From the NCBI RefSeq assembly GCF_004358445.1, contig NZ_CP037951.1, forward strand, positions 607,501 through 671,500: DNA of 64,000 nucleotides, read 5' to 3'. The notes under the pieces are model-generated. The model searched no databases. It saw only the letters and a program-made list of their open reading frames with translations, and was not told the origin of the DNA. Positions within the stretch are counted from its first letter, which is position 1, and every line of letters starts with the position of its first letter. The translations under genes and the position numbers were made by a program. Shown here piece by piece: positions 1 to 64,000 of the stretch. This stretch comes from Parashewanella tropica. Its GTDB lineage: Bacteria; Pseudomonadota; Gammaproteobacteria; Enterobacterales; Shewanellaceae.

Positions 1-2102
1 TGCAAGGGAAGGTGAAAGGTGTATTAGATCTTAATATTCCGCTTTATGAAGACGGTAAAGAGCAAATTAGAGGACAAATCAGCCTTAAGAATAACCCTGT
101 GTACGTCTCTGAGCCTGGAATTGAGCTACAAAAAGTGACGGGAGATGTACGCTTTCAAAATGATGTGGTTGAAGGTGATGGCATCACGGCTCAGTTATAT
201 CAACAACCAACGCGGATCTCATTTGATACCAAGCCTCAAGCTGATGCGACCCATTTACACTTATCACTAGGGAGTCACTGGAAGCTCAGTAAACTTCCTG
301 CTGAATTTGAAAACCCATTGTCACCATTTTATTCCGGCAGTATGGATCTTAAAGCCAAACTAAAAATGATCTTTAGTGATTCTGGATACAGCTTACAAGG
401 AACTGTGGGATCTGATTTAGTTGGTGTTAATTTGGATTTACCAGAAATGCTAGCGAAAAAAGCCAAAGAGGTGAAACCTCTGCAAGCAGAAATCGTTGGT
501 GATAACAAGCAACTCTCAATGAGTGTTAAATTAGCGGATCAAGCAGAGTTTTGGGGCAGTTTTGATCCTAAATATCAAAACAGGCTTCAAGCTTACGACA
601 TACTGATAGGTCGACTGTTTCAGCCCGGAGATGTGTTGAACTCTAAGGGTGGGCAGCTACGTACAGAGTTAAAACGTGTAAATTTAGAAAACTGGATGCC
701 AGTGATCGATGCCTTTACTGTTAACGACCAACAAGCACCGACGAATCTAGAATTACAGAGTACGAAAAAGCCAAGTTTTTTTCCTGATCTGGTTTCGATC
801 CAATCGCAAATTGAGCAATTAGACTTTATTGGGCAACCCTTCAAACATTTACAAATGAATGCCCACCCTGAAGAAGGCAATTGGGTATTTCATACATCAT
901 CCGATAATTATGCCGGTAAGATGACTTTCCATAAAAATTGGGAAAGAGATGGAATAAGCATTGACGCGAGTAAATTGTATTTGTTTGCTGATGACAAAAC
1001 CCAAGATAGCAGTGAAAACGACCCTCAAGAATCCGCTCATGTTGCTTCTAGTATTGATAGCGCAAAAAACCTTGATGTACTGCAAGGTCTTCCTGTACTC
1101 AAGATATCGGCCAAAGATTTCCAATTTAAAGGGTATAAATTAGGTAGCTTGAGCTTGCAAGGCCAGCCTGAATCACAAGGCTATAAGTTGAAGCAAATTA
1201 CCTTGACCACTCCAAAAACAAAAGTCGTGGGCTCGGGTGATTGGTTGGCGCCCACTGCAAACGCGGTCGGAGCTACGCAACTTAACTTTAATATTGAAGC
1301 GCAAGAATTTGAAGCGGTATCCAAGCAGCTTGATATTAAGCCTGGGATCAAAGAAGCACCGTTAACAGTGTCACTGTCGACTCACTGGAAGGGTGCGCCT
1401 TATGACTTTGATCTTTCAAGATTAAATGGCGATGTGAGCTTTCAGTTAGGTAAAGGGCATTTATCAGAAGTGAGTGACAAAGGGGCAAGGATTTTTTCTT
1501 TATTCAGTTTGGACTCATTGTTAAGAAAACTTTCGTTTGATTTTTCTGATGTATTTGGAAAAGGCTTGTATTTCAACTCGTTTAAAGGAAATTTACGGAT
1601 TGATGATGGTGTGGTCAAAACCACAAATACCGAAATGGATGCGGTAGCGGGTACTATGCGGGTTAGAGGATATACTGACTTAACCAAGCAAAGTTTGAAC
1701 TATGACGTTCGTTTTTCGCCTAAGCTAGCATCAAGTGTACCTACAGTAGTCTTGCTCAGTACACCGGGCTGGGCAATCGGGTTGGGCGCATTTGCATTGA
1801 CTAAGGTATTGGAGCCTGTAATTGAAGTTATTTCGGAAATTCGTTTTCGTTTAACAGGAACAATGTCTAAGCCAAAACTGGAAGAAGTTGAGCGTAAAAG
1901 TAAGGAAATTGAAATTCCAGATGCGGTATTACGTGAAGTGAACCCAAGTGCAGTGCGAACAAAAGAACCTAAGCCAGAAGCTGAGACAACGCCTGACACT
2001 TCAAGTAAGCCGTCGAAAGCTAAGCCAGAAAGTAAATCAAAACCAGCGACTAAAGAACAGCCAAAGCTCACAAAACCTATCACTGATCCCACAGGAGGCT
2101 GA
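1..2102 (+). CDS. yhdP: YhdP family AsmA-like envelope protein, 3' part
   Basis: The reading frame is open to the left edge, so only the C-terminal part (about 700 residues) of a protein usually near 1,270 residues is present. The GTG at 12 is just the first possible start inside the window. The visible part is beta-rich, with long runs of alternating polar and hydrophobic residues typical of the AsmA/DUF3971 bridge proteins. It then has the hydrophobic stretch around VVLLSTPGWAIGLGAFAL and ends in a Lys/Pro/Glu/Thr-rich tail. E. coli YhdP is an inner-membrane-anchored AsmA-family protein that moves phospholipid toward the outer membrane. The nitrilase gene starts 2 bp after the stop, and its ribosome binding site lies inside this gene, so the two are probably co-transcribed. 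Family assignment is firm; the exact role here is inferred from the family. Confidence 0.85.
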   Translation, partial: QGKVKGVLDLNIPLYEDGKEQIRGQISLKNNPVYVSEPGIELQKVTGDVRFQNDVVEGDGITAQLYQQPTRISFDTKPQADATHLHLSLGSHWKLSKLPAEFENPLSPFYSGSMDLKAKLKMIFSDSGYSLQGTVGSDLVGVNLDLPEMLAKKAKEVKPLQAEIVGDNKQLSMSVKLADQAEFWGSFDPKYQNRLQAYDILIGRLFQPGDVLNSKGGQLRTELKRVNLENWMPVIDAFTVNDQQAPTNLELQSTKKPSFFPDLVSIQSQIEQLDFIGQPFKHLQMNAHPEEGNWVFHTSSDNYAGKMTFHKNWERDGISIDASKLYLFADDKTQDSSENDPQESAHVASSIDSAKNLDVLQGLPVLKISAKDFQFKGYKLGSLSLQGQPESQGYKLKQITLTTPKTKVVGSGDWLAPTANAVGATQLNFNIEAQEFEAVSKQLDIKPGIKEAPLTVSLSTHWKGAPYDFDLSRLNGDVSFQLGKGHLSEVSDKGARIFSLFSLDSLLRKLSFDFSDVFGKGLYFNSFKGNLRIDDGVVKTTNTEMDAVAGTMRVRGYTDLTKQSLNYDVRFSPKLASSVPTVVLLSTPGWAIGLGAFALTKVLEPVIEVISEIRFRLTGTMSKPKLEEVERKSKEIEIPDAVLREVNPSAVRTKEPKPEAETTPDTSSKPSKAKPESKSKPATKEQPKLTKPITDPTGG
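2093..2098 (+). promoter_or_regulatory. Ribosome binding site of the nitrilase gene
   Basis: AGGAGG sits 5 nt before ATG 2104, inside the last codons of yhdP. It decides the start: the same frame is open back to 1948, but that extension has no family match and lies over yhdP. Confidence 0.8.
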
Positions 2103-2103
2103 G

Positions 2104-2940
2104 ATGCAGATCAACGTATTGCAATGTCAAAGTGGACGGGATTTCGATGAAAACTTAGCCTTTTTACATGAGCAAATGGAAACACTTGATCGAGCCGATG
2201 ATGAAGAGCAATTAATTGTATTGCCTGAATGTGTATTGTTGTTTGGCGGCCATGAAAGCTTACAGATAAAAGCTATGGGTGAAGATAATCAATTTGTATC
2301 TGTTCTATCAAAGCTTGCAGCTCAACATCAGGTTTATCTAGTGGCGGGAACCGTACCTGAGTTGGCAACAGATGGCCGTTATTACAGTCGAAGCTATGTG
2401 TTCGGTCCGCAAGGTCAGATTATGGGGCAATATGATAAGCTGCATTTGTTTGATGTCGATGTAGCAGACGGCACTAAGCAATACCGCGAAAGCGAAACCT
2501 TTTGCCCTGGTGAACAAGTATCTGTAGTCGATACACCGATAGGTAAAATTGGTTTAGCCATTTGTTATGATCTCCGTTTTCCTGAGCTATTTCAGGCAAT
2601 GCGAGAACAAGGGGCGGATATTATTGCATTGCCTGCAGCATTTACTAAGGTTACAGGGAAAGCGCATTGGCAAACGCTTTTGCAAGCAAGAGCCGTTGAA
2701 ACGCAAACCTATGTCGTTGCTGCTGCTCAGTGGGGGCAACACCCAAGCAGTCGCAGAGAAACCTGGGGACACAGTATGATCGTTAACCCTTGGGGGGAAA
2801 TTGTCGCTGAAAAGCTTTCTGATACAGGCTGGGTGCAGGCGAGGCCAGATTTCGCTAAAATGAACAGTATTCGCAATGAAATGCCAGTGTTAAAGCATAA
2901 ACGCTTTCAGTCGGCTACTTTGAAATCAATAGAGAATTAA
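2104..2940 (+). CDS. Carbon-nitrogen hydrolase (nitrilase superfamily, Nit1-like)
   Basis: This 278-residue cytoplasmic hydrolase carries the full Glu-Lys-Cys triad of the nitrilase superfamily: E42 in LPECVLLF, K112 in YDKLHLFD and C154 in [13 protein letters not shown]. The motif set matches the Nit1 branch, whose best studied members hydrolyse deaminated glutathione as metabolite repair. The start at 2104 is chosen for its AGGAGG site and because the protein then begins exactly where family members do ([11 protein letters not shown]). It lies between yhdP and tldD, an order seen in many gammaproteobacteria, and is likely co-transcribed with both. The substrate is inferred; other small omega-amides remain possible. 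Confidence 0.88.
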
Positions 2941-2945
2941 ATTTG

Positions 2946-4388
2946 ATGTTAACCCAAGTGGGAAAAAGTTTACTTGGCGATAAGCTAAGTTTAGATACCC
3001 TTTCAAACTATTTAACCCTTATTCATCAGCATAATATTGATTATGCTGATTTGTATTTTCAAGGCAGCCGCCATGAATCTTGGGTGCTGGAAGATGGCAT
3101 TATTAAAGAAGGTAGCTTTAATATTGAGCGTGGTGTTGGTGTTCGAGCGATTACTGGAGAGAAGACGGGCTTTGCTTATGCGGATGAAATTACCCCTGAA
3201 GCACTGGAATCGGCATCACTAGCAGCAAGAGGGATTGCAAGCTCAGGAAGCAGTTATTCAGTGCAAGCGGCCAAAGCGACTGTTCAACCTGCGTTATACA
3301 ATAGTCAAGATCCTATTGAAGCGATGGAGCAATCCCGCAAGATTGATTTACTCAAGCAAGCGGATGCCTATATTCGCAGTTTAGATAGCCGTATTGCTCA
3401 AGTGGTGATCAGCTTATCGGGTGTTTATGAAGAAATCCTTGTTACGGCTAGCGATGGTACCTTAAGCGCCGATATTCGTCCTTTAGTTCGCTTTAATTGC
3501 AGCGTATTGATTGAAGAAAACGGTAAACGTGAACGTGGTGCCGCAGGTGGCGGTGGTCGTCACAGTTATGATGCGTTTTTGGAAACGGATGACGAAGGGT
3601 TACCTGTTAGCTTTAAATTTGCTCGTGAAGCGGTACGTCAAGCTCAAGTGAACTTACACGCGATTGATGCGCCAGCAGGTGAAATGACAGTAGTATTAGG
3701 CAACGGTTGGCCGGGTGTGTTATTACATGAAGCGGTAGGGCATGGCTTAGAAGGTGATTTTAATCGTAAAGGAAGCAGCGCTTTTTCTGGTCGAGTGGGT
3801 GAACAAGTTGCCTCTAAATTAGTGACTGTAATAGACGATGGTACGATTGAACATCGCCGTGGTTCTTTGACAATCGATGACGAAGGCACACCAACTCAAA
3901 AAACGACATTGATTGAAGACGGTATCCTCAAAGGGTACATGCAAGACAAGCTTAACGCTCGATTAATGGGTGAAGCGTCAACCGGTAATGGTCGTCGTGA
4001 GTCTTATGCTCATTTACCAATGCCACGAATGACCAATACCTACATGAAATTGGGTGACAGTGAGCCTCAAGCGATCATCAAGTCTGTTGATAATGGCATC
4101 TATGCGCCTAACTTCGGTGGTGGGCAAGTGGATATTACTTCAGGAAAGTTTGTGTTTTCGGCATCAGAGGCTTACCTGATTGAAAAAGGCGAGATCACTC
4201 AGGCCATTAAAGGGGCAACATTAATTGGTAATGGTCCTGAAGCCATGAGCCAGATCAGCATGGTAGGTAATGATTTAGCCTTAGATCATGGGGTTGGAGT
4301 ATGTGGTAAAGATGGTCAAAGTGTCCCTGTAGGTGTGGGCCAACCTACTCTTAAACTAGACCGATTAACCGTTGGCGGTACCGCGTAA
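2946..4388 (+). CDS. tldD: Metalloprotease TldD
   Basis: This 480-residue protein is the catalytic half of the TldD/TldE(PmbA) protease, which processes peptides such as microcin precursors and degrades the CcdA antitoxin in E. coli. The zinc site HEAVGH is at residues 261-266, followed by [12 protein letters not shown] as in the family. Other conserved stretches are [11 protein letters not shown] near 200 and the Gly-rich C-terminus. The frame opens with TTG at 2943, but the ATG at 2946 is the more likely start; the ribosome binding site is weak, 5 bp after the nitrilase stop. The partner gene pmbA lies 7.7 kb downstream on the same strand rather than next to it. Confidence 0.95.
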
Positions 4389-4402
4389 TTTCATACCCCT
4401 TT

Positions 4403-4431
4403 GGCAGGTCCTATGTTCTTTTGGATCTGCC
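4403..4431 (+). terminator. Hairpin after tldD
   Basis: GGCAGGTCC (4403-4411) pairs with GGATCTGCC (4423-4431) with one G-U pair and an 11-nt loop. There is no T run behind it, so it may be a weak or Rho-assisted end of the yhdP-tldD transcript. Confidence 0.4.
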
Positions 4432-4539
4432 GATGACCTTTCCTATAAATTAATCTTCTTTTAGACTTCGAGCAATCTCCTAATAAATCACTATCTTACT
4501 GGTATTCTTGTCCCTAATACTCAGCGATTTAACCAAAAT

Positions 4540-7011
4540 ATGGCCGTAGACGCTTTAAGCAATAATCAAAGTCTAAAAACATTTTGCCAAGAGGGTTTTC
4601 CTTTAAGTGGGGAGGTACGTAAGGTACTGGAGTTGACGATTGATGGCCAAACGCACCGCTATGATGTCACTCTCCTAAACCTTCGTCCTATACATGTTTT
4701 TTACGTATCCACTTGTATGAGTGAATCTGATTCATCTGATAGTGTTGAAAGCAGTTCAGAGAGCACTGACCATGGCGATAAAACGAGATATTTTGAAAGT
4801 TTTGATTACGTAACATTTGAGCCGTATGGATGGAGTCAACCGATCAAAAAGGCATTGGATGAGCTTTTAGAGGTTCAACGTTTATGTAAGGGAGCCAGAG
4901 TATGGCAACGTGAATTATCTAAAGATGATTCTGATAATGAATGCGTATCCAGCCAGTCATCTGCAACAAGTAAATCTGGTAACTCATTCATAAAACGTAA
5001 ACTTTCAGACTTTACAGAGAGTTTTATGAGTCATTCGCGTTCTACCTCCCCACTAAGTTCTCAAGTTGACCCAGAATTAGAAAGTGACTATAGCAGTGAG
5101 CCTGATCATTCATTACAGGAAAATATGCAACAACTTGAAGTATTAGCTAAAGGGAAGGCTATGGCTAAAGGTTTCACTGAGGAGTATTTAACTAAGCTAC
5201 ACCAATTACATAGTAGTTTTTGTGTATTAGAGAAAGAGTTAAGGGAAAAGTCATTACTTTCTCAGGAAGTTCAGGCTTCAGGCATTTCAGAAGCAAAAGC
5301 AAGCGCATCCAGTGCAATGAAATGTGAGACCGAAATAGGAATAACTGAACCTGAAAGCGAAAATTTAAAACAAGTAGGTGAAGCTCAGCGTCAACTTTGC
5401 ATGATGTTGGTCGATGTGTACCTCGTCATATCTAATGAGGGGGACTCAAACTGCTTTGCTTTGTTATCAGCGATAGAGTTTTTGAAGAAAGCGCAACAAT
5501 ATGGAGAAGATGTTAGCAAAGCTGATGATCGAATCAAAGCCAGTTTCAAGTATTGTGTTCAGCAGCAACTTTTGACCATTGATACTCTCCAAGAGCCAGA
5601 GGAATTGGGTGAGTTTATTTCTATTTTCGTCAGATTATTAGAGCAAATAAAATTGCAGGATAACTCAGAGCTATTGCAACAATTTTATACCGTTCTGGCA
5701 TTTAAATTTACCAACTTTATTGATGTGACTAAGTCGGGTTACCCTGCCTGTTCTCAAAGAAGGTACTTGTTTGATTCAGTGCCTAATTTAGAAAATATTT
5801 TAAAAGAAGTTGCGCAAGAGCAAGCAGATTGTCTTAGTTTTGAAGCACAACAAGTCATCGGTGAGTCTGAAAGCGATAGGCCCTATTATATTTGGATAAA
5901 GGAAGAGCTTCGAAAGTCGACAGACCTTATGGTATTACTTAGCCAATTAGAGAAAAAAATTGAGGATATGGCAGCGCTCGAGTCAGATGATTACAAAGAA
6001 ACCGAAAAAAAAATCAAAGAGCTTGGAATTTACTTACTTGATAAACATATTCATAGAGATACCTCTGCGTATCCTAAGCAATTGCTCATGGTTCACGTTA
6101 ATAACGTAGTGACATTGTCGAGAAGTGTGCGCCGAAACCGAGATCCTCAAAGCTTAGATATACTCAGTAAAACGCTTGCCCATTGTGCTGTATTGGCAAA
6201 AGACTTGGCAGAAAAAAGAACTGATACGGATCTTGAAATTTTGAAGATTTATCAAGAGTTACTGTCAGAATCAGAACTCCTTAAAGAGAGGTTGAGTCGA
6301 AAGGTGTCCACCAAAGAGCAGCTATCGGTTCGGTCTGAGGCCATGTTAAAAGTAGATACCGTACAGGACAAAGCTAGGGTATTGTCCACAAAAATGCTTA
6401 AACAAGTTAAAGCGTTTTGGCAGACTTTAAAAGTGGATAAAAATAGTTGGAGGGAAGTTGAGCCTTTGTTAATACAGCTTAAGCATTTATCTGAATGGAA
6501 GATAGTGGGAGAAAGCCAGCGTCAAGAAGCCTTTCATTTAAGTGTGGAAATGTTTTTATGTACTTCACAGGCTTTGCGTCATGATAAAAAGTTAAAAAAA
6601 ATTGTAAAGCTGGAGGTAGCATTAGAGGAATGTGTATCGCTCACTCGTCAATTAATGGAGCTACAGATTTGTGAAAGCAATGGGGTTGAGGGCATAAAAG
6701 CATTAAATGAGTTGATGGTTGAGGCCGAAAAATTACAAAGCAGGATTGATGCAATTAAAGAGGCTAAAGGAACTGATGCTTGTGGTGAGAAGTCACAACA
6801 AATTGAGCAACTCCCTATTTTGGCCTTGCAATTATCCCAAAGAGTTATGGCGAGTATTTCTGTAACCCAAGCCACATTGGTCAGTAATAAACGGCTATTA
6901 GAAGAGAGCCATCAAAAATTAAATATGTTAGCTCAAATGACAATGTTGTCTGTTGATGAGCGGGTAAAAGCAACGACGTTACAAATGGATTTACCGTCGC
7001 TTCAAAGTTAG
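4540..7011 (+). CDS. Large helical orphan protein with Ser-rich linker
   Basis: I do not recognise this 823-residue protein. It begins MAVDALSNN and has a short beta-like N-terminal module at about residues 20-57 (G24, G36, Y41, then IHVFYV). A Ser/Asp/Glu-rich stretch follows at 61-78, and another Ser-rich linker runs to about 190. From about 195 to the end it is almost entirely charged, helix-forming sequence with Leu/Glu/Lys/Gln bias, suggesting long helical bundles or coiled coils. There is no signal peptide or membrane segment. The N-terminal module resembles by eye those of the proteins at 14720-15865 and 62530-63909. It sits between tldD and an iron cluster, with no operon partner. A secreted effector or a scaffold are both possible; function is unknown. 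Confidence 0.7.
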   Translation: MAVDALSNNQSLKTFCQEGFPLSGEVRKVLELTIDGQTHRYDVTLLNLRPIHVFYVSTCMSESDSSDSVESSSESTDHGDKTRYFESFDYVTFEPYGWSQPIKKALDELLEVQRLCKGARVWQRELSKDDSDNECVSSQSSATSKSGNSFIKRKLSDFTESFMSHSRSTSPLSSQVDPELESDYSSEPDHSLQENMQQLEVLAKGKAMAKGFTEEYLTKLHQLHSSFCVLEKELREKSLLSQEVQASGISEAKASASSAMKCETEIGITEPESENLKQVGEAQRQLCMMLVDVYLVISNEGDSNCFALLSAIEFLKKAQQYGEDVSKADDRIKASFKYCVQQQLLTIDTLQEPEELGEFISIFVRLLEQIKLQDNSELLQQFYTVLAFKFTNFIDVTKSGYPACSQRRYLFDSVPNLENILKEVAQEQADCLSFEAQQVIGESESDRPYYIWIKEELRKSTDLMVLLSQLEKKIEDMAALESDDYKETEKKIKELGIYLLDKHIHRDTSAYPKQLLMVHVNNVVTLSRSVRRNRDPQSLDILSKTLAHCAVLAKDLAEKRTDTDLEILKIYQELLSESELLKERLSRKVSTKEQLSVRSEAMLKVDTVQDKARVLSTKMLKQVKAFWQTLKVDKNSWREVEPLLIQLKHLSEWKIVGESQRQEAFHLSVEMFLCTSQALRHDKKLKKIVKLEVALEECVSLTRQLMELQICESNGVEGIKALNELMVEAEKLQSRIDAIKEAKGTDACGEKSQQIEQLPILALQLSQRVMASISVTQATLVSNKRLLEESHQKLNMLAQMTMLSVDERVKATTLQMDLPSLQS

Positions 7012-7014
7012 ATA

Positions 7015-7057
7015 CAGTTTATCTTTGTGGGTAACAATAATCACGAAAGATAAACTG
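7015..7057. terminator. Bidirectional hairpin between convergent genes
   Basis: A perfect 12-bp inverted repeat (CAGTTTATCTTT at 7015-7026, AAAGATAAACTG at 7046-7057) lies between the stop of the helical orphan and the stop of the TonB receptor gene, placed to end both transcripts. Confidence 0.65.
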
Positions 7058-7078
7058 CACCAAAAACATTAATCGTTG

Positions 7079-9145
7079 TTAAAAGCGATATGTCACCGTT
7101 GCCCCAATCGTTCTTGGGCGAACAATTGCAGAGTAATGTTTGGCCACCTTCGTTTTAGGATGTACTTGCACAAACTTCTTGGTGCGTTTTTCAACATCAA
7201 ACAAGTTGCTGGCAAAAGCAGTAACAACCCAGTTGTCGGATTCCCAGTTCAGAGTTAAGCGAGACAAGGTATAGCCACCAGATTCTACAGACTTATCATT
7301 TTTAATATCAGCATAGTATTTACCAACATAGTGATTATTAAAGTTGACGTGTAAGTTATCTGTTAGCCAATATTTCATGGCTAGCTTAGCCGTTAGATCA
7401 GGCGCTGAACCTAATTCATTTCCTTTTAAAGAAGCGTATGCGTTATCAATTTTTTCAATTTTAGTTTTCAGTAAACCAATACCCGTTGACACTTCAAAGT
7501 TGTCAGTGATTGAAAAATTAAGGGCAGACTCTAAACCATAAGAATTGGCATTATCAATATTCACAATACGACGGTCTCTAGGGTTACCCGATGCACCAAC
7601 AAGGTCGTCTTGGTAACCGTCGTAATCGTTATAGAATACGTTGGTCGTTAGGTTCATATCTGATGTCAAGTTGCTGCGAACACTAAATTCATAAGTGTTT
7701 ACTTTTTCTTGCTCAAAGGTGTAATACTCTTTACGGAAGAAGCTATATGTACCACCGCCAGCATTGTAACCTTTACGTGCACTTACACCTAAAGTCGTTG
7801 AGTCAGAGATGTCGTAAGTCAGTGCGATTTTTGGTAAGAATAGGGTTTTCTCGTTATCAATCACAAAGGTCACTTTAGCGCGTTGATGATTAAAGTTACG
7901 CAGCTGAGCTTCACGCTCGATACGACCACCAACAACTAGATTCCATTTATCAGTAATGTCATAACTGACCTCACCATAGATGGCTTTTGAACTGCTTTCA
8001 TCATCACCATCATAGATTTTTGGACTCATGAAGTCTTGGTCGCGTTTATACCAATACAGTCCAACAAAACCTGATAAATCACCTTGATCGTTTTTAAGAT
8101 TCAATTTGGCGTCAAGTGTCTTGTCTTTTTCATCCATTTTCACAGTAATAGGGCGTGGGTAAGAATCAAAGCCCCATTCATAGGCAACGTGCGATAGTAA
8201 AACTTCGTAAGACACATTGTTGTTGATTTGATGGTCTAGCTTTAGGCTGATCGTCTTTGAATTTGTGTCTATATAGCGTGCTGAGTCAGTATCATGCTCA
8301 AATGGATCTTCGCCAACGTAGTAGTTTCGTCCTGCATCACCTTTTTCTCGGTTTTTGCTGTAGGTCAATAATGCTTTAAAGCCTTCGATGGAATCAGGGG
8401 TGTATAAGAACTTGGCACGTAATCTTTTAGACTTAAGCTCATTAGGATCAAAGTTAAGTGTGGGAGCTTTCGGACTTTTTGAAAGTAATAAGTTAGAAAA
8501 CGTATCTCCATCGAGCCTTTGGCCTGCAATTCGAAACGCCAATTGGTCGTCTAAGATAGGGCCAGAAATTACTGCAGAGGTCTCTATAAATTTGTCTTGG
8601 TTACGGTATCCAACACGGGCTGCACCTTCCCAGTCTTGGGTTGGGTCTTTGGTTTTAATAAACACTAAGCCGCCGATGCTATTACGCCCGTTCGTCGTAG
8701 ATTGCGGGCCACGGAATACTTCAACTTGTTCAACATCCCAAATGCCCATATCGCCAGTGCGATCAGCAACAAAAGGTTCTGCTACACCATCAATGACAGT
8801 GGTAACTCTTGGTTTGGCGCCACTGGCAAAAGAATTAAAGCCAGAAGCAGAGCCATTACCGCTTACACCACGAATATCTGGTGCTTGGCCTGAAAGTACA
8901 ACTACGTTTGGTACTTCTGCAATCGCATCACCAAAACTTAAAAATTGACCGTCTTCTAGTGCGTTTTCACCAATGACTTCAACTGACGAAGTTGTGTCTT
9001 TCAGGCTTCGTTCAATTTTTTCACCGATAACGGTAATGGTTTCAATATTTGTGTCTTTCTTCTCGGCTTCATCAGCAGAAACAGAAAATGATGCGCCAAG
9101 TAGGGCTAAACAAATGGTGCTTAGCTTAAACTTAGGGTTATGCAT
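7079..9145 (-). CDS. TonB-dependent outer-membrane receptor, probably for a siderophore
   Basis: This 688-residue outer-membrane receptor imports a ligand, most likely a ferric siderophore, using TonB energy. The signal peptide is residues 1-24 and the TonB box is ETITVIGE (35-42). The plug domain runs about 46-160 with VEVFRGPQST at 141-150. A 22-strand-type barrel follows and ends RPRTIGATVTYRF with the terminal Phe. The frame opens at a TTG (9154), but the ATG at 9145 has AGGA 9 nt upstream and gives a normal signal peptide. It is divergent from a small-membrane-protein/PepSY operon, and a Fur box lies in the shared promoter region. The ligand cannot be read from the sequence; iron is inferred from the Fur box and neighbours. 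Confidence 0.9.
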   Translation of the reverse strand: MHNPKFKLSTICLALLGASFSVSADEAEKKDTNIETITVIGEKIERSLKDTTSSVEVIGENALEDGQFLSFGDAIAEVPNVVVLSGQAPDIRGVSGNGSASGFNSFASGAKPRVTTVIDGVAEPFVADRTGDMGIWDVEQVEVFRGPQSTTNGRNSIGGLVFIKTKDPTQDWEGAARVGYRNQDKFIETSAVISGPILDDQLAFRIAGQRLDGDTFSNLLLSKSPKAPTLNFDPNELKSKRLRAKFLYTPDSIEGFKALLTYSKNREKGDAGRNYYVGEDPFEHDTDSARYIDTNSKTISLKLDHQINNNVSYEVLLSHVAYEWGFDSYPRPITVKMDEKDKTLDAKLNLKNDQGDLSGFVGLYWYKRDQDFMSPKIYDGDDESSSKAIYGEVSYDITDKWNLVVGGRIEREAQLRNFNHQRAKVTFVIDNEKTLFLPKIALTYDISDSTTLGVSARKGYNAGGGTYSFFRKEYYTFEQEKVNTYEFSVRSNLTSDMNLTTNVFYNDYDGYQDDLVGASGNPRDRRIVNIDNANSYGLESALNFSITDNFEVSTGIGLLKTKIEKIDNAYASLKGNELGSAPDLTAKLAMKYWLTDNLHVNFNNHYVGKYYADIKNDKSVESGGYTLSRLTLNWESDNWVVTAFASNLFDVEKRTKKFVQVHPKTKVAKHYSAIVRPRTIGATVTYRF

Positions 9146-9257
9146 AGTGTGCAATCCTTTGTGGGAGATTTAATAAATGGCAACAATTCAGATGGTTACC
9201 GTTAGAGCATTTATTTGGATTGCATTATATTGGATGTCATTCTGATTGCAATAAAAA

Positions 9258-9272
9258 TGACAATTGTTATCA
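9258..9272. promoter_or_regulatory. Fur box in the divergent promoter region
   Basis: TGACAATTGTTATCA matches the 7-1-7 Fur consensus TGATAATGATTATCA at 12 of 15 positions, and the wider AATGACAATTGTTATCATT is nearly palindromic. It lies between the TonB receptor (-) and the PepSY operon (+), so Fe-Fur could repress both. Confidence 0.75.
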
Positions 9273-9332
9273 TTTGCATTGGTTTTTTGAGTGTCAATCT
9301 AAAAATACAAACAAAAGAGCGCAAATATTTCT

Positions 9333-9605
9333 ATGTACACCTTATTTTTTGGACTGTTGATCCTAATTTCTTCTGGGATCTTTTACCTAAGCAATAAGAA
9401 CCAAATTGCCCTGAAATCGCCACTCAATAAAAGGTATCGAATGATCGCCATTGTTCTGCTCTTATTGGGAAGTCTTGGATGGTTTTCAATCATGAGTGCA
9501 GTAACCGCAGTATTTTCAATTTTTGCCATATTTATGTTGGCAATCGGTGTGTGGCCCTTTTTAAGCCATTGGTTTACATCTAAAAGAGGTAAATTGAATG
9601 GATAA
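9333..9605 (+). CDS. Small membrane protein, DUF3325-like, iron cluster
   Basis: This 90-residue protein consists of three hydrophobic segments (about 2-20, 37-53 and 58-77) and short polar loops, so it is an inner-membrane protein. Size, topology and its place upstream of a PepSY protein, opposite a TonB receptor, fit the DUF3325-type proteins of siderophore-uptake clusters; the assignment rests on context more than on motifs. No good ribosome binding site precedes ATG 9333. Its end overlaps the next gene by 8 bp, pointing to translational coupling. The role is unknown; helping assemble or anchor the PepSY reductase is a guess. Confidence 0.65.
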   Translation: MYTLFFGLLILISSGIFYLSNKNQIALKSPLNKRYRMIAIVLLLLGSLGWFSIMSAVTAVFSIFAIFMLAIGVWPFLSHWFTSKRGKLNG

Positions 9606-9891
9606 GAAAAACAAAATCAAACCCGATGTGCTGTCCAAAACCCTTGCTGGTTTAGTGTTTGGTTACTTGATTGCCCTAGCGTTGGTCGGTTTGTTTGCTT
9701 GGCATGGTTATCAAGGGATCAGTGGCGAACACAAAGTTCAATTTAATATGTGGATGATCACACCGATTTGGATGCTGACCTTCAGTTTTAGTTATCTATT
9801 TCAAAGTGGCAAAAAAGCCATTTTGACCTTGTTTTCTGTCAGTGTTGTTCTGCATTTTATTCTTTATATCAGTAAAGCGAGTATCAGTTAA
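9598..9891 (+). CDS. Small membrane protein, DUF3649-like, iron cluster
   Basis: This 97-residue inner-membrane protein has three hydrophobic stretches (about 15-35, 52-67 and 75-92) after a Lys-rich cytoplasmic start. Position and size match the second small membrane protein often found beside PepSY proteins in siderophore operons (DUF3649-like, sometimes called iron uptake protein). AGAGG lies about 8 nt before the ATG. Its stop and the ATG of the next gene share one base at 9891, so translation of the three genes is probably coupled. Function is not established by sequence. Confidence 0.6.
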   Translation: MDKKNKIKPDVLSKTLAGLVFGYLIALALVGLFAWHGYQGISGEHKVQFNMWMITPIWMLTFSFSYLFQSGKKAILTLFSVSVVLHFILYISKASIS

Positions 9892-11450
9892 TGAAAGTTC
9901 GTGGTGACATTTTAAGACTTTATCAATTTCTGCATACTTGGTCTGGTATAACAACGGGTATGTTACTGTTTATCGCGTTCTTTGCTGGTGCATTAACCAT
10001 GTTTAAAGAGCCATTGGCGCATTGGGTGAAACCCATGCATCATCAAAGCGAGGTTTCGATAGAGCAAATGCAATCTCAGCTTGATCAGGTGTTGAACGAG
10101 CAAGCAAATGCCAAAAATCAAATTGTGGTTAACCTTGATGCTAACAATAATCATCAGCCTCATTTTACTTGGTATCCAGATGCAAAAGGGCGAACGTTAA
10201 ACCTAGAGCAACAAGCCATATATGGGGTGATTGATGATAATAGCCAATTGCAAATCACTTATTCTGCTCCAACCGCCTTTTCTGAATTAGTCGATGCACT
10301 GCACCGTACGGGGGGGATTCCGGGTACCAACGATCATGGTTATTTTGGTGTGACCATAATGGGATTGGTATCGATTGCTTACTTTTTGGCGATTGTTTCT
10401 GGCGTGATCGTTCTATTGCCCACATTAGTGAAAAGCTTATTTGCACTAAGAACCAATAAAGGAAAATCACGGTTTTGGTTGGACAGTCACAACATTCTAG
10501 GTGTAACCTCATTGCCATTTCATATTGTGATTTGCTTTACGGCCATCGTTTTTGCCTTTCATGATGATATGTATGACTCGATGAAAGCGGCAATATACGG
10601 CGATCAACCCATGTTCCAACGTGCTAAGCCAACACAAACCTATCCTTTAGAGCAACTCAAAAGTATTTCTGAATTAAAAGACATTGCTTTAAGCATTAAT
10701 CCGAATGCACAAGTGTTGGATATGACGTTTAGAAATCTCACCAAACCCAATGCTTCGGTGATGATGTCGGTTTATGATGAAACCCAAACCATGCATGGTG
10801 CCATTGCTGACCACTTGATTGTGCATCCGTATACCGGAAAGATTCAATTCAGCTCTATAAAGCCCGGTGAAGGTGGCATTTGGAAACGCATTGTGGCGAC
10901 CTTTTTTGCGGCGCATTTTGGTAGCTTTGGTGGTCCTTATATTCGCTGGATTTACTTTGCTCTAGGGCTAGCGGGTGCCTTCTTATTTTATTCAGGCAAC
11001 TTATTATGGTTGGAAAAAAGAAAAACTAAACCGACAACATCAGAGCCGAACCCAACTCAAAGCCGTTCTTGGAATAATTTGGCTAAATTAAATATTGGTG
11101 TATGTCTAGGAGCGATTGCGGGTATTGCCACCTGCATGGCGTTATCAAAGTGGTTGTTACTGTTTTTTGACAACATCAATCGTGACTATTTGACCCTCTA
11201 TTATGTAGTGTTTATGGGTGCAGTCATTTCCGCTTTTGTTTGGGGGACATACAAAGCCAGTAAAGGTTTGTTGATGTATTCAGGATTGCTTTGCTTATCT
11301 ATTCCAATCACGAGTGTTTTGGCATGGTTGTTCCCAAGTATGGGTATGGTCGCACCAGAAGTACTGAGTTATTACTGGGTAGATGCGGTGGTATTGCTAT
11401 TTGCCGTCGTGTTTATAAGGCAGGCACGTAAGCTTAAACAGCCAGAATAG
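9891..11450 (+). CDS. PepSY-associated TM protein, putative ferrisiderophore reductase
   Basis: This 519-residue inner-membrane protein starts with RLYQFLHTWSGITTGMLLF, the typical first segment of the PepSY-TM family (PF03929). A large periplasmic part (about 40-150) follows, then TM segments around 155-180, 200-225 and 350-370, and four more in the C-terminal third. His residues near helix ends (H15, H201 region, H305 region) could bind heme. Family members such as FoxB and FpvG take part in reducing or releasing iron from siderophores at the inner membrane. Co-transcription with two small membrane proteins, and the divergent TonB receptor behind one Fur box, support a role in iron uptake. 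The reductase activity is inference. Confidence 0.8.
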   Translation: MKVRGDILRLYQFLHTWSGITTGMLLFIAFFAGALTMFKEPLAHWVKPMHHQSEVSIEQMQSQLDQVLNEQANAKNQIVVNLDANNNHQPHFTWYPDAKGRTLNLEQQAIYGVIDDNSQLQITYSAPTAFSELVDALHRTGGIPGTNDHGYFGVTIMGLVSIAYFLAIVSGVIVLLPTLVKSLFALRTNKGKSRFWLDSHNILGVTSLPFHIVICFTAIVFAFHDDMYDSMKAAIYGDQPMFQRAKPTQTYPLEQLKSISELKDIALSINPNAQVLDMTFRNLTKPNASVMMSVYDETQTMHGAIADHLIVHPYTGKIQFSSIKPGEGGIWKRIVATFFAAHFGSFGGPYIRWIYFALGLAGAFLFYSGNLLWLEKRKTKPTTSEPNPTQSRSWNNLAKLNIGVCLGAIAGIATCMALSKWLLLFFDNINRDYLTLYYVVFMGAVISAFVWGTYKASKGLLMYSGLLCLSIPITSVLAWLFPSMGMVAPEVLSYYWVDAVVLLFAVVFIRQARKLKQPE

Positions 11451-11459
11451 CAGAAGTAA

Positions 11460-11484
11460 TTAGGGGCATATTGAATGCCCCTAA
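11460..11484. terminator. Hairpin between PepSY gene and darP
   Basis: TTAGGGGCAT (11460-11469) and ATGCCCCTAA (11475-11484) form a perfect 10-bp stem with a 5-nt loop between convergent genes. Flanking T runs are short on both sides. Confidence 0.65.
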
Positions 11485-11487
11485 ACG

Positions 11488-12021
11488 TTACCAATTCTGT
11501 CTTAAGTAGACAAATAACTCTTTATTCGATTTAGATTCAGTATCAGGATTTTTAGCCAGCTCTTTTTTTGCTTGGCGAACCAGTTGTCTTAGCTTTTGAC
11601 GATCCAGCTGTGGGTGCTCTGAAATTAGCTCATGAATTTTACTGTCACCTTCAGCTAATACTTCATCACGAATACGCTCAAACTTTTGTACTTGAACCGA
11701 TTCGTTACCAGTAAGTAAGTGCAGCTTCTGAAATTTCTGTTTAACTTCATCCAAATCTGCTGTACGCATCAGTTTGCCAATATATTGCATTTGGCGGCGA
11801 TAAGCTTCAGTTTTGGGTTTGATGGTTTTAACTTTGACTAAGTTATCAAACAAAAACTCATCGAGTTCCATCATTTGCAACTGCTTTTTAGACAAGGCTG
11901 CTAATTGCTCACCAAATTTTTGGATTTCAGCACTTTCGTGTTTGAACTCAGTACGGCTGATGTAGTCATCATCATGATCAAATGGCTGTTTATTCAGCTG
12001 AGCTTCATCAATTACGTTCAT
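11488..12021 (-). CDS. darP: Ribosome-associated protein DarP (YjgA, DUF615)
   Basis: This 177-residue, highly charged helical protein matches the DUF615/YjgA family along its whole length, with the conserved KPKTEAYRRQMQYIGKLMR block near the middle and RQLVRQAKKEL near the end. In E. coli, DarP (YjgA) binds late 50S precursors and helps active-site maturation. It is divergent from pmbA, 112 bp apart, the usual arrangement. Nothing unusual is seen. Confidence 0.92.
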   Translation of the reverse strand: MNVIDEAQLNKQPFDHDDDYISRTEFKHESAEIQKFGEQLAALSKKQLQMMELDEFLFDNLVKVKTIKPKTEAYRRQMQYIGKLMRTADLDEVKQKFQKLHLLTGNESVQVQKFERIRDEVLAEGDSKIHELISEHPQLDRQKLRQLVRQAKKELAKNPDTESKSNKELFVYLRQNW

Positions 12022-12133
12022 GGTTTTCCGCAGGAATTAACAAAATATCGCTTATGATAACACGTTACTAAAAATACAAGGCGAAGTTATGCTAGGCTAC
12101 TCATCATAATCGTATTAAAAGCAGAGTATTTTC

Positions 12134-13477
12134 GTGGCTCAACATCAATTAGATTCAGAACTTTCTCATTTGCAAGATGCTGTATCCATGGCATTAGATT
12201 GTGCAAAGCAACTAGGGACATCCGCCGCCGAAACGGCTATCAGTAAACAGCAAGGTTTTTCTGTTGGTACTCGAAATAAAGAAGTGGAAACCGTTGAGTT
12301 TAATAAAGACGGCGCGCTTGGGATCACTGTTTATCGAGATGGTTGTAAAGGCAGCTCTTCGACTTCAGATCTTAGCCCTGAGGCTATTAAGCAGGCGGTA
12401 AAAGCCGCGGATGATATTGCAAAGCTTACCAGCCAAGATCCTTGCCACGGTTTGGCTGATGCAGAATTGATGGCAACTGAGTTTAAAGAGTTAGATTTGT
12501 ATCATCCACAAGAGTTAGATGCGGCTGAGCTGACCCAGTTAGCCATTGATGCTGAAACCGCGATGCTGGATTTTGATAAACGTATGAAAGCCTCTGATGG
12601 GGCTTCCGCCAATGCACATACGGGCATCAAAGTTTATGGTAATAGCCATGGCTTTATACAAGGCCGTTGCAGTTCTCGTTATAGCTTAAGCTGTGTAGGT
12701 ATTGGTGAAGATGAACAAGGTGGAATGCAGCGTGATTATGATTACACTGTCGCGCGTAAGTTTAGTGAATTATGGACGCCTGAAGTGGTAGGTAAGAAGG
12801 CCGCTGAAAAAACCGTGAATCGTTTAGGCGCGCGTAAAATCGCAACAGCGAAAATGCCTGTACTACTTACACCTGATATTGCAACTGGGCTTATTGGACA
12901 TCTTGTCGGAGCGATCAGCGGTAGCAGTTTGTATCGAAAGTCGACGTTTTTACTTGATGCAATTAATACTCAGATCTTTCCTGAGTGGTTCAGTATTCAT
13001 GAGCAACCTCATCTTGTAGGTGGACTGGCAAGTGCAAACTATGATTCCGAAGGTGTGGCAACCACGGAGCGCAACATCATTGAAGCGGGGCAGCTAATGA
13101 CTTACTTGCTTACCAGTTATTCGGCTCGAAAGTTGAATTTGCCGAATACAGGGCATGCTGGTGGCATTTATAACTGGACCGTAAGTGATAGTGGGCAAAC
13201 CTTTGACGAATTAGTCAAACAAATGGGTACAGGTCTTATCGTCACTGAAGTGATGGGGCAAGGCGTTAACCCTGTAACGGGTGATTACTCTCGCGGTGCT
13301 GGTGGTTTTTATGTGGAAAATGGTGAAATTGTGCATCCTGTAGAGGAAGTCACCATCGCAGGAAACTTAAAGTCTATGTTCTCAGGGATTCAGGCTGTAG
13401 CTAAAGATCGCGATTTACGTTCCTCGGTACGCACAGGCGGTATTTTACTGGACGATTTACAGGTTGCTGGTAATTAA
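12134..13477 (+). CDS. pmbA: Metalloprotease subunit PmbA (TldE)
   Basis: This 447-residue protein is the non-catalytic partner of TldD and forms the TldD/TldE heterodimer that degrades unfolded peptides through a narrow channel. It starts with GTG at 12134 (MAQHQLDSELSHLQD), with only a weak upstream purine patch. Conserved features include the N-terminal SVGTRNKEVETVEF strand and the C-terminal block GAGGFYVENGEIVHPVEEVTIAGNL. The HEXXXH motif of TldD is absent, as expected for this subunit. It is divergent from darP; tldD lies upstream at 2946-4388, separated by an insertion-like 7 kb segment. Confidence 0.94.
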   Translation: MAQHQLDSELSHLQDAVSMALDCAKQLGTSAAETAISKQQGFSVGTRNKEVETVEFNKDGALGITVYRDGCKGSSSTSDLSPEAIKQAVKAADDIAKLTSQDPCHGLADAELMATEFKELDLYHPQELDAAELTQLAIDAETAMLDFDKRMKASDGASANAHTGIKVYGNSHGFIQGRCSSRYSLSCVGIGEDEQGGMQRDYDYTVARKFSELWTPEVVGKKAAEKTVNRLGARKIATAKMPVLLTPDIATGLIGHLVGAISGSSLYRKSTFLLDAINTQIFPEWFSIHEQPHLVGGLASANYDSEGVATTERNIIEAGQLMTYLLTSYSARKLNLPNTGHAGGIYNWTVSDSGQTFDELVKQMGTGLIVTEVMGQGVNPVTGDYSRGAGGFYVENGEIVHPVEEVTIAGNLKSMFSGIQAVAKDRDLRSSVRTGGILLDDLQVAGN

Positions 13478-13559
13478 CCTTTCTTCACATTTCATTGATG
13501 ATAGGAGAGACCTGTTCTAACTTGAAAGTCATAGCATCATTTTTTTGTAAAGGCTTTTC

Positions 13560-14723
13560 ATGGGCATAACTCCTATCTCTGCCAACCCTTATGGCGAACA
13601 CGTTAAAAATCAGCGTAGGCCAGAGCAAGAGCAGTATCTCATCGATAGAGAAGGCGTTAAGGAACTCTTGGCGTCAGGTTCTATCATGACGATGGCTGAA
13701 TACAAAGCCTCAGAAGAATTCAAAAATTTTGCTCGTGAATATCGCTTGCAAAAAGAAGTCATCAAACAACATATCCAACAGTTATTACCTCAATGTTCAT
13801 TAGAAGAAAAAGCCGTAATGTCGTCGCTGTTAGACGGATATATAGTGAATGCTTTGGACACGAGCGCTAAGCGATTTAGCGTGTTTTCCGATGATGAATT
13901 GATGGAGTATATTTATACTGGTGTGAAAGAGGATTTTGGTGAGTTTGCTGATTTTCTAAGCCAAAACGGTGAAGAGTTGAGTAGTCAAGATATTCTTAGA
14001 GCCATGATTTTATTTTTACCTGAACGCGATAACGGAAGTGCGTGGATAGCATACTGTACTCAGATGGCGTTAGAGTGTCTTAAAAAAGCGCAAGAAAATG
14101 CTCGTCAGTTAGCGGACTATCAAGCCAAACAAGCTGAACATTCGGCATTATTAGTGGCGATTGAAGAAAACAAATTTGATGTTGCTCGTCGATTACTCAG
14201 TGTAAGTAATGCTAAATTACCCGTAACAGATCTAGATGAACTACAGCGTAATGTATTGCATTTAGCGAGCATGAAAGGGCAAGCTGATATTTGCGAACCC
14301 ATATTAGCTAAAACTTCCCCTAGTATTAATCCGTTAGCTGAAGATGAAGACGGCAATACCGCTTTGCATTGGGCGGTAAACAGTGGATCACCAGAAACTG
14401 TGAATGTATTAATGGCCGCTTCAGGGGATCAGATGTTTAAGTCTAATCACAATGGTGAGACGCCAGTTCATGTTGCCGCTAAGCAAGAAAGTCTGGCAGT
14501 GATGGAGCAGCTATTAGATGCGGCAACTGTCAGAGATGTAAATCAACAAGATCATCAAGGTAATACAGCCGCTCACGTTGCTGTATTAGAGAGCAATCCC
14601 CAAGTATTCCGTATGTTGATGGGAGTGGGAACAAAGCCGAGTATTACCAACCATCAGAACCATTCGATTTTCGATTTAGTGTTGAGTCTACAGCAAAGTT
14701 TTGGTCGCTCTGAGAGTCGCTAA
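13560..14723 (+). CDS. Ankyrin-repeat protein A
   Basis: This 387-residue protein has no signal peptide. Residues 1-190 are helical and unlike any family I recognise (start MGITPISANPYGE). From about 205 on there are four to five ankyrin repeats, marked by NVLHLASMKGQ, TALHWAVNSGS, TPVHVAAKQES and TAAHVAVLESN at about 33-residue spacing. Ankyrin repeats bind protein partners; no enzyme domain is visible. AAGG precedes the ATG by 6 nt. Its stop overlaps the stop of the convergent ankyrin gene by 4 bp with no terminator between. Possible roles are host-directed effector or intracellular scaffold; neither is shown. Confidence 0.82.
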   Translation: MGITPISANPYGEHVKNQRRPEQEQYLIDREGVKELLASGSIMTMAEYKASEEFKNFAREYRLQKEVIKQHIQQLLPQCSLEEKAVMSSLLDGYIVNALDTSAKRFSVFSDDELMEYIYTGVKEDFGEFADFLSQNGEELSSQDILRAMILFLPERDNGSAWIAYCTQMALECLKKAQENARQLADYQAKQAEHSALLVAIEENKFDVARRLLSVSNAKLPVTDLDELQRNVLHLASMKGQADICEPILAKTSPSINPLAEDEDGNTALHWAVNSGSPETVNVLMAASGDQMFKSNHNGETPVHVAAKQESLAVMEQLLDAATVRDVNQQDHQGNTAAHVAVLESNPQVFRMLMGVGTKPSITNHQNHSIFDLVLSLQQSFGRSESR

Positions 14724-15865
14724 TTTTCAGGCTTATCGTGTTCGATGGTGATCACATCAAATCCATTGTCATCTTCTACCTTTGTTTTAGTGCCTAAATC
14801 ATCTTCAACAAGTTTGCTAAATTCGGCTTTATTTTGTTTTGTCGTAAAATCGAGCGGCATTCGTTTACGCTTATCTTTTTGTTCGAAATTAGCGCCTTTT
14901 TTTAGAAGCATTTCGAAAGCTTCCAAGTTGTCAGCTTGAACTGCTTTGTGTAAAGGCGTTTGCCCTGAATTATCTTGCAAATCTGGGGAAGCATTATGCT
15001 CAAGTAAAATACCAACAATTTGGTTATGGCCATATTCTACGGCAAGATGAAGCGGTGTTTGTCCTGAGTCATCCTTAGCATTTACGTCAACCTCCTCGCT
15101 AAACAGTTCATGGATAGATCTCAGTGAATTCTCTTTCGCTGCTACATGTAGAGCTGTTCTGCCATTTTTATCTATGATACTAAGATCGATGCTGGCTTTT
15201 TTTAGTGCTTGTATTGTGGTTTCTCTGTTTCTAGCCACAGCAATGTGGAGAGCTGGGGTTGGGTCTGCATCACGACCAGTTAAATGATATGACTGACTTG
15301 CTCCGCCAATTAATAAAAGAAGGGCGGCTTGGCCATCTCCAATATCACAGCAGTACTGGAGAGGCGTATATTTTTGATCCGACCACCCGTGTTGCGGGGT
15401 TTCTAAACTATGCCCTTGCTTGATGAAATCAACAAGAGTTTGATGTCTGACTGATAGTGCTGCCTCGGTGTCGCCTTTTGCTTGTAATTCAATGTCATCT
15501 GTAAGATGTCGAGTTTCTTTGGTTTTGATAATCGACCAGATAGAAAAACTGGTTTCTAGTTGCTGCTCTAATTGTTTAACCATTGCTTTATGAGCCTTGG
15601 GGGGAGAAGGCACTGGATTTAATAACCTCCCTAAAAACAATGTTGATTGAGGAAGGACATTCCAGAAACTTGTTAAAGGCCCTGGGCTAAAACTCATCTT
15701 ATATTGATATGAAAAATGTTCACTGCCGTCTACGGTTTCAAGAGTGAAGGCTTGACCTCGTAGCCGAGACATTTCAGACAGCTGCTGACTGCTAATTTTA
15801 TAAGTTTGGTTTCTAGAATCATACTCAAGTAGAAAATGAGGTTGAGCTTCAGCTTTGACGGCCAT
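14720..15865 (-). CDS. Ankyrin-repeat protein B with possible shared N-terminal module
   Basis: From the ATG at 15865 this is 381 residues. An ATG at 15877 is possible, but the inner one has GGAAG 5 nt upstream and gives the MAVKAE start resembling the orphan at 4540. Residues 10-70 are strand-rich (G37, G47, Y53/Y55), like the N-termini of the proteins at 4540 and 62530. Residues about 200-345 form five good ankyrin repeats (ALHIAVARNR, ALHVAAKENS, PLHLAVEYGH, PLHKAVQADN, then a degenerate one). No signal peptide or membrane segment is present. It converges on ankyrin protein A with a 4-bp overlap of stop codons. Function unknown; protein binding is likely. Confidence 0.82.
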   Translation of the reverse strand: MAVKAEAQPHFLLEYDSRNQTYKISSQQLSEMSRLRGQAFTLETVDGSEHFSYQYKMSFSPGPLTSFWNVLPQSTLFLGRLLNPVPSPPKAHKAMVKQLEQQLETSFSIWSIIKTKETRHLTDDIELQAKGDTEAALSVRHQTLVDFIKQGHSLETPQHGWSDQKYTPLQYCCDIGDGQAALLLLIGGASQSYHLTGRDADPTPALHIAVARNRETTIQALKKASIDLSIIDKNGRTALHVAAKENSLRSIHELFSEEVDVNAKDDSGQTPLHLAVEYGHNQIVGILLEHNASPDLQDNSGQTPLHKAVQADNLEAFEMLLKKGANFEQKDKRKRMPLDFTTKQNKAEFSKLVEDDLGTKTKVEDDNGFDVITIEHDKPEN

Positions 15866-16011
15866 GATGTCTTCCATTGCCTAGACTAGTTAATAATAAC
15901 CATAGCCAACAATGGAAGTTCTACAAATCTTGCTAGAAAGGCTATTTAACCTCAACTCTGTATAACGAAATCAATAACATTATGATTTACAGTACAAACC
16001 TAAAGTTTTAT

Positions 16012-16117
16012 CTACAGTGCGGCTAATTTTGTGTAGTTCAAGGCAGAACAGTTCGTAATAGTCGGCCTATTACGGGCTGTTCTAACACCGAAATACGCAT
16101 AAGTAGCTGTGCTGTAG
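16012..16117. repeat. Branched inverted repeat
   Basis: The outer arms 16012-16023 and 16106-16117 pair over 12 positions with three G-U wobbles. Inside, AGAACAG (16045-16051) and CTGTTCT (16077-16083) plus CGTAATAG (16054-16061) and CTATTACG (16067-16074) build a strong hairpin broken only by a 2x2 internal loop. A further pair, GCATAAG (16097) and CTTATGC (about 16125), overlaps the right arm. It lies between two minus-strand genes and may act as the end of the sugar dehydrogenase transcript, though no T run is present. Confidence 0.5.
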
Positions 16118-16141
16118 AGGTTGGCTTATGCAGAGCTGAGG

Positions 16142-17266
16142 TTATTTAGTGGGTTGTAATTGTAAAATCCCTTTACCGTCAACACCTACATATAAATAGC
16201 CATCGTTGCCTTGCATCAAACTGCGTAAACGGCCGATATCTTTAAAGGCCTTAGCTTGTGATATCACTTTATCGCCTTGATAGCTGACCACAGAAACAAA
16301 ACCATACTTGAGTGAGCCAACCAACAGTTTACCTTTGAGCTTTGGGTATTTATCGGAAGTAACAAACACCATATCAGAAGGCGCAATGGAAGGTGTCCAT
16401 TGGGAAAGTGGTGGCTCCATCCCTTCTTTTGCAGTCAAATTGGTAAACTTGGTACCAATGTAGTTAATGCCGTAGCTCACCACAGGCCAGCCATAGTTTA
16501 GGCCTTTTTTGATCAGGTTGATTTCATCTCCGCCACGTGGACCATGTTCGTGTGACCAAATAGACCCTGTTACTGGGTTAAGCGCTAACCCTTGAGGGTT
16601 TCGATGCCCATAGCTGAAGATGGCGGGACTCACATCTTTTTGATTGATAAATGGGTTATCTTTAGGAATGCTACCGTCTAAGTGAAGGCGATAGATTTTG
16701 CCTGCGTCTTTCGTGAGATTTTGTGGGTTCACATCTCGGTTAGCGCGATCGCCGACTGAAAAGTACAGGTAGCCATTGTTATCAAATGTGATACGGCTGC
16801 CGAAATGGCGGCTGCTGGTGGTATTTCGTTTAGCTTTAAATAGAGTTTTAATATTCTCTATTTGCCGTTTTTCAGAGTTTAACCTAGCTTGAATCAGAGC
16901 CGTATTACTGCCTTTTCGTTTACCTTCTGGTGAGCTTAAGGTTAGGTAGATAAGTTGGTTTTTATCAAAATCAGGATGTAATGCGACATCTAATAACCCA
17001 CCTTGACCTCTTGCAGTGATTTTAGGTAATCCAGAAATCTTAATCGCTTTGTCATTGCCTTTTTTAATAAGCTTAAGTTCGCCACTTCGTTCGGTGACTA
17101 GAATATCTTGGTTTGGTAGCTGAACCATTCCCCAAGGTACATTGACATCATCAGTGATGGTTACCACGTTTGCTTGAACAGGAATAAATTTAAGCTGTTC
17201 GTAATCGACCGCCTGACTTGAAAATGCCAGTGTAGACAGTAGCGCAAGAGTAAATGGTTTTAACAT
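16142..17266 (-). CDS. PQQ-dependent aldose sugar dehydrogenase (YliI-like)
   Basis: This 374-residue periplasmic protein has a clear signal peptide (MLKPFTLALLSTLAFSSQA). It is the six-bladed beta-propeller of the glucose/sorbosone dehydrogenase family. Characteristic stretches are WGMVQLPNQDILVTERSG near the start, GQGGLLDVALHPDF, and SHEHGPRGGDEINL, which holds residues near the PQQ and calcium site. E. coli YliI (Asd) oxidises aldoses with PQQ. AGGAC lies 5 nt before the ATG. The neighbouring isochorismatase-like gene is upstream on the same strand, 36 bp away, so they may be co-transcribed. Whether this organism makes PQQ cannot be judged here. Confidence 0.88.
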   Translation of the reverse strand: MLKPFTLALLSTLAFSSQAVDYEQLKFIPVQANVVTITDDVNVPWGMVQLPNQDILVTERSGELKLIKKGNDKAIKISGLPKITARGQGGLLDVALHPDFDKNQLIYLTLSSPEGKRKGSNTALIQARLNSEKRQIENIKTLFKAKRNTTSSRHFGSRITFDNNGYLYFSVGDRANRDVNPQNLTKDAGKIYRLHLDGSIPKDNPFINQKDVSPAIFSYGHRNPQGLALNPVTGSIWSHEHGPRGGDEINLIKKGLNYGWPVVSYGINYIGTKFTNLTAKEGMEPPLSQWTPSIAPSDMVFVTSDKYPKLKGKLLVGSLKYGFVSVVSYQGDKVISQAKAFKDIGRLRSLMQGNDGYLYVGVDGKGILQLQPTK

Positions 17267-17302
17267 TTTTTGTCCTTATTTGGAGGTCGTTTTTTCCTTA
17301 AG

Positions 17303-17863
17303 CTATTTTACCAATTTAACGAGTGACTTAAACCTTTCGTTGTTTGCGCACTGTTGCAGTTCAAATAAGGCTGACTCAACATTGGTTTGAAGTGCGCCTT
17401 GCCTTAGCATCATTTGAATTCCATACTCTTTATGTTCTTGAGTGCGAGAAGAAACAGCATCGCTAACAACGTGGGTTTGATAACCTTCTAATTGCATGGC
17501 TTTGCAGGTTTGGTACACGCAAATGTGACTTTCAATACCAGCCAGTAGCCAGTTGTCTCTATTCGCATTTTTGACTGCTTGCTGAAATTTATCATTATGC
17601 CAACCACTAAAAGTGTGTTTTTCAATTGGGCTGATCTCTGGTGATAACAACTGTTTGATATCCGGGCTGGTTTCCCCCAGTTTATCGGGTAATTGCTCAA
17701 CCCAAATAATAGGTATTTCAAGTAGCTTTGTTCCTTGTATCAAGGTGGATATTTGTTGATGAAGCTGGTGGCTGTTTTGCATTAAATGAGCAAGTTTTCC
17801 TTGCACATCAATAATTAATAACCCTGTATTTTCAGTCGTGATAAATGGTGTCGCTTGATTCAT
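17303..17863 (-). CDS. Isochorismatase-family cysteine hydrolase
   Basis: This 186-residue cytoplasmic hydrolase has the family triad Asp-Lys-Cys at D19 (LLIIDVQGKL), K82 (PIEKHTFSGW) and C115 (AGIESHICV), with the cis-peptide region just before the cysteine. It resembles YcaC-like hydrolases more than true isochorismatases, which carry longer N-termini and act in enterobactin synthesis. GGAAGG lies 6 nt before the ATG. The substrate is unknown. The gene is just upstream of the sugar dehydrogenase on the same strand, which does not by itself suggest a shared pathway. Confidence 0.87.
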   Translation of the reverse strand: MNQATPFITTENTGLLIIDVQGKLAHLMQNSHQLHQQISTLIQGTKLLEIPIIWVEQLPDKLGETSPDIKQLLSPEISPIEKHTFSGWHNDKFQQAVKNANRDNWLLAGIESHICVYQTCKAMQLEGYQTHVVSDAVSSRTQEHKEYGIQMMLRQGALQTNVESALFELQQCANNERFKSLVKLVK

Positions 17864-18018
17864 GGCGTACCTTCCAAATTTTGTTTCAGTGGCTTTGAAA
17901 GTAACATATTGAATAAAAAAAGATCATCACTCATTTTTCTGATTAATATTTATTCACTCGCCTAAATTGTATCAAGGGCTTATATTCGCCTGAATATAAT
18001 GCAACCGGAATGAAATTG

Positions 18019-21000
18019 ATGGCGGTATCGACAGAGGCAGCCACTAAGCTAGGCACCGAGATTTATGATGAAGGTGTCTACCATAGTGAGGGTATGAATG
18101 AAGATTTCATTATTACCCCTGAACTATCAAGTGCTAAAGGGGTTGAGCTTGAAAGTAAACCTAGCCCTGAAGTTGAGTTGTTACAAAGTACATCTCGTAA
18201 AATTGCCGATACTCTCGTTTTAGTACAACGAATGCGAGGGAGTTGCATCAAGATTGACGCCAAGTTGATCAAAACATTAGAGGCATTAAAGCGGAGTGCC
18301 GATTCAATCCTCCAGCCTTCAGCTGAGCAAGTTCGGTATTTTCAGAAGGTAATGTGTTTACTTAATAAAGCGATTAAAAAGCCATTAGACAATTACTTTT
18401 TAAATGATGTGCTGAAATTGTGGCTATCACCAACCAATCTTAAAATGAATTCAGCTTTTCCTTTCCCTGATGATGCGATTGTATTTGTATATTGGCATTC
18501 ATCTTCGCGGTTAGAGTCATTAAATAAAATAAAAGGTGGACTGATTGATGAAGCGCTTCAGCAGTTAGTATCAACTAGGTTCCCCAGTCTAAGCGACAAT
18601 GAAAAACGCCATTTAAGGGTGACCGCTTATGAATGTTGCATGGTGAGTGGTCCTGAAGATAAACCAGTAATGCTGTACCGTTCAACGGCATTGACCAATG
18701 CTGAAGCTATATGTCATCAATGGGCTAAAATTTGGTGTTCACCCTACCATCAATTACAGCGTCTTAATTTATTGGAGAATATAGGTTCTCTTTATGTTGA
18801 GCAAAGAGCTAACCTAGTCGATCAAGTATCATTGGAGTTCGATCTATTCTATAAATTCCCTCATACGCATATAGCAGTGCTTGCAAGAGCCCCTCAAAGC
18901 ACGTTCGTCACATCGGAGTTAGTTGAAATCCTTGGGGGCTACTTTGTTAAGCAAAATGGCCAACTTAAGCAAGTAACGGCTAATGATTTAACATGTCTCG
19001 ATTTATCACGTTTGTCACCGCAAGAAAGGGGGGCACTCATTGCTGCTCAGTGTGTGAATTCGTTTACTAAGTTAGCGGAGTTTGAGGTTTTTTTTGATAA
19101 GCATACCTCACTCCTTCAGTTATCTGGGGTTAATGGTGCCTATTTAACCTCAGTGGTTCGTGCTCGATTAGAATTGCTCACTAAATCAAACAAAATTACA
19201 TTTATGGTTAATTGCAGAGGTGAGTCGATTGTTCGTCTATTACCGATAATGTCCTTACAGCGTATGATGGAGATTATCAAACTTAATGTATGTGTAATGG
19301 ATTTAAGATCAGAACAACTGAACTGGCAGACATTATTTAGAAGAGCATCCTTTTATTTAAATATCCCAGAGTCTCGCGAATATATGCTTACCAGTCGTAA
19401 AGAGAAGTTGGCTAAAGCCTTTAAGCGTGTTTATAGCAGTAGCGAAGACTCTACAAATCAGATGCTGGAGTTGAGAAAAGCTGAAAATCGATGTGATAAA
19501 TATATACTTGATGTCTTTGGGGAACATTATCTTTTCAATTTACAACAAGAGCTTGAACCAATACATAGGCTTGATCAATTACTTAACTGCTATCACCGTC
19601 GTGTTATTCCTCTCAAAGATAATCCTGAGTTAATGAGTCGAGCGTCATCAAAATTTGTAGATAAACTGAAAGAGTTCAACATCTCAGATCTAAAGCAGTT
19701 GCCGTTATTACTGAAATGGTTAGATGTAGATGCTGGTGCAACAGCAAAATCGAATATCGCACAACTTGTTCAATTTAAAATAGTCAATTTCATAAACCAA
19801 GAACATATCCAAGATATCCAACAACTATTCGAGTTGCTATCTTTACTCACAAAATATCAAAGTAAGTTATCTGAAACAGATAGAATTAAACAGCAAGTCA
19901 AACACGTATCGGATTACCTTATAGTAGAAGTTCCAGGTGCGAATGAAGAGTTAGCTACGATGCTAAAGGCTGAGACAAATATCCAATCTCTTGAATACTT
20001 CTCGCTTGGCTTTAAGTCACCGGAACTCAATGTCATTCGACTTGAGTGTTTAGCGAGTGTTGGTGCAACACCGCTTAATGATCCAAGCTACCATGATGTT
20101 GAAGTGTTGAAACAAATCTCTCCACAGTTTCTAAAGACCTGTAGCCAACAAGTCAAAGATGCTGCCTTGATTCAAGCGGCGAGAACAGTCGATAAATCAT
20201 TGATGCAAAAGCTTGTCGAGATTGGCGCGGAAGTATTAGTCGTCGACCATGATAAAAATACCCTAATCCATATTGTTCTGATCCATTGCTATAACTCAGA
20301 ACATGAGTTCAGTAAAAAATATGAAGCATTAACCTATTTATTGGAGCTAAACAAAATTGATGGTTCCTTAATTAATTCAAGTGGGAGAAGTATACTTTTT
20401 CTTGCAGTTAGACTGCGTGATCCGAATTTTACAAAAAGCGTATTACCGATATCTTCATCGGTAATTAATACTAAAACTCATTCAGGTAACTCTCCTCTTT
20501 CCATGGCCATTCAAGCTCAATCTACGGAAAAAGTAGAATGGCTCATTCAAGCCGGAGCCGATGTAAAAGATGTATTTAAAGATCAACATGATGTTTGTTT
20601 AAGTGCACTTCACTATGCGGCCAAAGTAAAACATCTACCTATGGTGGGTTACTTTATTAAAGATGAATTTCAGCTAGTTGAATACGCATCTTCAGACGGT
20701 AATACGCCAATCTTATTTGCCGCAGAGCATTCAGACTTTGATTGTTTCAAGGCCATAGGAAAGGCGAGGGCAACAATAAATCTTAGAAATAAACATGGCT
20801 GTAATATATTGATGCAGTCTGCAAAAAATCCTGATCAGAATGTGTTTAAAAGTGTTTGGGAAAAAGGAAATCTAGATTTAACAGAAATCACGTTAGGAAC
20901 AAGAAATGTCTTGGCTGTAGCGATTGCCGCTATGCAATTACATGCTGTTACTCTCATCGTTAATAGTGGTTTTTTTACACCAACCAAGCCTATTGATGGT

Positions 21001-21351
21001 GAATTACCCGTTTTATTTTTTGCGGCTAGATACAGCAATAAAGAGGTCTTTGAATTCCTTAGTGAGAGATTCCTTGCTGGGTATGGTATCAATACGCCAT
21101 TTGAAGTTGGCGATCAAAATATGCAGGTTACACTACTTGATGTTGCCTGTGATGATGTCAAACCTTTCCTTTTGGAAAAAGGAGCCAAAACGCATAATGA
21201 AGTTGTCGCTGAGCAACAGCAACAGTTGGCTCAAGTTACATTGGATCATGTGAGGTTGCAGAGTTTAGAGTTAGAAAATAAAAGGTTAAAACAAGACATT
21301 CAACGATTAAGATTGGCGGCATCAATGGCTTTAGCACTGGCAGGTAGGTAA
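18019..21351 (+). CDS. Large ankyrin-repeat protein C
   Basis: This protein is 1,110 residues from the ATG at 18019. An ATG at 18010 is in frame, but GGA abuts it, whereas the inner ATG has it at a usable 9 nt and yields the MAVSTEA start. The first 700 residues are mostly helical and of no family I recognise; several Leu/Lys-rich stretches suggest helical solenoids. Residues about 715-1040 hold divergent ankyrin repeats (for example SGRSILFLAVRLRD, GNSPLSMAIQAQS, SALHYAAKVKHL, GNTPILFAAEHSD). The last 60 residues form a short coiled coil (QQQLAQ to QDIQRLRL). There is no signal peptide. It is followed by another accessory gene 70 bp downstream. Function unknown. Confidence 0.8.
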   Translation: MAVSTEAATKLGTEIYDEGVYHSEGMNEDFIITPELSSAKGVELESKPSPEVELLQSTSRKIADTLVLVQRMRGSCIKIDAKLIKTLEALKRSADSILQPSAEQVRYFQKVMCLLNKAIKKPLDNYFLNDVLKLWLSPTNLKMNSAFPFPDDAIVFVYWHSSSRLESLNKIKGGLIDEALQQLVSTRFPSLSDNEKRHLRVTAYECCMVSGPEDKPVMLYRSTALTNAEAICHQWAKIWCSPYHQLQRLNLLENIGSLYVEQRANLVDQVSLEFDLFYKFPHTHIAVLARAPQSTFVTSELVEILGGYFVKQNGQLKQVTANDLTCLDLSRLSPQERGALIAAQCVNSFTKLAEFEVFFDKHTSLLQLSGVNGAYLTSVVRARLELLTKSNKITFMVNCRGESIVRLLPIMSLQRMMEIIKLNVCVMDLRSEQLNWQTLFRRASFYLNIPESREYMLTSRKEKLAKAFKRVYSSSEDSTNQMLELRKAENRCDKYILDVFGEHYLFNLQQELEPIHRLDQLLNCYHRRVIPLKDNPELMSRASSKFVDKLKEFNISDLKQLPLLLKWLDVDAGATAKSNIAQLVQFKIVNFINQEHIQDIQQLFELLSLLTKYQSKLSETDRIKQQVKHVSDYLIVEVPGANEELATMLKAETNIQSLEYFSLGFKSPELNVIRLECLASVGATPLNDPSYHDVEVLKQISPQFLKTCSQQVKDAALIQAARTVDKSLMQKLVEIGAEVLVVDHDKNTLIHIVLIHCYNSEHEFSKKYEALTYLLELNKIDGSLINSSGRSILFLAVRLRDPNFTKSVLPISSSVINTKTHSGNSPLSMAIQAQSTEKVEWLIQAGADVKDVFKDQHDVCLSALHYAAKVKHLPMVGYFIKDEFQLVEYASSDGNTPILFAAEHSDFDCFKAIGKARATINLRNKHGCNILMQSAKNPDQNVFKSVWEKGNLDLTEITLGTRNVLAVAIAAMQLHAVTLIVNSGFFTPTKPIDGELPVLFFAARYSNKEVFEFLSERFLAGYGINTPFEVGDQNMQVTLLDVACDDVKPFLLEKGAKTHNEVVAEQQQQLAQVTLDHVRLQSLELENKRLKQDIQRLRLAASMALALAGR

Positions 21352-21421
21352 TATTTAATTCACAAAAGCATAGACAGCCATAAACATCTGATTTTTGAGT
21401 GTCAAAATTAATAGGAATGTA

Positions 21422-23542
21422 ATGAAAAAAATAGGGATAGTGCTTAGTTTGCTGTTGTTCGCAGGTTTGTTGATGACTTGGGTTGTTACACCAATAAAAA
21501 CAAAAAAGGAAGCGTCACAGAAATCATCAGAAAACAACAGAATCATTCAATCCAGATTAGAAATTAATACTGTTGAAAAAGACTCTGATGAGCAAGCCAG
21601 AGAAAGAGTTACTCAGTTGATAGCATTAGATCAGGAATGCAAAAATCGATATATAGACTTTAGCGATAAAGTCAGAAGTAACCACAATATCATCATTGAT
21701 GCCATAGAAAGTGAACTCCAAGCAGGTAAATCCATCTGGAAGTTATTCCGTTACGCCGATCAATATCAAACCTATTATAAAAGTTACGATGACTTAGTGT
21801 TTCTTGCTTACGCAAATATCATCCAAGAACGTTATAAATTTGCCTCATCAGCGAAAATATTAACCCAGTGGCAAGGGCTTAATATTCTAGAAGGACTCAA
21901 AACCGAGCATTTAGCCGAGTTTGCTGAGCAAGTTGATTCAATGCCGAAAGGAGGAGGTTACTCGATTCAAATGGAGTTGTCGCAGCAAAATCTAGCCGCC
22001 AATTTATCCGCGCTTTTAAGCAATCAAGATAGTTTCAATACGTATTTACGCTCACCACTATCGGTTGCGGGGCAAAAATATATCTCTCCTTCATTCTTGT
22101 TTGTCTTAGGCGCTAAAACACTGCCTTTCGATGAATTCAAATCGATGATTTCAGGTCATAAATTTACCGTCAATGATATTGCGTTGGCGATCAAAACTGA
22201 TATGCCTACTTCCCATATTATCGAGTTGATCAAAACCGCTGATGACCTTGATGTGACACCAATATTAGTACGTGATGATTATGAGTTCTTACATAATCTG
22301 GCTGACTTCGCGGTAAACAAATACGATGTGGAATTATTGAAAGTGTTGGCTGAAGCGGGGGTTCACCCTACCAATCAACCGGGATTGCTCACAGGAATGG
22401 ATATAGCTGTTTCAGGATTATCTGAACTTAGGCACGATGATAAAGAGTTATTCCAACAATCAAGTAAGTATTATCAAACCGTCAAGTATTTACATGATAT
22501 GGAATATGGAGCTCATGCATCTTTTGTAGAGGACGAAGACGGATCTCGTATTTGGTTTAGCTCTAGATATGCAGGTTTTTATGATATTGATGCTAGAGAT
22601 AATAATGTAATGAGTCAATTACTGACAAAAGTAACAAGGCTTGAGAAAGAACGTAAAAATCAACAAAAGACGTCAGATGACTCACCTATTTCTCTTGCTA
22701 TACAACAAGCTGAAAAAAATAAAGCAATTGAAGAGCAACGAAGTCAGCAATGCAAAAACAACAGTCTGAATCTCTTGGCTGCTCAACAACTTTTAAGTAG
22801 AGAAAAACTGGACAAGCTAATTCATGAAGTTCAACAACAAGGTGGTGATACAGAGGCAAATTTACATTCGTTAGACCCTGCTTTGGTGAATGTATGGAAG
22901 CGCTCGGATGGCTTTCAAAAGCAATATTCAACAAGAAATTTAAGTTCAGGCAGTGTTGACCAGTTGATTGAAGAAAACAACTACCAACAATTGTTAGCTC
23001 ACAGTTCAACAACTCCTTTATCTCGATCTGAAACTGACTCTTTATTTTTACGAGCGTGGCAGGAACCTGAAATATACGTAGATATTTGGGAGGCTCGAAC
23101 TAGCCCAATTCCTCCACAGAATTTGTTTTCATTTTCACGGCTATCGATAGAGCGTTGGAAAAAACTCAGGCAAGCAGGGTTTGATTTCACAGTAAAAGAT
23201 CGTGCTGAAAATACCTTACTCGATATGGCCACGATGAATTCAAAAGAAGTGTTCGATTTCTTAATTGGTATTGGGCACAGACCAGACTTTCATAAATTGG
23301 GTATGGATGTGCTGGATGTCGCACTAGAGGATGCTTTTAACAAAGATAAAGTTAATACGTCGATAAGTTCGATTTTACCTTTTGTTAAAAAGTTAGAGCC
23401 CAATCATCGCAGTCGAATTGCACGTTTAAAGAGATTTAAACCGAAATTGTATGATGAGCTGATTAAACTAGATGAGAGATTGGTGATTCAAGAAGGTGTG
23501 AAAGTTAATCAGTACCATAACTATTGGCTGGAAATACTGTAA
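21422..23542 (+). CDS. Membrane-anchored protein with ankyrin-like C-terminus
   Basis: The frame opens at a TTG (21395), but ATG 21422 has AGGA a few bases upstream and gives the N-terminus MKKIGIVLSLLLFAGLL, a single membrane anchor or uncleaved signal, so 706 residues. The rest is hydrophilic and helical. Segments such as LLKVLAEAGVHPTN near 305-320 and LRQAGFDFTVKDRAENTLLDMA near 590-610 look like worn ankyrin repeats. A Gln/Lys-rich linker lies around 410-450. I do not recognise the family. It follows ankyrin protein C by 70 bp on the same strand and may be co-transcribed. With its anchor it would sit in the inner membrane with the bulk in the periplasm. Function unknown. Confidence 0.75.
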   Translation: MKKIGIVLSLLLFAGLLMTWVVTPIKTKKEASQKSSENNRIIQSRLEINTVEKDSDEQARERVTQLIALDQECKNRYIDFSDKVRSNHNIIIDAIESELQAGKSIWKLFRYADQYQTYYKSYDDLVFLAYANIIQERYKFASSAKILTQWQGLNILEGLKTEHLAEFAEQVDSMPKGGGYSIQMELSQQNLAANLSALLSNQDSFNTYLRSPLSVAGQKYISPSFLFVLGAKTLPFDEFKSMISGHKFTVNDIALAIKTDMPTSHIIELIKTADDLDVTPILVRDDYEFLHNLADFAVNKYDVELLKVLAEAGVHPTNQPGLLTGMDIAVSGLSELRHDDKELFQQSSKYYQTVKYLHDMEYGAHASFVEDEDGSRIWFSSRYAGFYDIDARDNNVMSQLLTKVTRLEKERKNQQKTSDDSPISLAIQQAEKNKAIEEQRSQQCKNNSLNLLAAQQLLSREKLDKLIHEVQQQGGDTEANLHSLDPALVNVWKRSDGFQKQYSTRNLSSGSVDQLIEENNYQQLLAHSSTTPLSRSETDSLFLRAWQEPEIYVDIWEARTSPIPPQNLFSFSRLSIERWKKLRQAGFDFTVKDRAENTLLDMATMNSKEVFDFLIGIGHRPDFHKLGMDVLDVALEDAFNKDKVNTSISSILPFVKKLEPNHRSRIARLKRFKPKLYDELIKLDERLVIQEGVKVNQYHNYWLEIL

Positions 23543-23546
23543 AGAA

Positions 23547-23564
23547 GGCGGCATAAATGCCGCC
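23547..23564. terminator. GC-rich hairpin after the membrane-anchored ankyrin-like gene
   Basis: GGCGGCAT and ATGCCGCC flank a 2-base centre, giving a compact hairpin 4 bp after the stop. No T run follows, so termination strength is uncertain. The rest of the 265-bp gap holds AT-rich sequence with no other clear element. Confidence 0.55.
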
Positions 23565-23807
23565 ATTCTCTGTTGCTATTAGAAAGGCACTTTTACTCAA
23601 CCTTCCAATAAAATACAAACGTTACAGCTTATAACCTCAAGCGCTTAGGTTCATTTTTTATGCTTGTTAACCTTAAATAAAACATGAGGTTAACTATGAT
23701 TCATAAATGTTGAATGAAACAGAAGTTGAACTAGTTTATTAATATGAAAGTATATTTCATCTTTCTGAAATATTAAGATTAGTCCGTAATTAGGAAGGTA
23801 AGCCGTT

Positions 23808-25037
23808 GTGATTTCATGCAGTACGAGCTTGATGACCGTTTTCGATTATCTTTTTCCCGAGAAAACTCAGCCAGTACTAACTCAGGCCCAAATAGATAAT
23901 TTCCCAATTGGGTTTGAGGCTGAAATTGGTATTGTCCGAGATCTTTGTTGTGATGATGGTGCAAGATTCGACGCTATTGATAATGATTCATTACGGAATA
24001 TGTCCTTAGGATTAAGGTTTGCAGGTATCTCAACGCACAGTGAAGCGAAAGAGCTTAATATTCAGGTCATCCCTCCTGCACCTATTTTTCACATCTGGGT
24101 TTCCTTGCGCGGGGCATCATTCTTTGATGGTTATAATAACCCTCGATGCTTAGATTACGTATCACGCATAACGAAACAAGCAGACTTTTTATTACAACAT
24201 GATATTCCTTTATTTCTTGTTTATACCGAAAAGAATATGTCTGATGTTCAGAAACAAAAAATGGCTTCATTGTTTACCGAACATCCAAATATTATGGTGT
24301 TGAGTGTAGAAAAACACTTGTCTCACTTACCCATGGTTTTTTCTTATTCTGAAGAATGCAGACCTAAAGACGATTATGGTGAAACGTTTGATATTGACGG
24401 TTTGAGATTGTCTGTTTTGATGGATTATCCCGAAGTGTTTGATGTTCTCGAAAAAGAAGCTATCAAGCAAGAAAAATTAGACTTTGTTTCAAGATTAAAA
24501 GCGCTTGGAAAACAAAGCCTAATTTATCACGATATTGACGATCAGTTCTTACAGCGTCCCCCATTTTTTCTGGCTGTAAAAGGAGTTATGGGAGCGACAC
24601 TACTTAGTCGTGAAGCATTTGTTGAATTTCAACAACAGGTAAAGGAACTAAGGGATTATAATATACCAAGCTTTACGTATACTCGTCCCTCAGTAGAGGG
24701 ATCCGTTTTGACTGCTGATGAGATCGCAATATTCCAAAAACAACGAGCTCAACTAATCCTTGATATGTTTAATAGTCATTTTGACGATGAGCTTTTTAGC
24801 TTCGTACCGACGAGAAACCTTTACGCTATAAATCACCCTGCTGTTATGAAAATAAGATCAAAACTGACTGATACTCAGTATCAAAAACTGAGATCCAGTC
24901 AGCATGATTATCACACTTTCACACAACTTGTTTATCAACCTTATCCTTCAGACGACCTGCAAATAAAAGCTCGTAAGTTAGACTTTATGCAACAGCTGAA
25001 TTATACATTCTTTGGACGCGATAACAGTTGGCATTAA
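23808..25037 (+). CDS. Orphan protein, possible toxin-type glycosyltransferase
   Basis: This 409-residue protein starts with GTG 23808, preceded by AGGAAGG at 9 nt; an inner ATG (23832) lacks a site. No signal peptide is convincing. Three features recall GT-A-fold glycosyltransferases of the large clostridial toxin or DXD-sugar type: FHIW at 94-97 (a Trp stacks on the nucleotide in those enzymes), an Arg-then-IYHDID stretch at 229-244 that could be the DXD metal site, and a C-terminal NSWH (406-409). The match is by eye and weak; the residues around the DXD do not fully fit. It ends in a 4-bp stop overlap with prpF and lies next to the ankyrin genes. It could equally be an unrelated orphan. 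Confidence 0.6.
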   Translation: MISCSTSLMTVFDYLFPEKTQPVLTQAQIDNFPIGFEAEIGIVRDLCCDDGARFDAIDNDSLRNMSLGLRFAGISTHSEAKELNIQVIPPAPIFHIWVSLRGASFFDGYNNPRCLDYVSRITKQADFLLQHDIPLFLVYTEKNMSDVQKQKMASLFTEHPNIMVLSVEKHLSHLPMVFSYSEECRPKDDYGETFDIDGLRLSVLMDYPEVFDVLEKEAIKQEKLDFVSRLKALGKQSLIYHDIDDQFLQRPPFFLAVKGVMGATLLSREAFVEFQQQVKELRDYNIPSFTYTRPSVEGSVLTADEIAIFQKQRAQLILDMFNSHFDDELFSFVPTRNLYAINHPAVMKIRSKLTDTQYQKLRSSQHDYHTFTQLVYQPYPSDDLQIKARKLDFMQQLNYTFFGRDNSWH

Positions 25038-26203
25038 TGAAGAACTCTTACCCAACCTTCCATCAAAATCCGAGCACTACGGCTCATAATCGCTTCTTCC
25101 ACTTTCCAAACATCACCATTGAAACTCGCTGCTGCACCAACTTTTAATGTACCAGATGGGTGACCAAAACGAACACTATCTCGTTGTCCGCCACCTGCGG
25201 CTTGGTTAACTAAAGTGCCGGGAATCGCAGCTGCAGTTCCAATCGCAACAGCGGCCGTACCCATCATCGCATGGTGAAGTTTGCCCATAGATAAGGCGCG
25301 AACCAGTAGGTCGATATCCTCAGTTAAAATATTCTTTCCGCTAGAGGCTTTATAACTTCTTGGCTCAGCAACAAAAGCAATCTTTGGTGTGTGCTGACGT
25401 TGTTCGGCCTCTTTGATATCAGAAATCAATCCCATCTTCACTGCGCCATGAGCACGTAAGGACTCGAATTTTGCTAGTACTTCGACATCGTTATTGATGT
25501 CATCTTGCAGCTCGGTGCCTGTATAACCAATATCTGCCGCATTGACAAAAATCGTTGGGATACCCGCGTTGATCATCGTAGCGCTAATAGAGCCAAACTC
25601 AGGAGTGGTAAGAACATCCACCAGATTACCTGTTGGAAATAAACTCTCTGACTCATCAACAGGCTTAACAAATGAAAGCTCAATTTCGGCGGCAGGGAAG
25701 GTCACACCATCGAGTTCAAAATCACCCGTTTCTTGAACTTCACCGTTGGTCATTGGCACTTTAGCGATAATGGTTTTACCAATGTTCTGTTGCCAAATCT
25801 TAACCGTAGCAATGCCGTTTTCAGGGAGTTTTTCTTTAGCCACATAACCACTATGAATAGCAAAGGCACCAACGGCTGATGATAAGTTTCCACAGTTGCC
25901 ACTCCAGTCGACAAAGGCTTTATCGATCGCCACTTGCCCGAATAGATAATTAATATCGTGTTCACCATCAGTGGCGGGGGAGACGATTACGGTTTTACTG
26001 GTGCTTGATGTTGCACCACCCATACCATCAACTTGTTTGGCATAAGGATCAGGACTTCCGATCACTCTGAGTAGTAATCGATCTCTATCTTCACCCGCTT
26101 GTTGAGCGGCTTGAGGTAAGTCTTCTAAGCGAAAGAAAACCCCTTTACTGGTGCCACCACGCATATAAGTGGCAGGTACTTTAATTTGTGGAGCAAATGT
26201 CAT
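25034..26203 (-). CDS. prpF: 2-methylaconitate isomerase PrpF
   Basis: This 389-residue cytoplasmic isomerase converts trans- to cis-2-methylaconitate, which AcnD-type dehydratases require in the 2-methylcitrate cycle. It matches the PrpF family throughout: MRGGTSKGVFFRLEDLP near the start, the substrate-loop GNCGNLSSAVGAFAI around 100-115, and HHAMMGTAAVAIGTAAAIPGT-type sequence near 320-340. It has the diaminopimelate-epimerase-like double fold. It is the last gene of the prp operon, separated from acnD by 351 bp of structured repeats. Its stop overlaps the stop of the convergent orphan gene. Confidence 0.95.
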   Translation of the reverse strand: MTFAPQIKVPATYMRGGTSKGVFFRLEDLPQAAQQAGEDRDRLLLRVIGSPDPYAKQVDGMGGATSSTSKTVIVSPATDGEHDINYLFGQVAIDKAFVDWSGNCGNLSSAVGAFAIHSGYVAKEKLPENGIATVKIWQQNIGKTIIAKVPMTNGEVQETGDFELDGVTFPAAEIELSFVKPVDESESLFPTGNLVDVLTTPEFGSISATMINAGIPTIFVNAADIGYTGTELQDDINNDVEVLAKFESLRAHGAVKMGLISDIKEAEQRQHTPKIAFVAEPRSYKASSGKNILTEDIDLLVRALSMGKLHHAMMGTAAVAIGTAAAIPGTLVNQAAGGGQRDSVRFGHPSGTLKVGAAASFNGDVWKVEEAIMSRSARILMEGWVRVLH

Positions 26204-26285
26204 GTTAATTTACCCTTGGCATTCATTGATAATGACTGAGTAAATCAAGAATGAATGCAACTATTGATTTTTTCAGTATTTCTAC

Positions 26286-26382
26286 AAAAGTAAAAGTGCG
26301 CACGACAACAGAAGCGTACGTCCATGTACTGACGACCGTTACATCCTGTAACGGACGGTTGTCTTACCGCACTTTTACTTTT
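26286..26382. repeat. Cruciform-type repeat, copy 1 (acnD-prpF gap)
   Basis: Arms 26286-26300 and 26368-26382 are perfectly complementary (15 bp). Within them GACAAC (26304-26309) pairs with GTTGTC (26358-26363). Two small hairpins follow: GTAC/GTAC (26316-26319, 26326-26329) and CCGTTAC/GTAACGG (26336-26342, 26348-26354). The inner 60 bases (26304-26363) match 29276-29335 at 52 positions, while the outer arms are unrelated in sequence but paired in both. The short minus-strand frame over this region (26245-26466) looks like a by-product of the repeat rather than a gene. Confidence 0.85.
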
Positions 26383-26430
26383 ATCTATATCACTGGCAGT
26401 TTTAAGTATTAGTTGTTCAGTACACAGTTG

Positions 26431-26529
26431 AAAGCAGATGATGAATAAGCTGACCATCCGAGGCATGGATGCCGAGGTTGAGCGCCCATGGATGGGTTCA
26501 CAGCGTGTCAGCGTTTCATTGTCTGCTTT
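26431..26529. repeat. Second type of branched repeat in the acnD-prpF gap
   Basis: Arms 26431-26454 and 26507-26529 pair with two G-U wobbles and a small asymmetric loop (AAAGCAGA with TCTGCTTT at the base, GCTGAC with GTCAGC at the top). Between them lie two short hairpins, GGCATGGATGCC (26462-26473) and CCCATGGATGGG (26485-26496). The plan, one long stem enclosing two small hairpins, is that of the neighbouring repeat, but the sequence differs. Confidence 0.75.
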
Positions 26530-26554
26530 TTCTCGTCTAAATCGACTTAACTAA

Positions 26555-29143
26555 CTAAGCATTTGCTTCTAAAAAATCTTGAGCAAAGCGTTGCAGTACA
26601 CCACCTGCACTGTAGACCGAGACCTCTTCTGCGGTATCTAAACGACAAGTTACAGGGACTGTGACCGTTTCACCATTTCTGCGAGTGATGTGTAACATCA
26701 ACTCTGCGCGAGGTGCTGGGGTGCCTTCAACATCGTACATTTCACTACCATCAAGTTCTAAGACTTTACGGTTCATGCCTTGATGGAATTCCAATGGCAG
26801 TACGCCCATTCCCACTAAGTTGGTACGGTGGATACGCTCAAATCCTTCGGCAACGATCGCTTCAACACCTGCTAAACGAACACCTTTTGCCGCCCAGTCA
26901 CGGGATGAGCCTTGACCGTAATCCGCACCCGCTACGATGATCAGGTTTTGTCGGCGATCCATATAAGTTTCAATCGCTTCCCACATACGGGTTTGCTGAC
27001 CTTCTGGTTCGATACGAGCCAGCGATCCTTGAATGATCTCGCCTTTATCATCAAGACACATTTCATTTAGAAGCTTAGGGTTAGCAAAGGTCGCACGCTG
27101 AGCGGTCAAGTGATCACCACGGTGGGTCGCATAAGAGTTAAAGTCCTCTTCTGGCAGGCCCATGTGGGCTAGGTACTCACCAGCGGCACTACTGGCAAGG
27201 ATCGCATTTGATGGTGACAGGTGATCGGTGGTGATGTTGTCACCCAATACCGCAAGTGGGCGCATACCTTTTAAGGTACGTTCACCTGCCAATGCGCCTT
27301 CCCAGTATGGAGGACGACGAATGTAAGTGGATTGTGGACGCCAGTCGTACAGTGGACTTGATGCTTGCTCGGCTTCACCTAAGTCAAACATCTTGACGTA
27401 GATTTGCTTGAACTGCTCAGGTTTCACAGCACTGCCTACAACCGCATCGATCTCTTCATCGCTCGGCCATAAATCTTTTAGCGTGATCGGATTACCGTGT
27501 TGATCATGCCCTAATACATCTTGCTCAATATCAAAACGAATCGTACCAGCAATGGCGTAGGCGATTACGAGTGGAGGAGACGCTAAGAAAGCTTGCTTTG
27601 CATATGGGTGAATACGACCATCGAAGTTTCGGTTACCTGAAAGTACCGCAGTTGAATACAGATCGCGATCGATGATTTCTTGTTGGATTTTCGGATCAAG
27701 TGCGCCACTCATGCCGTTACAAGTGGTACAAGCATAGCCAACGATACCAAAGCCAAGCTTTTCCAACTCCGGTAATAAACCTGCTTCTTCAAGATACAGC
27801 TTGGCCACTTTTGAACCCGGAGCAAAAGACGTTTTCACCCAAGGTTTGCGCATTAATCCAAGCTCATTGGCTTTTTTGGCTAGCAAAGCTGCGGCAACCA
27901 CGTTACGAGGATTCGACGTGTTAGTACAAGAGGTAATAGCTGCGATGATCACTGCACCGTCAGGCATTAAATCACCTTCTTGTTTCCATTCACTCGCAAT
28001 ACCACGATCGGCAAGATCTGAGGTTGGTAAACGACGATGCGGATTTGATGGGCCAGCCATGTTGCGACCAACGCTAGATAAATCAAACTCAAGTACACGT
28101 TCGTATTGAGCTTCAACCATATCGTCAGCCCATAAACCCGTGGTTTTAGCGTAGTGTTCAACGAGAGCAACTTGCTCTGGTTCACGACCTGTGAGCCTTA
28201 GATAATCAATGGTTTGTTCATCAATGTAGAACATGCCCGCAGAAGCACCGAATTCTGGTGTCATGTTAGAAATCGTGGCTCTGTCACCAATAGCTAAAGA
28301 GCGAGCGCCTTCACCAAAGAATTCAAGATAAGCGGAGACTACGCGTTGCTCACGTAAGAATTCAGTCAATGCTAATACAATATCAGTAGCAGTAATGCCC
28401 GGTTGACGTTGACCAACGAGTTTTACACCGACAATATCAGGCAGACGCATCATAGATGGGCGACCTAACATCACGGTTTCTGCTTCAAGACCACCAACAC
28501 CTAATGCAATAACACCTAAGGCATCAACGTGTGGAGTGTGACTGTCAGTACCTACGCAAGTATCTGGGAACGCAACACCGTCACGCGCTTGAATAACAGG
28601 TGACATCTTTTCAAGATTGATTTGATGCATGATGCCGTTGCCAGCTGGGATCACATCCACATTTTTAAAGGCGGTTTTTGTCCATTCGATAAAATGAAAG
28701 CGATCTTCGTTACGTCTGTCTTCAATAGCGCGGTTTTTATCAAAGGCTTCTGGATCAAAGCCCGGCGCTTCAACAGCCAAAGAGTGATCAACAATCAGTT
28801 GGGTTGGAACAACAGGGTTAACTAACGCAGGGTCACCACCCTTTTCGGCAATGGCATCACGTAAGCCTGCTAAATCAACTAATGCTGTTTGACCAAGAAT
28901 GTCGTGGCAAACCACACGAGCCGGATACCAAGGAAAGTCTAAATCTTGTTTGCGCTCGATAAGTTGGTTTAGGGAATCAGTTAGGGTTTCAGGACTACAG
29001 CGGCGGACTAATTGTTCTGCCAGAATTTTAGAGGTGTAAGGTAGGTGCTTGTAACTATCAGGCTTAATGGCATTAACCGCAGCTTGAGTATCAAAGTAAT
29101 CGAGCTGAGTACCAGCAAGCGCTTTACGGTATTGAGAATTCAT
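26555..29143 (-). CDS. acnD: Fe/S-dependent 2-methylcitrate dehydratase AcnD
   Basis: This 862-residue aconitase-family enzyme dehydrates 2-methylcitrate, working together with PrpF, and replaces PrpD in many proteobacteria. Cluster-binding cysteines are visible in AITSCTNTSNP and in GYACTTCNGMSG. The swivel domain near the C-terminus contains GADYGQGSSRDWAAKGVRL. The frame extends to 29206, but ATG 29143 (MNSQYRKAL) has GGAAAG just upstream and matches the family start. The gene is flanked on both sides by cruciform-type repeats. It belongs to the gntR-prpB-prpC-acnD-prpF operon. Confidence 0.95.
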   Translation of the reverse strand: MNSQYRKALAGTQLDYFDTQAAVNAIKPDSYKHLPYTSKILAEQLVRRCSPETLTDSLNQLIERKQDLDFPWYPARVVCHDILGQTALVDLAGLRDAIAEKGGDPALVNPVVPTQLIVDHSLAVEAPGFDPEAFDKNRAIEDRRNEDRFHFIEWTKTAFKNVDVIPAGNGIMHQINLEKMSPVIQARDGVAFPDTCVGTDSHTPHVDALGVIALGVGGLEAETVMLGRPSMMRLPDIVGVKLVGQRQPGITATDIVLALTEFLREQRVVSAYLEFFGEGARSLAIGDRATISNMTPEFGASAGMFYIDEQTIDYLRLTGREPEQVALVEHYAKTTGLWADDMVEAQYERVLEFDLSSVGRNMAGPSNPHRRLPTSDLADRGIASEWKQEGDLMPDGAVIIAAITSCTNTSNPRNVVAAALLAKKANELGLMRKPWVKTSFAPGSKVAKLYLEEAGLLPELEKLGFGIVGYACTTCNGMSGALDPKIQQEIIDRDLYSTAVLSGNRNFDGRIHPYAKQAFLASPPLVIAYAIAGTIRFDIEQDVLGHDQHGNPITLKDLWPSDEEIDAVVGSAVKPEQFKQIYVKMFDLGEAEQASSPLYDWRPQSTYIRRPPYWEGALAGERTLKGMRPLAVLGDNITTDHLSPSNAILASSAAGEYLAHMGLPEEDFNSYATHRGDHLTAQRATFANPKLLNEMCLDDKGEIIQGSLARIEPEGQQTRMWEAIETYMDRRQNLIIVAGADYGQGSSRDWAAKGVRLAGVEAIVAEGFERIHRTNLVGMGVLPLEFHQGMNRKVLELDGSEMYDVEGTPAPRAELMLHITRRNGETVTVPVTCRLDTAEEVSVYSAGGVLQRFAQDFLEANA

Positions 29144-29257
29144 AGATCTTTCCACAACATTGCTAAAAGTGTGGCTGGTCAGACACGGGAAACATCTGCC
29201 AGCCACGGGGTTGGAACGCGGTGTTAACTCATTGGTGAATTATTTTTAGTTTTAACA

Positions 29258-29354
29258 AGGAGCAATAATGTGAACGTCAACAGAAGCGCACATCCATGTG
29301 CTGACGACCGTGACGTCCTGTCACGGACGGTTGCCTTATCACACTATTGCTCCT
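29258..29354. repeat. Cruciform-type repeat, copy 2 (prpC-acnD gap)
   Basis: Arms 29258-29273 and 29339-29354 pair at 15 of 16 positions; the odd pair becomes G-U if the minus (operon) strand is transcribed. Inside are GTCAAC/GTTGCC (29276-29281, 29330-29335, one mismatch), GCAC/GTGC (29288-29291, 29298-29301) and CCGTGAC/GTCACGG (29308-29314, 29320-29326). Compared with copy 1, both small hairpins differ by paired changes (T-A to C-G, T-A to G-C), so the structure is kept. Confidence 0.85.
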
Positions 29355-29401
29355 GTCTGTGTTATTGATGTATTTTCAATAATTCACGAATAAGGTTGTT
29401 T

Positions 29402-30526
29402 TTATCTTTCCGCGATTGGCTTAACTGCACGTGGCTCTTCACCGACATAATCCGCACTTGGGCGAATAATACGGTTATTCGAGCGTTGCTCCATTACGTG
29501 CGCTGCCCAACCTGTTAAGCGTGAACACACAAAGATTGGTGTGAACAGCTTGGTTGGAATACCCATGTAGTGGTACGCACTGGCGTGGAAGAAGTCAGCA
29601 TTACAGAAGAGTTTTTTCTGCTCCCACATGACAGATTCACATTCAACTGACACTTTGTATAAGCGATCGTCACCAAAGTCGTCCGCTAGCTTTGCAGACC
29701 AGCCTTTAATGATGGCGTTGCGAGGATCGGATTCGCGATAGATGGCATGACCAAAGCCCATGATTTTTTCTTTGCGCTCAAGCATGCCCATTAGTGTGTC
29801 ACGGGCGTGTTGCTCGTCTTTCAGATCTTCAATTAGCTCCATTGCGGCTTCGTTGGCACCACCATGCAGTGGACCACGTAATGAGCCAATCGCACCAGTG
29901 ATACAAGAGTGCATATCAGAAAGGGTTGAGGCACATACACGAGCGGTAAAGGTTGATGCATTAAACTCATGCTCAGCGTAAAGGATCAATGACGAATCCA
30001 TTACTTTTGCGTGTAGATCGCTTGGCTTTTTACCATGCAATAGATGTAAGAAATGCGCGCCGATATGGTCATCATCGGTTTCGGTTTCAATGCGAACACC
30101 GTCGTGGCTGTAGCGGTACCAGTAACAAATGATAGATGGGAATGCAGCGAGTAAACGGTCGGCTACATCGCCTTGCTCGTCAAAGCTGTTCTCAATTTCT
30201 AGGTTACCGAGCATGGAGCAGCCTGTACGCATTACATCCATTGGGTGTGCAGATGCTGGAATACGCTCTAATACTTCTTTTAATGCTTGAGGTAAGCCAC
30301 GATTTGCTTTGATTTTAGCTCGATATTCATCTAACTGAGCTTGATTAGGTAACTCGCCTTTTAAAATAAGGTACGCGACTTCTTCAAAGCTGACGTTGTC
30401 AGCCAAATCTTTTAAGTCGTAACCACGGTAGGTTAAGCCTGAGCCTGATTTTCCAACTGTACTGAGTGCTGTTTCACCAGCGCTTTGACCGCGAAGTCCT
30501 GCGCCGCCTAGTTTTTTATCTACCAT
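29402..30526 (-). CDS. prpC: 2-methylcitrate synthase PrpC
   Basis: This 374-residue citrate-synthase-fold enzyme condenses propionyl-CoA with oxaloacetate. Family landmarks are the N-terminal SGLTYRGYDLKDLA, the active-site stretch GSLRGPLHGGANEAAM, and KIMGFGHAIYRESDPRN with the catalytic His. The length and prp context separate it from GltA, which is about 430 residues with a longer N-terminus. It lies between prpB (116 bp upstream) and acnD (258 bp downstream). Both gaps contain hairpins, so the segments of the mRNA may be processed or attenuated separately. Confidence 0.95.
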   Translation of the reverse strand: MVDKKLGGAGLRGQSAGETALSTVGKSGSGLTYRGYDLKDLADNVSFEEVAYLILKGELPNQAQLDEYRAKIKANRGLPQALKEVLERIPASAHPMDVMRTGCSMLGNLEIENSFDEQGDVADRLLAAFPSIICYWYRYSHDGVRIETETDDDHIGAHFLHLLHGKKPSDLHAKVMDSSLILYAEHEFNASTFTARVCASTLSDMHSCITGAIGSLRGPLHGGANEAAMELIEDLKDEQHARDTLMGMLERKEKIMGFGHAIYRESDPRNAIIKGWSAKLADDFGDDRLYKVSVECESVMWEQKKLFCNADFFHASAYHYMGIPTKLFTPIFVCSRLTGWAAHVMEQRSNNRIIRPSADYVGEEPRAVKPIAER

Positions 30527-30594
30527 TGCAAATGCCCTTTAAGGTTGTGTTCTATGAATTTTGATCGTCTTTTTGTGACAATTCTTGTTGTGCT

Positions 30595-30619
30595 TAGGGC
30601 TGTATTACTTGAACAGCCC
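30595..30619 (-). terminator. Intercistronic hairpin between prpB and prpC
   Basis: AGGGCTGT (30595-30602) and ACAGCCCT (30612-30619) form an 8-bp stem with a 9-nt loop. It has no strong T run in the operon direction, so partial attenuation or an mRNA-stability element is more likely than full termination. Confidence 0.45.
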
Positions 30620-30642
30620 TTTAAAATCACTCTAACAATGAA

Positions 30643-31521
30643 TTACTTATCTGAACTGAACAGTTCATCCAATTTATTTTCAAAGTCGTGATAACCAAGG
30701 TGCTCGTATAAGTCAGCACGCGTTTGCATCGTGTCGACCACATTGCGCTGATGACCATCATTCATCAGTGCTTGCATCACGTTTAATGCGGCTTGGTTTG
30801 CGGCGCGGAAGGTACTAAGTGGATAAAGCACCATATCTGCACCCGCTTCGGCTAACTCTTCTTTATTGAACAGTTGTGTCTTACCAAACTCTGTCATGTT
30901 CGCTAGAATCGGGGCATTAACCGCTGCTTTAAATTCACGATAATGATCAAGCTCAGTGAGTGCTTCAGCAAAAATCATGTCAGCGCCCGCTTCTAAATAG
31001 GCTTGTGCGCGCTCGATACCTGATTCAAGTCCTTCAACCGCTACCGCATCGGTACGAGCCATGATCACAAAGTTTTCGTCAGTACGAGCATCAACCGCGG
31101 CTTTAATGCGATCCACCATTTCCTCTGTGCTCACAACGGCTTTGTTTGGACGATGACCACAACGTTTTTGTGCCACTTGATCTTCCATGTGAACTGCTGC
31201 AACACCGGCTTTTTCGAACTCTTTGATGGTACGAGCAATGTTAAATGCGCCGCCCCAACCCGTATCAATATCGACAAGCAAAGGTAAGTCAGTTGCTGAA
31301 GTAATACGGCTGGCGTCGGTTACCACATCGTTCATTGAAGTCATACCTAAATCAGGCAGACCGTAAGAAGCGTTAGCCACACCTGCGCCAGAAAGGTACA
31401 AGGCTTTAAAGCCTGTGTGCTCAGCCATTAAGGCAAAGTAGGCGTTGGTGGTTCCTACAATTTGTAGAGGGTTTGAATTAGCTAAGGCATGACGAAAACG
31501 GAATCCGGCACTGGTCTTCAT
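30643..31521 (-). CDS. prpB: 2-methylisocitrate lyase PrpB
   Basis: This 292-residue lyase splits 2-methylisocitrate into pyruvate and succinate, the last step of the cycle. It belongs to the isocitrate lyase/PEP mutase family, with [13 protein letters not shown] (metal-binding Asp) and the signature [11 protein letters not shown] holding the catalytic Cys. Its ATG overlaps the TGA of the upstream regulator gene by 4 bp (ATGA), so translation is coupled to the repressor. It is the first catabolic gene of the operon. Confidence 0.95.
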
Positions 31522-32222
31522 GAAATGATTTCCTTCTGGCTGTAGGGGGTAAGGAGAGAATCTTGAGCTTGTTGTTGCTCAATCAATTTTTGTTCGGTAT
31601 TGCGACGACCACGTTCAATATGGCGGCGCATTAATAAGCTTGCGAGTTCACCATCACCAGTGGCAATGGCTTCAAAAATTTGTCTGTGTTCTTTGATCGC
31701 AAGCTCGGGTCGTTTCTTGCCACGGCATTGATAGCGATACATACGGATCAGGTGATAAACACCCGCGATCAAAGTTTCTTGTAAATATCGATTACCGCAG
31801 GCTTGAATGATTTGATAGTGAAAGTCGATATCACTCATAAACAGGAATTCGTCGTCACCTTTATTCAAGGCTTGTTGTTGACGATCCAACAAATCTTGCA
31901 TTTGATCGAGTTGAGTTTGAGTGATGTTGTGAGCTGTCAGTTCACAGGCGGTGGCTTCTAATACACTTCGAAGTTGATAAAGCTCATTTAGCTCGCTGAC
32001 GGATAGTTTTGCGACTCTGGCACCGACATGAGGAATTCGAACAACAAGTCTTTGACGTTCAAGGGCTTGCAGGGCTTCACGGGTCGGGCCACGACTGATC
32101 CCATACTTCTGTGCAATGCTTTGTTCATTAATCTTACTGCCTGCCTCAATCTCACCTGTGATGATGCTATTTTGAATTCTCGTCAAAATTTGATCCGCTA
32201 GAGTGAGTGACTTTTCGGTCAT
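31518..32222 (-). CDS. GntR/FCD-family regulator of the prp operon
   Basis: From ATG 32222 ([11 protein letters not shown]), preceded by AGG at 5 nt, this is a 234-residue repressor; a start at 32252 is less likely. Residues about 5-70 form the winged helix ([25 protein letters not shown]). Residues about 80-220 are the FCD effector domain, with the metal-binding pattern DIDFHYQII and the His in [10 protein letters not shown]. In Shewanella-like bacteria a regulator of this type (called PrpQ in regulon reconstructions, as I recall) replaces PrpR. Three copies of ATTGTNNACAAT lie upstream, one over the -35 box, pointing to autorepression relieved by a methylcitrate-cycle intermediate. The effector is not shown by sequence. 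Confidence 0.9.
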
Positions 32223-32265
32223 ATTGGCCTGATTCCTAAACAAATCGTTCAATTAAGATGCAATT

Positions 32266-32294
32266 ACAATATTGATTATAGATTAGATTGTCAA
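32266..32294 (-). promoter_or_regulatory. Probable sigma-70 promoter of the prp operon
   Basis: On the minus strand TTGACA (32294-32289) and TATTGT (32271-32266) are 17 bp apart, about 45 bp before the regulator start. The -35 hexamer lies inside the proximal operator. Confidence 0.65.
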
Positions 32295-32298
32295 CAAT
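32287..32298. promoter_or_regulatory. prp operator 1
   Basis: ATTGTCAACAAT, a copy of the palindrome ATTGTNNACAAT of the type bound by GntR/FCD proteins, overlaps the -35 box of the operon promoter. Confidence 0.75.
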
Positions 32299-32370
32299 AA
32301 GTTTACGTTAACGTTAAATTGTTGTTGTGTTGTCGATATTTATAAGTGTTTTTTGAGGGTTTATGTTGTA

Positions 32371-32382
32371 ATTGTTTACAAT
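32371..32382. promoter_or_regulatory. prp operator 2
   Basis: ATTGTTTACAAT is a second copy of the same palindrome, 84 bp from operator 1 (centre to centre, eight helical turns). Confidence 0.65.
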
Positions 32383-32393
32383 CGCTATGTGTG

Positions 32394-32405
32394 ATTGTCG
32401 ACAAT
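32394..32405. promoter_or_regulatory. prp operator 3
   Basis: ATTGTCGACAAT is a perfect 12-bp palindrome, 23 bp from operator 2 (about two helical turns). Tandem spacing suggests cooperative binding. Confidence 0.7.
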
Positions 32406-32447
32406 TTTATGAAAGAGTTGTGGAATGGTTGAATGGAATAAAAGAAA

Positions 32448-32468
32448 AGCCTGTCACTTGGACAGGCT
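32448..32468 (-). terminator. Rho-independent terminator of the acyltransferase pair
   Basis: AGCCTGTC (32448-32455) and GACAGGCT (32461-32468) form an 8-bp stem with a 5-nt loop. Read on the minus strand the stem is followed by a TTTTCTTTT tract. Confidence 0.85.
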
Positions 32469-32490
32469 AGGATTCTAATCGGGTAGAAAG

Positions 32491-33390
32491 TTACTTGTGA
32501 GGGTTTAGTAGCTGCTCTATTTGATTGTCTTTCTTTTCCCAAATGCCATTTAGCCAGCGTTGGAACTCGACACGATATTCGCTATCACTCACGTATTTCA
32601 CATGGTCAACTTCTGGCACTGGCAGCGTCTCAATTCGAATGATCACTTTTTTCAGTCTGCCGCTCATTGCTGTTTTTAATACATCTTTTTCCGCATCAGG
32701 ATAAACCAATGTCATATTAAGAACATGACTGAATTGTTCCCCCATGGCTGAAATCGCAAATGCGGCGCCACCTGCTTTAGGGCGTAATAAATGCTTATAC
32801 GGTGAATTTTGTCGCTTTTGTTTTTCTGGTGTGACTCGGCTGCCTTCACAGTAATTCATAATGGAAGTCGGAAGATTTTTAAACTTCTCACATGAACGTT
32901 TGGTGGTTTCAAAGTCTTTCCCACGAAGTGCTGGATTTTTCTTCAATTTAGCTGGGCTGGTTCGGTTCATAAAGGGCATGTTAAGTGCCCAGCAGCCCAA
33001 CCCCATTAATGGCACATACAGAAGTTCTTTCTTTAAGAAAAACTTAAGCATAGGTATGTTATTTCGTAATGCATAAGTTTGCGCAGCAATATCAAAGCCA
33101 CTGACGTGGTTACAAATGATCAAATACCATGATTCTTTATCGAGGTTGTCTAACCCTTGAATATCCCATTCAATATTTGATGTCAGCTTTAGAATACCAC
33201 CGTTGCAGCATACCCAGCACCACATCAGTTTATCCATCAGTTTGCTTAGCGCGATTTGTATTGGTTTAATCGGTAAAAGAAGCTTAACTATGCCGCCAAC
33301 AATGATGAGTATTGACCACATTGCCGTATTTATGGCTAACAGTAACCCACTGAGAAAAAATAAAATTGGGGCTGGTAGAAAACGCAACAT
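32491..33390 (-). CDS. YihG-like acyltransferase, copy 2
   Basis: This 299-residue inner-membrane acyltransferase of the PlsC/LPLAT family has an N-terminal hydrophobic segment (LPAPILFFLSGLLLAINTAMW). The catalytic motif is NHVSGFD, with the substrate motif YCEGSRVT. E. coli YihG is a lysophosphatidic-acid acyltransferase paralogue affecting unsaturated acyl content. The central block (FFLKKELLYVPLMGLG and after) is nearly the same as in the gene just upstream, 17 bp away, so the two are a tandem duplication and an operon. The catalytic block differs (NHVSGFD against NHQSWVD), which may mean a different acyl preference. Confidence 0.85.
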   Translation of the reverse strand: MLRFLPAPILFFLSGLLLAINTAMWSILIIVGGIVKLLLPIKPIQIALSKLMDKLMWCWVCCNGGILKLTSNIEWDIQGLDNLDKESWYLIICNHVSGFDIAAQTYALRNNIPMLKFFLKKELLYVPLMGLGCWALNMPFMNRTSPAKLKKNPALRGKDFETTKRSCEKFKNLPTSIMNYCEGSRVTPEKQKRQNSPYKHLLRPKAGGAAFAISAMGEQFSHVLNMTLVYPDAEKDVLKTAMSGRLKKVIIRIETLPVPEVDHVKYVSDSEYRVEFQRWLNGIWEKKDNQIEQLLNPHK

Positions 33391-33407
33391 AATAAAAAAT
33401 GACCTTC

Positions 33408-34292
33408 CTATGGGTGTGTTTTAAAGTTCTGTAAAATGGTGTCTTTATGCTCCCAACGCTGACTGAGTTGCTGTTGAAAGTATTGTTTAAATGGCTTGTC
33501 GTTGGCGTAATCACCAATTAGGCTCGGATCAATATCGGACATTTCAATATAAACCTTAACGTGTTGCATCTGCCCACTGATAAATTGCCAAAAGCTCGGA
33601 ATGCCTTCTGGATAGTAGATGGTGACATCAATCATCTTATTCATGCAACCTTCCATGCTGGAAAGTGCGAAGGCTAACCCACCGGCTTTCGGTCTTAATA
33701 AATGTTGGTAAGGTGACTTTTGTTGTTGATGCTTTTCAGACGTAAAGCGTGTTCCTTCAACAAAGTTCATGATACTCACAGGCTTGTGCTTAAATTTTTC
33801 GCAAGCCTTACGAGTCACCTCAATATCTTTGCCTTTCAACTTCGGGTTCTTACGAATTTGTGAGCTGGTATAGCGTCTCATAAATGGAAAGTCTAATGCC
33901 CACCAAGCTAAGCCCAATACGGGTACGTATATCAGTTCTTTTTTAAGGAAGAATTTTATAAACGGGATTTTGCGATTAAACACCCGCTGCAAGATCAAAA
34001 TATCCACCCAAGATTGGTGATTCGCGGTGATCATATACCAATCGTTTTTTTGAAATTGTTGGGTGCCAGAGATATCAATTTGAACCGAGTGAAACAGGCG
34101 CTCAATAAGACCATTAACCGTGATCCAGCCTGAAGCACAATGATCGAGTACATAATTGCCCAAGGTTTTGGAAGGCTTGAATGGGATCAGTTTCAAGAGC
34201 CCGAAAGCAAGGATAGGGCACATCCAAAATAGGGTGTTGATAACGTAGCAGCTAAAGGCTAACGAACCTCGAATAATTGGCACGGATTTCAC
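33408..34292 (-). CDS. YihG-like acyltransferase, copy 1
   Basis: This 294-residue PlsC-type acyltransferase starts with GTG 34292 without a clear ribosome binding site. It has an N-terminal membrane segment (about 9-30), the catalytic NHQSWVD, FFLKKELIYVPVLGLAWWALD as in YihG, and FVEGTRFT for substrate binding. Copy 2 follows 17 bp downstream and shares most conserved blocks, so both are probably made from one mRNA ended by the terminator at 32448. It likely acylates lysophosphatidic acid at the inner membrane. Confidence 0.86.
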   Translation of the reverse strand: MKSVPIIRGSLAFSCYVINTLFWMCPILAFGLLKLIPFKPSKTLGNYVLDHCASGWITVNGLIERLFHSVQIDISGTQQFQKNDWYMITANHQSWVDILILQRVFNRKIPFIKFFLKKELIYVPVLGLAWWALDFPFMRRYTSSQIRKNPKLKGKDIEVTRKACEKFKHKPVSIMNFVEGTRFTSEKHQQQKSPYQHLLRPKAGGLAFALSSMEGCMNKMIDVTIYYPEGIPSFWQFISGQMQHVKVYIEMSDIDPSLIGDYANDKPFKQYFQQQLSQRWEHKDTILQNFKTHP

Positions 34293-34376
34293 TCTTAATT
34301 TTAAAAACGACTAGTTTAACCGTTATGCACCACCCAATAAAGGTATGCTGTTCTGGTTGGAGCAATTGAATCAATA

Positions 34377-35903
34377 TCACTGCTGATTCAAACGTGCCAG
34401 TAATTTATCCATGGCTCGATATCCCAGTGCTTGAGCAAGATGGCTTCGGCTCACTGTTGGCTCCCCTTGTAAATCGGCAATGGTTCTGGCTACGCGCTGT
34501 AAGCGATGGTAGCTGCGAACAGATAACCCAAGTTGATTAACGCTGTTTTCTAAAAACACTAAATCATCACCATTAAATCCTCCTGTTTGTTTTAATTGTT
34601 TACCAGATAATTGGCTGTTTAGTACACCTGCTCGTGTTAATTGTGTTTCTCTTGCCTTAAGTACTCGCTTGGCAATTTCAGCGCTGGTCTCATTATTGGT
34701 GGGTACTTGATTTAGCGTGCCTTTAGGAAGTTTTGGAACATCGATAGTGAGATCGAAGCGATCTAAGAATGGCCCTGATAAGCGCCCTAAATAACGTTTA
34801 ATTTCATTGAGTGATGCTCGGCTGTTACCTTCGGCATCACCACAAGGGCTCGGATTAAGAGCTGCAATCAGTTGAAAGCGGCTGGAAAACTTTAACTTAG
34901 CGGCGGCACGAGAAATGATTACTTCCCCTGTCTCCATTGGTTCTCGTAAGCAGTCCAGCACCTTACGAGGAAATTCAGCCACTTCGTCTAAAAATAAAAT
35001 TCCTCTGTGTGCTAAGGAGATCTCACCGGGCTTTGGAACACTACCACCGCCAACCAAAGATATTGAAGAACTGGTATGATGGGGGGCACGAAATGGACTC
35101 TGAAAAAACTGCTTAGGGGATAAATGCATTCCTGCCACCGAATGAATGGCGGCAACTTCCAATGCTTCTTCATAGTTCATTTTGGGTAGCAGCGACATAA
35201 TGCGGCTGGCAAGCATGGTTTTGCCTGTGCCCGGAGGACCGAGCATTAGAAGGTTATGACCTCCAGCGGCAGTTATTTCTAACGCTTGTTTCGCTTGGTA
35301 TTGCCCAATCACTTCGCTTAAACAAGTTTGAGTCGTCATTTCATCATCGGTCGATAACCAATCTGCGCCGTTCTCTATTCCCGGTAGTGGCTGCTGACCG
35401 TGAAGATAAGCCGAAATTTGACTCAACTGATGAGCAAATTTAACCCGTTGATAATCAACTAATTCGGCTTCATGGCGATTGTTTTGTGGCATTAGTAAAA
35501 TATGATCGCTGTCTTTAGCGGCAATGATGGCGGGAAGAATACCGGTGCAGGCTTGAACTTGACCTGATAACGCCAACTCTCCAATAAATTCATGGTTTTT
35601 TAAGCTTTGTGGTGGAATTTGGTTTGAAGCCGCTAAAATGCCAATAGCAATCGGTAAATCGTAACGTCCACCTTGTTTGGGGAGATCGGCTGGGGCAAGG
35701 TTTACGGTGATCCTTTGCATTGGAAATTCGAAGCCTGAGTTGATCAGGGCACTACGAACCCGTTCTTTGGCTTCTCTTACTGATGTTTCAGGTAGGCCGA
35801 CTAAATTAAACGCGGGTAATCCATTACTTAAATGCACTTCTACCGTCACCGCTGGCGCTTCTACTCCACAGCTGGCTCGCGTATGGACACAGGCGATCGC
35901 CAT
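34377..35903 (-). CDS. comM: AAA+ ATPase ComM (YifB family)
   Basis: This 508-residue Mg-chelatase-like ATPase has an N-terminal ChlI/Lon-like domain (1-170), Walker A GPPGTGKT at 222-229 and Walker B FLDEVAE at 304-310. A C-terminal Mg_chelatase_C region ends with RSYHRLQRVARTIADLQG. ComM is a hexameric branch-migration helicase that extends recombination during natural transformation in Vibrio. ATG 35903 is chosen over 35909 because AGGA lies 7 nt upstream of the former and only 1 nt from the latter. It is divergent from a small orphan gene. Other competence genes are not in view. Confidence 0.93.
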   Translation of the reverse strand: MAIACVHTRASCGVEAPAVTVEVHLSNGLPAFNLVGLPETSVREAKERVRSALINSGFEFPMQRITVNLAPADLPKQGGRYDLPIAIGILAASNQIPPQSLKNHEFIGELALSGQVQACTGILPAIIAAKDSDHILLMPQNNRHEAELVDYQRVKFAHQLSQISAYLHGQQPLPGIENGADWLSTDDEMTTQTCLSEVIGQYQAKQALEITAAGGHNLLMLGPPGTGKTMLASRIMSLLPKMNYEEALEVAAIHSVAGMHLSPKQFFQSPFRAPHHTSSSISLVGGGSVPKPGEISLAHRGILFLDEVAEFPRKVLDCLREPMETGEVIISRAAAKLKFSSRFQLIAALNPSPCGDAEGNSRASLNEIKRYLGRLSGPFLDRFDLTIDVPKLPKGTLNQVPTNNETSAEIAKRVLKARETQLTRAGVLNSQLSGKQLKQTGGFNGDDLVFLENSVNQLGLSVRSYHRLQRVARTIADLQGEPTVSRSHLAQALGYRAMDKLLARLNQQ

Positions 35904-36036
35904 AAACATATCCTTATGTTTTTCAATTTGTTACAGGTTATGGAAAAAGAGGAGGTTTGTAAACAGTAAGCCCATTCAGTCTCTATTAAGGTGAATAAAC
36001 CTTATACTCGGCCAACATATTTTAAGCGAGATAAAA

Positions 36037-36327
36037 ATGATACCTCACGTATGCCTTTCAGATACTTCAGTGAGTGATTTGAAGGCAATTAAAGACGGTA
36101 ATAAACTTCATGAATTGTCATCTAAATGGTGGACTTGTAGGTTAACAACGAACAAAGAATTTGAAGTCTTCTTTGAAGACGGAGAAGCTATATATGCCTG
36201 TTCTGAATCTCGAAAACAACGAATGATCGAACGCATTAATAAAGGTGAAAAACTGCCAGAGTTACGCTTCAATTCAGAAATTGGTCAAGTGGTTGTAGCA
36301 GTAAATGATTTTTTAAAACAAAAATGA
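36037..36327 (+). CDS. Small orphan protein
   Basis: This 96-residue soluble protein has three Trp/Cys-containing stretches (WWTCRL at 31-36) and a mixed alpha/beta look. GAGA precedes the ATG at a usable distance. It stands alone between comM (divergent) and the cpdB-like pair (convergent) and has its own terminator-like hairpin. I do not recognise a family. The intact frame, ribosome site and terminator support a real gene. Confidence 0.65.
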   Translation: MIPHVCLSDTSVSDLKAIKDGNKLHELSSKWWTCRLTTNKEFEVFFEDGEAIYACSESRKQRMIERINKGEKLPELRFNSEIGQVVVAVNDFLKQK

Positions 36328-36335
36328 GTTTTAAT

Positions 36336-36359
36336 AGTGCAGGCTGTTTAGCCTGCACT
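36336..36359. terminator. Hairpin after the small orphan gene
   Basis: AGTGCAGGCT (36336-36345) and AGCCTGCACT (36350-36359) form a perfect 10-bp stem with a 4-nt loop, between convergent genes. Confidence 0.7.
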
Positions 36360-36370
36360 CGAAGAAAGTC

Positions 36371-38500
36371 TTATTGAGTTTTTAATTTAGTCATATCAAT
36401 ACTGTAAATCGCAAAGTTCGGAACGCTACTTGTGACATCCAGTTTATTCATAGTGCGGCGTTGATTGGCTGTAATGTACGTAGCGGCTTTGTCACTATCT
36501 TGGGTTTCAAAGCGAACATCAAGCGTTGATGCTGGGGTAATGTTGACAAAATCCCAATTGTTATCTGCTTGAGTATTTATCGTTTTTGATGACTTTCCGG
36601 TAGCAGGATCAAATCCAGACTGATCTTTTATATAGTCAATGAGAACCTGACGATTTTCAATGGCATAGTCAGCAACTACATTATCTCTGCCTGTTCCAGC
36701 AAATTTACCGCCGAAAGCACGGTAGTTGTTAGTAACGACGATAAAGTTTTGTTTAGCGAAGGCATCGCCAGTAATGGGATCTCCACTGGTAGGTGTGTAA
36801 GTTAAATCTTGGATCCGTTGACTGCCGCCAGCGACATTTTGGATTTTACAGTCTCTGTCATAGTTTGAAGGCTTAGTGACATCAATTTTGTAAGTAATCC
36901 CTTTAATGGTATCGAAGTTATAGGTTGGGTGGCCTGCTCTGTTGATTAGGTTTTGAGGCGCAGTAGATGCAGGGTCGATTTTATTAAACTGGTTAGCACT
37001 ACACTCTAGCCACTCTTTAACTTGTGCGCCAGTGACTTTTAACGCCACCATTGTGTTTGGATAAAGGTATAAATCGGCCGCATTTTTAAATGCTAAATCA
37101 CCAGCTGCTACTTGCACATATTGGTCCGCATCATTGCTTGTTTCAAAGCGACCTCCTGCTTTAAATGGCGCCGCGGCTGCGAGAATGGGGAGGGTTCTAT
37201 CGGCTTCGTTTTTGATTGCGTCTTTATTGTTTGTGGCGTACCACATTTCGGCATTCGCCACAATTTGAACGGTTGGATCATCTTGCGCCATTGATAAGAA
37301 GCTGAACATATCCGATGATCCTTTACCAATCGGAGCATTCACGTATGTACGCGTACCCGCATGTTCTTTGGCTACTGCATCGCGAATTTGTTGATCAGTC
37401 TCCACCAATGCTTTTTTATTCTTTCCATCATAAATTGGTCGAGTTGCGCTTTTTGAATCAGTAACTTTCCATTTCCCATTTTGTTTTTCTAGCGTGAGAT
37501 CGATAACTCCTAAGTTATCTCCCCAACGCCCTGGCATAACCGCGGCTACGCCGTTGATAGTGCCTTTAGTTATATCGACTTGATCGACGTCTTTATATTT
37601 ATCACTTGGGAAGAGCGCGTGACTGTGACCAAAAGCAATGGCATCGATCCCTGGTACTTTTGATAGTGCCCAAACGGCATTTTCCATCATTTTATTGTCG
37701 TCGTTCGGTGTCCCCATGCCTGAATGTGGAATGGCAATGATGATATCAGCGCCTTTTTGTTTCATTTCAGGCACATATTTGTTCGCTGAATCAATAATGC
37801 TGTTTGCGGTGACTTTACCGGTTAAATTTTCAGAATCCCATTGCATAATTTGTGGAGGCACAAACCCGATATAGCCAATTTTTAGGGTTTCCATATCTCC
37901 GTTTTGATCTTTTACTTGCTTGTCTTCAATGATATAAGGTGTAAAGCGATTATCACCCTTATTTTTACCGTTTACGCCACAGTCGGTATCGCAAATCACG
38001 TTTGAATTGATGTAAGGAAACTTGGCTCCTTTTAAAGCGGCATCCAAAAATCCAAGACCGTAGTTGAATTCGTGATTCCCTATATTTGCAACGTCGTAGT
38101 CGATGATATTCATCGCTTTGTAAGCAGGGTGGGTTTCTGGCAAAGAGTTATCATTTTTTTTGTAGACATCAGCCATGTAATCGCCCATAGGGCTACCTTG
38201 AAGTAAGTCACCATTATCGACAGTAACTGAGTTATCTACTTCTTTTCTTGCGGCTTTAATTAGGTTAGAAACACGTGCAAGCCCAATGGTTGGGTCATTC
38301 CCACTCTGATCACTTTTACCATCATCTTTGTAATAGTTGTAATCCATAATATTGGTATGTAGATCACTGGTTTCTAAAATTCTAAGTTTAACAACGTCAT
38401 TGTGATGTTTATGGCTTTTACCGCCACAGCCTGATAGGCCTAATGCTGTCGTTACAGCCACAGCTAACAATAATCCTGTTGTTACTTTTGGTTTTATCAT
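36371..38500 (-). CDS. cpdB: CpdB-like 2',3'-cyclic nucleotide phosphodiesterase/3'-nucleotidase lipoprotein, copy 2
   Basis: This 709-residue protein has a lipoprotein signal (lipobox LSGC, Cys25), so it is attached to an envelope membrane. The metallophosphoesterase domain shows ETSDLHTNIMDYNYYKDD, DNGDLLQGSPMGDY, GNHEFNYGLGFLD and GHSHALFP, which bind two metals. The C-terminal 5'-nucleotidase domain has NTMVALKVTGAQVKEWLE and IVVTNNYRAFGGKFAGTGRDN. CpdB turns 2',3'-cyclic nucleotides and 3'-nucleotides into nucleosides and phosphate. Classical CpdB is periplasmic and soluble, so the lipid anchor is notable. A close paralogue lies 213 bp upstream. Confidence 0.9.
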   Translation of the reverse strand: MIKPKVTTGLLLAVAVTTALGLSGCGGKSHKHHNDVVKLRILETSDLHTNIMDYNYYKDDGKSDQSGNDPTIGLARVSNLIKAARKEVDNSVTVDNGDLLQGSPMGDYMADVYKKNDNSLPETHPAYKAMNIIDYDVANIGNHEFNYGLGFLDAALKGAKFPYINSNVICDTDCGVNGKNKGDNRFTPYIIEDKQVKDQNGDMETLKIGYIGFVPPQIMQWDSENLTGKVTANSIIDSANKYVPEMKQKGADIIIAIPHSGMGTPNDDNKMMENAVWALSKVPGIDAIAFGHSHALFPSDKYKDVDQVDITKGTINGVAAVMPGRWGDNLGVIDLTLEKQNGKWKVTDSKSATRPIYDGKNKKALVETDQQIRDAVAKEHAGTRTYVNAPIGKGSSDMFSFLSMAQDDPTVQIVANAEMWYATNNKDAIKNEADRTLPILAAAAPFKAGGRFETSNDADQYVQVAAGDLAFKNAADLYLYPNTMVALKVTGAQVKEWLECSANQFNKIDPASTAPQNLINRAGHPTYNFDTIKGITYKIDVTKPSNYDRDCKIQNVAGGSQRIQDLTYTPTSGDPITGDAFAKQNFIVVTNNYRAFGGKFAGTGRDNVVADYAIENRQVLIDYIKDQSGFDPATGKSSKTINTQADNNWDFVNITPASTLDVRFETQDSDKAATYITANQRRTMNKLDVTSSVPNFAIYSIDMTKLKTQ

Positions 38501-38671
38501 TGCCTTACCCTTTTGCTATTTATTGAAAAAAGGAATCGGACAATTATTGGGCTTGGTTCAAGTTGAAAAAGAGGGAAAGATCACATATCGACAATGATTA
38601 ATTAAGCAGATCACATTTTAAGGTAGGAGGTGTAACTGAATGGTAGTGAGAATTCGTGGATGTTTAAGTAT

Positions 38672-38696
38672 CCCCCTCACTCAGAAGTGAGGAGGG
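38672..38696 (-). terminator. Hairpin after cpdB-like copy 1
   Basis: A stem of about 10 bp with one bulged A (left arm ending CCTCACT at 38681, right arm beginning AGTGAGG at 38686) lies just after the stop of the upstream cpdB-like gene. No T run follows on the minus strand. Confidence 0.5.
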
Positions 38697-38713
38697 AGAT
38701 ATAAGTTCTAGAT

Positions 38714-40837
38714 TTACTTTTCTATGATTTTCTTCATATCGATGCTGTATACCGCAAAGCCTGGAAACTTGGCTTTAGCATCTAACTTTTTCATTGCACG
38801 ACGTTTGTTTTGCTCTACAAAGTCAGCCGCTTTTTTGCTGTCTTGCGTTTCAAAGCGAACATCTAATGCAACGTTAGTATCGATGTTTTTAAAATCCCAG
38901 TTATTGTCGGCAGAAGTGACAACTTCGCCAGATGATTCACCTGTATCAGGGTTATAACCTGATGTGTCTTTGATGTAATCAATCAATACTTGGCGGTTTT
39001 CGATCGCATAGTCTGCAACAATATGGTCTTTACCTGTGCCAGCAAACTTAGCGCCGTAAGCTCTGTAGTTGTTGGTTACGACAATAAAGTCTTGTGCCGC
39101 GAGTTTCTCACCTTGGAGTTTGGTATCACCTTTGGTGTAAGTTAAATTAACGATGCGCTGGCTACCACCCTCTACATTTAGCTTTTTACAATCATTGTCG
39201 TAATTGGAAGGTTGGGTTACGTCAATTTGATAGGTAACGCCTTCGATGCTATCAAAGTTGTATGTGCGGTGCTTTTCACGCTCAACAAGGCTTTGTGGTT
39301 CCGTTGAGTTAGGGTCAATTTGCTTAAATTGATTCGCACTACACTCAAGCCACTCTTTTAGTTCTGCGCCAGTGACTTTTACTGCAACCATGGTATTTGG
39401 ATAAAGGTATAAATCGGCGGCGTTCTTAAAGGCGAGCTTACCCGCAGGCACTTGAACATAGCTATAAGAATCATCGGCTGAAGAGTAACGACCACCGGCT
39501 TTAAATGGTGCCGCAGCAGATAGGATAGGAAGATCCTTGTGCTCTTTTAGTACATCTAAGTTCTTTTTGGCATACCACATTTGTGCATCAGCCACGATTT
39601 GAACACTAGGATCATCCTGTGCCATTGACAAGAAACTGTACATATCGGCAGAGGCTTTGCCGATAGGAGCGTTGACATACTGACGTGTACCTTCGTGCTC
39701 AGATGAAATGGTGTCGCGCACTTCATAGTTGGTTTCTACCAGTGATTCTTTTTTGCTGCCATCGAAAATTGGGCGGGTTGTGCTTTGAGAGTCGACGACT
39801 TTCCAGTTATCGCCATCTTTTTCTAGGGTTAAGTCAACAATACCTAAGTTGTTACCCCAACGTCCAGGCATAACCGCAGCAGTACCATTGATTTGGCCTT
39901 TTTCAATGTCGGCATTTTTTACTTTTTCAAATTTAGTGCTTGGGAAAACAGCGTGGCTGTGACCAAACATAATGGCATCAATACCTTCAACGGTTGATAA
40001 TGCCCAAACCGCATTTTCTGCATCTTTACTGGTGGTATCTTCTTCACCAATACCTGAATGCGGAATCGCAACGATAACATCTGCGCCTTTAGCCTTCATT
40101 TCAGGTACATATTTTTTAGCGGATTCTAAAATGTCATTGGCGGTCACTTTACCTGTTAGGTTTTTGGCGTCCCACAACATGATTTGTGGCGGTACAAAGC
40201 CAATGTAGCCGACTTTGATGGTATGGATATCACCATCGGTATCCATCACTTGTTTTTCTTTAATTATGTATGGTGTGAAGCGATTCTCGCCTTTTTTAGC
40301 TCCTTCTTTTTCACACTCAGCGTCACAAACTACATTGGAGTTGATGTAAGGGAAATCTGCCCCTTTTAATGAAGCATCCAGAAACGCAAGACCGAAGTTG
40401 AATTCGTGATTACCAATGTTACCAACATCGTAATCCAGTAAATTCATGGCCTTATAGGCTGGGTGAGTATCAGGCAGAGTGTTGCCATTTTTCTTAAACT
40501 CATCAGCCATGTAGTCACCCATTGGACTACCTTGAAGTAAATCACCATTATCGACTAATACTGAGTTTTTGACTTCTTTACGTGCAGCTAGAACTAAATT
40601 GGAAACACGTGCAAAACCAATCGTTGGATCGTCGCCGCTGTGTGAACTTTTACCGTCATCTCTGTAGTAGTTGTAATCCATGATGTTGGTGTGAAGATCT
40701 GTGGTCTCTAGTACACGTAATTTAACAATGTCTTTATGATGATCATTACTACCGCAAGCGGTTAACCCCAATGAAGCTGAAATGGCTAAGGCGAGTAGCG
40801 CTTTACCTGAATTCATAGGCAGTTTCTTTGCCTTCAT
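38714..40837 (-). CDS. cpdB: CpdB-like 2',3'-cyclic nucleotide phosphodiesterase/3'-nucleotidase lipoprotein, copy 1
   Basis: This 707-residue protein has lipobox LTAC with Cys28 and the same domain order as its downstream neighbour: metallophosphoesterase (ETTDLHTNIMDYNYYRDD, DNGDLLQGSPMGDY, GNHEFNFGLAFLD, GHSHAVFP), then the 5'-nucleotidase C-terminal domain. The pair is strongly similar along the whole length, so it is a tandem duplication. AGGGGTG lies 5 nt before the ATG. It should release phosphate and nucleosides from RNA-derived nucleotides at the cell surface or periplasm. Which copy is the ancestral one cannot be told. Confidence 0.9.
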   Translation of the reverse strand: MKAKKLPMNSGKALLALAISASLGLTACGSNDHHKDIVKLRVLETTDLHTNIMDYNYYRDDGKSSHSGDDPTIGFARVSNLVLAARKEVKNSVLVDNGDLLQGSPMGDYMADEFKKNGNTLPDTHPAYKAMNLLDYDVGNIGNHEFNFGLAFLDASLKGADFPYINSNVVCDAECEKEGAKKGENRFTPYIIKEKQVMDTDGDIHTIKVGYIGFVPPQIMLWDAKNLTGKVTANDILESAKKYVPEMKAKGADVIVAIPHSGIGEEDTTSKDAENAVWALSTVEGIDAIMFGHSHAVFPSTKFEKVKNADIEKGQINGTAAVMPGRWGNNLGIVDLTLEKDGDNWKVVDSQSTTRPIFDGSKKESLVETNYEVRDTISSEHEGTRQYVNAPIGKASADMYSFLSMAQDDPSVQIVADAQMWYAKKNLDVLKEHKDLPILSAAAPFKAGGRYSSADDSYSYVQVPAGKLAFKNAADLYLYPNTMVAVKVTGAELKEWLECSANQFKQIDPNSTEPQSLVEREKHRTYNFDSIEGVTYQIDVTQPSNYDNDCKKLNVEGGSQRIVNLTYTKGDTKLQGEKLAAQDFIVVTNNYRAYGAKFAGTGKDHIVADYAIENRQVLIDYIKDTSGYNPDTGESSGEVVTSADNNWDFKNIDTNVALDVRFETQDSKKAADFVEQNKRRAMKKLDAKAKFPGFAVYSIDMKKIIEK

Positions 40838-41180
40838 GTTACACCCCTGTTTTATCGTATTTATAATGCAAATTGCTTAGCGATTATTATCTATCACTTT
40901 TTTTGTAGTTGAGACTTATATCACGAGTTATGGATGACACTATGGATATTGTATTCAATCGGATAAATACTCAACAATTGGTTGTTCAAAAGTTACGAAG
41001 ATGAATTGGTAATGTATTTAAAATAAATGCTCAGTGTTACAAATCTATGTTTTGAACAAAAGCTACCCACTGCATTTTGAATGAAAGGGGGAAGTGAGGA
41101 AAAGAAAGGAAGTGTGTATTGATGGTTATTAGGGGTAATAATCGTGACTTCCTATATAAGAAGCCACGATTCAAATATTG
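40838..41180. other. Intergenic region upstream of cpdB-like copy 1
   Basis: This 343-bp AT-rich stretch carries the ribosome site and presumably the promoter of the cpdB-like gene. At its left-gene end is a hairpin (41141-41172: AATCGTG/CACGATT with inner CTTC/GAAG) that follows the EEP lipoprotein stop. I looked for a Pho box and found none that convinces. Confidence 0.4.
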
Positions 41181-42446
41181 CTATTTACTGATCTTAATAT
41201 CAACCCAAACTAAGCGGTGATCAGATGATACTGATTTGGCATATCTGCTATCGTTCTCTTGCTTTTCTTCGTTGTTGTCGAATAAATAACGATAAGGTTC
41301 ACCTTTAGCTTGCCAGTATACTCCGGTGTCCGTTACCGTTAGATCCGATGACGGTAAAACGTAATCTAAACGAAGTGGGTACACATGAGTCCAGTAGTCT
41401 TTTGTGCCATTAAAGACTGTTTTAGGTTTGGGTTCAAAGTTAGCCCCACCTTTAGAAGCTGGTACATTGTTACCAACAGCCACTTCTTGCGCAACACGAG
41501 GATGGTTCAATAGTTGTTTGATTGCACTTTTGTAAGAGTCACCGTCTACAGGATCGGCATTTAAGTCACCTGCTATCACAAAGGATTCTCCTGATTTCAA
41601 ACCGCCGCGGTTGCCTTGATCGTCAATCAAATAAGAATTACGACTGTAATCTTCACTAACGTAATCGGCAAATAGGCGAATTTCATCATAGTTGCGTCGA
41701 CCATTGCGATCTTCTGGACCATCAAACACTGGTGGAGTTGGGTGCATAGCAAGTAAATGTACGGTTTTGTCTTTTGAAACTTTGATAGGTAGATCAATAT
41801 GGTTTTTTGAAGATAAACGGAAGTGTTTCAGAGTGGCTTCTGAATAATAAGGTTTACCTGTGTCCTTCTTATTTTCAAATTTGTTTGGGAGTGCTGCGTT
41901 AGGCATTTTATTCCAAAGGAATTTTTGGAAACTACGCAAATTCTTAGTATCTATTTCGTACTTAGACAGAACAACAAAGCCATACTGACCGTGATACATA
42001 CCAAAACCGTAAGTGTCGGCTGGAACCGTGACTTTACCATCATCATTTAAATCGAATTCCGCTAATCCAGTATTGGTTGGAACGATGTAAAAATACGGAT
42101 ACTCGATAGGTTTAGCACCATTTTGAGCCTTAGCTAAGAAGTTTTTTTGGAAGTCTTTAATGGCTTTTGAGTTTTCACCAATGCCATCGTGGTCAAACTC
42201 ATTTAATAGTAAAACGTCTGGTCGAGTACGCTGAATTACTTCCGCAACATTTTTGATTTGTTGATTTTTTCCTGCAGCCATTTCAGCTGGTAATTGATCG
42301 GCGGCTTTACGATCGAATGAGGCATTATAGGTTGCAAAGCGAACGGTGGTGTCTGTTGGTTCTTGTGTTTTGTGGTTATCTGAACCACAGCCTGTAAGTA
42401 ATGCTGTACCAATTGCTACAGCAGCAAGACTCATTTTTAATTTCAT
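41181..42446 (-). CDS. Endonuclease/exonuclease/phosphatase-fold lipoprotein, copy 2
   Basis: From ATG 42446, preceded by AGGGG, this is a 421-residue lipoprotein (LTGC, Cys20); the frame extends to 42485 without support. The EEP (DNase I-like) fold is marked by VLLLNEFDHDG (metal-binding Glu), LAMHPTPPVFDGPEDRNGRRN, IAGDLNADPVDGDSY and SSDHRLVWVDI (catalytic Asp-His). Such exported EEP proteins cleave nucleic acids or phosphate esters; the exact substrate is unknown. It follows a close paralogue 186 bp upstream and stands beside two CpdB-like genes, suggesting work on external nucleic acid or phosphate. Confidence 0.85.
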   Translation of the reverse strand: MKLKMSLAAVAIGTALLTGCGSDNHKTQEPTDTTVRFATYNASFDRKAADQLPAEMAAGKNQQIKNVAEVIQRTRPDVLLLNEFDHDGIGENSKAIKDFQKNFLAKAQNGAKPIEYPYFYIVPTNTGLAEFDLNDDGKVTVPADTYGFGMYHGQYGFVVLSKYEIDTKNLRSFQKFLWNKMPNAALPNKFENKKDTGKPYYSEATLKHFRLSSKNHIDLPIKVSKDKTVHLLAMHPTPPVFDGPEDRNGRRNYDEIRLFADYVSEDYSRNSYLIDDQGNRGGLKSGESFVIAGDLNADPVDGDSYKSAIKQLLNHPRVAQEVAVGNNVPASKGGANFEPKPKTVFNGTKDYWTHVYPLRLDYVLPSSDLTVTDTGVYWQAKGEPYRYLFDNNEEKQENDSRYAKSVSSDHRLVWVDIKISK

Positions 42447-42595
42447 TAGTAACCCCTTGTTTAATTCTTTGCTCATTGGCGGCAAAGTAGAGCTGGATAA
42501 TAAGCGGGCATTAATGGAATTTATGTGAGCAAGGTAGCTTTTAAATCATTCTAATGTGATAAATGAGATTATTTGGTGAATAAAAGTGCAGAATG

Positions 42596-42623
42596 TGTGA
42601 GCTAGAATCGAGTCTAGCTCACA
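42596..42623 (-). terminator. Hairpin after EEP lipoprotein copy 1
   Basis: TGTGAGCTAGA and TCTAGCTCACA form a perfect 11-bp stem with a 6-nt loop, 10 bp after the stop of the gene at 42633-43838. Confidence 0.7.
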
Positions 42624-42632
42624 ATATGATTG

Positions 42633-43838
42633 CTAAAAAGTAACATCAACCCAAACTAAGCGGTGATCAGATGATACTGATTTGCCTTGATTGCCTTTTT
42701 TATCTTCAACTAAGTAACGTAGCTTAGAGTCTTTTTCGGGCCAGAATACACCTGATCCAGTTACAGTTAAATTTGCCGATGGAAGAGCGTAATCTAGACG
42801 CAAAGGAAAAGTGTGAGTCCAGTAGGCAGGGTTGCCTTTAGTCTCTTTCTTGGTTTTATAGGTCGATCCACCTTTCGATGATGGCACGTCCACATATTGA
42901 GCCGCTTTTTGGTGAACTCTAGGATGCTTTAATAATTGAAGTATTGAGCGTTGATAAGAATCACCATCAATAGGATCGGCATTAAGATCGCCCATAATCA
43001 CAAAGGCCTCATTCGGCTTTAAACCGCCTTTGTTGCCTTGATCATCAACAAGGTATTGATGGTTCTCAGTGCTGATGTAATCACTAAATAAGCGGATTTC
43101 ATCATGGTTACGCCGTCCGTTGCGATCCTCTGGTCCATCAAATACAGGTGGAGTAGGGTGCATGGCTAACACATGAATGGCTTCATCTCCAATCTGCACA
43201 GGTAAGTCAATATGGTTTTTAGATGACAAGCGCATGTACTTTAGCGTGTTATCAGAATAATAATTGGAACCGTCTTCTTTCACTGGCAGAGCGGCGTTAG
43301 GCATATCTTTCCAATGGAAGGTTTGGAAACTACGCAATTGGTCAGTTTTTAATGGATATTTGGAAAGCACGATAAAACCATACTGACCGTGATACATGCC
43401 AAAACCATAAGTGTCAGCGGGAACCGTTACCTTGCCATCACCATTGAGGTCGACTTCTGCCAAACCTGTATTGGTTGGGGCAATATAAAAGTAAGGATAC
43501 TCAATAGGCTTTGAGCCATTGTGAGATTTTGCCAAATAGTTGTTTAGGAAGTTTCGAACGGCTTTATCGTCTTTGCCTACGCCGTCGTGATCAAATTCAT
43601 TAAGAAGTAGAACATCAGGGCGAACACGTTGAATGACTTCTGCCACATTTTTGATTTGTTGGTGTGTGCCTTGTGCCATTTCATCGGCAAGTTGAGTCGC
43701 GGTCTTACGATCAAATGAGGCGTTAAAAGTGGCAAAGCGCAAAGTAGTTTGATTCACGTTAGTTTCAGTTTCTTTTTGGTTACAAGCCGTGATGGCAGCC
43801 ATTGCAAAGCAAGCGGCAGCAAGATTTTTCAGTTTCAT
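42633..43838 (-). CDS. Endonuclease/exonuclease/phosphatase-fold lipoprotein, copy 1
   Basis: This 401-residue protein has a lipoprotein signal (ITAC, Cys19) and the same EEP motifs as its neighbour: LLLNEFDHDGVG, MHPTPPVFDGPEDRNGRRN, IMGDLNADPIDGDSY and SSDHRLVWVDV. The two are tandem paralogues of similar length, differing mostly in the N-terminal 30 residues and a loop near 160-180. Probable role: exported nuclease or phosphatase on external substrates. lptG lies upstream on the same strand with a hairpin between them, so this gene likely has its own promoter in the 43839-43946 gap. Confidence 0.85.
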   Translation of the reverse strand: MKLKNLAAACFAMAAITACNQKETETNVNQTTLRFATFNASFDRKTATQLADEMAQGTHQQIKNVAEVIQRVRPDVLLLNEFDHDGVGKDDKAVRNFLNNYLAKSHNGSKPIEYPYFYIAPTNTGLAEVDLNGDGKVTVPADTYGFGMYHGQYGFIVLSKYPLKTDQLRSFQTFHWKDMPNAALPVKEDGSNYYSDNTLKYMRLSSKNHIDLPVQIGDEAIHVLAMHPTPPVFDGPEDRNGRRNHDEIRLFSDYISTENHQYLVDDQGNKGGLKPNEAFVIMGDLNADPIDGDSYQRSILQLLKHPRVHQKAAQYVDVPSSKGGSTYKTKKETKGNPAYWTHTFPLRLDYALPSANLTVTGSGVFWPEKDSKLRYLVEDKKGNQGKSVSSDHRLVWVDVTF

Positions 43839-43946
43839 GAGGTTGATTTTATTATTTGAATTTAGGGTATTTTATTCGAGGCCATATACGGCCTCTAGCA
43901 ACTATAACAGTTTGATGATGGGCTTTACAGTTGACAATAAGAGGGG

Positions 43947-43977
43947 AATCCGAAAGCTCCTTAGAAGCTCTCGGATT
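43947..43977 (-). terminator. Hairpin after lptG
   Basis: AATCCGA/TCGGATT with an inner AGCT/AGCT and one mismatch forms a stem directly after the lptG stop. Confidence 0.55.
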
Positions 43978-43988
43978 AGTGTTAGAAA

Positions 43989-45047
43989 TTACTTGCGGAT
44001 AAAGTAAATCGCAATACCTGTAAACAAGATACTCGGTGCAATAGCCCCAATGACTGGAGGTAGGGAATACACAATACTCAATGGACCGAAAATCTGATTG
44101 CTGATGTAAAAGCTAAAGCCTGCAATGACGCCAAGTAATACTCTTGCACCCATGGTGACGGTACGCAACGGTCCAAAGATGAATGACAAGGCAACCAATA
44201 ACATAACGGCTACGGTTACAGGCTGAACGATTTTACGCCATAACGCTAATTCGTAGCGGCTGGGATCTTGGCGATTATTTTTCAAATAATCCAAATAACC
44301 AATCAAACCTTGGATGGATAAAGATTCAGGCTTTACTGAAACCACGCCTAATTTATCTGGGGTGAGTGACGAGTGCCAGTCGTATTCGACCAATTCTTTC
44401 TTTGTCACCTGTTTAGGAGCAATATGAGAAAGAGTCACTTGATGCATTCGCCATGCGCCATCAACAAAATCGGCACGTTTGGCAAAGGTTAAATCAGTGA
44501 GCTTTTGTTGCTCATCAAATCGGTACAGAGTGATATTTCGGAGTCGATTAATGTCATCCACTTGACCAATATTCACAAACAAATCGCCGTCTTTTGCCCA
44601 CACCCCTTGGCGTGATTTGATTAAGCTACCGCCAGAAATCTTAGTGGCTTTTAGCTCATTAGCTTTTTGTTCGGCTATCGGTGCGCCCCATTCGCCTAGT
44701 GCCATCACCAATAGCATTAGAGGAATGGCGGTTTTCATGGTCGATGCACTGATCTGCAAACGAGACATCCCTGAAGCTTGCATGACTACTAATTCAGAAT
44801 TAGAAGCCAGCATACCAAGACCAATCAAGCCACCTAGCAGCACCGCCATTGGGAAGAACATTTCAATATCACGTGGGATAAGAAACAGCACGTAGATGCC
44901 AGCATCGACAAGGGTATAACTGCCGCGTCCAACCAAACGCAGTTGGTCGACCCATTTGATGATCCCTGAAAGCCCTGTAAGCACCAATAAGCATAGTGCA
45001 GAAGAACTAACGAGTACCCGAGCGATATAGAGGTCGATTATTTTCAT
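43989..45047 (-). CDS. lptG: LPS export permease LptG
   Basis: This 352-residue inner-membrane protein is half of the LptFG permease that passes lipopolysaccharide to LptC. There are six transmembrane segments: three in the first 125 residues, a periplasmic beta-jellyroll domain (about 130-260), then three more. The N-terminus MKIIDLYIARVLVSSSALCLLVL and LLGGLIGLGMLASNSELVVMQASG are typical. Its ATG overlaps the lptF stop by 4 bp, so the two subunits are translationally coupled in the usual lptF-lptG order. Confidence 0.95.
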   Translation of the reverse strand: MKIIDLYIARVLVSSSALCLLVLTGLSGIIKWVDQLRLVGRGSYTLVDAGIYVLFLIPRDIEMFFPMAVLLGGLIGLGMLASNSELVVMQASGMSRLQISASTMKTAIPLMLLVMALGEWGAPIAEQKANELKATKISGGSLIKSRQGVWAKDGDLFVNIGQVDDINRLRNITLYRFDEQQKLTDLTFAKRADFVDGAWRMHQVTLSHIAPKQVTKKELVEYDWHSSLTPDKLGVVSVKPESLSIQGLIGYLDYLKNNRQDPSRYELALWRKIVQPVTVAVMLLVALSFIFGPLRTVTMGARVLLGVIAGFSFYISNQIFGPLSIVYSLPPVIGAIAPSILFTGIAIYFIRK

Positions 45048-46156
45048 TGTTTGTCCCCTTTCGCGTCCAGTATGCCTTTGATTTTAGCTCCAATCGGTCG
45101 TTCTTTACTGAGTAACAACACACCCATAACGAAGGCGGAGGCATGGATCCACCATAAGCCAAGATAGCTTGGAATCACTTCATCGGCGATGGCTTTTCTG
45201 CCTGCGATCATCATTCCGAAGTACCCTAGGAATAACAAAATCGCAGGGAACATTTTGGCAAATTTGCCTTGGCGTACATTGACTCGCGACATAGGAACAG
45301 CGATAAAGGTCATCATGAGAATGGCAATAGGGATCGCCAGTCGCCAGTGAAATTCGGCTGCGGCTTCAGGGCCTGGAATGGAAATAAGCTGACTGGTTGG
45401 CATGGCGGATAATTTACGACGTCTTGCTTCTACTTCCTGATCTTTAATTTGCATCTGATAACCACCAAATTCGATAACTTGGTAATCCAGACGTTGTGGC
45501 GACACTTGGTAACGTGTTCCGGTCTCTAATTGTAGTTGCTGTTGTCCATCATCAGATTCAACCACTTTTCCTTTATTGGCGACCACTATGTTGGTGGTGC
45601 CACTGGTGTCATCGGCTTTAGGGATCTGAGCTACGAATACATTAGATAAGTGGTTTTTCTTATTGATGTCTTCAACAAACAGTACCGCTTGTCCGTTAGC
45701 ACTGGTTTGAAAGCGACCTTTTATCAACGCGGAAAGCCCTGCTTCTGATTGTGCTTTTTCGAGGACCACGTTTTGTTGCTCTTCAGCCCAGGGTGCGACA
45801 TAGAGTGCTAAAGCGGCGGTGATGATGACGTTGATCAAGGTGACCACTAAAGTGACCCGAGTGACGTACCATTCACTGATCCCCACACTGTGAAAGATCA
45901 CCATTTCATTTTCGGCATACATGCGACCGTGAGCCAGCATGATCCCCAAAAATAGACTTAATGGAAGAATAAGCATGGCAAGCTCAGGGAGGTTGAGCGC
46001 CAATAACGTCATGATCAACGAAGCTGGAAAATCGCCGTCTGAGGCATCCGCCAAAATGCGGACGAAATGCTGGCTTACAAAAATAGTAAGAAGTACGGTT
46101 AAAACGGCCAGCTGTGCCTTTGAAACTTCTCGGATTAAATATTTAAATACGATCAC
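45044..46156 (-). CDS. lptF: LPS export permease LptF
   Basis: This 370-residue inner-membrane permease subunit starts with GTG 46156 (MIVFKYLIREVSKAQLAVL). It shows the six-helix plus periplasmic beta-jellyroll plan of LptF, with LILPLSLFLGIMLAHGRMYAENEMVIFHSVG in helix 2-3. With LptG and the ATPase LptB2 it extracts LPS from the inner membrane. It is divergent from pepA, a highly conserved gammaproteobacterial arrangement; the 233-bp gap holds both promoters. Confidence 0.95.
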   Translation of the reverse strand: MIVFKYLIREVSKAQLAVLTVLLTIFVSQHFVRILADASDGDFPASLIMTLLALNLPELAMLILPLSLFLGIMLAHGRMYAENEMVIFHSVGISEWYVTRVTLVVTLINVIITAALALYVAPWAEEQQNVVLEKAQSEAGLSALIKGRFQTSANGQAVLFVEDINKKNHLSNVFVAQIPKADDTSGTTNIVVANKGKVVESDDGQQQLQLETGTRYQVSPQRLDYQVIEFGGYQMQIKDQEVEARRRKLSAMPTSQLISIPGPEAAAEFHWRLAIPIAILMMTFIAVPMSRVNVRQGKFAKMFPAILLFLGYFGMMIAGRKAIADEVIPSYLGLWWIHASAFVMGVLLLSKERPIGAKIKGILDAKGDKQ

Positions 46157-46389
46157 GTTAAGCTTGTCTTTTTACTGTTATCGGAATAAGAATCATGTAA
46201 ACTGTCGACTTCCAATGTGTTCTGACCTGTGCGCATTATTAGAATTCCCTATAATTCTGTCTTTATTATGAAGCATGGGTGAATAGTATAAAATTCATTA
46301 ATATCGCGCTGTAATACTAGCCGAAAAGGCTACAGTTCGACATTATCTTATAAATAAAAATATTTGTCTTTAAGAATCTAGGAGTGCTC

Positions 46390-47901
46390 ATGGAGTTTAG
46401 CGTAAAGAGCGGTAGCCCTGAAAAGCAACGTTCAGCTTGCATTGTGGTTGGCGTATACGAACCACGTCGTTTATCAGGTATCGCTGAGCAACTTGATAAA
46501 ATCAGTGACGGTTACATCAGTAACCTTCTTCGTAAGGGCGATCTCGAAGGTAAGCCGGGCCAAATGCTGCTTTTGCACCATGTACCAAACGTACTAAGTG
46601 AAAGAGTGTTATTGGTGGGTTGCGGTAAAGAACGTGAACTTGATGAGCGCCAATATAAGCAAATCATTGCTAAAACCATTAATACCTTGAACGAAACAGG
46701 TTCAATGGAAGCGGTATGCTTTTTATCTGAGCTTCATGTTAAAAGCCGTGATATCTATTGGAAAGTTCGCCAAGCGGTTGAAACCACCAATGATACGCTA
46801 TACAGCTTTGATGCGCTTAAGTCGAACAAAGGTGAAACGCGTCGTCCACTTCGCAAGTTAGTCTTTAACGTACCAACACGTAAAGAGTTAACAATCGGCG
46901 AACGTGCGATTGAGCATGGTAACGCAGTATCGGCAGGTTCTCATTTATGCCGTGACGTTGCGAATATGCCACCAAACATTTGTAATCCCGCTTACTTAGC
47001 CTCTCAAGCTCGCCAAATGGCTGAAAGCTATGACTCACTTAACGTAACAACCGTAGGTGAAGAGCAAATGGCTGAGCTAGGTATGAATTCGTACCTAGCG
47101 GTAGGCCGTGGTAGTGCTAACGAATCCATCATGACCATTATGGAATACAAAGGCGCTGCTAAAACCGATGAAAAGCCAATTGTGCTTGTCGGTAAAGGTC
47201 TAACCTTTGACTCTGGTGGTATTTCATTGAAGCCGGGCGAAGGCATGGATGAAATGAAGTATGACATGGGCGGGGCTGCTGGTGTTATCGGTACTATGCG
47301 TGCTCTGTGTGAAATGAACCTTCCTATCAATGTGATTGGTGTTCTGGCTGGTTGTGAAAACATGCCTGCGGGTAATGCATATCGTCCGGGTGACATTCTA
47401 ACTACGATGTCAGGTCAAACTGTTGAAGTGTTAAATACCGATGCTGAAGGTCGTTTAGTATTGTGTGATGCACTAACGTATGTTGAGCGTTTTGATCCAG
47501 AGCTTGTGATCGATACTGCAACCCTAACTGGTGCGTGTGTTATTGCGCTAGGTAAGCATGCTTCTGGTTTGTTTTCATCACATAACCCACTGGCGCACGA
47601 GATTTTAAATGCGGGTGAGCAGTCGGGTGACCGTGCATGGCGTATGCCATTGTGGGATGAATACCAAGATATGCTAGACAGCCCATTTGCGGACTTCACT
47701 AACTTAGGTGGTCGTCCAGCGGGTTCTATCACTGCGGCATGTTTCTTATCTCGTTTCACTAAGAAGTACAACTGGGCGCATTTAGATGTTGCAGGCAGTG
47801 CTTGGAACAGCGGAAAGAACAAAGGTTCTACAGGTCGTCCAGTGCCAATCTTAGCTCAGTTCTTATTGAATCGTTCTGGTGTGGAGCAAAGCGGCGAGTA
47901 A
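46390..47901 (+). CDS. pepA: Leucyl aminopeptidase PepA
   Basis: This 503-residue M17 aminopeptidase removes N-terminal residues, preferring leucine, and in E. coli also serves as XerC/D accessory DNA-binding protein. Metal and catalytic residues are in [28 protein letters not shown] and [10 protein letters not shown]. The frame opens at GTG 46384, but AGGAG (46380-46384) sits 5 nt before ATG 46390, which is the better start. It is divergent from lptF and ended by a strong terminator. The IS110-family element lies just beyond. Confidence 0.96.
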
Positions 47902-47930
47902 GCTGACTTGATTAGCATTTGAATTAAATG

Positions 47931-47958
47931 CCCGATATTACTATCGGGTATTTTTTTT
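47931..47958 (+). terminator. Rho-independent terminator of pepA
   Basis: CCCGATA (47931-47937) and TATCGGG (47942-47948) with a 4-nt loop are followed by TATTTTTTTT. Confidence 0.92.
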
Positions 47959-48024
47959 GCCTATTGAACACAAGAAACACTTGGTAATTTAATCGAGTTT
48001 GAAAAGGCAAAAAAAACGATGAGA

Positions 48025-48102
48025 TGGTCTCCTCCTCTTATCGGCATCACAATGTGCCAGACTTGGAAATAGATTATTCAAGTTAACAGAGTGAGGAGAC
48101 CA
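48025..48102 (+). promoter_or_regulatory. Self-complementary leader of the transposase gene
   Basis: TGGTCTCCTC (48025-48034) is the exact complement of GAGGAGACCA (48093-48102), and the latter contains the transposase ribosome binding site (AGGAG). A transcript entering from outside could fold to hide the site. Confidence 0.6.
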
Positions 48103-48104
48103 CT

Positions 48105-49127
48105 ATGAAGATTACTACAGTAGGCCTGGATTTAGCAAAAAACGTAAGCCACTTTGTTGGTTGTAATCAAGCTGGAAAAATCGTTAAAAAGAAAATGCTT
48201 AGTAGGAAAGACATTTTGCCTTTCTTTGCTCAGTTACCCAAATGTTTAGTGGGGTTAGAATCTTGTGCCAGTGCTCATTATTGGGCAAGAGAGATTGAGA
48301 AGCTTGGACATATCGTCAAGCAAATCGCACCTCAATTTGTAAAAGCTTATGTTCGTGGCAATAAGAATGATTACAACGATGCTTTAGCCATAGCTGAGGC
48401 TGTTGTGCGACCAGAGATGCGATTTATTCGAACTAAAACTCGCACTCAACAAGATATTCAAGCACTTCATGTTATGCGAAAAAAATGTGAACGTGATAGA
48501 ACAGCGAATACCAATGAAATTAGAGGATTACTCATGGAATACGGCATTGTTATTCCACAAGGTATTCATAACGTTTATAAGAGGTTACCAGAGCTGTTCG
48601 ATGCAAATGTAGAAAACGGACTCAGCAACTTATTCAAAGAATTACTAAAACAGCATTATAAAAAATTGGAACAGCTACAAGAGCATTTGGATGTTTACAC
48701 TCAAAAAATCAAAGAGCTTAGCAAAGTAGAAGCCTGTGTAAAATTACAGAGCATTCCAGGTATAGGGCCAATTACAGCTAGTGCGTTTTATCAACATGTG
48801 GGTAACGGTAGTGAATTTAAAAATGGGCGCTGCGTCTCAGCTTCACTAGGTTTGGTTCCAAAGCAACATAGTTCTGGTGGCAAAGATAAGCTTCTTGGGA
48901 TAAGTAAACGGGGTGATGGTTATTTACGAACCTTGTTAATACACGGAGCGAGAGCCGTGATAAGAGCCAATGTGGGTAAAGAGACCAAGTTGGCTCAATG
49001 GATAAAGAAATTAGAAAGCACTCGCGGCCGAAATAAAGCTGCTGTTGCGTTAGCGAATAAGATGGCTCGTGTGGGTTGGGCTTTAATGATAAATGACAGT
49101 AGTTATCAGGCCGATTACGCAGCCTGA
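48105..49127 (+). CDS. IS110-family transposase (DEDD)
   Basis: This 340-residue transposase has the RuvC-like DEDD tetrad at D9 (GLDLAKN), E52 (VGLESC), D89 and D92 (NKNDYNDAL). The C-terminal Transposase_20 domain contains a helix-hairpin-helix (SIPGIGPITA) and the conserved Ser of HSSGGK (256-257). It appears full length. IS110-family enzymes recombine DNA under the guidance of an element-encoded bridge RNA. AGGAG lies 6-7 nt before the ATG. Codon use is not obviously foreign. Confidence 0.95.
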   Translation: MKITTVGLDLAKNVSHFVGCNQAGKIVKKKMLSRKDILPFFAQLPKCLVGLESCASAHYWAREIEKLGHIVKQIAPQFVKAYVRGNKNDYNDALAIAEAVVRPEMRFIRTKTRTQQDIQALHVMRKKCERDRTANTNEIRGLLMEYGIVIPQGIHNVYKRLPELFDANVENGLSNLFKELLKQHYKKLEQLQEHLDVYTQKIKELSKVEACVKLQSIPGIGPITASAFYQHVGNGSEFKNGRCVSASLGLVPKQHSSGGKDKLLGISKRGDGYLRTLLIHGARAVIRANVGKETKLAQWIKKLESTRGRNKAAVALANKMARVGWALMINDSSYQADYAA

Positions 49128-49129
49128 TA

Positions 49130-49370
49130 ACAAGAAACAATATTAACTATAATCATTCCAAAGGATTGCTCAATAAAAAGTAACCGATGACAAACAGGTA
49201 AGACCGACATATCGAAAACCTGATAGGGCTGATGAGTTCATAACTCGTGTCAACGATAAGGACGATATGTGCGAAGTTCATCAAGGCTCGAAACCCAAGT
49301 GTTTCAACAGAGAAGTCGGATATACGAACGCAAACCTATCCCTGTCAAAAACTATTTTTTATGTTGCAAT
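49130..49370 (+). ncRNA. Probable bridge RNA region of the IS element
   Basis: The right non-coding arm of the element can fold into nested hairpins: ACATATCG (49207-49214) with CGATATGT (49263-49270) enclosing GAGTT/AACTC (49234-49246), then GAAAC/GTTTC (49290-49305). IS1111-group elements encode their guide RNA on this side. Ends of the RNA cannot be set by reading. Confidence 0.55.
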
Positions 49371-49387
49371 ATTGGAGGAGACCATAT

Positions 49388-49415
49388 ACAGCCCCTAGAT
49401 TCCTCTAGGGGCTGT
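49388..49415. terminator. Strong hairpin at the right edge of the IS
   Basis: ACAGCCCCTAGA and TCTAGGGGCTGT form a perfect 12-bp stem with a 4-nt loop, followed by TTTTAT on the plus strand, 2 bp outside the IS repeat. It also lies just after the stop of the exeS-like gene (minus) and may end that transcript. Confidence 0.7.
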
Positions 49416-49439
49416 TTTATATTAGCAATTAATTAATGC

Positions 49440-50975
49440 TTAGCTTTGGCGGCGACGCACCCAAACTAGAGGTAGTAGCAGTGCGATAAGCCCACCTAAG
49501 CTACCTGAGCTTTTAGGCTTAGTCCAACCTGCTTCTTCCATGTTTTTCACTTTAATACTAACAGTTTTGTTGACACTTTCGCCGTCAACAGTTGCTGTAA
49601 GCTGGAATACCAAAACTTGGTCGATATTGACAGTCGGTGAAGTCACATCAAGCTTCAATCCATTAGCGGTATGAGTCGCAGTTTGTCCTGATATTTGTTT
49701 CCAGCTGTATGTGACTCCTTCTGGAGCATCTGTAACAGTCGCAGTAATGGAGGTTTTTTCACCTTCTTTGATGTCAGTGTTACCAGAAAACGCAACGTTT
49801 AGGTTTAAAGGTACGTTCATTACTTTCAGATTTACTGTTTTGGTTGTATCCAAAGTACCGTTACTGATAGTGAGTACAAAGCTCAACGTTTGGTCAGCTT
49901 TAACTTTTGGTGCCGTTAGAGACAGTGTAGCCTTATCGCCTACCACTGTTTTCTTTTCGCCAACAATTTGTTCCCACTTATAAGTAAGAGTATCATCTTT
50001 TCCTGCTTTGATTTTAGAAGCATCTAAGGTATAAGCTTTGCCTTCTTTCACACTTGGGGGAACAGCAATATCACCCTCGACTTCTAAACCTGGGTTTGGA
50101 TCGTCATTACACTGTGCACCATAAACATCACGCACTAACTCCGGACGGTCAATGAACGGGTTACGGTTACCTTGGTATTTGTAAACCTCGTTGTTACGGT
50201 TTTGCTCGATGGAATCAACAGGGTCTGCACTATGCCATTTGTATAAAGTACACAAGGTACCAAACTTACGACTTTCATCATCACTTGTTGTAACACGGTC
50301 AATTAGCTCAAGATTTGGAGTACCACCGTCTTCTTTTCCCTGATAACGCGTGTCCATATAGAACATCATACGGGCAACATCACCTTTTACCCCATCACGT
50401 GGCTCCCAAACGCCTTTAGTGGTATCTAAACAGTTACCTACTGCGCCTTTGTCAGCTTGATCTTTACCGTTATCTCCACACTCTCCGAAATCGTAATTGC
50501 TGCGTGTAGAATTGACGTTTGGCTTAGAAGGGCGTAGATGATGAGCATCGGTGTAGCCCCATCTTCCATCATTTTTGTCCCCTAAACCATGACTACTAGA
50601 CCAAACATGCTCGCGGTTCCAACCGTTAGGATTACTGTTCTTCGCTACTGAAGCCCCTGTATAAAGTTGGATCACATTCTTTTCATTGCTAGTATCTTGA
50701 TCAGCGTGGGTCAATACAGTCCATACTTGGCTATAACTAAGTTGAACATGACCCTCTTTAATTATGTCCGATAGAGCATTTCTCAGTTCTTCGCCATATT
50801 TAGAATCACCAATTAATACGTCGTTGTAGTAGATTTCACTGTTAAAAGTAGTGGGATCTTTAACAGGAGTGATGTCTGCACAATTATTACATGGATCAGG
50901 GTTCGGAGTTGGAGTTGGGGGGGGGTTGGCTCTGGTGGAGGTGTTGTACCTGAACAAGTATCTTCTCCAATACAA
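49440..50975 (-). pseudogene. ExeS-like extracellular endonuclease, C-terminal part split by frameshift
   Basis: This frame carries the nuclease half of a secreted enzyme whose N-terminal half lies in another frame upstream. Residues about 35-260 are an Endonuclease I domain of the EndA/NucM type (GWNREHVWSSSHG, DAHHLRPSKPNVNSTRSNYDFGE, GNRNPFIDRPEL). Two Ig/PKD-like beta domains follow (about 300-480), and a GlyGly-CTERM tail ends GSLGGLIALLLPLVWVRRRQ, which is cleaved and processed for surface release. The first 20 residues of the frame are out-of-frame readthrough. The break lies at the C9 run 50917-50925; one more C would join both halves. It could be a phase-variable gene, a decaying gene or a sequencing error. 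Confidence 0.8.
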
Positions 50976-51502
50976 CCAAGACCGTCGACAGTGTTTTTAG
51001 GCTTAGAAATCCAATCATTTGCATCAAAGGTTTCTTTCGCTACCATGGAGCTACTTGTGTTTTTACGTCTTAGGGTAACGTCTTTTCCCCAGCTTTTCGG
51101 CGTAGGCACTTCACCAACTCTGTCAATGACAGCATCAGAGCTATTAAGCAAAGCAACAGCGTCACCACCATTATGGTCTAATTTGCCAATGAAAGAAGCG
51201 ACATTAGATGGGAGGTTTAATTTTGCGTCTTTATGTCTAACAATTAAGATGCCTTTGGCTGGAATTTCTTGATCAGGCAAAGCAACTACTGATGAAGTTG
51301 TGGTTGCACCATCTTTATAACGAACTACTTTATAGCCTTTTAAAGATACGGCAGCATCGGTTGAGTTATAGATTTCTACTGCTTTATTAAATCCACTACC
51401 TTCTACATATTCCGTAATAAGTAAGTCAGCATTAGCCGCAGTCGAAAAAGCGCCCAAAGCCATTGCAGTTGCTGCTGCCACCGCGTTCATTTTAATTCTC
51501 AT
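50813..51502 (-). pseudogene. ExeS-like extracellular endonuclease, N-terminal part (signal peptide and LTD domain)
   Basis: From ATG 51502 (AGGA 8 nt upstream) the protein starts with signal peptide MRIKMNAVAAATAMALGAFS and continues with a lamin-tail domain (LLITEYVEGSGFNKAVEIYN to SWGKDVTLRRKN, about 20-150). Then comes a Thr/Pro linker. After the linker the frame turns into a nonsense tail (from QLQLRTL on), because the in-frame continuation, the nuclease domain, is in the next frame. Restored, the gene 51502-49440 would encode about 690 residues, LTD–nuclease–Ig-like–GlyGly-CTERM. It is the third gene after a porin and exeM. Confidence 0.8.
50917..50925. repeat. Homopolymeric G9/C9 tract at the frameshift
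   Basis: Nine G on the plus strand (nine C in the coding strand) sit in the Pro-rich linker exactly where the two reading frames switch. Lengths of 7 or 10 would restore one long frame. Confidence 0.9.
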
Positions 51503-51529
51503 AATCATATTCCTTTTGAATTTTTGAAA

Positions 51530-51555
51530 AAATGCCAGCGTTTGAGCTGGCATTT
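51530..51555 (-). terminator. Rho-independent terminator between exeM and the exeS-like gene
   Basis: AAATGCCAGC (51530-51539) and GCTGGCATTT (51546-51555) form a 10-bp stem with a 6-nt loop, followed by six T on the minus strand. It lies only 28 bp before the exeS-like start. Confidence 0.85.
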
Positions 51556-51572
51556 ATATTCGAGAACGTCGT

Positions 51573-54500
51573 TTATTTGCGAAGACGACGGCGCAGTGCT
51601 GCTAGTCCGAACAGAGATAGCAAGCTGATAAAGCCAGCGCTGCCCGCTTTACCATTTCCGCCTGTGTGATCTGGCTTTTCTTTGATAATGTCTGCAATCA
51701 AAGAATCACGGCTAGATACATCTGCTTTGAATGACTGTTTAGAACCCTCTAGAATCTTTCCGTTACGCTTAATGCTTACAGTTACGTTGAAGGTAGCTGA
51801 TGGTGCACCAAACACTTCAAAGTTAATTAGAGCTGTGTTGTCCTTAGAGATCACCACGTTTGGAAGTACCATTTGGCTTAGATCTAAACGTTGTTCATCA
51901 TCCTCAGGCTTCATGCTGATAACCGCGACATCACCTTTTTCAGTCTTAACACCAGCAGGGATTTGATAAGGAACTCTGATTAGCTTTCTTAGTTTTGGAA
52001 GCTTAAGAGCAACATCTTTATCTGCATCACCTGGCTTATAGCGAAGGCTGATCAGTGCTGGGTCGTGATCTGACGCGCGATAGATGTCGTTTTTGTAGAA
52101 CTTATGGCTCAAGGTACCAATGTCAGTCGCAATGTCAGTTTTACCTTTAAAGCGAGTTTGATAATCATACAACCCCGTCTCCGCTGCATTCACATGCCAG
52201 TCAGTAGCATCGATTACGCGATCTTTTAGAGAAGGTGAAACTAAGATATGGTCAAGTGAACCAATTTCGTCACTGAACGAGTAACTCCAAGGCGTCTTGC
52301 CTTTTTCTTTGAACTTTTCACCAACAATATCGATGTAGCCGTATGTTTTAGTGATAGTGGCTGGTGAGCCATCTTTATTAAACTGAGGCTTAGGTCCAAG
52401 GAACGTGTGGCTAGCCGTAACAATAGTTTTGTTACGTGGGTTTTCGGTAAGAACTAGAACCGGATCTTCTTTTCCGTAGGCATTCAAGTCACCAAGGATG
52501 ATCTTGTCGCCAGGAATGTCTTCCATTTCTTCACCTAAGTGTACGGCACCGGCAACACGGAACTCAGCACAAGAACCTTGGTAATCAAGATCTGGTGCAG
52601 TACGGTTATTCCAAGTTGTTGCATTGCCGAACTCAACACCTTGCCACTCTTCCCAACAGGTTGAGCCTTTAGACTTAAGGTGGTTTACGGCTAGGGTTAG
52701 ACGCTTACCGGTTTGGTTAACAATAAAGGTTACCACTAGGGCGTCACGGTGATAGTTTTGACCGTTTTCAAGAATTTCTTGGTTTTGGTCCTTGATCACT
52801 TCGCCTAAGTCGTTAACGATAGTCGGTGCTTTTTGCTGAGGCATCTTGATAACGCGAGTACGTTCAATGCTCAACTTACTTGGACGGTAGATGATACCTG
52901 TTGCGATAGCGTCAGAACCAATCGCGTCTAGTTTATCCAGTCTTTGGTTACCATTGTTGTCAAAACCAACGAATACGTAACGGTTTTCAGTAGAGTTAGG
53001 GCCATTATAGTCACGCGCGCGCTCATCTACATACTTAACGTTAACTTGGTTCACGATTTCTGCAATCGCACTGTCATCGCCGAAACCGTTGTTTTCGATT
53101 TCCATCAACGCCATAACATCAGCGTCTTGCGCACGGATGATCTCGACCAGTTTCGCTCTTTGGTTTAGGTATTCATCGTGACTGTCAGCACCACGGCTTT
53201 GACCAAATCTGTTGTTATCGCCACCAAATGGAGAGTTAAAGAAGTTAAACAAGTTTTGACTAGAAACGCGGATAGCGAAGTCATCACCTGTTACCGTATC
53301 TTTAAGATCTGGTTTTTTAGTACGCGGCAAGTTGTGAATAAAGTTTTCACTGGTCAAATCATTAGTAATGGTCAAACTGTAGTCTTGATCGTACTTTCTA
53401 GGATTAGTGCCCGGGATCAACTCAGTTTCATATTGACTGATCACACCCTGTGCATTAACTAGGCTATCGTCGATACGAATGTAGTTTTTGTGCGGGTCAG
53501 TGTTAAAGCCTTCATAATACGGCAATGTAGTTCCGTTTGACTTGGTCGCACTCTCAATCACTAAACGATAGTCGTTGTTTTGATCATATGCGGCTTTAGA
53601 CTCAGGGCTACCAGCTTCATGTAAGTGGTTAGGCTGCAAGTTAGGACGCTTATAAGCTGCGACCATATTGTTACGGCGATGACTATTCTGCAGGAAGTTA
53701 TAGCTGAAGCTACGCGTAATACGCATATCTTGGTTGCCTTCAACTTCAGGATCAATATCTTTTGGCAAATTAACAAGCATACCTTCGTAACGTTCTAGCG
53801 TTTTATCGAAAGAACCGTTATCAGAAGCGATTACTTGGATATCGGTAGGTTGAGTTGGAATTACATTGGTGCTTTTAACTTCCCATCGACTTGCACTTAG
53901 TGTGGTTTGACCTTCAGCTTCGGTTATTTCACTGCCAAGACAAACTGTGTGTCCAATCATTGAAGCACTAGCGTTACCACTTTTAACAAAGATACCATCA
54001 GATGTTTCTGGGTTACCATCGACTTGAACATCACGTAGGTAAAAGCCTTTGTATGGAATTGAAACGACTGCTGTAACAATACCTTCCACAGCGACTTTCT
54101 TGCCAACTAAAGGTGAAGTAAAGCCTGTACCTTGAATTTCGCTAATCTTTGTTAAGTTTTCACAAGTAAAAGGCTCAATGTATTCAGCGTAATTGGCTTT
54201 ACCTAAAGTTGCAGTGGTTAAGGGAGAAATCGCTTGCCATTGAGAAGCATCAAAGCTCGGTGAAGCTGCAGGCACTTCATCATCTTTTGCATAACGACGA
54301 ACCAATGTGGTGTCTTTTGCCCAGACAGAACCATCACTTTCTTCGCCAACACGATCAATAACATTATTATCATGCGTTAGATAAAAGCCATCATTACCGC
54401 TGAGATAAAAATTTGTATATTGCGCTTTACCAGTGCCAATGACATAAGTGCCACCGTTGTCAGTGATCGCTTTTTTGAATTCGTCACTAGCACTTTTATT

Positions 54501-54788
54501 AATAATAACGACTGATTTGCCTGGCTCAAGTTTAACGCCTGTAAGCAATAACGAACCATCTGCTTTTTGCAGGGTATTGTTAAATCTACCGTTACCGCGA
54601 AGAACCGCCTTCGTCGCATTGGTAAAGGTAAATGCCTCTGTAGCGTGAGTGTTGGTAATTTCTACAGAACCAACTGCACCAGCTCTGTCTTTTTGGGTCA
54701 TTTCGGTGATCAGCAGATCTTCAACGCCAGCGTGGGCGGTCATGCTGATGGTGCTAGCAATCGCTAGCGATAAGAAACTTTTTTTCAT
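51573..54788 (-). CDS. exeM: ExeM/NucH-family extracellular nuclease
   Basis: From ATG 54788 this is a 1,071-residue secreted nuclease; the frame opens at TTG 54794. It has a signal peptide (1-20), a lamin-tail domain (about 22-190) and an OB-like domain (about 210-330). An EEP nuclease domain follows (about 510-860) with ALMEIENNG, ILGDLNAYGKEDPV, GSLDHILVSPSL and RASDHDPALISL. The C-terminal beta domain ends in a GlyGly-CTERM tail (GSAGFISLLSLFGLAALRRR). ExeM of Shewanella oneidensis degrades extracellular DNA and shapes biofilms. The porin gene is 33 bp upstream on the same strand. The spacing and shared theme suggest one operon, porin–exeM–exeS-like, with a terminator before the last gene. 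Confidence 0.93.
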   Translation of the reverse strand: MKKSFLSLAIASTISMTAHAGVEDLLITEMTQKDRAGAVGSVEITNTHATEAFTFTNATKAVLRGNGRFNNTLQKADGSLLLTGVKLEPGKSVVIINKSASDEFKKAITDNGGTYVIGTGKAQYTNFYLSGNDGFYLTHDNNVIDRVGEESDGSVWAKDTTLVRRYAKDDEVPAASPSFDASQWQAISPLTTATLGKANYAEYIEPFTCENLTKISEIQGTGFTSPLVGKKVAVEGIVTAVVSIPYKGFYLRDVQVDGNPETSDGIFVKSGNASASMIGHTVCLGSEITEAEGQTTLSASRWEVKSTNVIPTQPTDIQVIASDNGSFDKTLERYEGMLVNLPKDIDPEVEGNQDMRITRSFSYNFLQNSHRRNNMVAAYKRPNLQPNHLHEAGSPESKAAYDQNNDYRLVIESATKSNGTTLPYYEGFNTDPHKNYIRIDDSLVNAQGVISQYETELIPGTNPRKYDQDYSLTITNDLTSENFIHNLPRTKKPDLKDTVTGDDFAIRVSSQNLFNFFNSPFGGDNNRFGQSRGADSHDEYLNQRAKLVEIIRAQDADVMALMEIENNGFGDDSAIAEIVNQVNVKYVDERARDYNGPNSTENRYVFVGFDNNGNQRLDKLDAIGSDAIATGIIYRPSKLSIERTRVIKMPQQKAPTIVNDLGEVIKDQNQEILENGQNYHRDALVVTFIVNQTGKRLTLAVNHLKSKGSTCWEEWQGVEFGNATTWNNRTAPDLDYQGSCAEFRVAGAVHLGEEMEDIPGDKIILGDLNAYGKEDPVLVLTENPRNKTIVTASHTFLGPKPQFNKDGSPATITKTYGYIDIVGEKFKEKGKTPWSYSFSDEIGSLDHILVSPSLKDRVIDATDWHVNAAETGLYDYQTRFKGKTDIATDIGTLSHKFYKNDIYRASDHDPALISLRYKPGDADKDVALKLPKLRKLIRVPYQIPAGVKTEKGDVAVISMKPEDDEQRLDLSQMVLPNVVISKDNTALINFEVFGAPSATFNVTVSIKRNGKILEGSKQSFKADVSSRDSLIADIIKEKPDHTGGNGKAGSAGFISLLSLFGLAALRRRLRK

Positions 54789-54821
54789 AATCAACTCTAT
54801 AAAAATTCGGTTAGATTCGGA

Positions 54822-55874
54822 TTAGAAATACATACGCGCATAAGCGTAAGCGGCTTCAGGCGCTTCACCTGCTCGACCTTCTACAGACAATACGATGTCT
54901 TTTGCAGGACGGAAGTTGAAACCTAAGCTTGCCCAGCGGCGGTCTTTACCGTGCTGTGGAGGCAGTTTCGTATAGTCATAGTTCGGGCTGATCAAATCCC
55001 AGCCTTCATACTCTTCGTGATTTACAGAGCTGATGATTTCCCAACGGTCATTCAGATCATACTTAGCGCTGACCGTAAGACCTTTGTTGCGGAATGTTTG
55101 ATAATCTAGGAAAACCTTGCCGCTCTTACGAGTTGATAAGTCTTCATCTTCTAAGAAGGCATTGACACCAAATGATAAATTTGACATCGCTTTATAGCGA
55201 GCACCTAAACCGATTTGTTTTTGCTTACCGTATTTAGAGATACCGTCTGAGCCGCCACGAGTTTCTAAACCAATAACAACAGATATGGTGTCTGACATCC
55301 AACCAACATAACCATTGATGATGTCACCTTGCAGCTTGCCACTCTTGTGCTCACCGTCATAAGAGTATGAAGCACCAGCGATTAGGTTTTCGAATTTAGC
55401 TTGATATTTTACGGTGTTCTCTTGGTCACCCGCTTCACCTGTTTCAACGGCTTTGTTGAACGTGAAGTCACCGAAGTGATCGTAATCATCGAATGCGGTG
55501 TCGGTTAAACCAAACTCTACCCACTGTTGATCGGTGATGTTATAACCGACATACATTTTGTCGATAGCAAGTTCAAACTCACCGTCTCCACCTAGCCAGT
55601 TACGACGTTGGTAATCTAGCTCAAGACGATAAGTAAATTGTTGACGCTTACCTGTAACACCTAAAGTAGCGAAGCTATCATCGACATAACCTTTGGTATC
55701 AAAAAATTCGTCATGGTTGTATTTTGCATTAGTAGCAAAGTGACCACCTACGCCGACTTCACCAAACAAGCGAACGTGATCTCCATTTTTATCACCGTGA
55801 AGAATTACAGCGCTCGCAGAACCAGCACTAAGCATCGCGGCGATAGCGATTGCAGTTGTTGATTTGTTTAACAT
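54822..55874 (-). CDS. Outer-membrane porin next to exeM
   Basis: From ATG 55874, with GGAAG 8 nt upstream, this is a 350-residue general-type porin. It has a signal peptide (about 1-22, ending SASA), beta-strands with aromatic girdles, and the C-terminal Phe (AYAYARMYF) needed for barrel assembly. It belongs to the gram-negative porin (OmpC/Porin_4) superfamily. Acidic stretches near the start suggest a loop, but selectivity cannot be read. Being first in line before exeM and the exeS-like gene, it may admit nucleotides or phosphate released by them. That link is inference from position. Confidence 0.85.
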   Translation of the reverse strand: MLNKSTTAIAIAAMLSAGSASAVILHGDKNGDHVRLFGEVGVGGHFATNAKYNHDEFFDTKGYVDDSFATLGVTGKRQQFTYRLELDYQRRNWLGGDGEFELAIDKMYVGYNITDQQWVEFGLTDTAFDDYDHFGDFTFNKAVETGEAGDQENTVKYQAKFENLIAGASYSYDGEHKSGKLQGDIINGYVGWMSDTISVVIGLETRGGSDGISKYGKQKQIGLGARYKAMSNLSFGVNAFLEDEDLSTRKSGKVFLDYQTFRNKGLTVSAKYDLNDRWEIISSVNHEEYEGWDLISPNYDYTKLPPQHGKDRRWASLGFNFRPAKDIVLSVEGRAGEAPEAAYAYARMYF

Positions 55875-56535
55875 TACAGTTACTTCCAATTACTAATTTG
55901 ACAGTTTAAAACTGATGAAAAAACTCACAATTAAATGTGTATTTAAGGGCGTGCTGATTTTTCGCGATGTGATTTAAAGTAAAAACCTGGCGTATCTTAA
56001 GTAAGCAGACTTCGCATCGTGAGGTGTTACAGTCATGGAAACTGTTGTTACCTTGTTTGTATCGAAACGCACGACACCCCTGTCAAAATAAACAGTGCAT
56101 ATAGTCTTTAATGCTTAAGTACTCGATTTAATCTTGAAAAATCAACACGTCCTGCAAATAGATTTAACTGCTAGTTACACGAGTGGATAGAGGATTAGGT
56201 GGCGAGAATGCCAATAGATTTAAATGCTTCATATTATCAACCCCATTATTTTATTTAATTATTGCGTCATTTTTTTAACTAGCGCGCGCATCATTTTACA
56301 GAGATATAACGTAATTAAAAGAGGTAGGAGGTGTATTATCAAACTTTTAAATATAATTTAACTTGGTTGGTAATTGAGCAACCGTACAGTATAAAAAACT
56401 TTACTTTTATAAACTTGTTATAAGTCAAATATCTTACAATTCATTTCGCTCTTAATGGGTTTTGTAGACGGCTTCACATTACATTGATTTAGCTCTACCA
56501 TTATTTTACCTGTAGTCATCTGGTTATTGTTGTAG
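55875..56535. other. 661-bp intergenic region between porin and endA
   Basis: This AT-rich region contains the divergent promoters of the porin and endA genes. I found no gene, no strong palindrome and no convincing Pho box or CRP site. Its length is unusual for this window, so an undetected small RNA is possible. Confidence 0.4.
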
Positions 56536-57261
56536 ATGTGGTATCGAAAACTCTTAAGTAGTCTGTTTTTATGTGGGCTATTTCTAACTATCAATGCTCA
56601 AGCCACTCCCAAGCATCCCTCGAGTTTTAATCAAGCAAAAAAAATGGCTCGGCAGGTGTATCAAGCCTTACCGGTTCAACAGAGCTTTTACTGTGGTTGT
56701 GATATTCAAATTAAAGGTAAAAAGTGGTCGCCTAATTTATCTTCCTGCGGTTATCAGGTTCGAAAACAACAGCGACGTGCAAGCCGTATAGAGTGGGAGC
56801 ATATTGTTCCAGCTTGGGAAATGGGGCATCAATTGCAGTGCTGGCAAAATGGTGGGCGTAAAAACTGTAAGCGAAATAGTGCTGAATTTAAAGTGATGGA
56901 ATCGGATTTACATAACCTTGTGCCTGCCATTGGTGAAGTAAATGGTGATCGTAATAATTACCGATTCAGTCAATGGAATGGTCGCCCGAATCAATATGGG
57001 CAATGCCAAATGCTGGTAGATTTTAAGGGCAGAAAAGTCCAACCGCCATCAGAAACTCGCGGGCAGATTGCTCGTACTTATCTGTATATGCAAAAGCAGT
57101 ATGGCTTTCGCCTTGCCAAACAACAGTTAAGGTTGTTTCAGGCATGGAATACCAGTTATCCTGTGACTCGATTTGAGTGTCAACGAGATACACTCATTGC
57201 CAAGAAACAAGGCAACCATAACCCCTTTGTAGCAAAGTATTGTTATACTCGTGATACCTGA
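56536..57261 (+). CDS. endA: Endonuclease I (EndA)
   Basis: This 241-residue periplasmic or secreted DNase has a signal peptide ([18 protein letters not shown], cleavage near 24). The Endonuclease_1 motifs are [13 protein letters not shown] (catalytic His), [20 protein letters not shown] and the chloride/magnesium-site Asn residues of [11 protein letters not shown]. Eight Cys residues fit the disulfide-stabilised Vibrio Vvn type. It cuts external double-stranded DNA without sequence preference. The last codons form part of the left arm of the long inverted repeat that follows. rsmE and gshB downstream are the usual neighbours of endA in this group. Confidence 0.94.
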
Positions 57262-57542
57262 AGATGCAGGATTTCAGCGAGAATTAATTGCCATTTAGGC
57301 AAGGCACTTACCCGCAGTAATAGCTATTACCGACATACAATACTGTCGTTACTTCGTTTCTATTTCAAGGGTAAGTAATGCAGTATAAATGGCAATTAAA
57401 CTCGCACTTCGTGGGCTTTTCAGCATTGATTCTTCTTTGTTGTGAAAGCTTGAATTAGCCCGCTAGTTCTGCACTTTCACGCCTCGAATAATGCAACGCT
57501 GAACAAGCCCTGAAAGTTGCGTCTTCAAGTATCACGAGTATA
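57244..57542. repeat. 300-bp multi-branched inverted repeat between endA and rsmE
   Basis: The ends 57244-57264 and 57522-57542 are complementary at 20 of 21 positions; the left arm covers the last endA codons and stop. Inside are TTAATTGCCATTTA (57284-57297) with TAAATGGCAATTAA (57386-57399), and ACTTACCC (57306-57313) with GGGTAAGT (57369-57376). Hairpins GTAATAGCTATTAC (57317-57330) and CGACA/TGTCG (57331-57348) are nested in these. On the right, GGGCTTTTCAGC (57413-57424) pairs with 57498-57510, and GTGAAAG (57442-57448) with CTTTCAC (57474-57480). No reading frame is apparent in it. It may be a MITE-like repeat or a structured RNA. Confidence 0.75.
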
Positions 57543-57564
57543 TAAAGTTAAGAATTAAAGTAGA

Positions 57565-58293
57565 ATGAGAATTCCAAGAATTTATCAGCCTAGTGACTTG
57601 GTCGTTGGGCAGCAAACCCCATTAGATGAAGATGGTGCAGCCCATATTGGTCGTGTATTACGCATGGGAGAAGGCGAATCAATTGCATTATTTAATGGTG
57701 ATGGTAACGACTATTTGTGCCAGATTACTGCAGCAAATAAAAAAAATGTCACGGTTACCGTTCAATCAAAAACGGAAAATGATTCTGAATCGCCCTTAAA
57801 TATTCATTTGGGGCAGGTGATCTCTCGCGGCGATCGAATGGATTTTACTTTACAAAAATCAGTAGAGCTTGGCGTGAATACGATTACTCCACTGTTTTCA
57901 GAACGTTGTGGAGTCAAGCTTAGTGGTGAGCGATTAGAAAAGAAAATTCAGCAGTGGCAGAAGATAGTCATTAGTGCTTGTGAGCAATCAGGAAGAAGTG
58001 TTGTGCCACAAGTTCGACCAGCGATATCACTCGAAGCTTGGTGTGCTGAGCAATCAAATGCGGTTAAACTCAATCTGCATCCAAGAGCGAGCCATGGCAT
58101 CAGCGGTTTGAAATTAAATGATAAAAAAGTGCGTCTATTAATTGGACCTGAAGGCGGTTTGTCTGCCACAGAAATTGCAATGACAGAGCAGTATCAATTC
58201 ACTGATATTTTGCTTGGTCCACGCGTACTTAGAACTGAAACAGCGGCATTAACGGTAATTAGCGCACTTCAGCTTAAATTTGGCGATTTGTAA
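57565..58293 (+). CDS. rsmE: 16S rRNA m3U1498 methyltransferase RsmE
   Basis: This 242-residue SPOUT-class methyltransferase modifies N3 of U1498 in 16S rRNA. The PUA-like N-terminal domain covers about 1-70. The trefoil-knot SAM site is seen in [15 protein letters not shown] and [21 protein letters not shown]. Length is normal for the family. It lies upstream of gshB (70 bp), a conserved pairing. Confidence 0.95.
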
Positions 58294-58363
58294 CATCAAA
58301 TTGTAATAAAACCTCATTATTCTCCCAGCGGTCATGCCGTTGGATGCCAACAAGGATATACCA

Positions 58364-59314
58364 ATGATCAAACTCGGCATCGTGATGGATCCCATCCAAG
58401 ACATTAACATTAAAAAAGATTCTAGCTTTGCAATGTTGTTAGCGGCGCAAGCGCGTGGTTATCAGCTGTTTTATATGGAAATGCAACATTTAGCCTTAGA
58501 AAATGGCAAAGCGGTCGCTCGTATGTTTCCGCTGTCGGTGGAGCAAAATGATGATAAGTGGTATGAATTAGGGGCTGCGGTCGAAGCTCCTCTTGCCGAT
58601 CTTGATGTGATCTTAATGCGTAAAGAGCCGCCATTTGATACTGAGTTTATTTACGCGACTTACATGCTTGAGCGCGCTGAAATGGAAGGGGTACTTGTTG
58701 TCAACAAGCCACAAAGTCTGCGTGATGCAAATGAAAAGCTCTTTACTGCTTGGTTCAGTGAGTTTACACCAAAGACGATTGTGACCCGTGATGCAGCTCG
58801 AATTAAAGCGTTTCATGATCAAGAAGGTGATTTGATCATGAAGCCACTGGATGGCATGGGTGGTGCTTCTATTTTTAGAGTGAAAGCAGGCGATCCAAAC
58901 CTTGGTGTGATCACCGAAACCTTGACCAATCATGGTCAAACTTATGCGATGGCTCAGGCATATATTCCTGAAATCACTGAAGGTGACAAGCGGATTCTGA
59001 TTGTGGATGGTGAGCCTGTGCCATATTCATTAGCACGTATTCCTGCTAAAGGCGAAACACGTGGTAATTTGGCTGCTGGTGGACGAGGTGTTGCTCAGCC
59101 ACTATCTGAATCAGATTGGAAGATTGCCAATACCTTAGGCCCTGAACTTAAAAAGCGCGGATTGCTGTTTGTTGGCATTGATGTGATTGGCGACAAATTA
59201 ACTGAAATCAATGTAACTTGCCCAACCTGTATTGTTCAGATTGAAGCGGCTTATGATGTGGATATTACAGGTATGATGTACGAGGCCATTGAGCAAAAAT
59301 TAAAAAAGAATTAG
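58364..59314 (+). CDS. gshB: Glutathione synthetase GshB
   Basis: From ATG 58364, with AAGGA 7 nt upstream, this is a 316-residue ATP-grasp ligase that joins gamma-glutamylcysteine and glycine. Landmarks are KLGIVMDPIQDINIKKDSSF at the N-terminus, IMKPLDGMGGASIFRV (ATP loop), and NLAAGGRGVAQPLSE plus GIDVIGDKLTEINVTCPT near the C-terminus. The upstream in-frame ATG at 58334 would add 10 residues without a ribosome site. An alkaline phosphatase gene follows 10 bp after the stop. Confidence 0.95.
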   Translation: MIKLGIVMDPIQDINIKKDSSFAMLLAAQARGYQLFYMEMQHLALENGKAVARMFPLSVEQNDDKWYELGAAVEAPLADLDVILMRKEPPFDTEFIYATYMLERAEMEGVLVVNKPQSLRDANEKLFTAWFSEFTPKTIVTRDAARIKAFHDQEGDLIMKPLDGMGGASIFRVKAGDPNLGVITETLTNHGQTYAMAQAYIPEITEGDKRILIVDGEPVPYSLARIPAKGETRGNLAAGGRGVAQPLSESDWKIANTLGPELKKRGLLFVGIDVIGDKLTEINVTCPTCIVQIEAAYDVDITGMMYEAIEQKLKKN

Positions 59315-59324
59315 AGATCTCTTA

Positions 59325-60587
59325 ATGAAAATTAAATCTACTCTTATTGCGCTAAGTTTATGCTTGCCACTTGTAGGGCAAGCGGCAGAGAAACCTAAAA
59401 ACATCATTTTTATGATTGGCGATGGCATGGGCCCAGCCTACACTACAGCTTATCGTTTTTATAAGGATGATCCTGCTACCAAAGAAATCGAAACGACGGT
59501 TTTCGACAGGATATTGGTCGGTATGTCTCGAACTTCTCCAGCTAAGGTTGATGGTTACATTACAGACTCAGCGGCTGCCGCTACCGCGATGGCGACTGGA
59601 GTAAAAACCTATAATGGCGCGGTTGGGGTAGATGAACATAAGTACTCAGTTGAAACCTTATTTGAAAAAGCGAAAGCAAAAGGTAAGGCAACGGGCGTTG
59701 CAGTGACTTCGCAAGTTAATCATGCCACTCCAGCGAGTTTTTTAGCCCACAATGAATATCGTCGTAATTATGTTGAGATAGCAAGAGAATATTTGGATTC
59801 AGATGCTGATGTGATTTTAGGTGGCGGGCAAAAATACTTTTCAAAAGAATTGGTTAGTAAATTTAAACGTAAAGGCTACCAATATCTAAATAACATCAAC
59901 AAGCTTAATGAAATCAAATCAGGCAAAGTTTTAGGCTTGTTTGCTGAAGTTCAATTGCCTTGGGTGGTGAATGAACCTAAAGCCCATGAACTCAGTCGTA
60001 TGACGCAAAAAGCCTTAGATCTTTTGTCTCAAGATAATAAAGGTTTTGTGTTGTTAGTTGAAGGTTCGTTGATTGATTGGGCTGGTCATAATAACGACAT
60101 TGTAACAGCTATGGGGGAAATGGATGAGTTTGCTCGTTCAATAAAAGTAGCTGAGCAGTTTGTAAAACAAAACCCAGATACCTTATTGGTGGTGACAGCT
60201 GATCACTCAACAGGTGGTCTTACTGTGGGGGCAAATGGTACCAAAGCTTGGTATCCAGAGGTACTTCGAAACGTCAAAGCATCCCCCGATCGCATAGTTG
60301 CTGAGCTTAAAGATATTAAGAGCTGGAAATCACAACTGGTTACTCAGCTTGGTTTTGAACCCAAAAAGAAAGAGTGGATTGAACTAAAAAATGCGCGGAA
60401 AAAGGATGACGATGCCTTCACTACGGCAATTAAGCATTTGATTGATGTTCGCAGTAATACTGGCTGGACGACGGGAAGCCATACTGCTGTGGATGTGCAA
60501 GTATTTGCTACTGGCCAAGGATATCAGAGTTTTATTGGTTCGCAAGACAATACTGAATTAGCTAAGAAGCTGGCAAGCTTGCTGTAA
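59325..60587 (+). CDS. Alkaline phosphatase (PhoA family)
   Basis: This 420-residue exported phosphomonoesterase has a signal peptide (cleavage after VGQA, residue 20). The metal-binding Asp is D33 in IGDGMGPAYT, and the Ser nucleophile is probably S82 in TDSAAAATAMATG. EGSLIDWAGHNND, TADHSTGGLTVG and GSHTAVDV supply the remaining zinc ligands. It starts only 10 bp after gshB, so the two may share an mRNA; this is odd for a phosphatase usually under Pho control, and no Pho box fits in the gap. It would complete release of phosphate from nucleotides made by the nearby nucleases and CpdB-like proteins. Confidence 0.92.
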   Translation: MKIKSTLIALSLCLPLVGQAAEKPKNIIFMIGDGMGPAYTTAYRFYKDDPATKEIETTVFDRILVGMSRTSPAKVDGYITDSAAAATAMATGVKTYNGAVGVDEHKYSVETLFEKAKAKGKATGVAVTSQVNHATPASFLAHNEYRRNYVEIAREYLDSDADVILGGGQKYFSKELVSKFKRKGYQYLNNINKLNEIKSGKVLGLFAEVQLPWVVNEPKAHELSRMTQKALDLLSQDNKGFVLLVEGSLIDWAGHNNDIVTAMGEMDEFARSIKVAEQFVKQNPDTLLVVTADHSTGGLTVGANGTKAWYPEVLRNVKASPDRIVAELKDIKSWKSQLVTQLGFEPKKKEWIELKNARKKDDDAFTTAIKHLIDVRSNTGWTTGSHTAVDVQVFATGQGYQSFIGSQDNTELAKKLASLL

Positions 60588-60604
60588 TTGGTATTAATAA
60601 TATT

Positions 60605-60632
60605 AAAAAAGGAAGCAATTGCTTCCTTTTTT
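60605..60632. terminator. Bidirectional Rho-independent terminator
   Basis: The perfect 16-bp palindrome GGAAGCAATTGCTTCC (60611-60626) is flanked by A6 and T6, serving the phosphatase gene (+) and the DUF481 gene (-). Confidence 0.93.
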
Positions 60633-60649
60633 GATCATTAAGGGAAAAT

Positions 60650-61396
60650 TTAGAAAGAGTACAATAAAGTCAGAGTAGTTTCTGTATCTGTACTTTTTTT
60701 ATTATCTAAAGGCTTACTTGTGTAACGAATCGTTACTCCAAACTTCATCGCTAATGCGCCAATCACTTTGGTGCTCAACGCCGATTCTGAAACGGCATCT
60801 AAACGTGTACCCCAGTCAGCAGTTACTTTTTGCGAGAAGGTGGCGCTTTCACTGATTTTCTTTTGGTATTCGGCATTAACATGCAGTACTAAGTTATTGT
60901 TATTCTTTTTATCTGCTGTATCCGTGTCTTTATCTAAAGGTCTGGTGTAAACATAACCAGGACCAAACTCAGCCTTTAGAAGGTCGCCGCCTTCATCAAA
61001 GAACTTATGACCATAACCGCCAGCGGTTGAGATTCGAAAGTCAAAACCCCTAAATCTATCATCTTCATAGGTACCATTGGCAAAGACGTAATTATCTTCG
61101 TCAAAGCGATAGTTACCTTGGGCACCTATTTGGTAACGGGATGCGGTAGTTTTACTCTCACCATCGGATTCATCTTTCTTATATAGGCCTTCGAGAATGT
61201 ATTCATTTTCCCAGTTGCCAAGTTCATGTTTAAGGTCAACCTTACCTTTAATCGACGAGGTTTTGGTGTTACCTGTAGTAAGAGTGCCACCAAATTCAGT
61301 CGTGCCGCCAAAAGTAGCTGGACCAGGTACCCAATTGCTATCAGCAAAGGCACTGCAAGGTAGCAAAATAAACAAAGAACCGATGATGTATTTCAT
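60650..61396 (-). CDS. DUF481 outer-membrane protein (YdiY-like)
   Basis: From ATG 61396 this is 248 residues with signal peptide MKYIIGSLFILLPCSAFA; the frame opens earlier but without sense. The mature part is a beta-barrel of the DUF481 family (typical opening GTTEFGGTLTTGNTKTSSIKGK, ending ETTLTLLYSF with terminal Phe). Family members such as E. coli YdiY are salt- or acid-induced outer-membrane proteins of unknown role. Its neighbours give no functional hint. Confidence 0.87.
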   Translation of the reverse strand: MKYIIGSLFILLPCSAFADSNWVPGPATFGGTTEFGGTLTTGNTKTSSIKGKVDLKHELGNWENEYILEGLYKKDESDGESKTTASRYQIGAQGNYRFDEDNYVFANGTYEDDRFRGFDFRISTAGGYGHKFFDEGGDLLKAEFGPGYVYTRPLDKDTDTADKKNNNNLVLHVNAEYQKKISESATFSQKVTADWGTRLDAVSESALSTKVIGALAMKFGVTIRYTSKPLDNKKSTDTETTLTLLYSF

Positions 61397-61498
61397 AGAG
61401 TCAATTATCCAAAGTGTGCGCAAGATCTGCATAGAGTAGTTTTTCAATGATATTTGTCAATGTTAACAGTTAAATTTGACTTTATTTCACTAAAAAAT

Positions 61499-61523
61499 TA
61501 AGCCCATTTTCAGAATGGGCTTA
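61499..61523 (-). terminator. Rho-independent terminator of the channel gene
   Basis: TAAGCCCATT and AATGGGCTTA form a 10-bp stem with a 5-nt loop; the minus strand continues ATTTTTTAG. Confidence 0.88.
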
Positions 61524-61527
61524 TGCT

Positions 61528-62337
61528 CTACTTTTGTTGTTTGCTTATTAAGGCTTTAATCTCATCAAGCTGTTCTTGTAAGTCCGTTAAGCTTGGTTGT
61601 GATTGTGCTTCTTTTTTGGCTTTTAAAGCTGTAATCTTTTGACGCTCGTCTTCCAGTACATTGACCACAATACCAATGATCATATTTAAGAACGCGAATG
61701 CCGTTAAGAAGATGAAGCTTAAATAGTAAATCCAGCTTAACGGATAGTGAGCCATGGTTTCATACATCACATCCGTCCAATCTTCAAAGGTCATGACACG
61801 GAATAAAGTCAGCATACTGATGGAAATATTGTCCCACAGCGCAGGGTTAATTGTGGCAAAAAATGTCGTGCCAATGGCTGCGTAAATGTAGAAAATGATG
61901 AACATCAGCAGGCCGATATAACCCAGTTGTGGTAAAGCCTTAAGTAGTGAGTTCAGTAGCATACGTAATTCTGGGATGATTGATACCATTCTCAGAACTC
62001 GGAATACACGGATCAAACGACCGATCATCGCCATTTCACTGTTTTCAATTGGCACTAAGCTCAAAATGACAATGGCGGTATCAAAGACGTTCCAAGCCGA
62101 TTTGAAAAACTTGAGTTTGCGTTTTTCACCTATAAACCTGACGCTAATTTCGCAAAGGAAGAATAGGGTGATGGCAAAATCTAATACTCGAATGGCACCT
62201 TCAACCTGAACTGGGAGCTCATAGGTTTTTACACCAATCATCATGGCAGAGAGAATAATGACGCTGATCACAAAAAGCTCAAAGGCTTTGTTAGAGCGCA
62301 GTTTATAAAAACGGGCTTGGAGTCTAAGGGTATTCAT
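61528..62337 (-). CDS. Voltage-gated cation channel (bacterial Nav/Cav type)
   Basis: This 269-residue inner-membrane channel subunit, active as a tetramer, has six helices: S1 about 18-38, S2 47-67, S3 82-96, S4 105-120 with R107, R110, R113 and R116, S5 138-160 and S6 203-228. The pore loop carries the filter TFEDWTD (183-189). Bacterial sodium channels have TLESWS-type filters; the extra Asp residues here resemble the engineered calcium-selective CavAb filter (TLDDWSD). A C-terminal coiled coil (about 248-268) would hold the tetramer, as in NaChBac relatives. The gene is alone, with its own terminator. Ion choice (calcium over sodium) is inference. Confidence 0.88.
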   Translation of the reverse strand: MNTLRLQARFYKLRSNKAFELFVISVIILSAMMIGVKTYELPVQVEGAIRVLDFAITLFFLCEISVRFIGEKRKLKFFKSAWNVFDTAIVILSLVPIENSEMAMIGRLIRVFRVLRMVSIIPELRMLLNSLLKALPQLGYIGLLMFIIFYIYAAIGTTFFATINPALWDNISISMLTLFRVMTFEDWTDVMYETMAHYPLSWIYYLSFIFLTAFAFLNMIIGIVVNVLEDERQKITALKAKKEAQSQPSLTDLQEQLDEIKALISKQQK

Positions 62338-62529
62338 ATTTTGACGGCTGCGTAGCGATATTAGTTTAATCTAATTGCATAGTTTAACGACTGTGAGCCA
62401 AATCAAAAATAGCAAATGGTAAATTTGTTTGCCGAATGCTCGTGTTAAAAAGAGGTAATCACCGTTGTGCATGTCAGTAAATTAAAAATTTAATTTGGAA
62501 CCTTCTCTAATATTGAGAAATATCGGGTA

Positions 62530-63909
62530 TTAAATGTGTTTTTTTAGATTTGTAACAACTTGAGTCCTAACTTTATGGGCCATGTCATCAAAGCTGGTAC
62601 CAGACGGTGAGCTTCTTAATTGTTCGAGTGTTTTGGCTTTAAGTGATGTCATTGCTTTTATTTTTGCTTGTTTAAAATTTAACTTAGCGAGGATGATACT
62701 TTCTTCTGTGTTGCTTCTCGTATTTTCGATCGCCGTCGCCGTTTTACCTCGTGATTTTGTCAGCTCTTCTAGGTCAGATTCTAATAATGCTGTAGACCTA
62801 AGCTCTATACCGAAAACTTCGATTAACACTGCAGAATTAAAGAGGTGAGTGAATTCACTTAACTCAGAGTCAGTAGAAGATGGGAGGAAATTCAAACGAT
62901 GAAATACGGCTTCCGAGCTACTTACTCGAAGTCTTGGAACAATGCAACGGTGGAGTTCAAGTATATCGGCTTTCTCAAACTCACTAACTTGGGCTTTTAT
63001 CGTTTGTTTGGCTTGAAATTGAATTTGGATTGGGACATTAAAATGAAACCTCGCACTCTTTAAACTGTGGAGAGTGACCTCATGAGCAATAATAGCGCAG
63101 AGTGCTTCTCGAAGTTTGTTTTGTAAATAAGGGCTAATAGTTCTTTGTTCTGAGAGTTCTTTTTTGGCTAGTAAAGTACATTGCGTTATAAATTTCTGTT
63201 TGAGTTGTTTTACTTTTTCACGGTCTGTACTCTTCGTGATATCAGAAACGATTTTTCTAAAAGGTTGTGGTAAGGCATTTGTGGCCTCAGCTTGGGTTGA
63301 GGATTGCGTTTGTAATTGGGGGTGCTGTTCTAGCTGTTTGAGTCCCAGCTCCCATGCTGCTTTATGATCTTTGGTGTAGCCAAAATAATCATTACCGACT
63401 TGCTCTGCAAACAACAAAAAAACTGTCTCAGCCTTTGTCGCATCCAGTTCAAAAAGTGTTTTACATACATCTTCAATATTTTCTATTGCCTTTTTTTTGT
63501 TTAAGTCTGGGCAGGTTGATTGCCTTTGGTAAAGTCTTACTAGATGTGAAGCTGCTGTTTTAATCGGTAGTAAGTGTATTTTCTGAGCAAAATCTGCCGG
63601 ATAATCGTCAGAGCCACATTCGACGATTAGACTGTTTTGATCTTTTTGTAACGACAAAACTGCATCTTTAACAGTCTGAGTTGATGGTGCATTGTCTGGA
63701 GATTCATTTCTATCGTGGAAATACACGGTAACCAAGTGCGGTGATACAACATTTAAGTCGTATTGACAGGTTTTACCACTTTCATGCTGGAGCTCAAGAG
63801 AAACTTGCTCACCATTTGAAAGTTCGGCAAGCTTAGAGATATCTATTTTTTCAAAGTTGATCGTCCATCCTGAACCTGTCAGAGTCGTTGGTTGATATGC
63901 TGATGCCAT
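62530..63909 (-). CDS. Helical orphan protein with possible shared N-terminal module
   Basis: This 459-residue cytoplasmic-looking protein starts MASAYQPTT with GGAA 7 nt before the ATG. Residues 15-65 form a strand-rich module (G33, G45, Y50, then HLVTVYF) that lines up by eye with the N-terminus of the 823-residue orphan at 4540 (G24, G36, Y41, IHVFYV), with equal spacing between these residues. The rest is helical, Leu/Lys/Glu-rich, with no motif I recognise. It has no signal peptide and no close partner gene. A lineage-specific protein family, perhaps secreted effectors, is the best guess. Confidence 0.7.
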   Translation of the reverse strand: MASAYQPTTLTGSGWTINFEKIDISKLAELSNGEQVSLELQHESGKTCQYDLNVVSPHLVTVYFHDRNESPDNAPSTQTVKDAVLSLQKDQNSLIVECGSDDYPADFAQKIHLLPIKTAASHLVRLYQRQSTCPDLNKKKAIENIEDVCKTLFELDATKAETVFLLFAEQVGNDYFGYTKDHKAAWELGLKQLEQHPQLQTQSSTQAEATNALPQPFRKIVSDITKSTDREKVKQLKQKFITQCTLLAKKELSEQRTISPYLQNKLREALCAIIAHEVTLHSLKSARFHFNVPIQIQFQAKQTIKAQVSEFEKADILELHRCIVPRLRVSSSEAVFHRLNFLPSSTDSELSEFTHLFNSAVLIEVFGIELRSTALLESDLEELTKSRGKTATAIENTRSNTEESIILAKLNFKQAKIKAMTSLKAKTLEQLRSSPSGTSFDDMAHKVRTQVVTNLKKHI

Positions 63910-64000
63910 GATGATGTTCCACTTCTATTTTAGGTGATCAGCACGAATCATATATCTGAAAAATCTAAGAGTGATCACGTTAAAGTTGTATTTCTAAATA

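Follow-up and report, generated by a model that had tools for sequence, protein, structure and literature searches.

Structured repeats flanking acnD in Parashewanella tropica are members of a dispersed palindromic family with putative CsrA-binding loops on one strand

Our analysis of a 64,000-nucleotide (nt) stretch of the Parashewanella tropica genome (contig NZ_CP037951.1, positions 607,501 to 671,500; here referred to as the window) revealed that two structured elements flanking the acnD gene are copies of a repeat found dozens of times elsewhere in the genome. We favor the reading, at a probability of about 0.64, that both belong to a palindromic intergenic repeat that is dispersed, mobile, and not special to acnD, and that the GGA strand of this repeat, on which its two hairpin loops read GGA, folds as RNA and probably binds CsrA. 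The computed basis of this reading comprises the repeat family and its superfamily, a pairing constraint on one strand, the conservation of the loops, and the gain and loss of copies.

The two copies, each 97 bp long and in the same (+) orientation, lie where a previous sequence-only reading had placed them, namely at 26286 to 26382 in the acnD-prpF gap (copy 1) and at 29258 to 29354 in the prpC-acnD gap (copy 2). In both, the GGA-loop strand is the − strand, which is the sense strand of the operon, and R2, a second model that was built from ten cousins, matched this strand with 50.2 bits (E value of 5.5 × 10−11) and 49.8 bits (E value of 7 × 10−11), respectively. In copy 1, the arms of the outer stem P1 at 26286 to 26301 (columns 1 to 16) and 26367 to 26382 (columns 82 to 97) pair at 15 of 16 positions, these 15 bp being 100% complementary, and enclose hairpin A at 26316 to 26329 (columns 31 to 44; − strand loop C-AUGGAC-G) and hairpin B at 26333 to 26357 (columns 48 to 72; − strand loop CAGGAUG). 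Copy 2 has its P1 arms at 29258 to 29273 (16 nt, 94% complementary) and 29339 to 29354, hairpin A at 29288 to 29301 (columns 31 to 44; − strand loop C-AUGGAU-G) and hairpin B at 29305 to 29329 (columns 48 to 72; − strand loop CAGGACG). Possible decayed outer terminal repeats of the copy 2 unit, each with two mismatches to the family form, were found on the left at 29232 to 29240 (TGTGTGAAT; part of an inverted pair) and on the right at 29382 to 29390 (ATTCACACA). Compared with 200 dinucleotide shuffles, the folds of copy 1 (z of −6.1 on the + and −5.9 on the − strand) and copy 2 (−5.8 and −5.6) fell below all shuffles.

The copies are identical at 76 of 97 positions, while the next best place for copy 1 on the + strand of the window reached 43 of 97 and the best places in three simple shuffles of the window 43 to 46 of 97. 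A 60-base core with 52 identities, claimed previously, was recovered at columns 19 to 78, together with the matched stem changes at columns 32/43 (T-A to C-G) and 55/65 (T-A to G-C) and the two loop differences at columns 35 and 58; the remaining two differences concern columns 20 and 77, which form an A-T pair in copy 1 and read T-C in copy 2. The outer arms had been described as complementary within each copy and unrelated in sequence between copies. Their complementarity stood; the arms are, however, 9/15 and 10/15 identical and differ by five matched pair changes (2/96, 3/95, 6/92, 9/89, and 14/84), and a common consensus is visible across other copies of the repeat. At the odd outer pair in copy 2 (columns 11/87), the + strand indeed reads A-C and the − strand hence G-U, and both window copies agree with the proposal that folding takes place on the operon strand.

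The gaps of the prpB-prpC-acnD-prpF operon, all on the − strand, house both copies. The genes were assigned as prpB, encoding methylisocitrate lyase (30643 to 31521; NF008455, 523.8 bits, cut-off of 353; TIGR02317 also above cut-off), prpC, encoding 2-methylcitrate synthase (29402 to 30526; NF009006, 656.5 bits, cut-off of 550), acnD (26555 to 29206; TIGR02333, 1772.6 bits, cut-off of 1419.85), and prpF (25034 to 26203; TIGR02334, 704.2 bits, cut-off of 440.55). Adjoining copy 1 in the acnD-prpF gap is a third, diverged cousin at 26431 to 26529, which was absent from the sequence-only reading. It carries two CAUGGAUG loops on the + strand, antisense to the operon (R2 model, 69.5 bits, E value of 1.8 × 10−16; R1 model on the opposite strand, 42.4 bits). 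Both of its loops read AUGGAU, whereas each of the window copies 1 and 2 combines one hexaloop of this kind with one CAGGAYG loop. The congener G001 has a copy at the same site as copy 2 (locus L154), with conserved flanks, and a different element (L180) in the same acnD-prpF gap, which exceeds the Rfam cut-off for TwoAYGGAY (46.1 versus 43). Model searches and one check by eye revealed no repeat at the acnD loci of the congeners G002, G003, and G004.

In the host genome (G000), we obtained 73 family matches at an E value of ≤1 × 10−5, with 150 of 1,240 candidates scored, and in G001 31 matches at an E value of ≤0.001; the same search gave no family matches in G002, G003, or G004, so that the repeat is present in two of the five genus genomes. 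The notion that the repeat is a feature of a metabolic operon did not survive this dispersal and its absence from three congener acnD loci; the strand signature described below is also independent of the direction of host genes. An ORF-based rule placed 55 of 71 host copies between codirectional genes, 12 between convergent and 3 between divergent genes, and left 1 unclassified. Other copies with paired changes do exist: among 31 copies (copy 2 and its 30 best BLAST-type matches), we counted 98 double-changed cells, which tally copies and not independent events, against 28.4 in shuffles, none of the 500 shuffles being as high. This covariation supports the selection for a structure that had been suggested from the two window copies. 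Outer terminal repeats were found in 18 of 100 copies, compared with 1.5 for shuffled motifs.

Copies come and go between the two genomes. The dnaN-recF gap is filled in G000 and empty, and approximately 157 bp shorter, in G001, and two further gaps have gained or lost copies, with flanks at the filled and empty sites too diverged for a target duplication to be read. Neither partner that we considered for mobility is supported. The Y1 transposase (PF01797) occurs in all five genus genomes (1, 9, 10, 1, and 18 in G000 to G004, respectively) and, with the repeat in only two of them, does not track it. The reverse transcriptase domain RVT_1 (PF00078) was found 0 times in G000, 3 times in G001, and 85 times in G004, which has no repeats.

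Wobble pairs revealed that one strand of the repeat, the GGA strand, is under pairing constraint. Read on this strand, the outer stems of the host genome contain 70 G-U and 4 A-C pairs (66 of 69 copies; 3 of other length were left out), and since the R1 model was built on the non-GGA strand, the bias of the search runs against this excess. The outer stems of G001 showed a weaker bias of 23 G-U versus 8 A-C (26 of 31 copies used). Other superfamily members gave 103 versus 26 (79 of 83 distinct hits, in which 8 or more of the 14 outer-stem pairs are Watson-Crick), part of which may reflect selection of hits, as the model used for this cousin set favors G-U over A-C. Among orthologous copies (locus L158 left out), changes in all stems comprised 11 between Watson-Crick pairs and the favored wobble, 3 between Watson-Crick pairs and the other wobble (1 in L165 and 2 in L172), 4 pair swaps, 5 between Watson-Crick pairs and mismatches, and 4 others. 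The signature is present in copies sense and in copies antisense to host genes, both in the host-genome tally (66 of 71 copies) and in the superfamily set. Taking both sets together, the GGA strand was sense to the host gene in 42 cases and antisense in 61 (P = 0.08); this lack of preference for sense makes it less likely that the element simply acts in cis within mRNA.

On the GGA strand, the loops look like docking sites for CsrA, and comparison with known sites suggests that both are probably bound. The SELEX consensus of CsrA is RUACARGGAUGU, mostly in six-base loops with AC paired to GU, the repeat of CsrB is CAGGA(U/A/C)G, and CsrA bridges sites 10 to 63 nt apart (PMC7652899). The host genome has one csrA gene. 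Among the 86 copies of exactly 97 nt, both GGA loops are intact in 78; the hairpin A loop has the form C-A-N-GGA-Y-G, the hairpin B loop reads CAGGA with U (58), C (15), A (8), or G (2) as the next base, and the two GGA triplets are separated by 20 nt. Several features temper this assignment. According to the same review, very stable stems may disfavor CsrA (PMC7652899), and the stem of hairpin B is long. Many core positions outside the loops are conserved as strongly as GGA (inner stem P2, mean of 0.98; several junction positions, 0.97 to 1.0), and the CsrA loops therefore do not explain all of it. Applied to 83 cousin hits, a strict hairpin finder (at least 4 bp) detected two or more GGA loops in 15, a single one in 62, and none in 6, the low number of double loops arising because hairpin A is often shorter. 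An own promoter is unsupported as well: a scan of 72 copies with rough sigma-70 weights gave no enrichment upstream of the GGA strand (4.04, versus 4.34 on the other side and approximately 5.0 in shuffles), which argues against independent sRNA genes. The flank profile has no T-run past either 3′ end of the repeat, and the adjoining stretches of 12 nt contain, on average, 4.2 T at one end and 4.8 T at the other. Among the open-licence papers listed, and judging in part by that listing, we found none linking CsrA with intergenic or palindromic repeats, MITEs, or repeat sponges, and none on a palindromic intergenic repeat family of Shewanella.

Within the bacterial family, the R2 model matched 127 of 152 genomes; in a sample of 295 genomes from the order it matched 61, and its hits extended to ten other families. 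Judged by sequence similarity, the window repeats belong, as one branch, to a superfamily in which the Yersinia element YPAL/RU-2 is also found. With the YPAL letters taken from a table (PMC2759123), its core was identical to the R2 members L239 and L246 at 60 of 66 and 58 of 65 positions, with the same two GGA hairpins and local scores of 102 and 90, compared with at most 21 in 200 shuffles. Direct alignment to YPAL placed the cousin at 26431 to 26529 above its shuffles (30 versus 19), copy 2 barely above (28 versus 25), and copy 1 no better (20 versus up to 23), so that the link of the window copies to YPAL runs through the R2 model. Like them, YPAL is a dispersed, multicopy, intergenic mobile repeat with internal inverted repeats; the window family differs as a distant branch with weak outer terminal repeats and a CAGGAYG hairpin B loop. 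A conserved structure of YPAL was predicted by RNAz (P = 1.00; PMC2267715). The Yersinia palindrome is now linked to repeats which, in nearly all loci tried, have no Rfam name at cut-offs.

A search of the whole window against Rfam at curated cut-offs returned nothing. A like architecture, with two hairpins bearing A-Y-GGA-Y loops inside an outer stem, is that of TwoAYGGAY (RF01731), for which CsrA binding was proposed in 2014 (PMC4333381); the accessible part of its description presents a structured RNA, with no mention of a mobile repeat. Its model gave no match up to an E value of 10 in 26100 to 29500, and R2 does not find the TwoAYGGAY-type element L180 of G001. Common descent is therefore not established, and the silence of R2 on L180 slightly lowers the odds both of our preferred reading and of a superfamily of CsrA-binding modules. 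The superfamily member L246 matched Ysr224 (RF02770; 46.9 bits, E value of 7.4 × 10−8), a Yersinia sRNA listed as temperature responsive (PMC9029176), but this score falls short of the cut-off of 70, and the matching strand is the one opposite to the GGA strand. We found no open-licence paper treating YPAL together with CsrA, TwoAYGGAY, or Ysr224. The sponges CsrB, CsrC, RsmY, and RsmZ share with the repeats GGA hairpin loops of the CAGGA(U/A/C)G type; they concentrate many sites at one locus, whereas the repeats provide two sites per dispersed copy without an evident promoter. By description, ERIC, REP, and NEMIS are likewise dispersed, largely intergenic palindromes, and the 97-bp repeats are set apart from REP by its unit size of 20 to 40 bp (PMC3733652) and from ERIC by the TA at its ends (PMC2229807).

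The strand signature could also arise in DNA. Integron attC sites and REP/IS200-type elements work through folded single-stranded DNA, and a mobile repeat folding in this manner for recombination or transposition might tolerate G-T pairs on one strand and offer its loops as a recombinase site. Such a reading would accommodate a signature independent of host gene direction, the coming and going of copies, and a bias in strand placement, 49 of 73 copies having their top strand on the leading side (P = 0.005). We nevertheless regard it as rather unlikely, given loops that keep their GGA and differ among copies at positions where the CsrA consensus is itself degenerate, and given Y1 domains, the one recombinase family searched, in genomes with and without the repeat. 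SINE-like retrotransposition, in which GGA transcripts of sense copies would be copied into DNA and antisense copies would inherit the signature, could account for an RNA-like signature in both insertion orientations and for the variable target duplications of YPAL (3 to 26 bp, at or beside dyad symmetry; PMC2229807). The distribution of RVT_1 described above counts against it, as does the lack of a clear excess of decay in antisense over sense copies (P = 0.28), and we consider it improbable.

Still less credit is due to the idea that the paired changes stem from copying between arms at the DNA level (quasipalindrome correction by template switching), with no folded strand under selection. 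At the shared site L158/1649901, the 65-nt core is unchanged and the outer stem differs at 10 of 16 pairs, with a complete Watson-Crick swap at 9 of these, and in the 31-copy set the outer stem shows few changes from one standard pair to another that affect one side alone, both as arm copying would have it. Being symmetric between strands, however, such copying should not yield 70 G-U versus 4 A-C; it was our initial reading and was dropped because the mismatches were mostly A-C on the modeled strand, that is, G-U on the other. That the elements serve the prp operon specifically, as attenuators or terminators, is suggested by the clustering of both copies and the cousin in its gaps, and is nonetheless very improbable: an operon-specific role was abandoned because dozens of copies lie elsewhere and none at the acnD loci of G002 to G004, and neither a T-run profile after either 3′ end nor an orientation preference was seen. 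A side effect of the copies on prp expression is possible.

In the preferred reading, which takes the GGA strand as a folded RNA, the outer stem would close a junction with two hairpins whose loops, of CsrA-site form, would both be bound by CsrA. Where the GGA strand lies in a message, as around acnD, the element could affect how the prp transcript is processed or how stable it is, or could act as a sink for CsrA, and antisense copies would, most simply, keep the signature by inheritance from active source copies. A bolder version, which we advance only tentatively and think doubtful, unites YPAL, the window repeats, and perhaps TwoAYGGAY in one widespread superfamily of selfish, transposable CsrA-binding RNA modules that would distribute CsrA sites in pairs among the operons of an order of bacteria, their shape kept by selection on one RNA strand even in copies antisense to host genes; this would imply either that such copies are transcribed in antisense or that the elements spread by way of RNA. 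If CsrA does bind, operons would receive dispersed CsrA sites from mobile repeats. For palindromic repeats in general, counting G-U against A-C pairs on each strand provides a cheap sequence test for a constraint on one strand.

The prp genes in the window (prpB, prpC, acnD, and prpF) all lie on the − strand, and acnD is flanked by two copies of a 97-bp structured repeat, copy 1 (26286-26382) in the acnD-prpF gap and copy 2 (29258-29354) in the prpC-acnD gap. The copies are identical at 76 of 97 positions, the next best + strand match of copy 1 reached 43/97, which is shuffle level, and the fold energy of both copies fell under that of their own shuffles on both strands. Comparison of the two copies bore out the paired stem changes and the shared 60-base core with 52 identities described in the sequence-only reading (columns 19-78, 52/60); the outer arms, which it had called unrelated, are in fact related (9/15 and 10/15 identical, with five matched pair changes). 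A third element on the + strand (26431-26529) was found by covariance model R2, trained on ten cousins of the repeat from ten genomes (E value of 1.8e-16). The window also holds a 409-amino-acid open reading frame (23808-25037, +) convergent with prpF and without an NCBIfam match at E 1e-20.

The structured repeats around acnD are real, but they are one case of a known kind of dispersed mobile repeat, with at least 73 matches in the window genome (G000). Copy 1 as a DNA query gave at least 40 matches in this genome (best 40 of 70 candidates scored), and copy 2 together with the 30 best of them served to train model R1. The genome-wide covariance-model search for the core, proposed from the sequence alone, yielded at least 73 matches of R1 in G000 at E ≤ 1e-5 (best 150 of 1,240 candidates scored), one of which (3139088) is rather of a cousin type. 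Among four other genomes of the genus, G001 carried 31 matches and G002 to G004 none at E ≤ 0.001; a search of a collection of named genomes with the core pattern retrieved only Parashewanella curva C51 (16 stretches). A simple open reading frame rule placed 55 of 71 copies between genes of the same direction, 12 between convergent and 3 between divergent ones, with 1 undetermined. Host gaps include what we take, from the translations, to be an oleABCD-like set, rbfA-infB, truB-rpsO, and dnaN-recF. A long form of 149 nt (147 in one copy) has some 52 additional nt within hairpin A, among them a GGA hairpin in reverse orientation (G000:C1 3140014-3140162, 1561004-1561152, 3421482-3421630, and 2379362-2379508; G001 loci L164, L170, and L173). 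A degenerate copy lies about 1 kb from csrA (G000:C1:2979453-2979567) and at the same place in G001 (L176:1201-1315).

The repeat folds into a 16-bp outer stem (P1), an inner stem, and hairpins A and B. In 31 copies, 92.9% of cells (one base pair in one copy) were paired and 22 of 37 pairs showed double changes; double-changed cells numbered 98, compared with 28.4 after shuffling and 5 to 11 with partners slid by 1 to 3 columns. The P1 cells of 66 G000 copies, read in the window + orientation, comprised 933 Watson-Crick, 70 A-C, 4 G-U, and 49 other combinations, which corresponds to 70 G-U and 4 A-C on the strand with GGA hairpin loops; since R1 was built on the + reading, the search bias opposes this excess. 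Measured against a consensus arm, both partners had changed in a paired way in 136 cases. Single changes gave G-U on the GGA strand 65 times, the other wobble 4 times, and something else 30 times; 24 cases fell in none of these classes. The ratio of favored to other wobble was 23 to 8 in 26 copies of G001 and 103 to 26 in superfamily members, nearly all of them from other genomes (79 of 83 distinct hits), where part of the excess may reflect hit selection because R2 lies on the favored strand. G000 and G001 share few copies whose flanks are conserved; at six such sites, all stems together showed 11 changes between Watson-Crick and favored wobble, besides 3 to the opposite wobble, 4 swaps of a pair, 5 changes to mismatches, and 4 others. 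Collectively, the pairing constraint on the repeat acts on one strand.

This signature does not follow host gene direction. In G000, the wobble ratio was 33 to 3 where the GGA strand is antisense to both neighbors, 20 to 1 where it is sense, 15 to 0 between convergent genes, and 2 to 0 between divergent ones; the wider set gave 37 to 11, 26 to 4, 22 to 7, and 3 to 0, respectively, with 15 to 4 in undetermined settings. Nor did the orientation of the GGA strand show a sense bias (42 sense versus 61 antisense, p 0.08).

On the GGA strand, the loop of hairpin A reads C-A-N-GGA-Y-G and that of hairpin B reads CAGGA and then U (58), C (15), A (8), or G (2); 78 of 86 copies retain both loops. Conservation is 98 to 100% at the GGA positions and 53, 88, and 70% at those where the CsrA consensus is loose. 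Further positions of the core are almost invariant too, so the loops are not the sole constraint. An alignment of the ten cousins, whose genus g4 is presumably Shewanella, showed C-A-N-GGA-U-G in 20/20 loops. According to excerpts of a review (PMC7652899), the SELEX consensus of CsrA is RUACARGGAUGU, mostly in loops of six bases in which AC pairs with GU, and a CsrA dimer bridges sites 10 to 63 nt apart; the hairpin B loop resembles the CsrB repeat CAGGA(U/A/C)G given there. In both window copies the starts of the two GGA triplets are separated by 23 nt, and the genome has one csrA gene. On the basis of loop form, spacing, and csrA presence, the loops are candidate CsrA sites.

Several observations concern mobility. 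Outer terminal repeats TGTGTGAAT/ATTCACACA, allowing up to 4 mismatches over the pair, bound 18 of 100 copies, versus 1.5 for shuffled motifs, and nine copies with at most 2 mismatches delimit units of 147 to 159 bp, or 203 bp for the one copy of 149 nt among them. The dnaN-recF gap holds a copy in G000 and none in G001, where it is about 157 bp shorter, and two further gaps show gain or loss. Among 19 same-gap pairs of G000 and G001, 7 have opposite orientation, and 10 show no alignment better than shuffles in either 45-nt flank (z ≤ 3.0). In one shared gap (L158:1201-1297 versus G000:C1:1649901-1649997), the 65-nt core is identical, yet the flanks differ on both sides and so do 10 of the 16 pairs of the outer stem, with pairing kept except at the end pair; slow stepwise change does not explain this pattern. 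In the rbfA-infB gap, G000 has a window-type repeat and G001 a cousin (R2 E value of 4.5e-15); the acnD-prpF gap has a window-type repeat plus a cousin in G000 and a TwoAYGGAY-type element in G001, and neither R1 nor R2 found anything at the acnD loci of G002 to G004. The same gaps are used repeatedly across genomes. Of 73 copies, 49 have their top strand on the leading side (p 0.005), so the bias is weak. A search of G000 for RVT_1 domains gave none, and the distribution of Y1 transposase domains does not track the repeat. One 5.5-Mb genome of the same genus (G004:C1), which yielded no match to the repeat, has 85 RVT_1 (reverse transcriptase) matches.

R2 recovered copies 1 and 2 on the GGA strand (E values of 5.5e-11 and 7e-11) and matched 127 of 152 Shewanellaceae genomes. 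Across an order sample it matched 61 of 295 genomes, spread over 18 of 100 genera; 20 of the 61 are Shewanellaceae, and the remaining 41 belong to ten further families. Copy numbers within a genome are lower bounds. Two or more internal ANGGA motifs occur in 78 of 83 superfamily rows read, with the caveat that R2 was itself trained on GGA loops, and strict hairpin detection gave at least two GGA loops in only 15. The YPAL/RU-2 core, as excerpted from PMC2759123, is identical to locus L239 at 60/66 positions (local score 102) and to L246 at 58/65 (score 90), against a maximum of 21 in 200 shuffles; aligned directly, copy 1 is at shuffle level, copy 2 barely above, and the third element above it. 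YPAL is described in excerpts of PMC2229807 as intergenic, about 168 bp long, and mobile as judged from filled and empty sites, its target duplications measuring 3 to 26 bp and its targets spanning or adjoining dyad symmetry.

The G001 acnD-prpF element passes the TwoAYGGAY Rfam cut-off (46.1 versus 43) and shares architecture and gap with the window repeat; as the window copies do not match the TwoAYGGAY Rfam model and R2 does not find the G001 element, the likeness is one of architecture and gap, descent aside. A weak R1 match with two CATCCATG hairpins (G000:C1:2988527-2988635, E value of 0.0076) resembles this element by eye. A CsrA link for TwoAYGGAY has already been proposed (excerpt of PMC4333381), and in the open-licence literature searched we found no paper treating YPAL together with CsrA, TwoAYGGAY, or Ysr224. 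Our analysis adds three things: it places the family, provides a test for the constrained strand, and connects YPAL-like repeats with CsrA-type loops. L246 matches Ysr224 under the cut-off and on the opposite strand. In three genomes of genus g4 (L214, L225, and L256), superfamily members stand in tandem with a spacing of about 173 to 178 nt.
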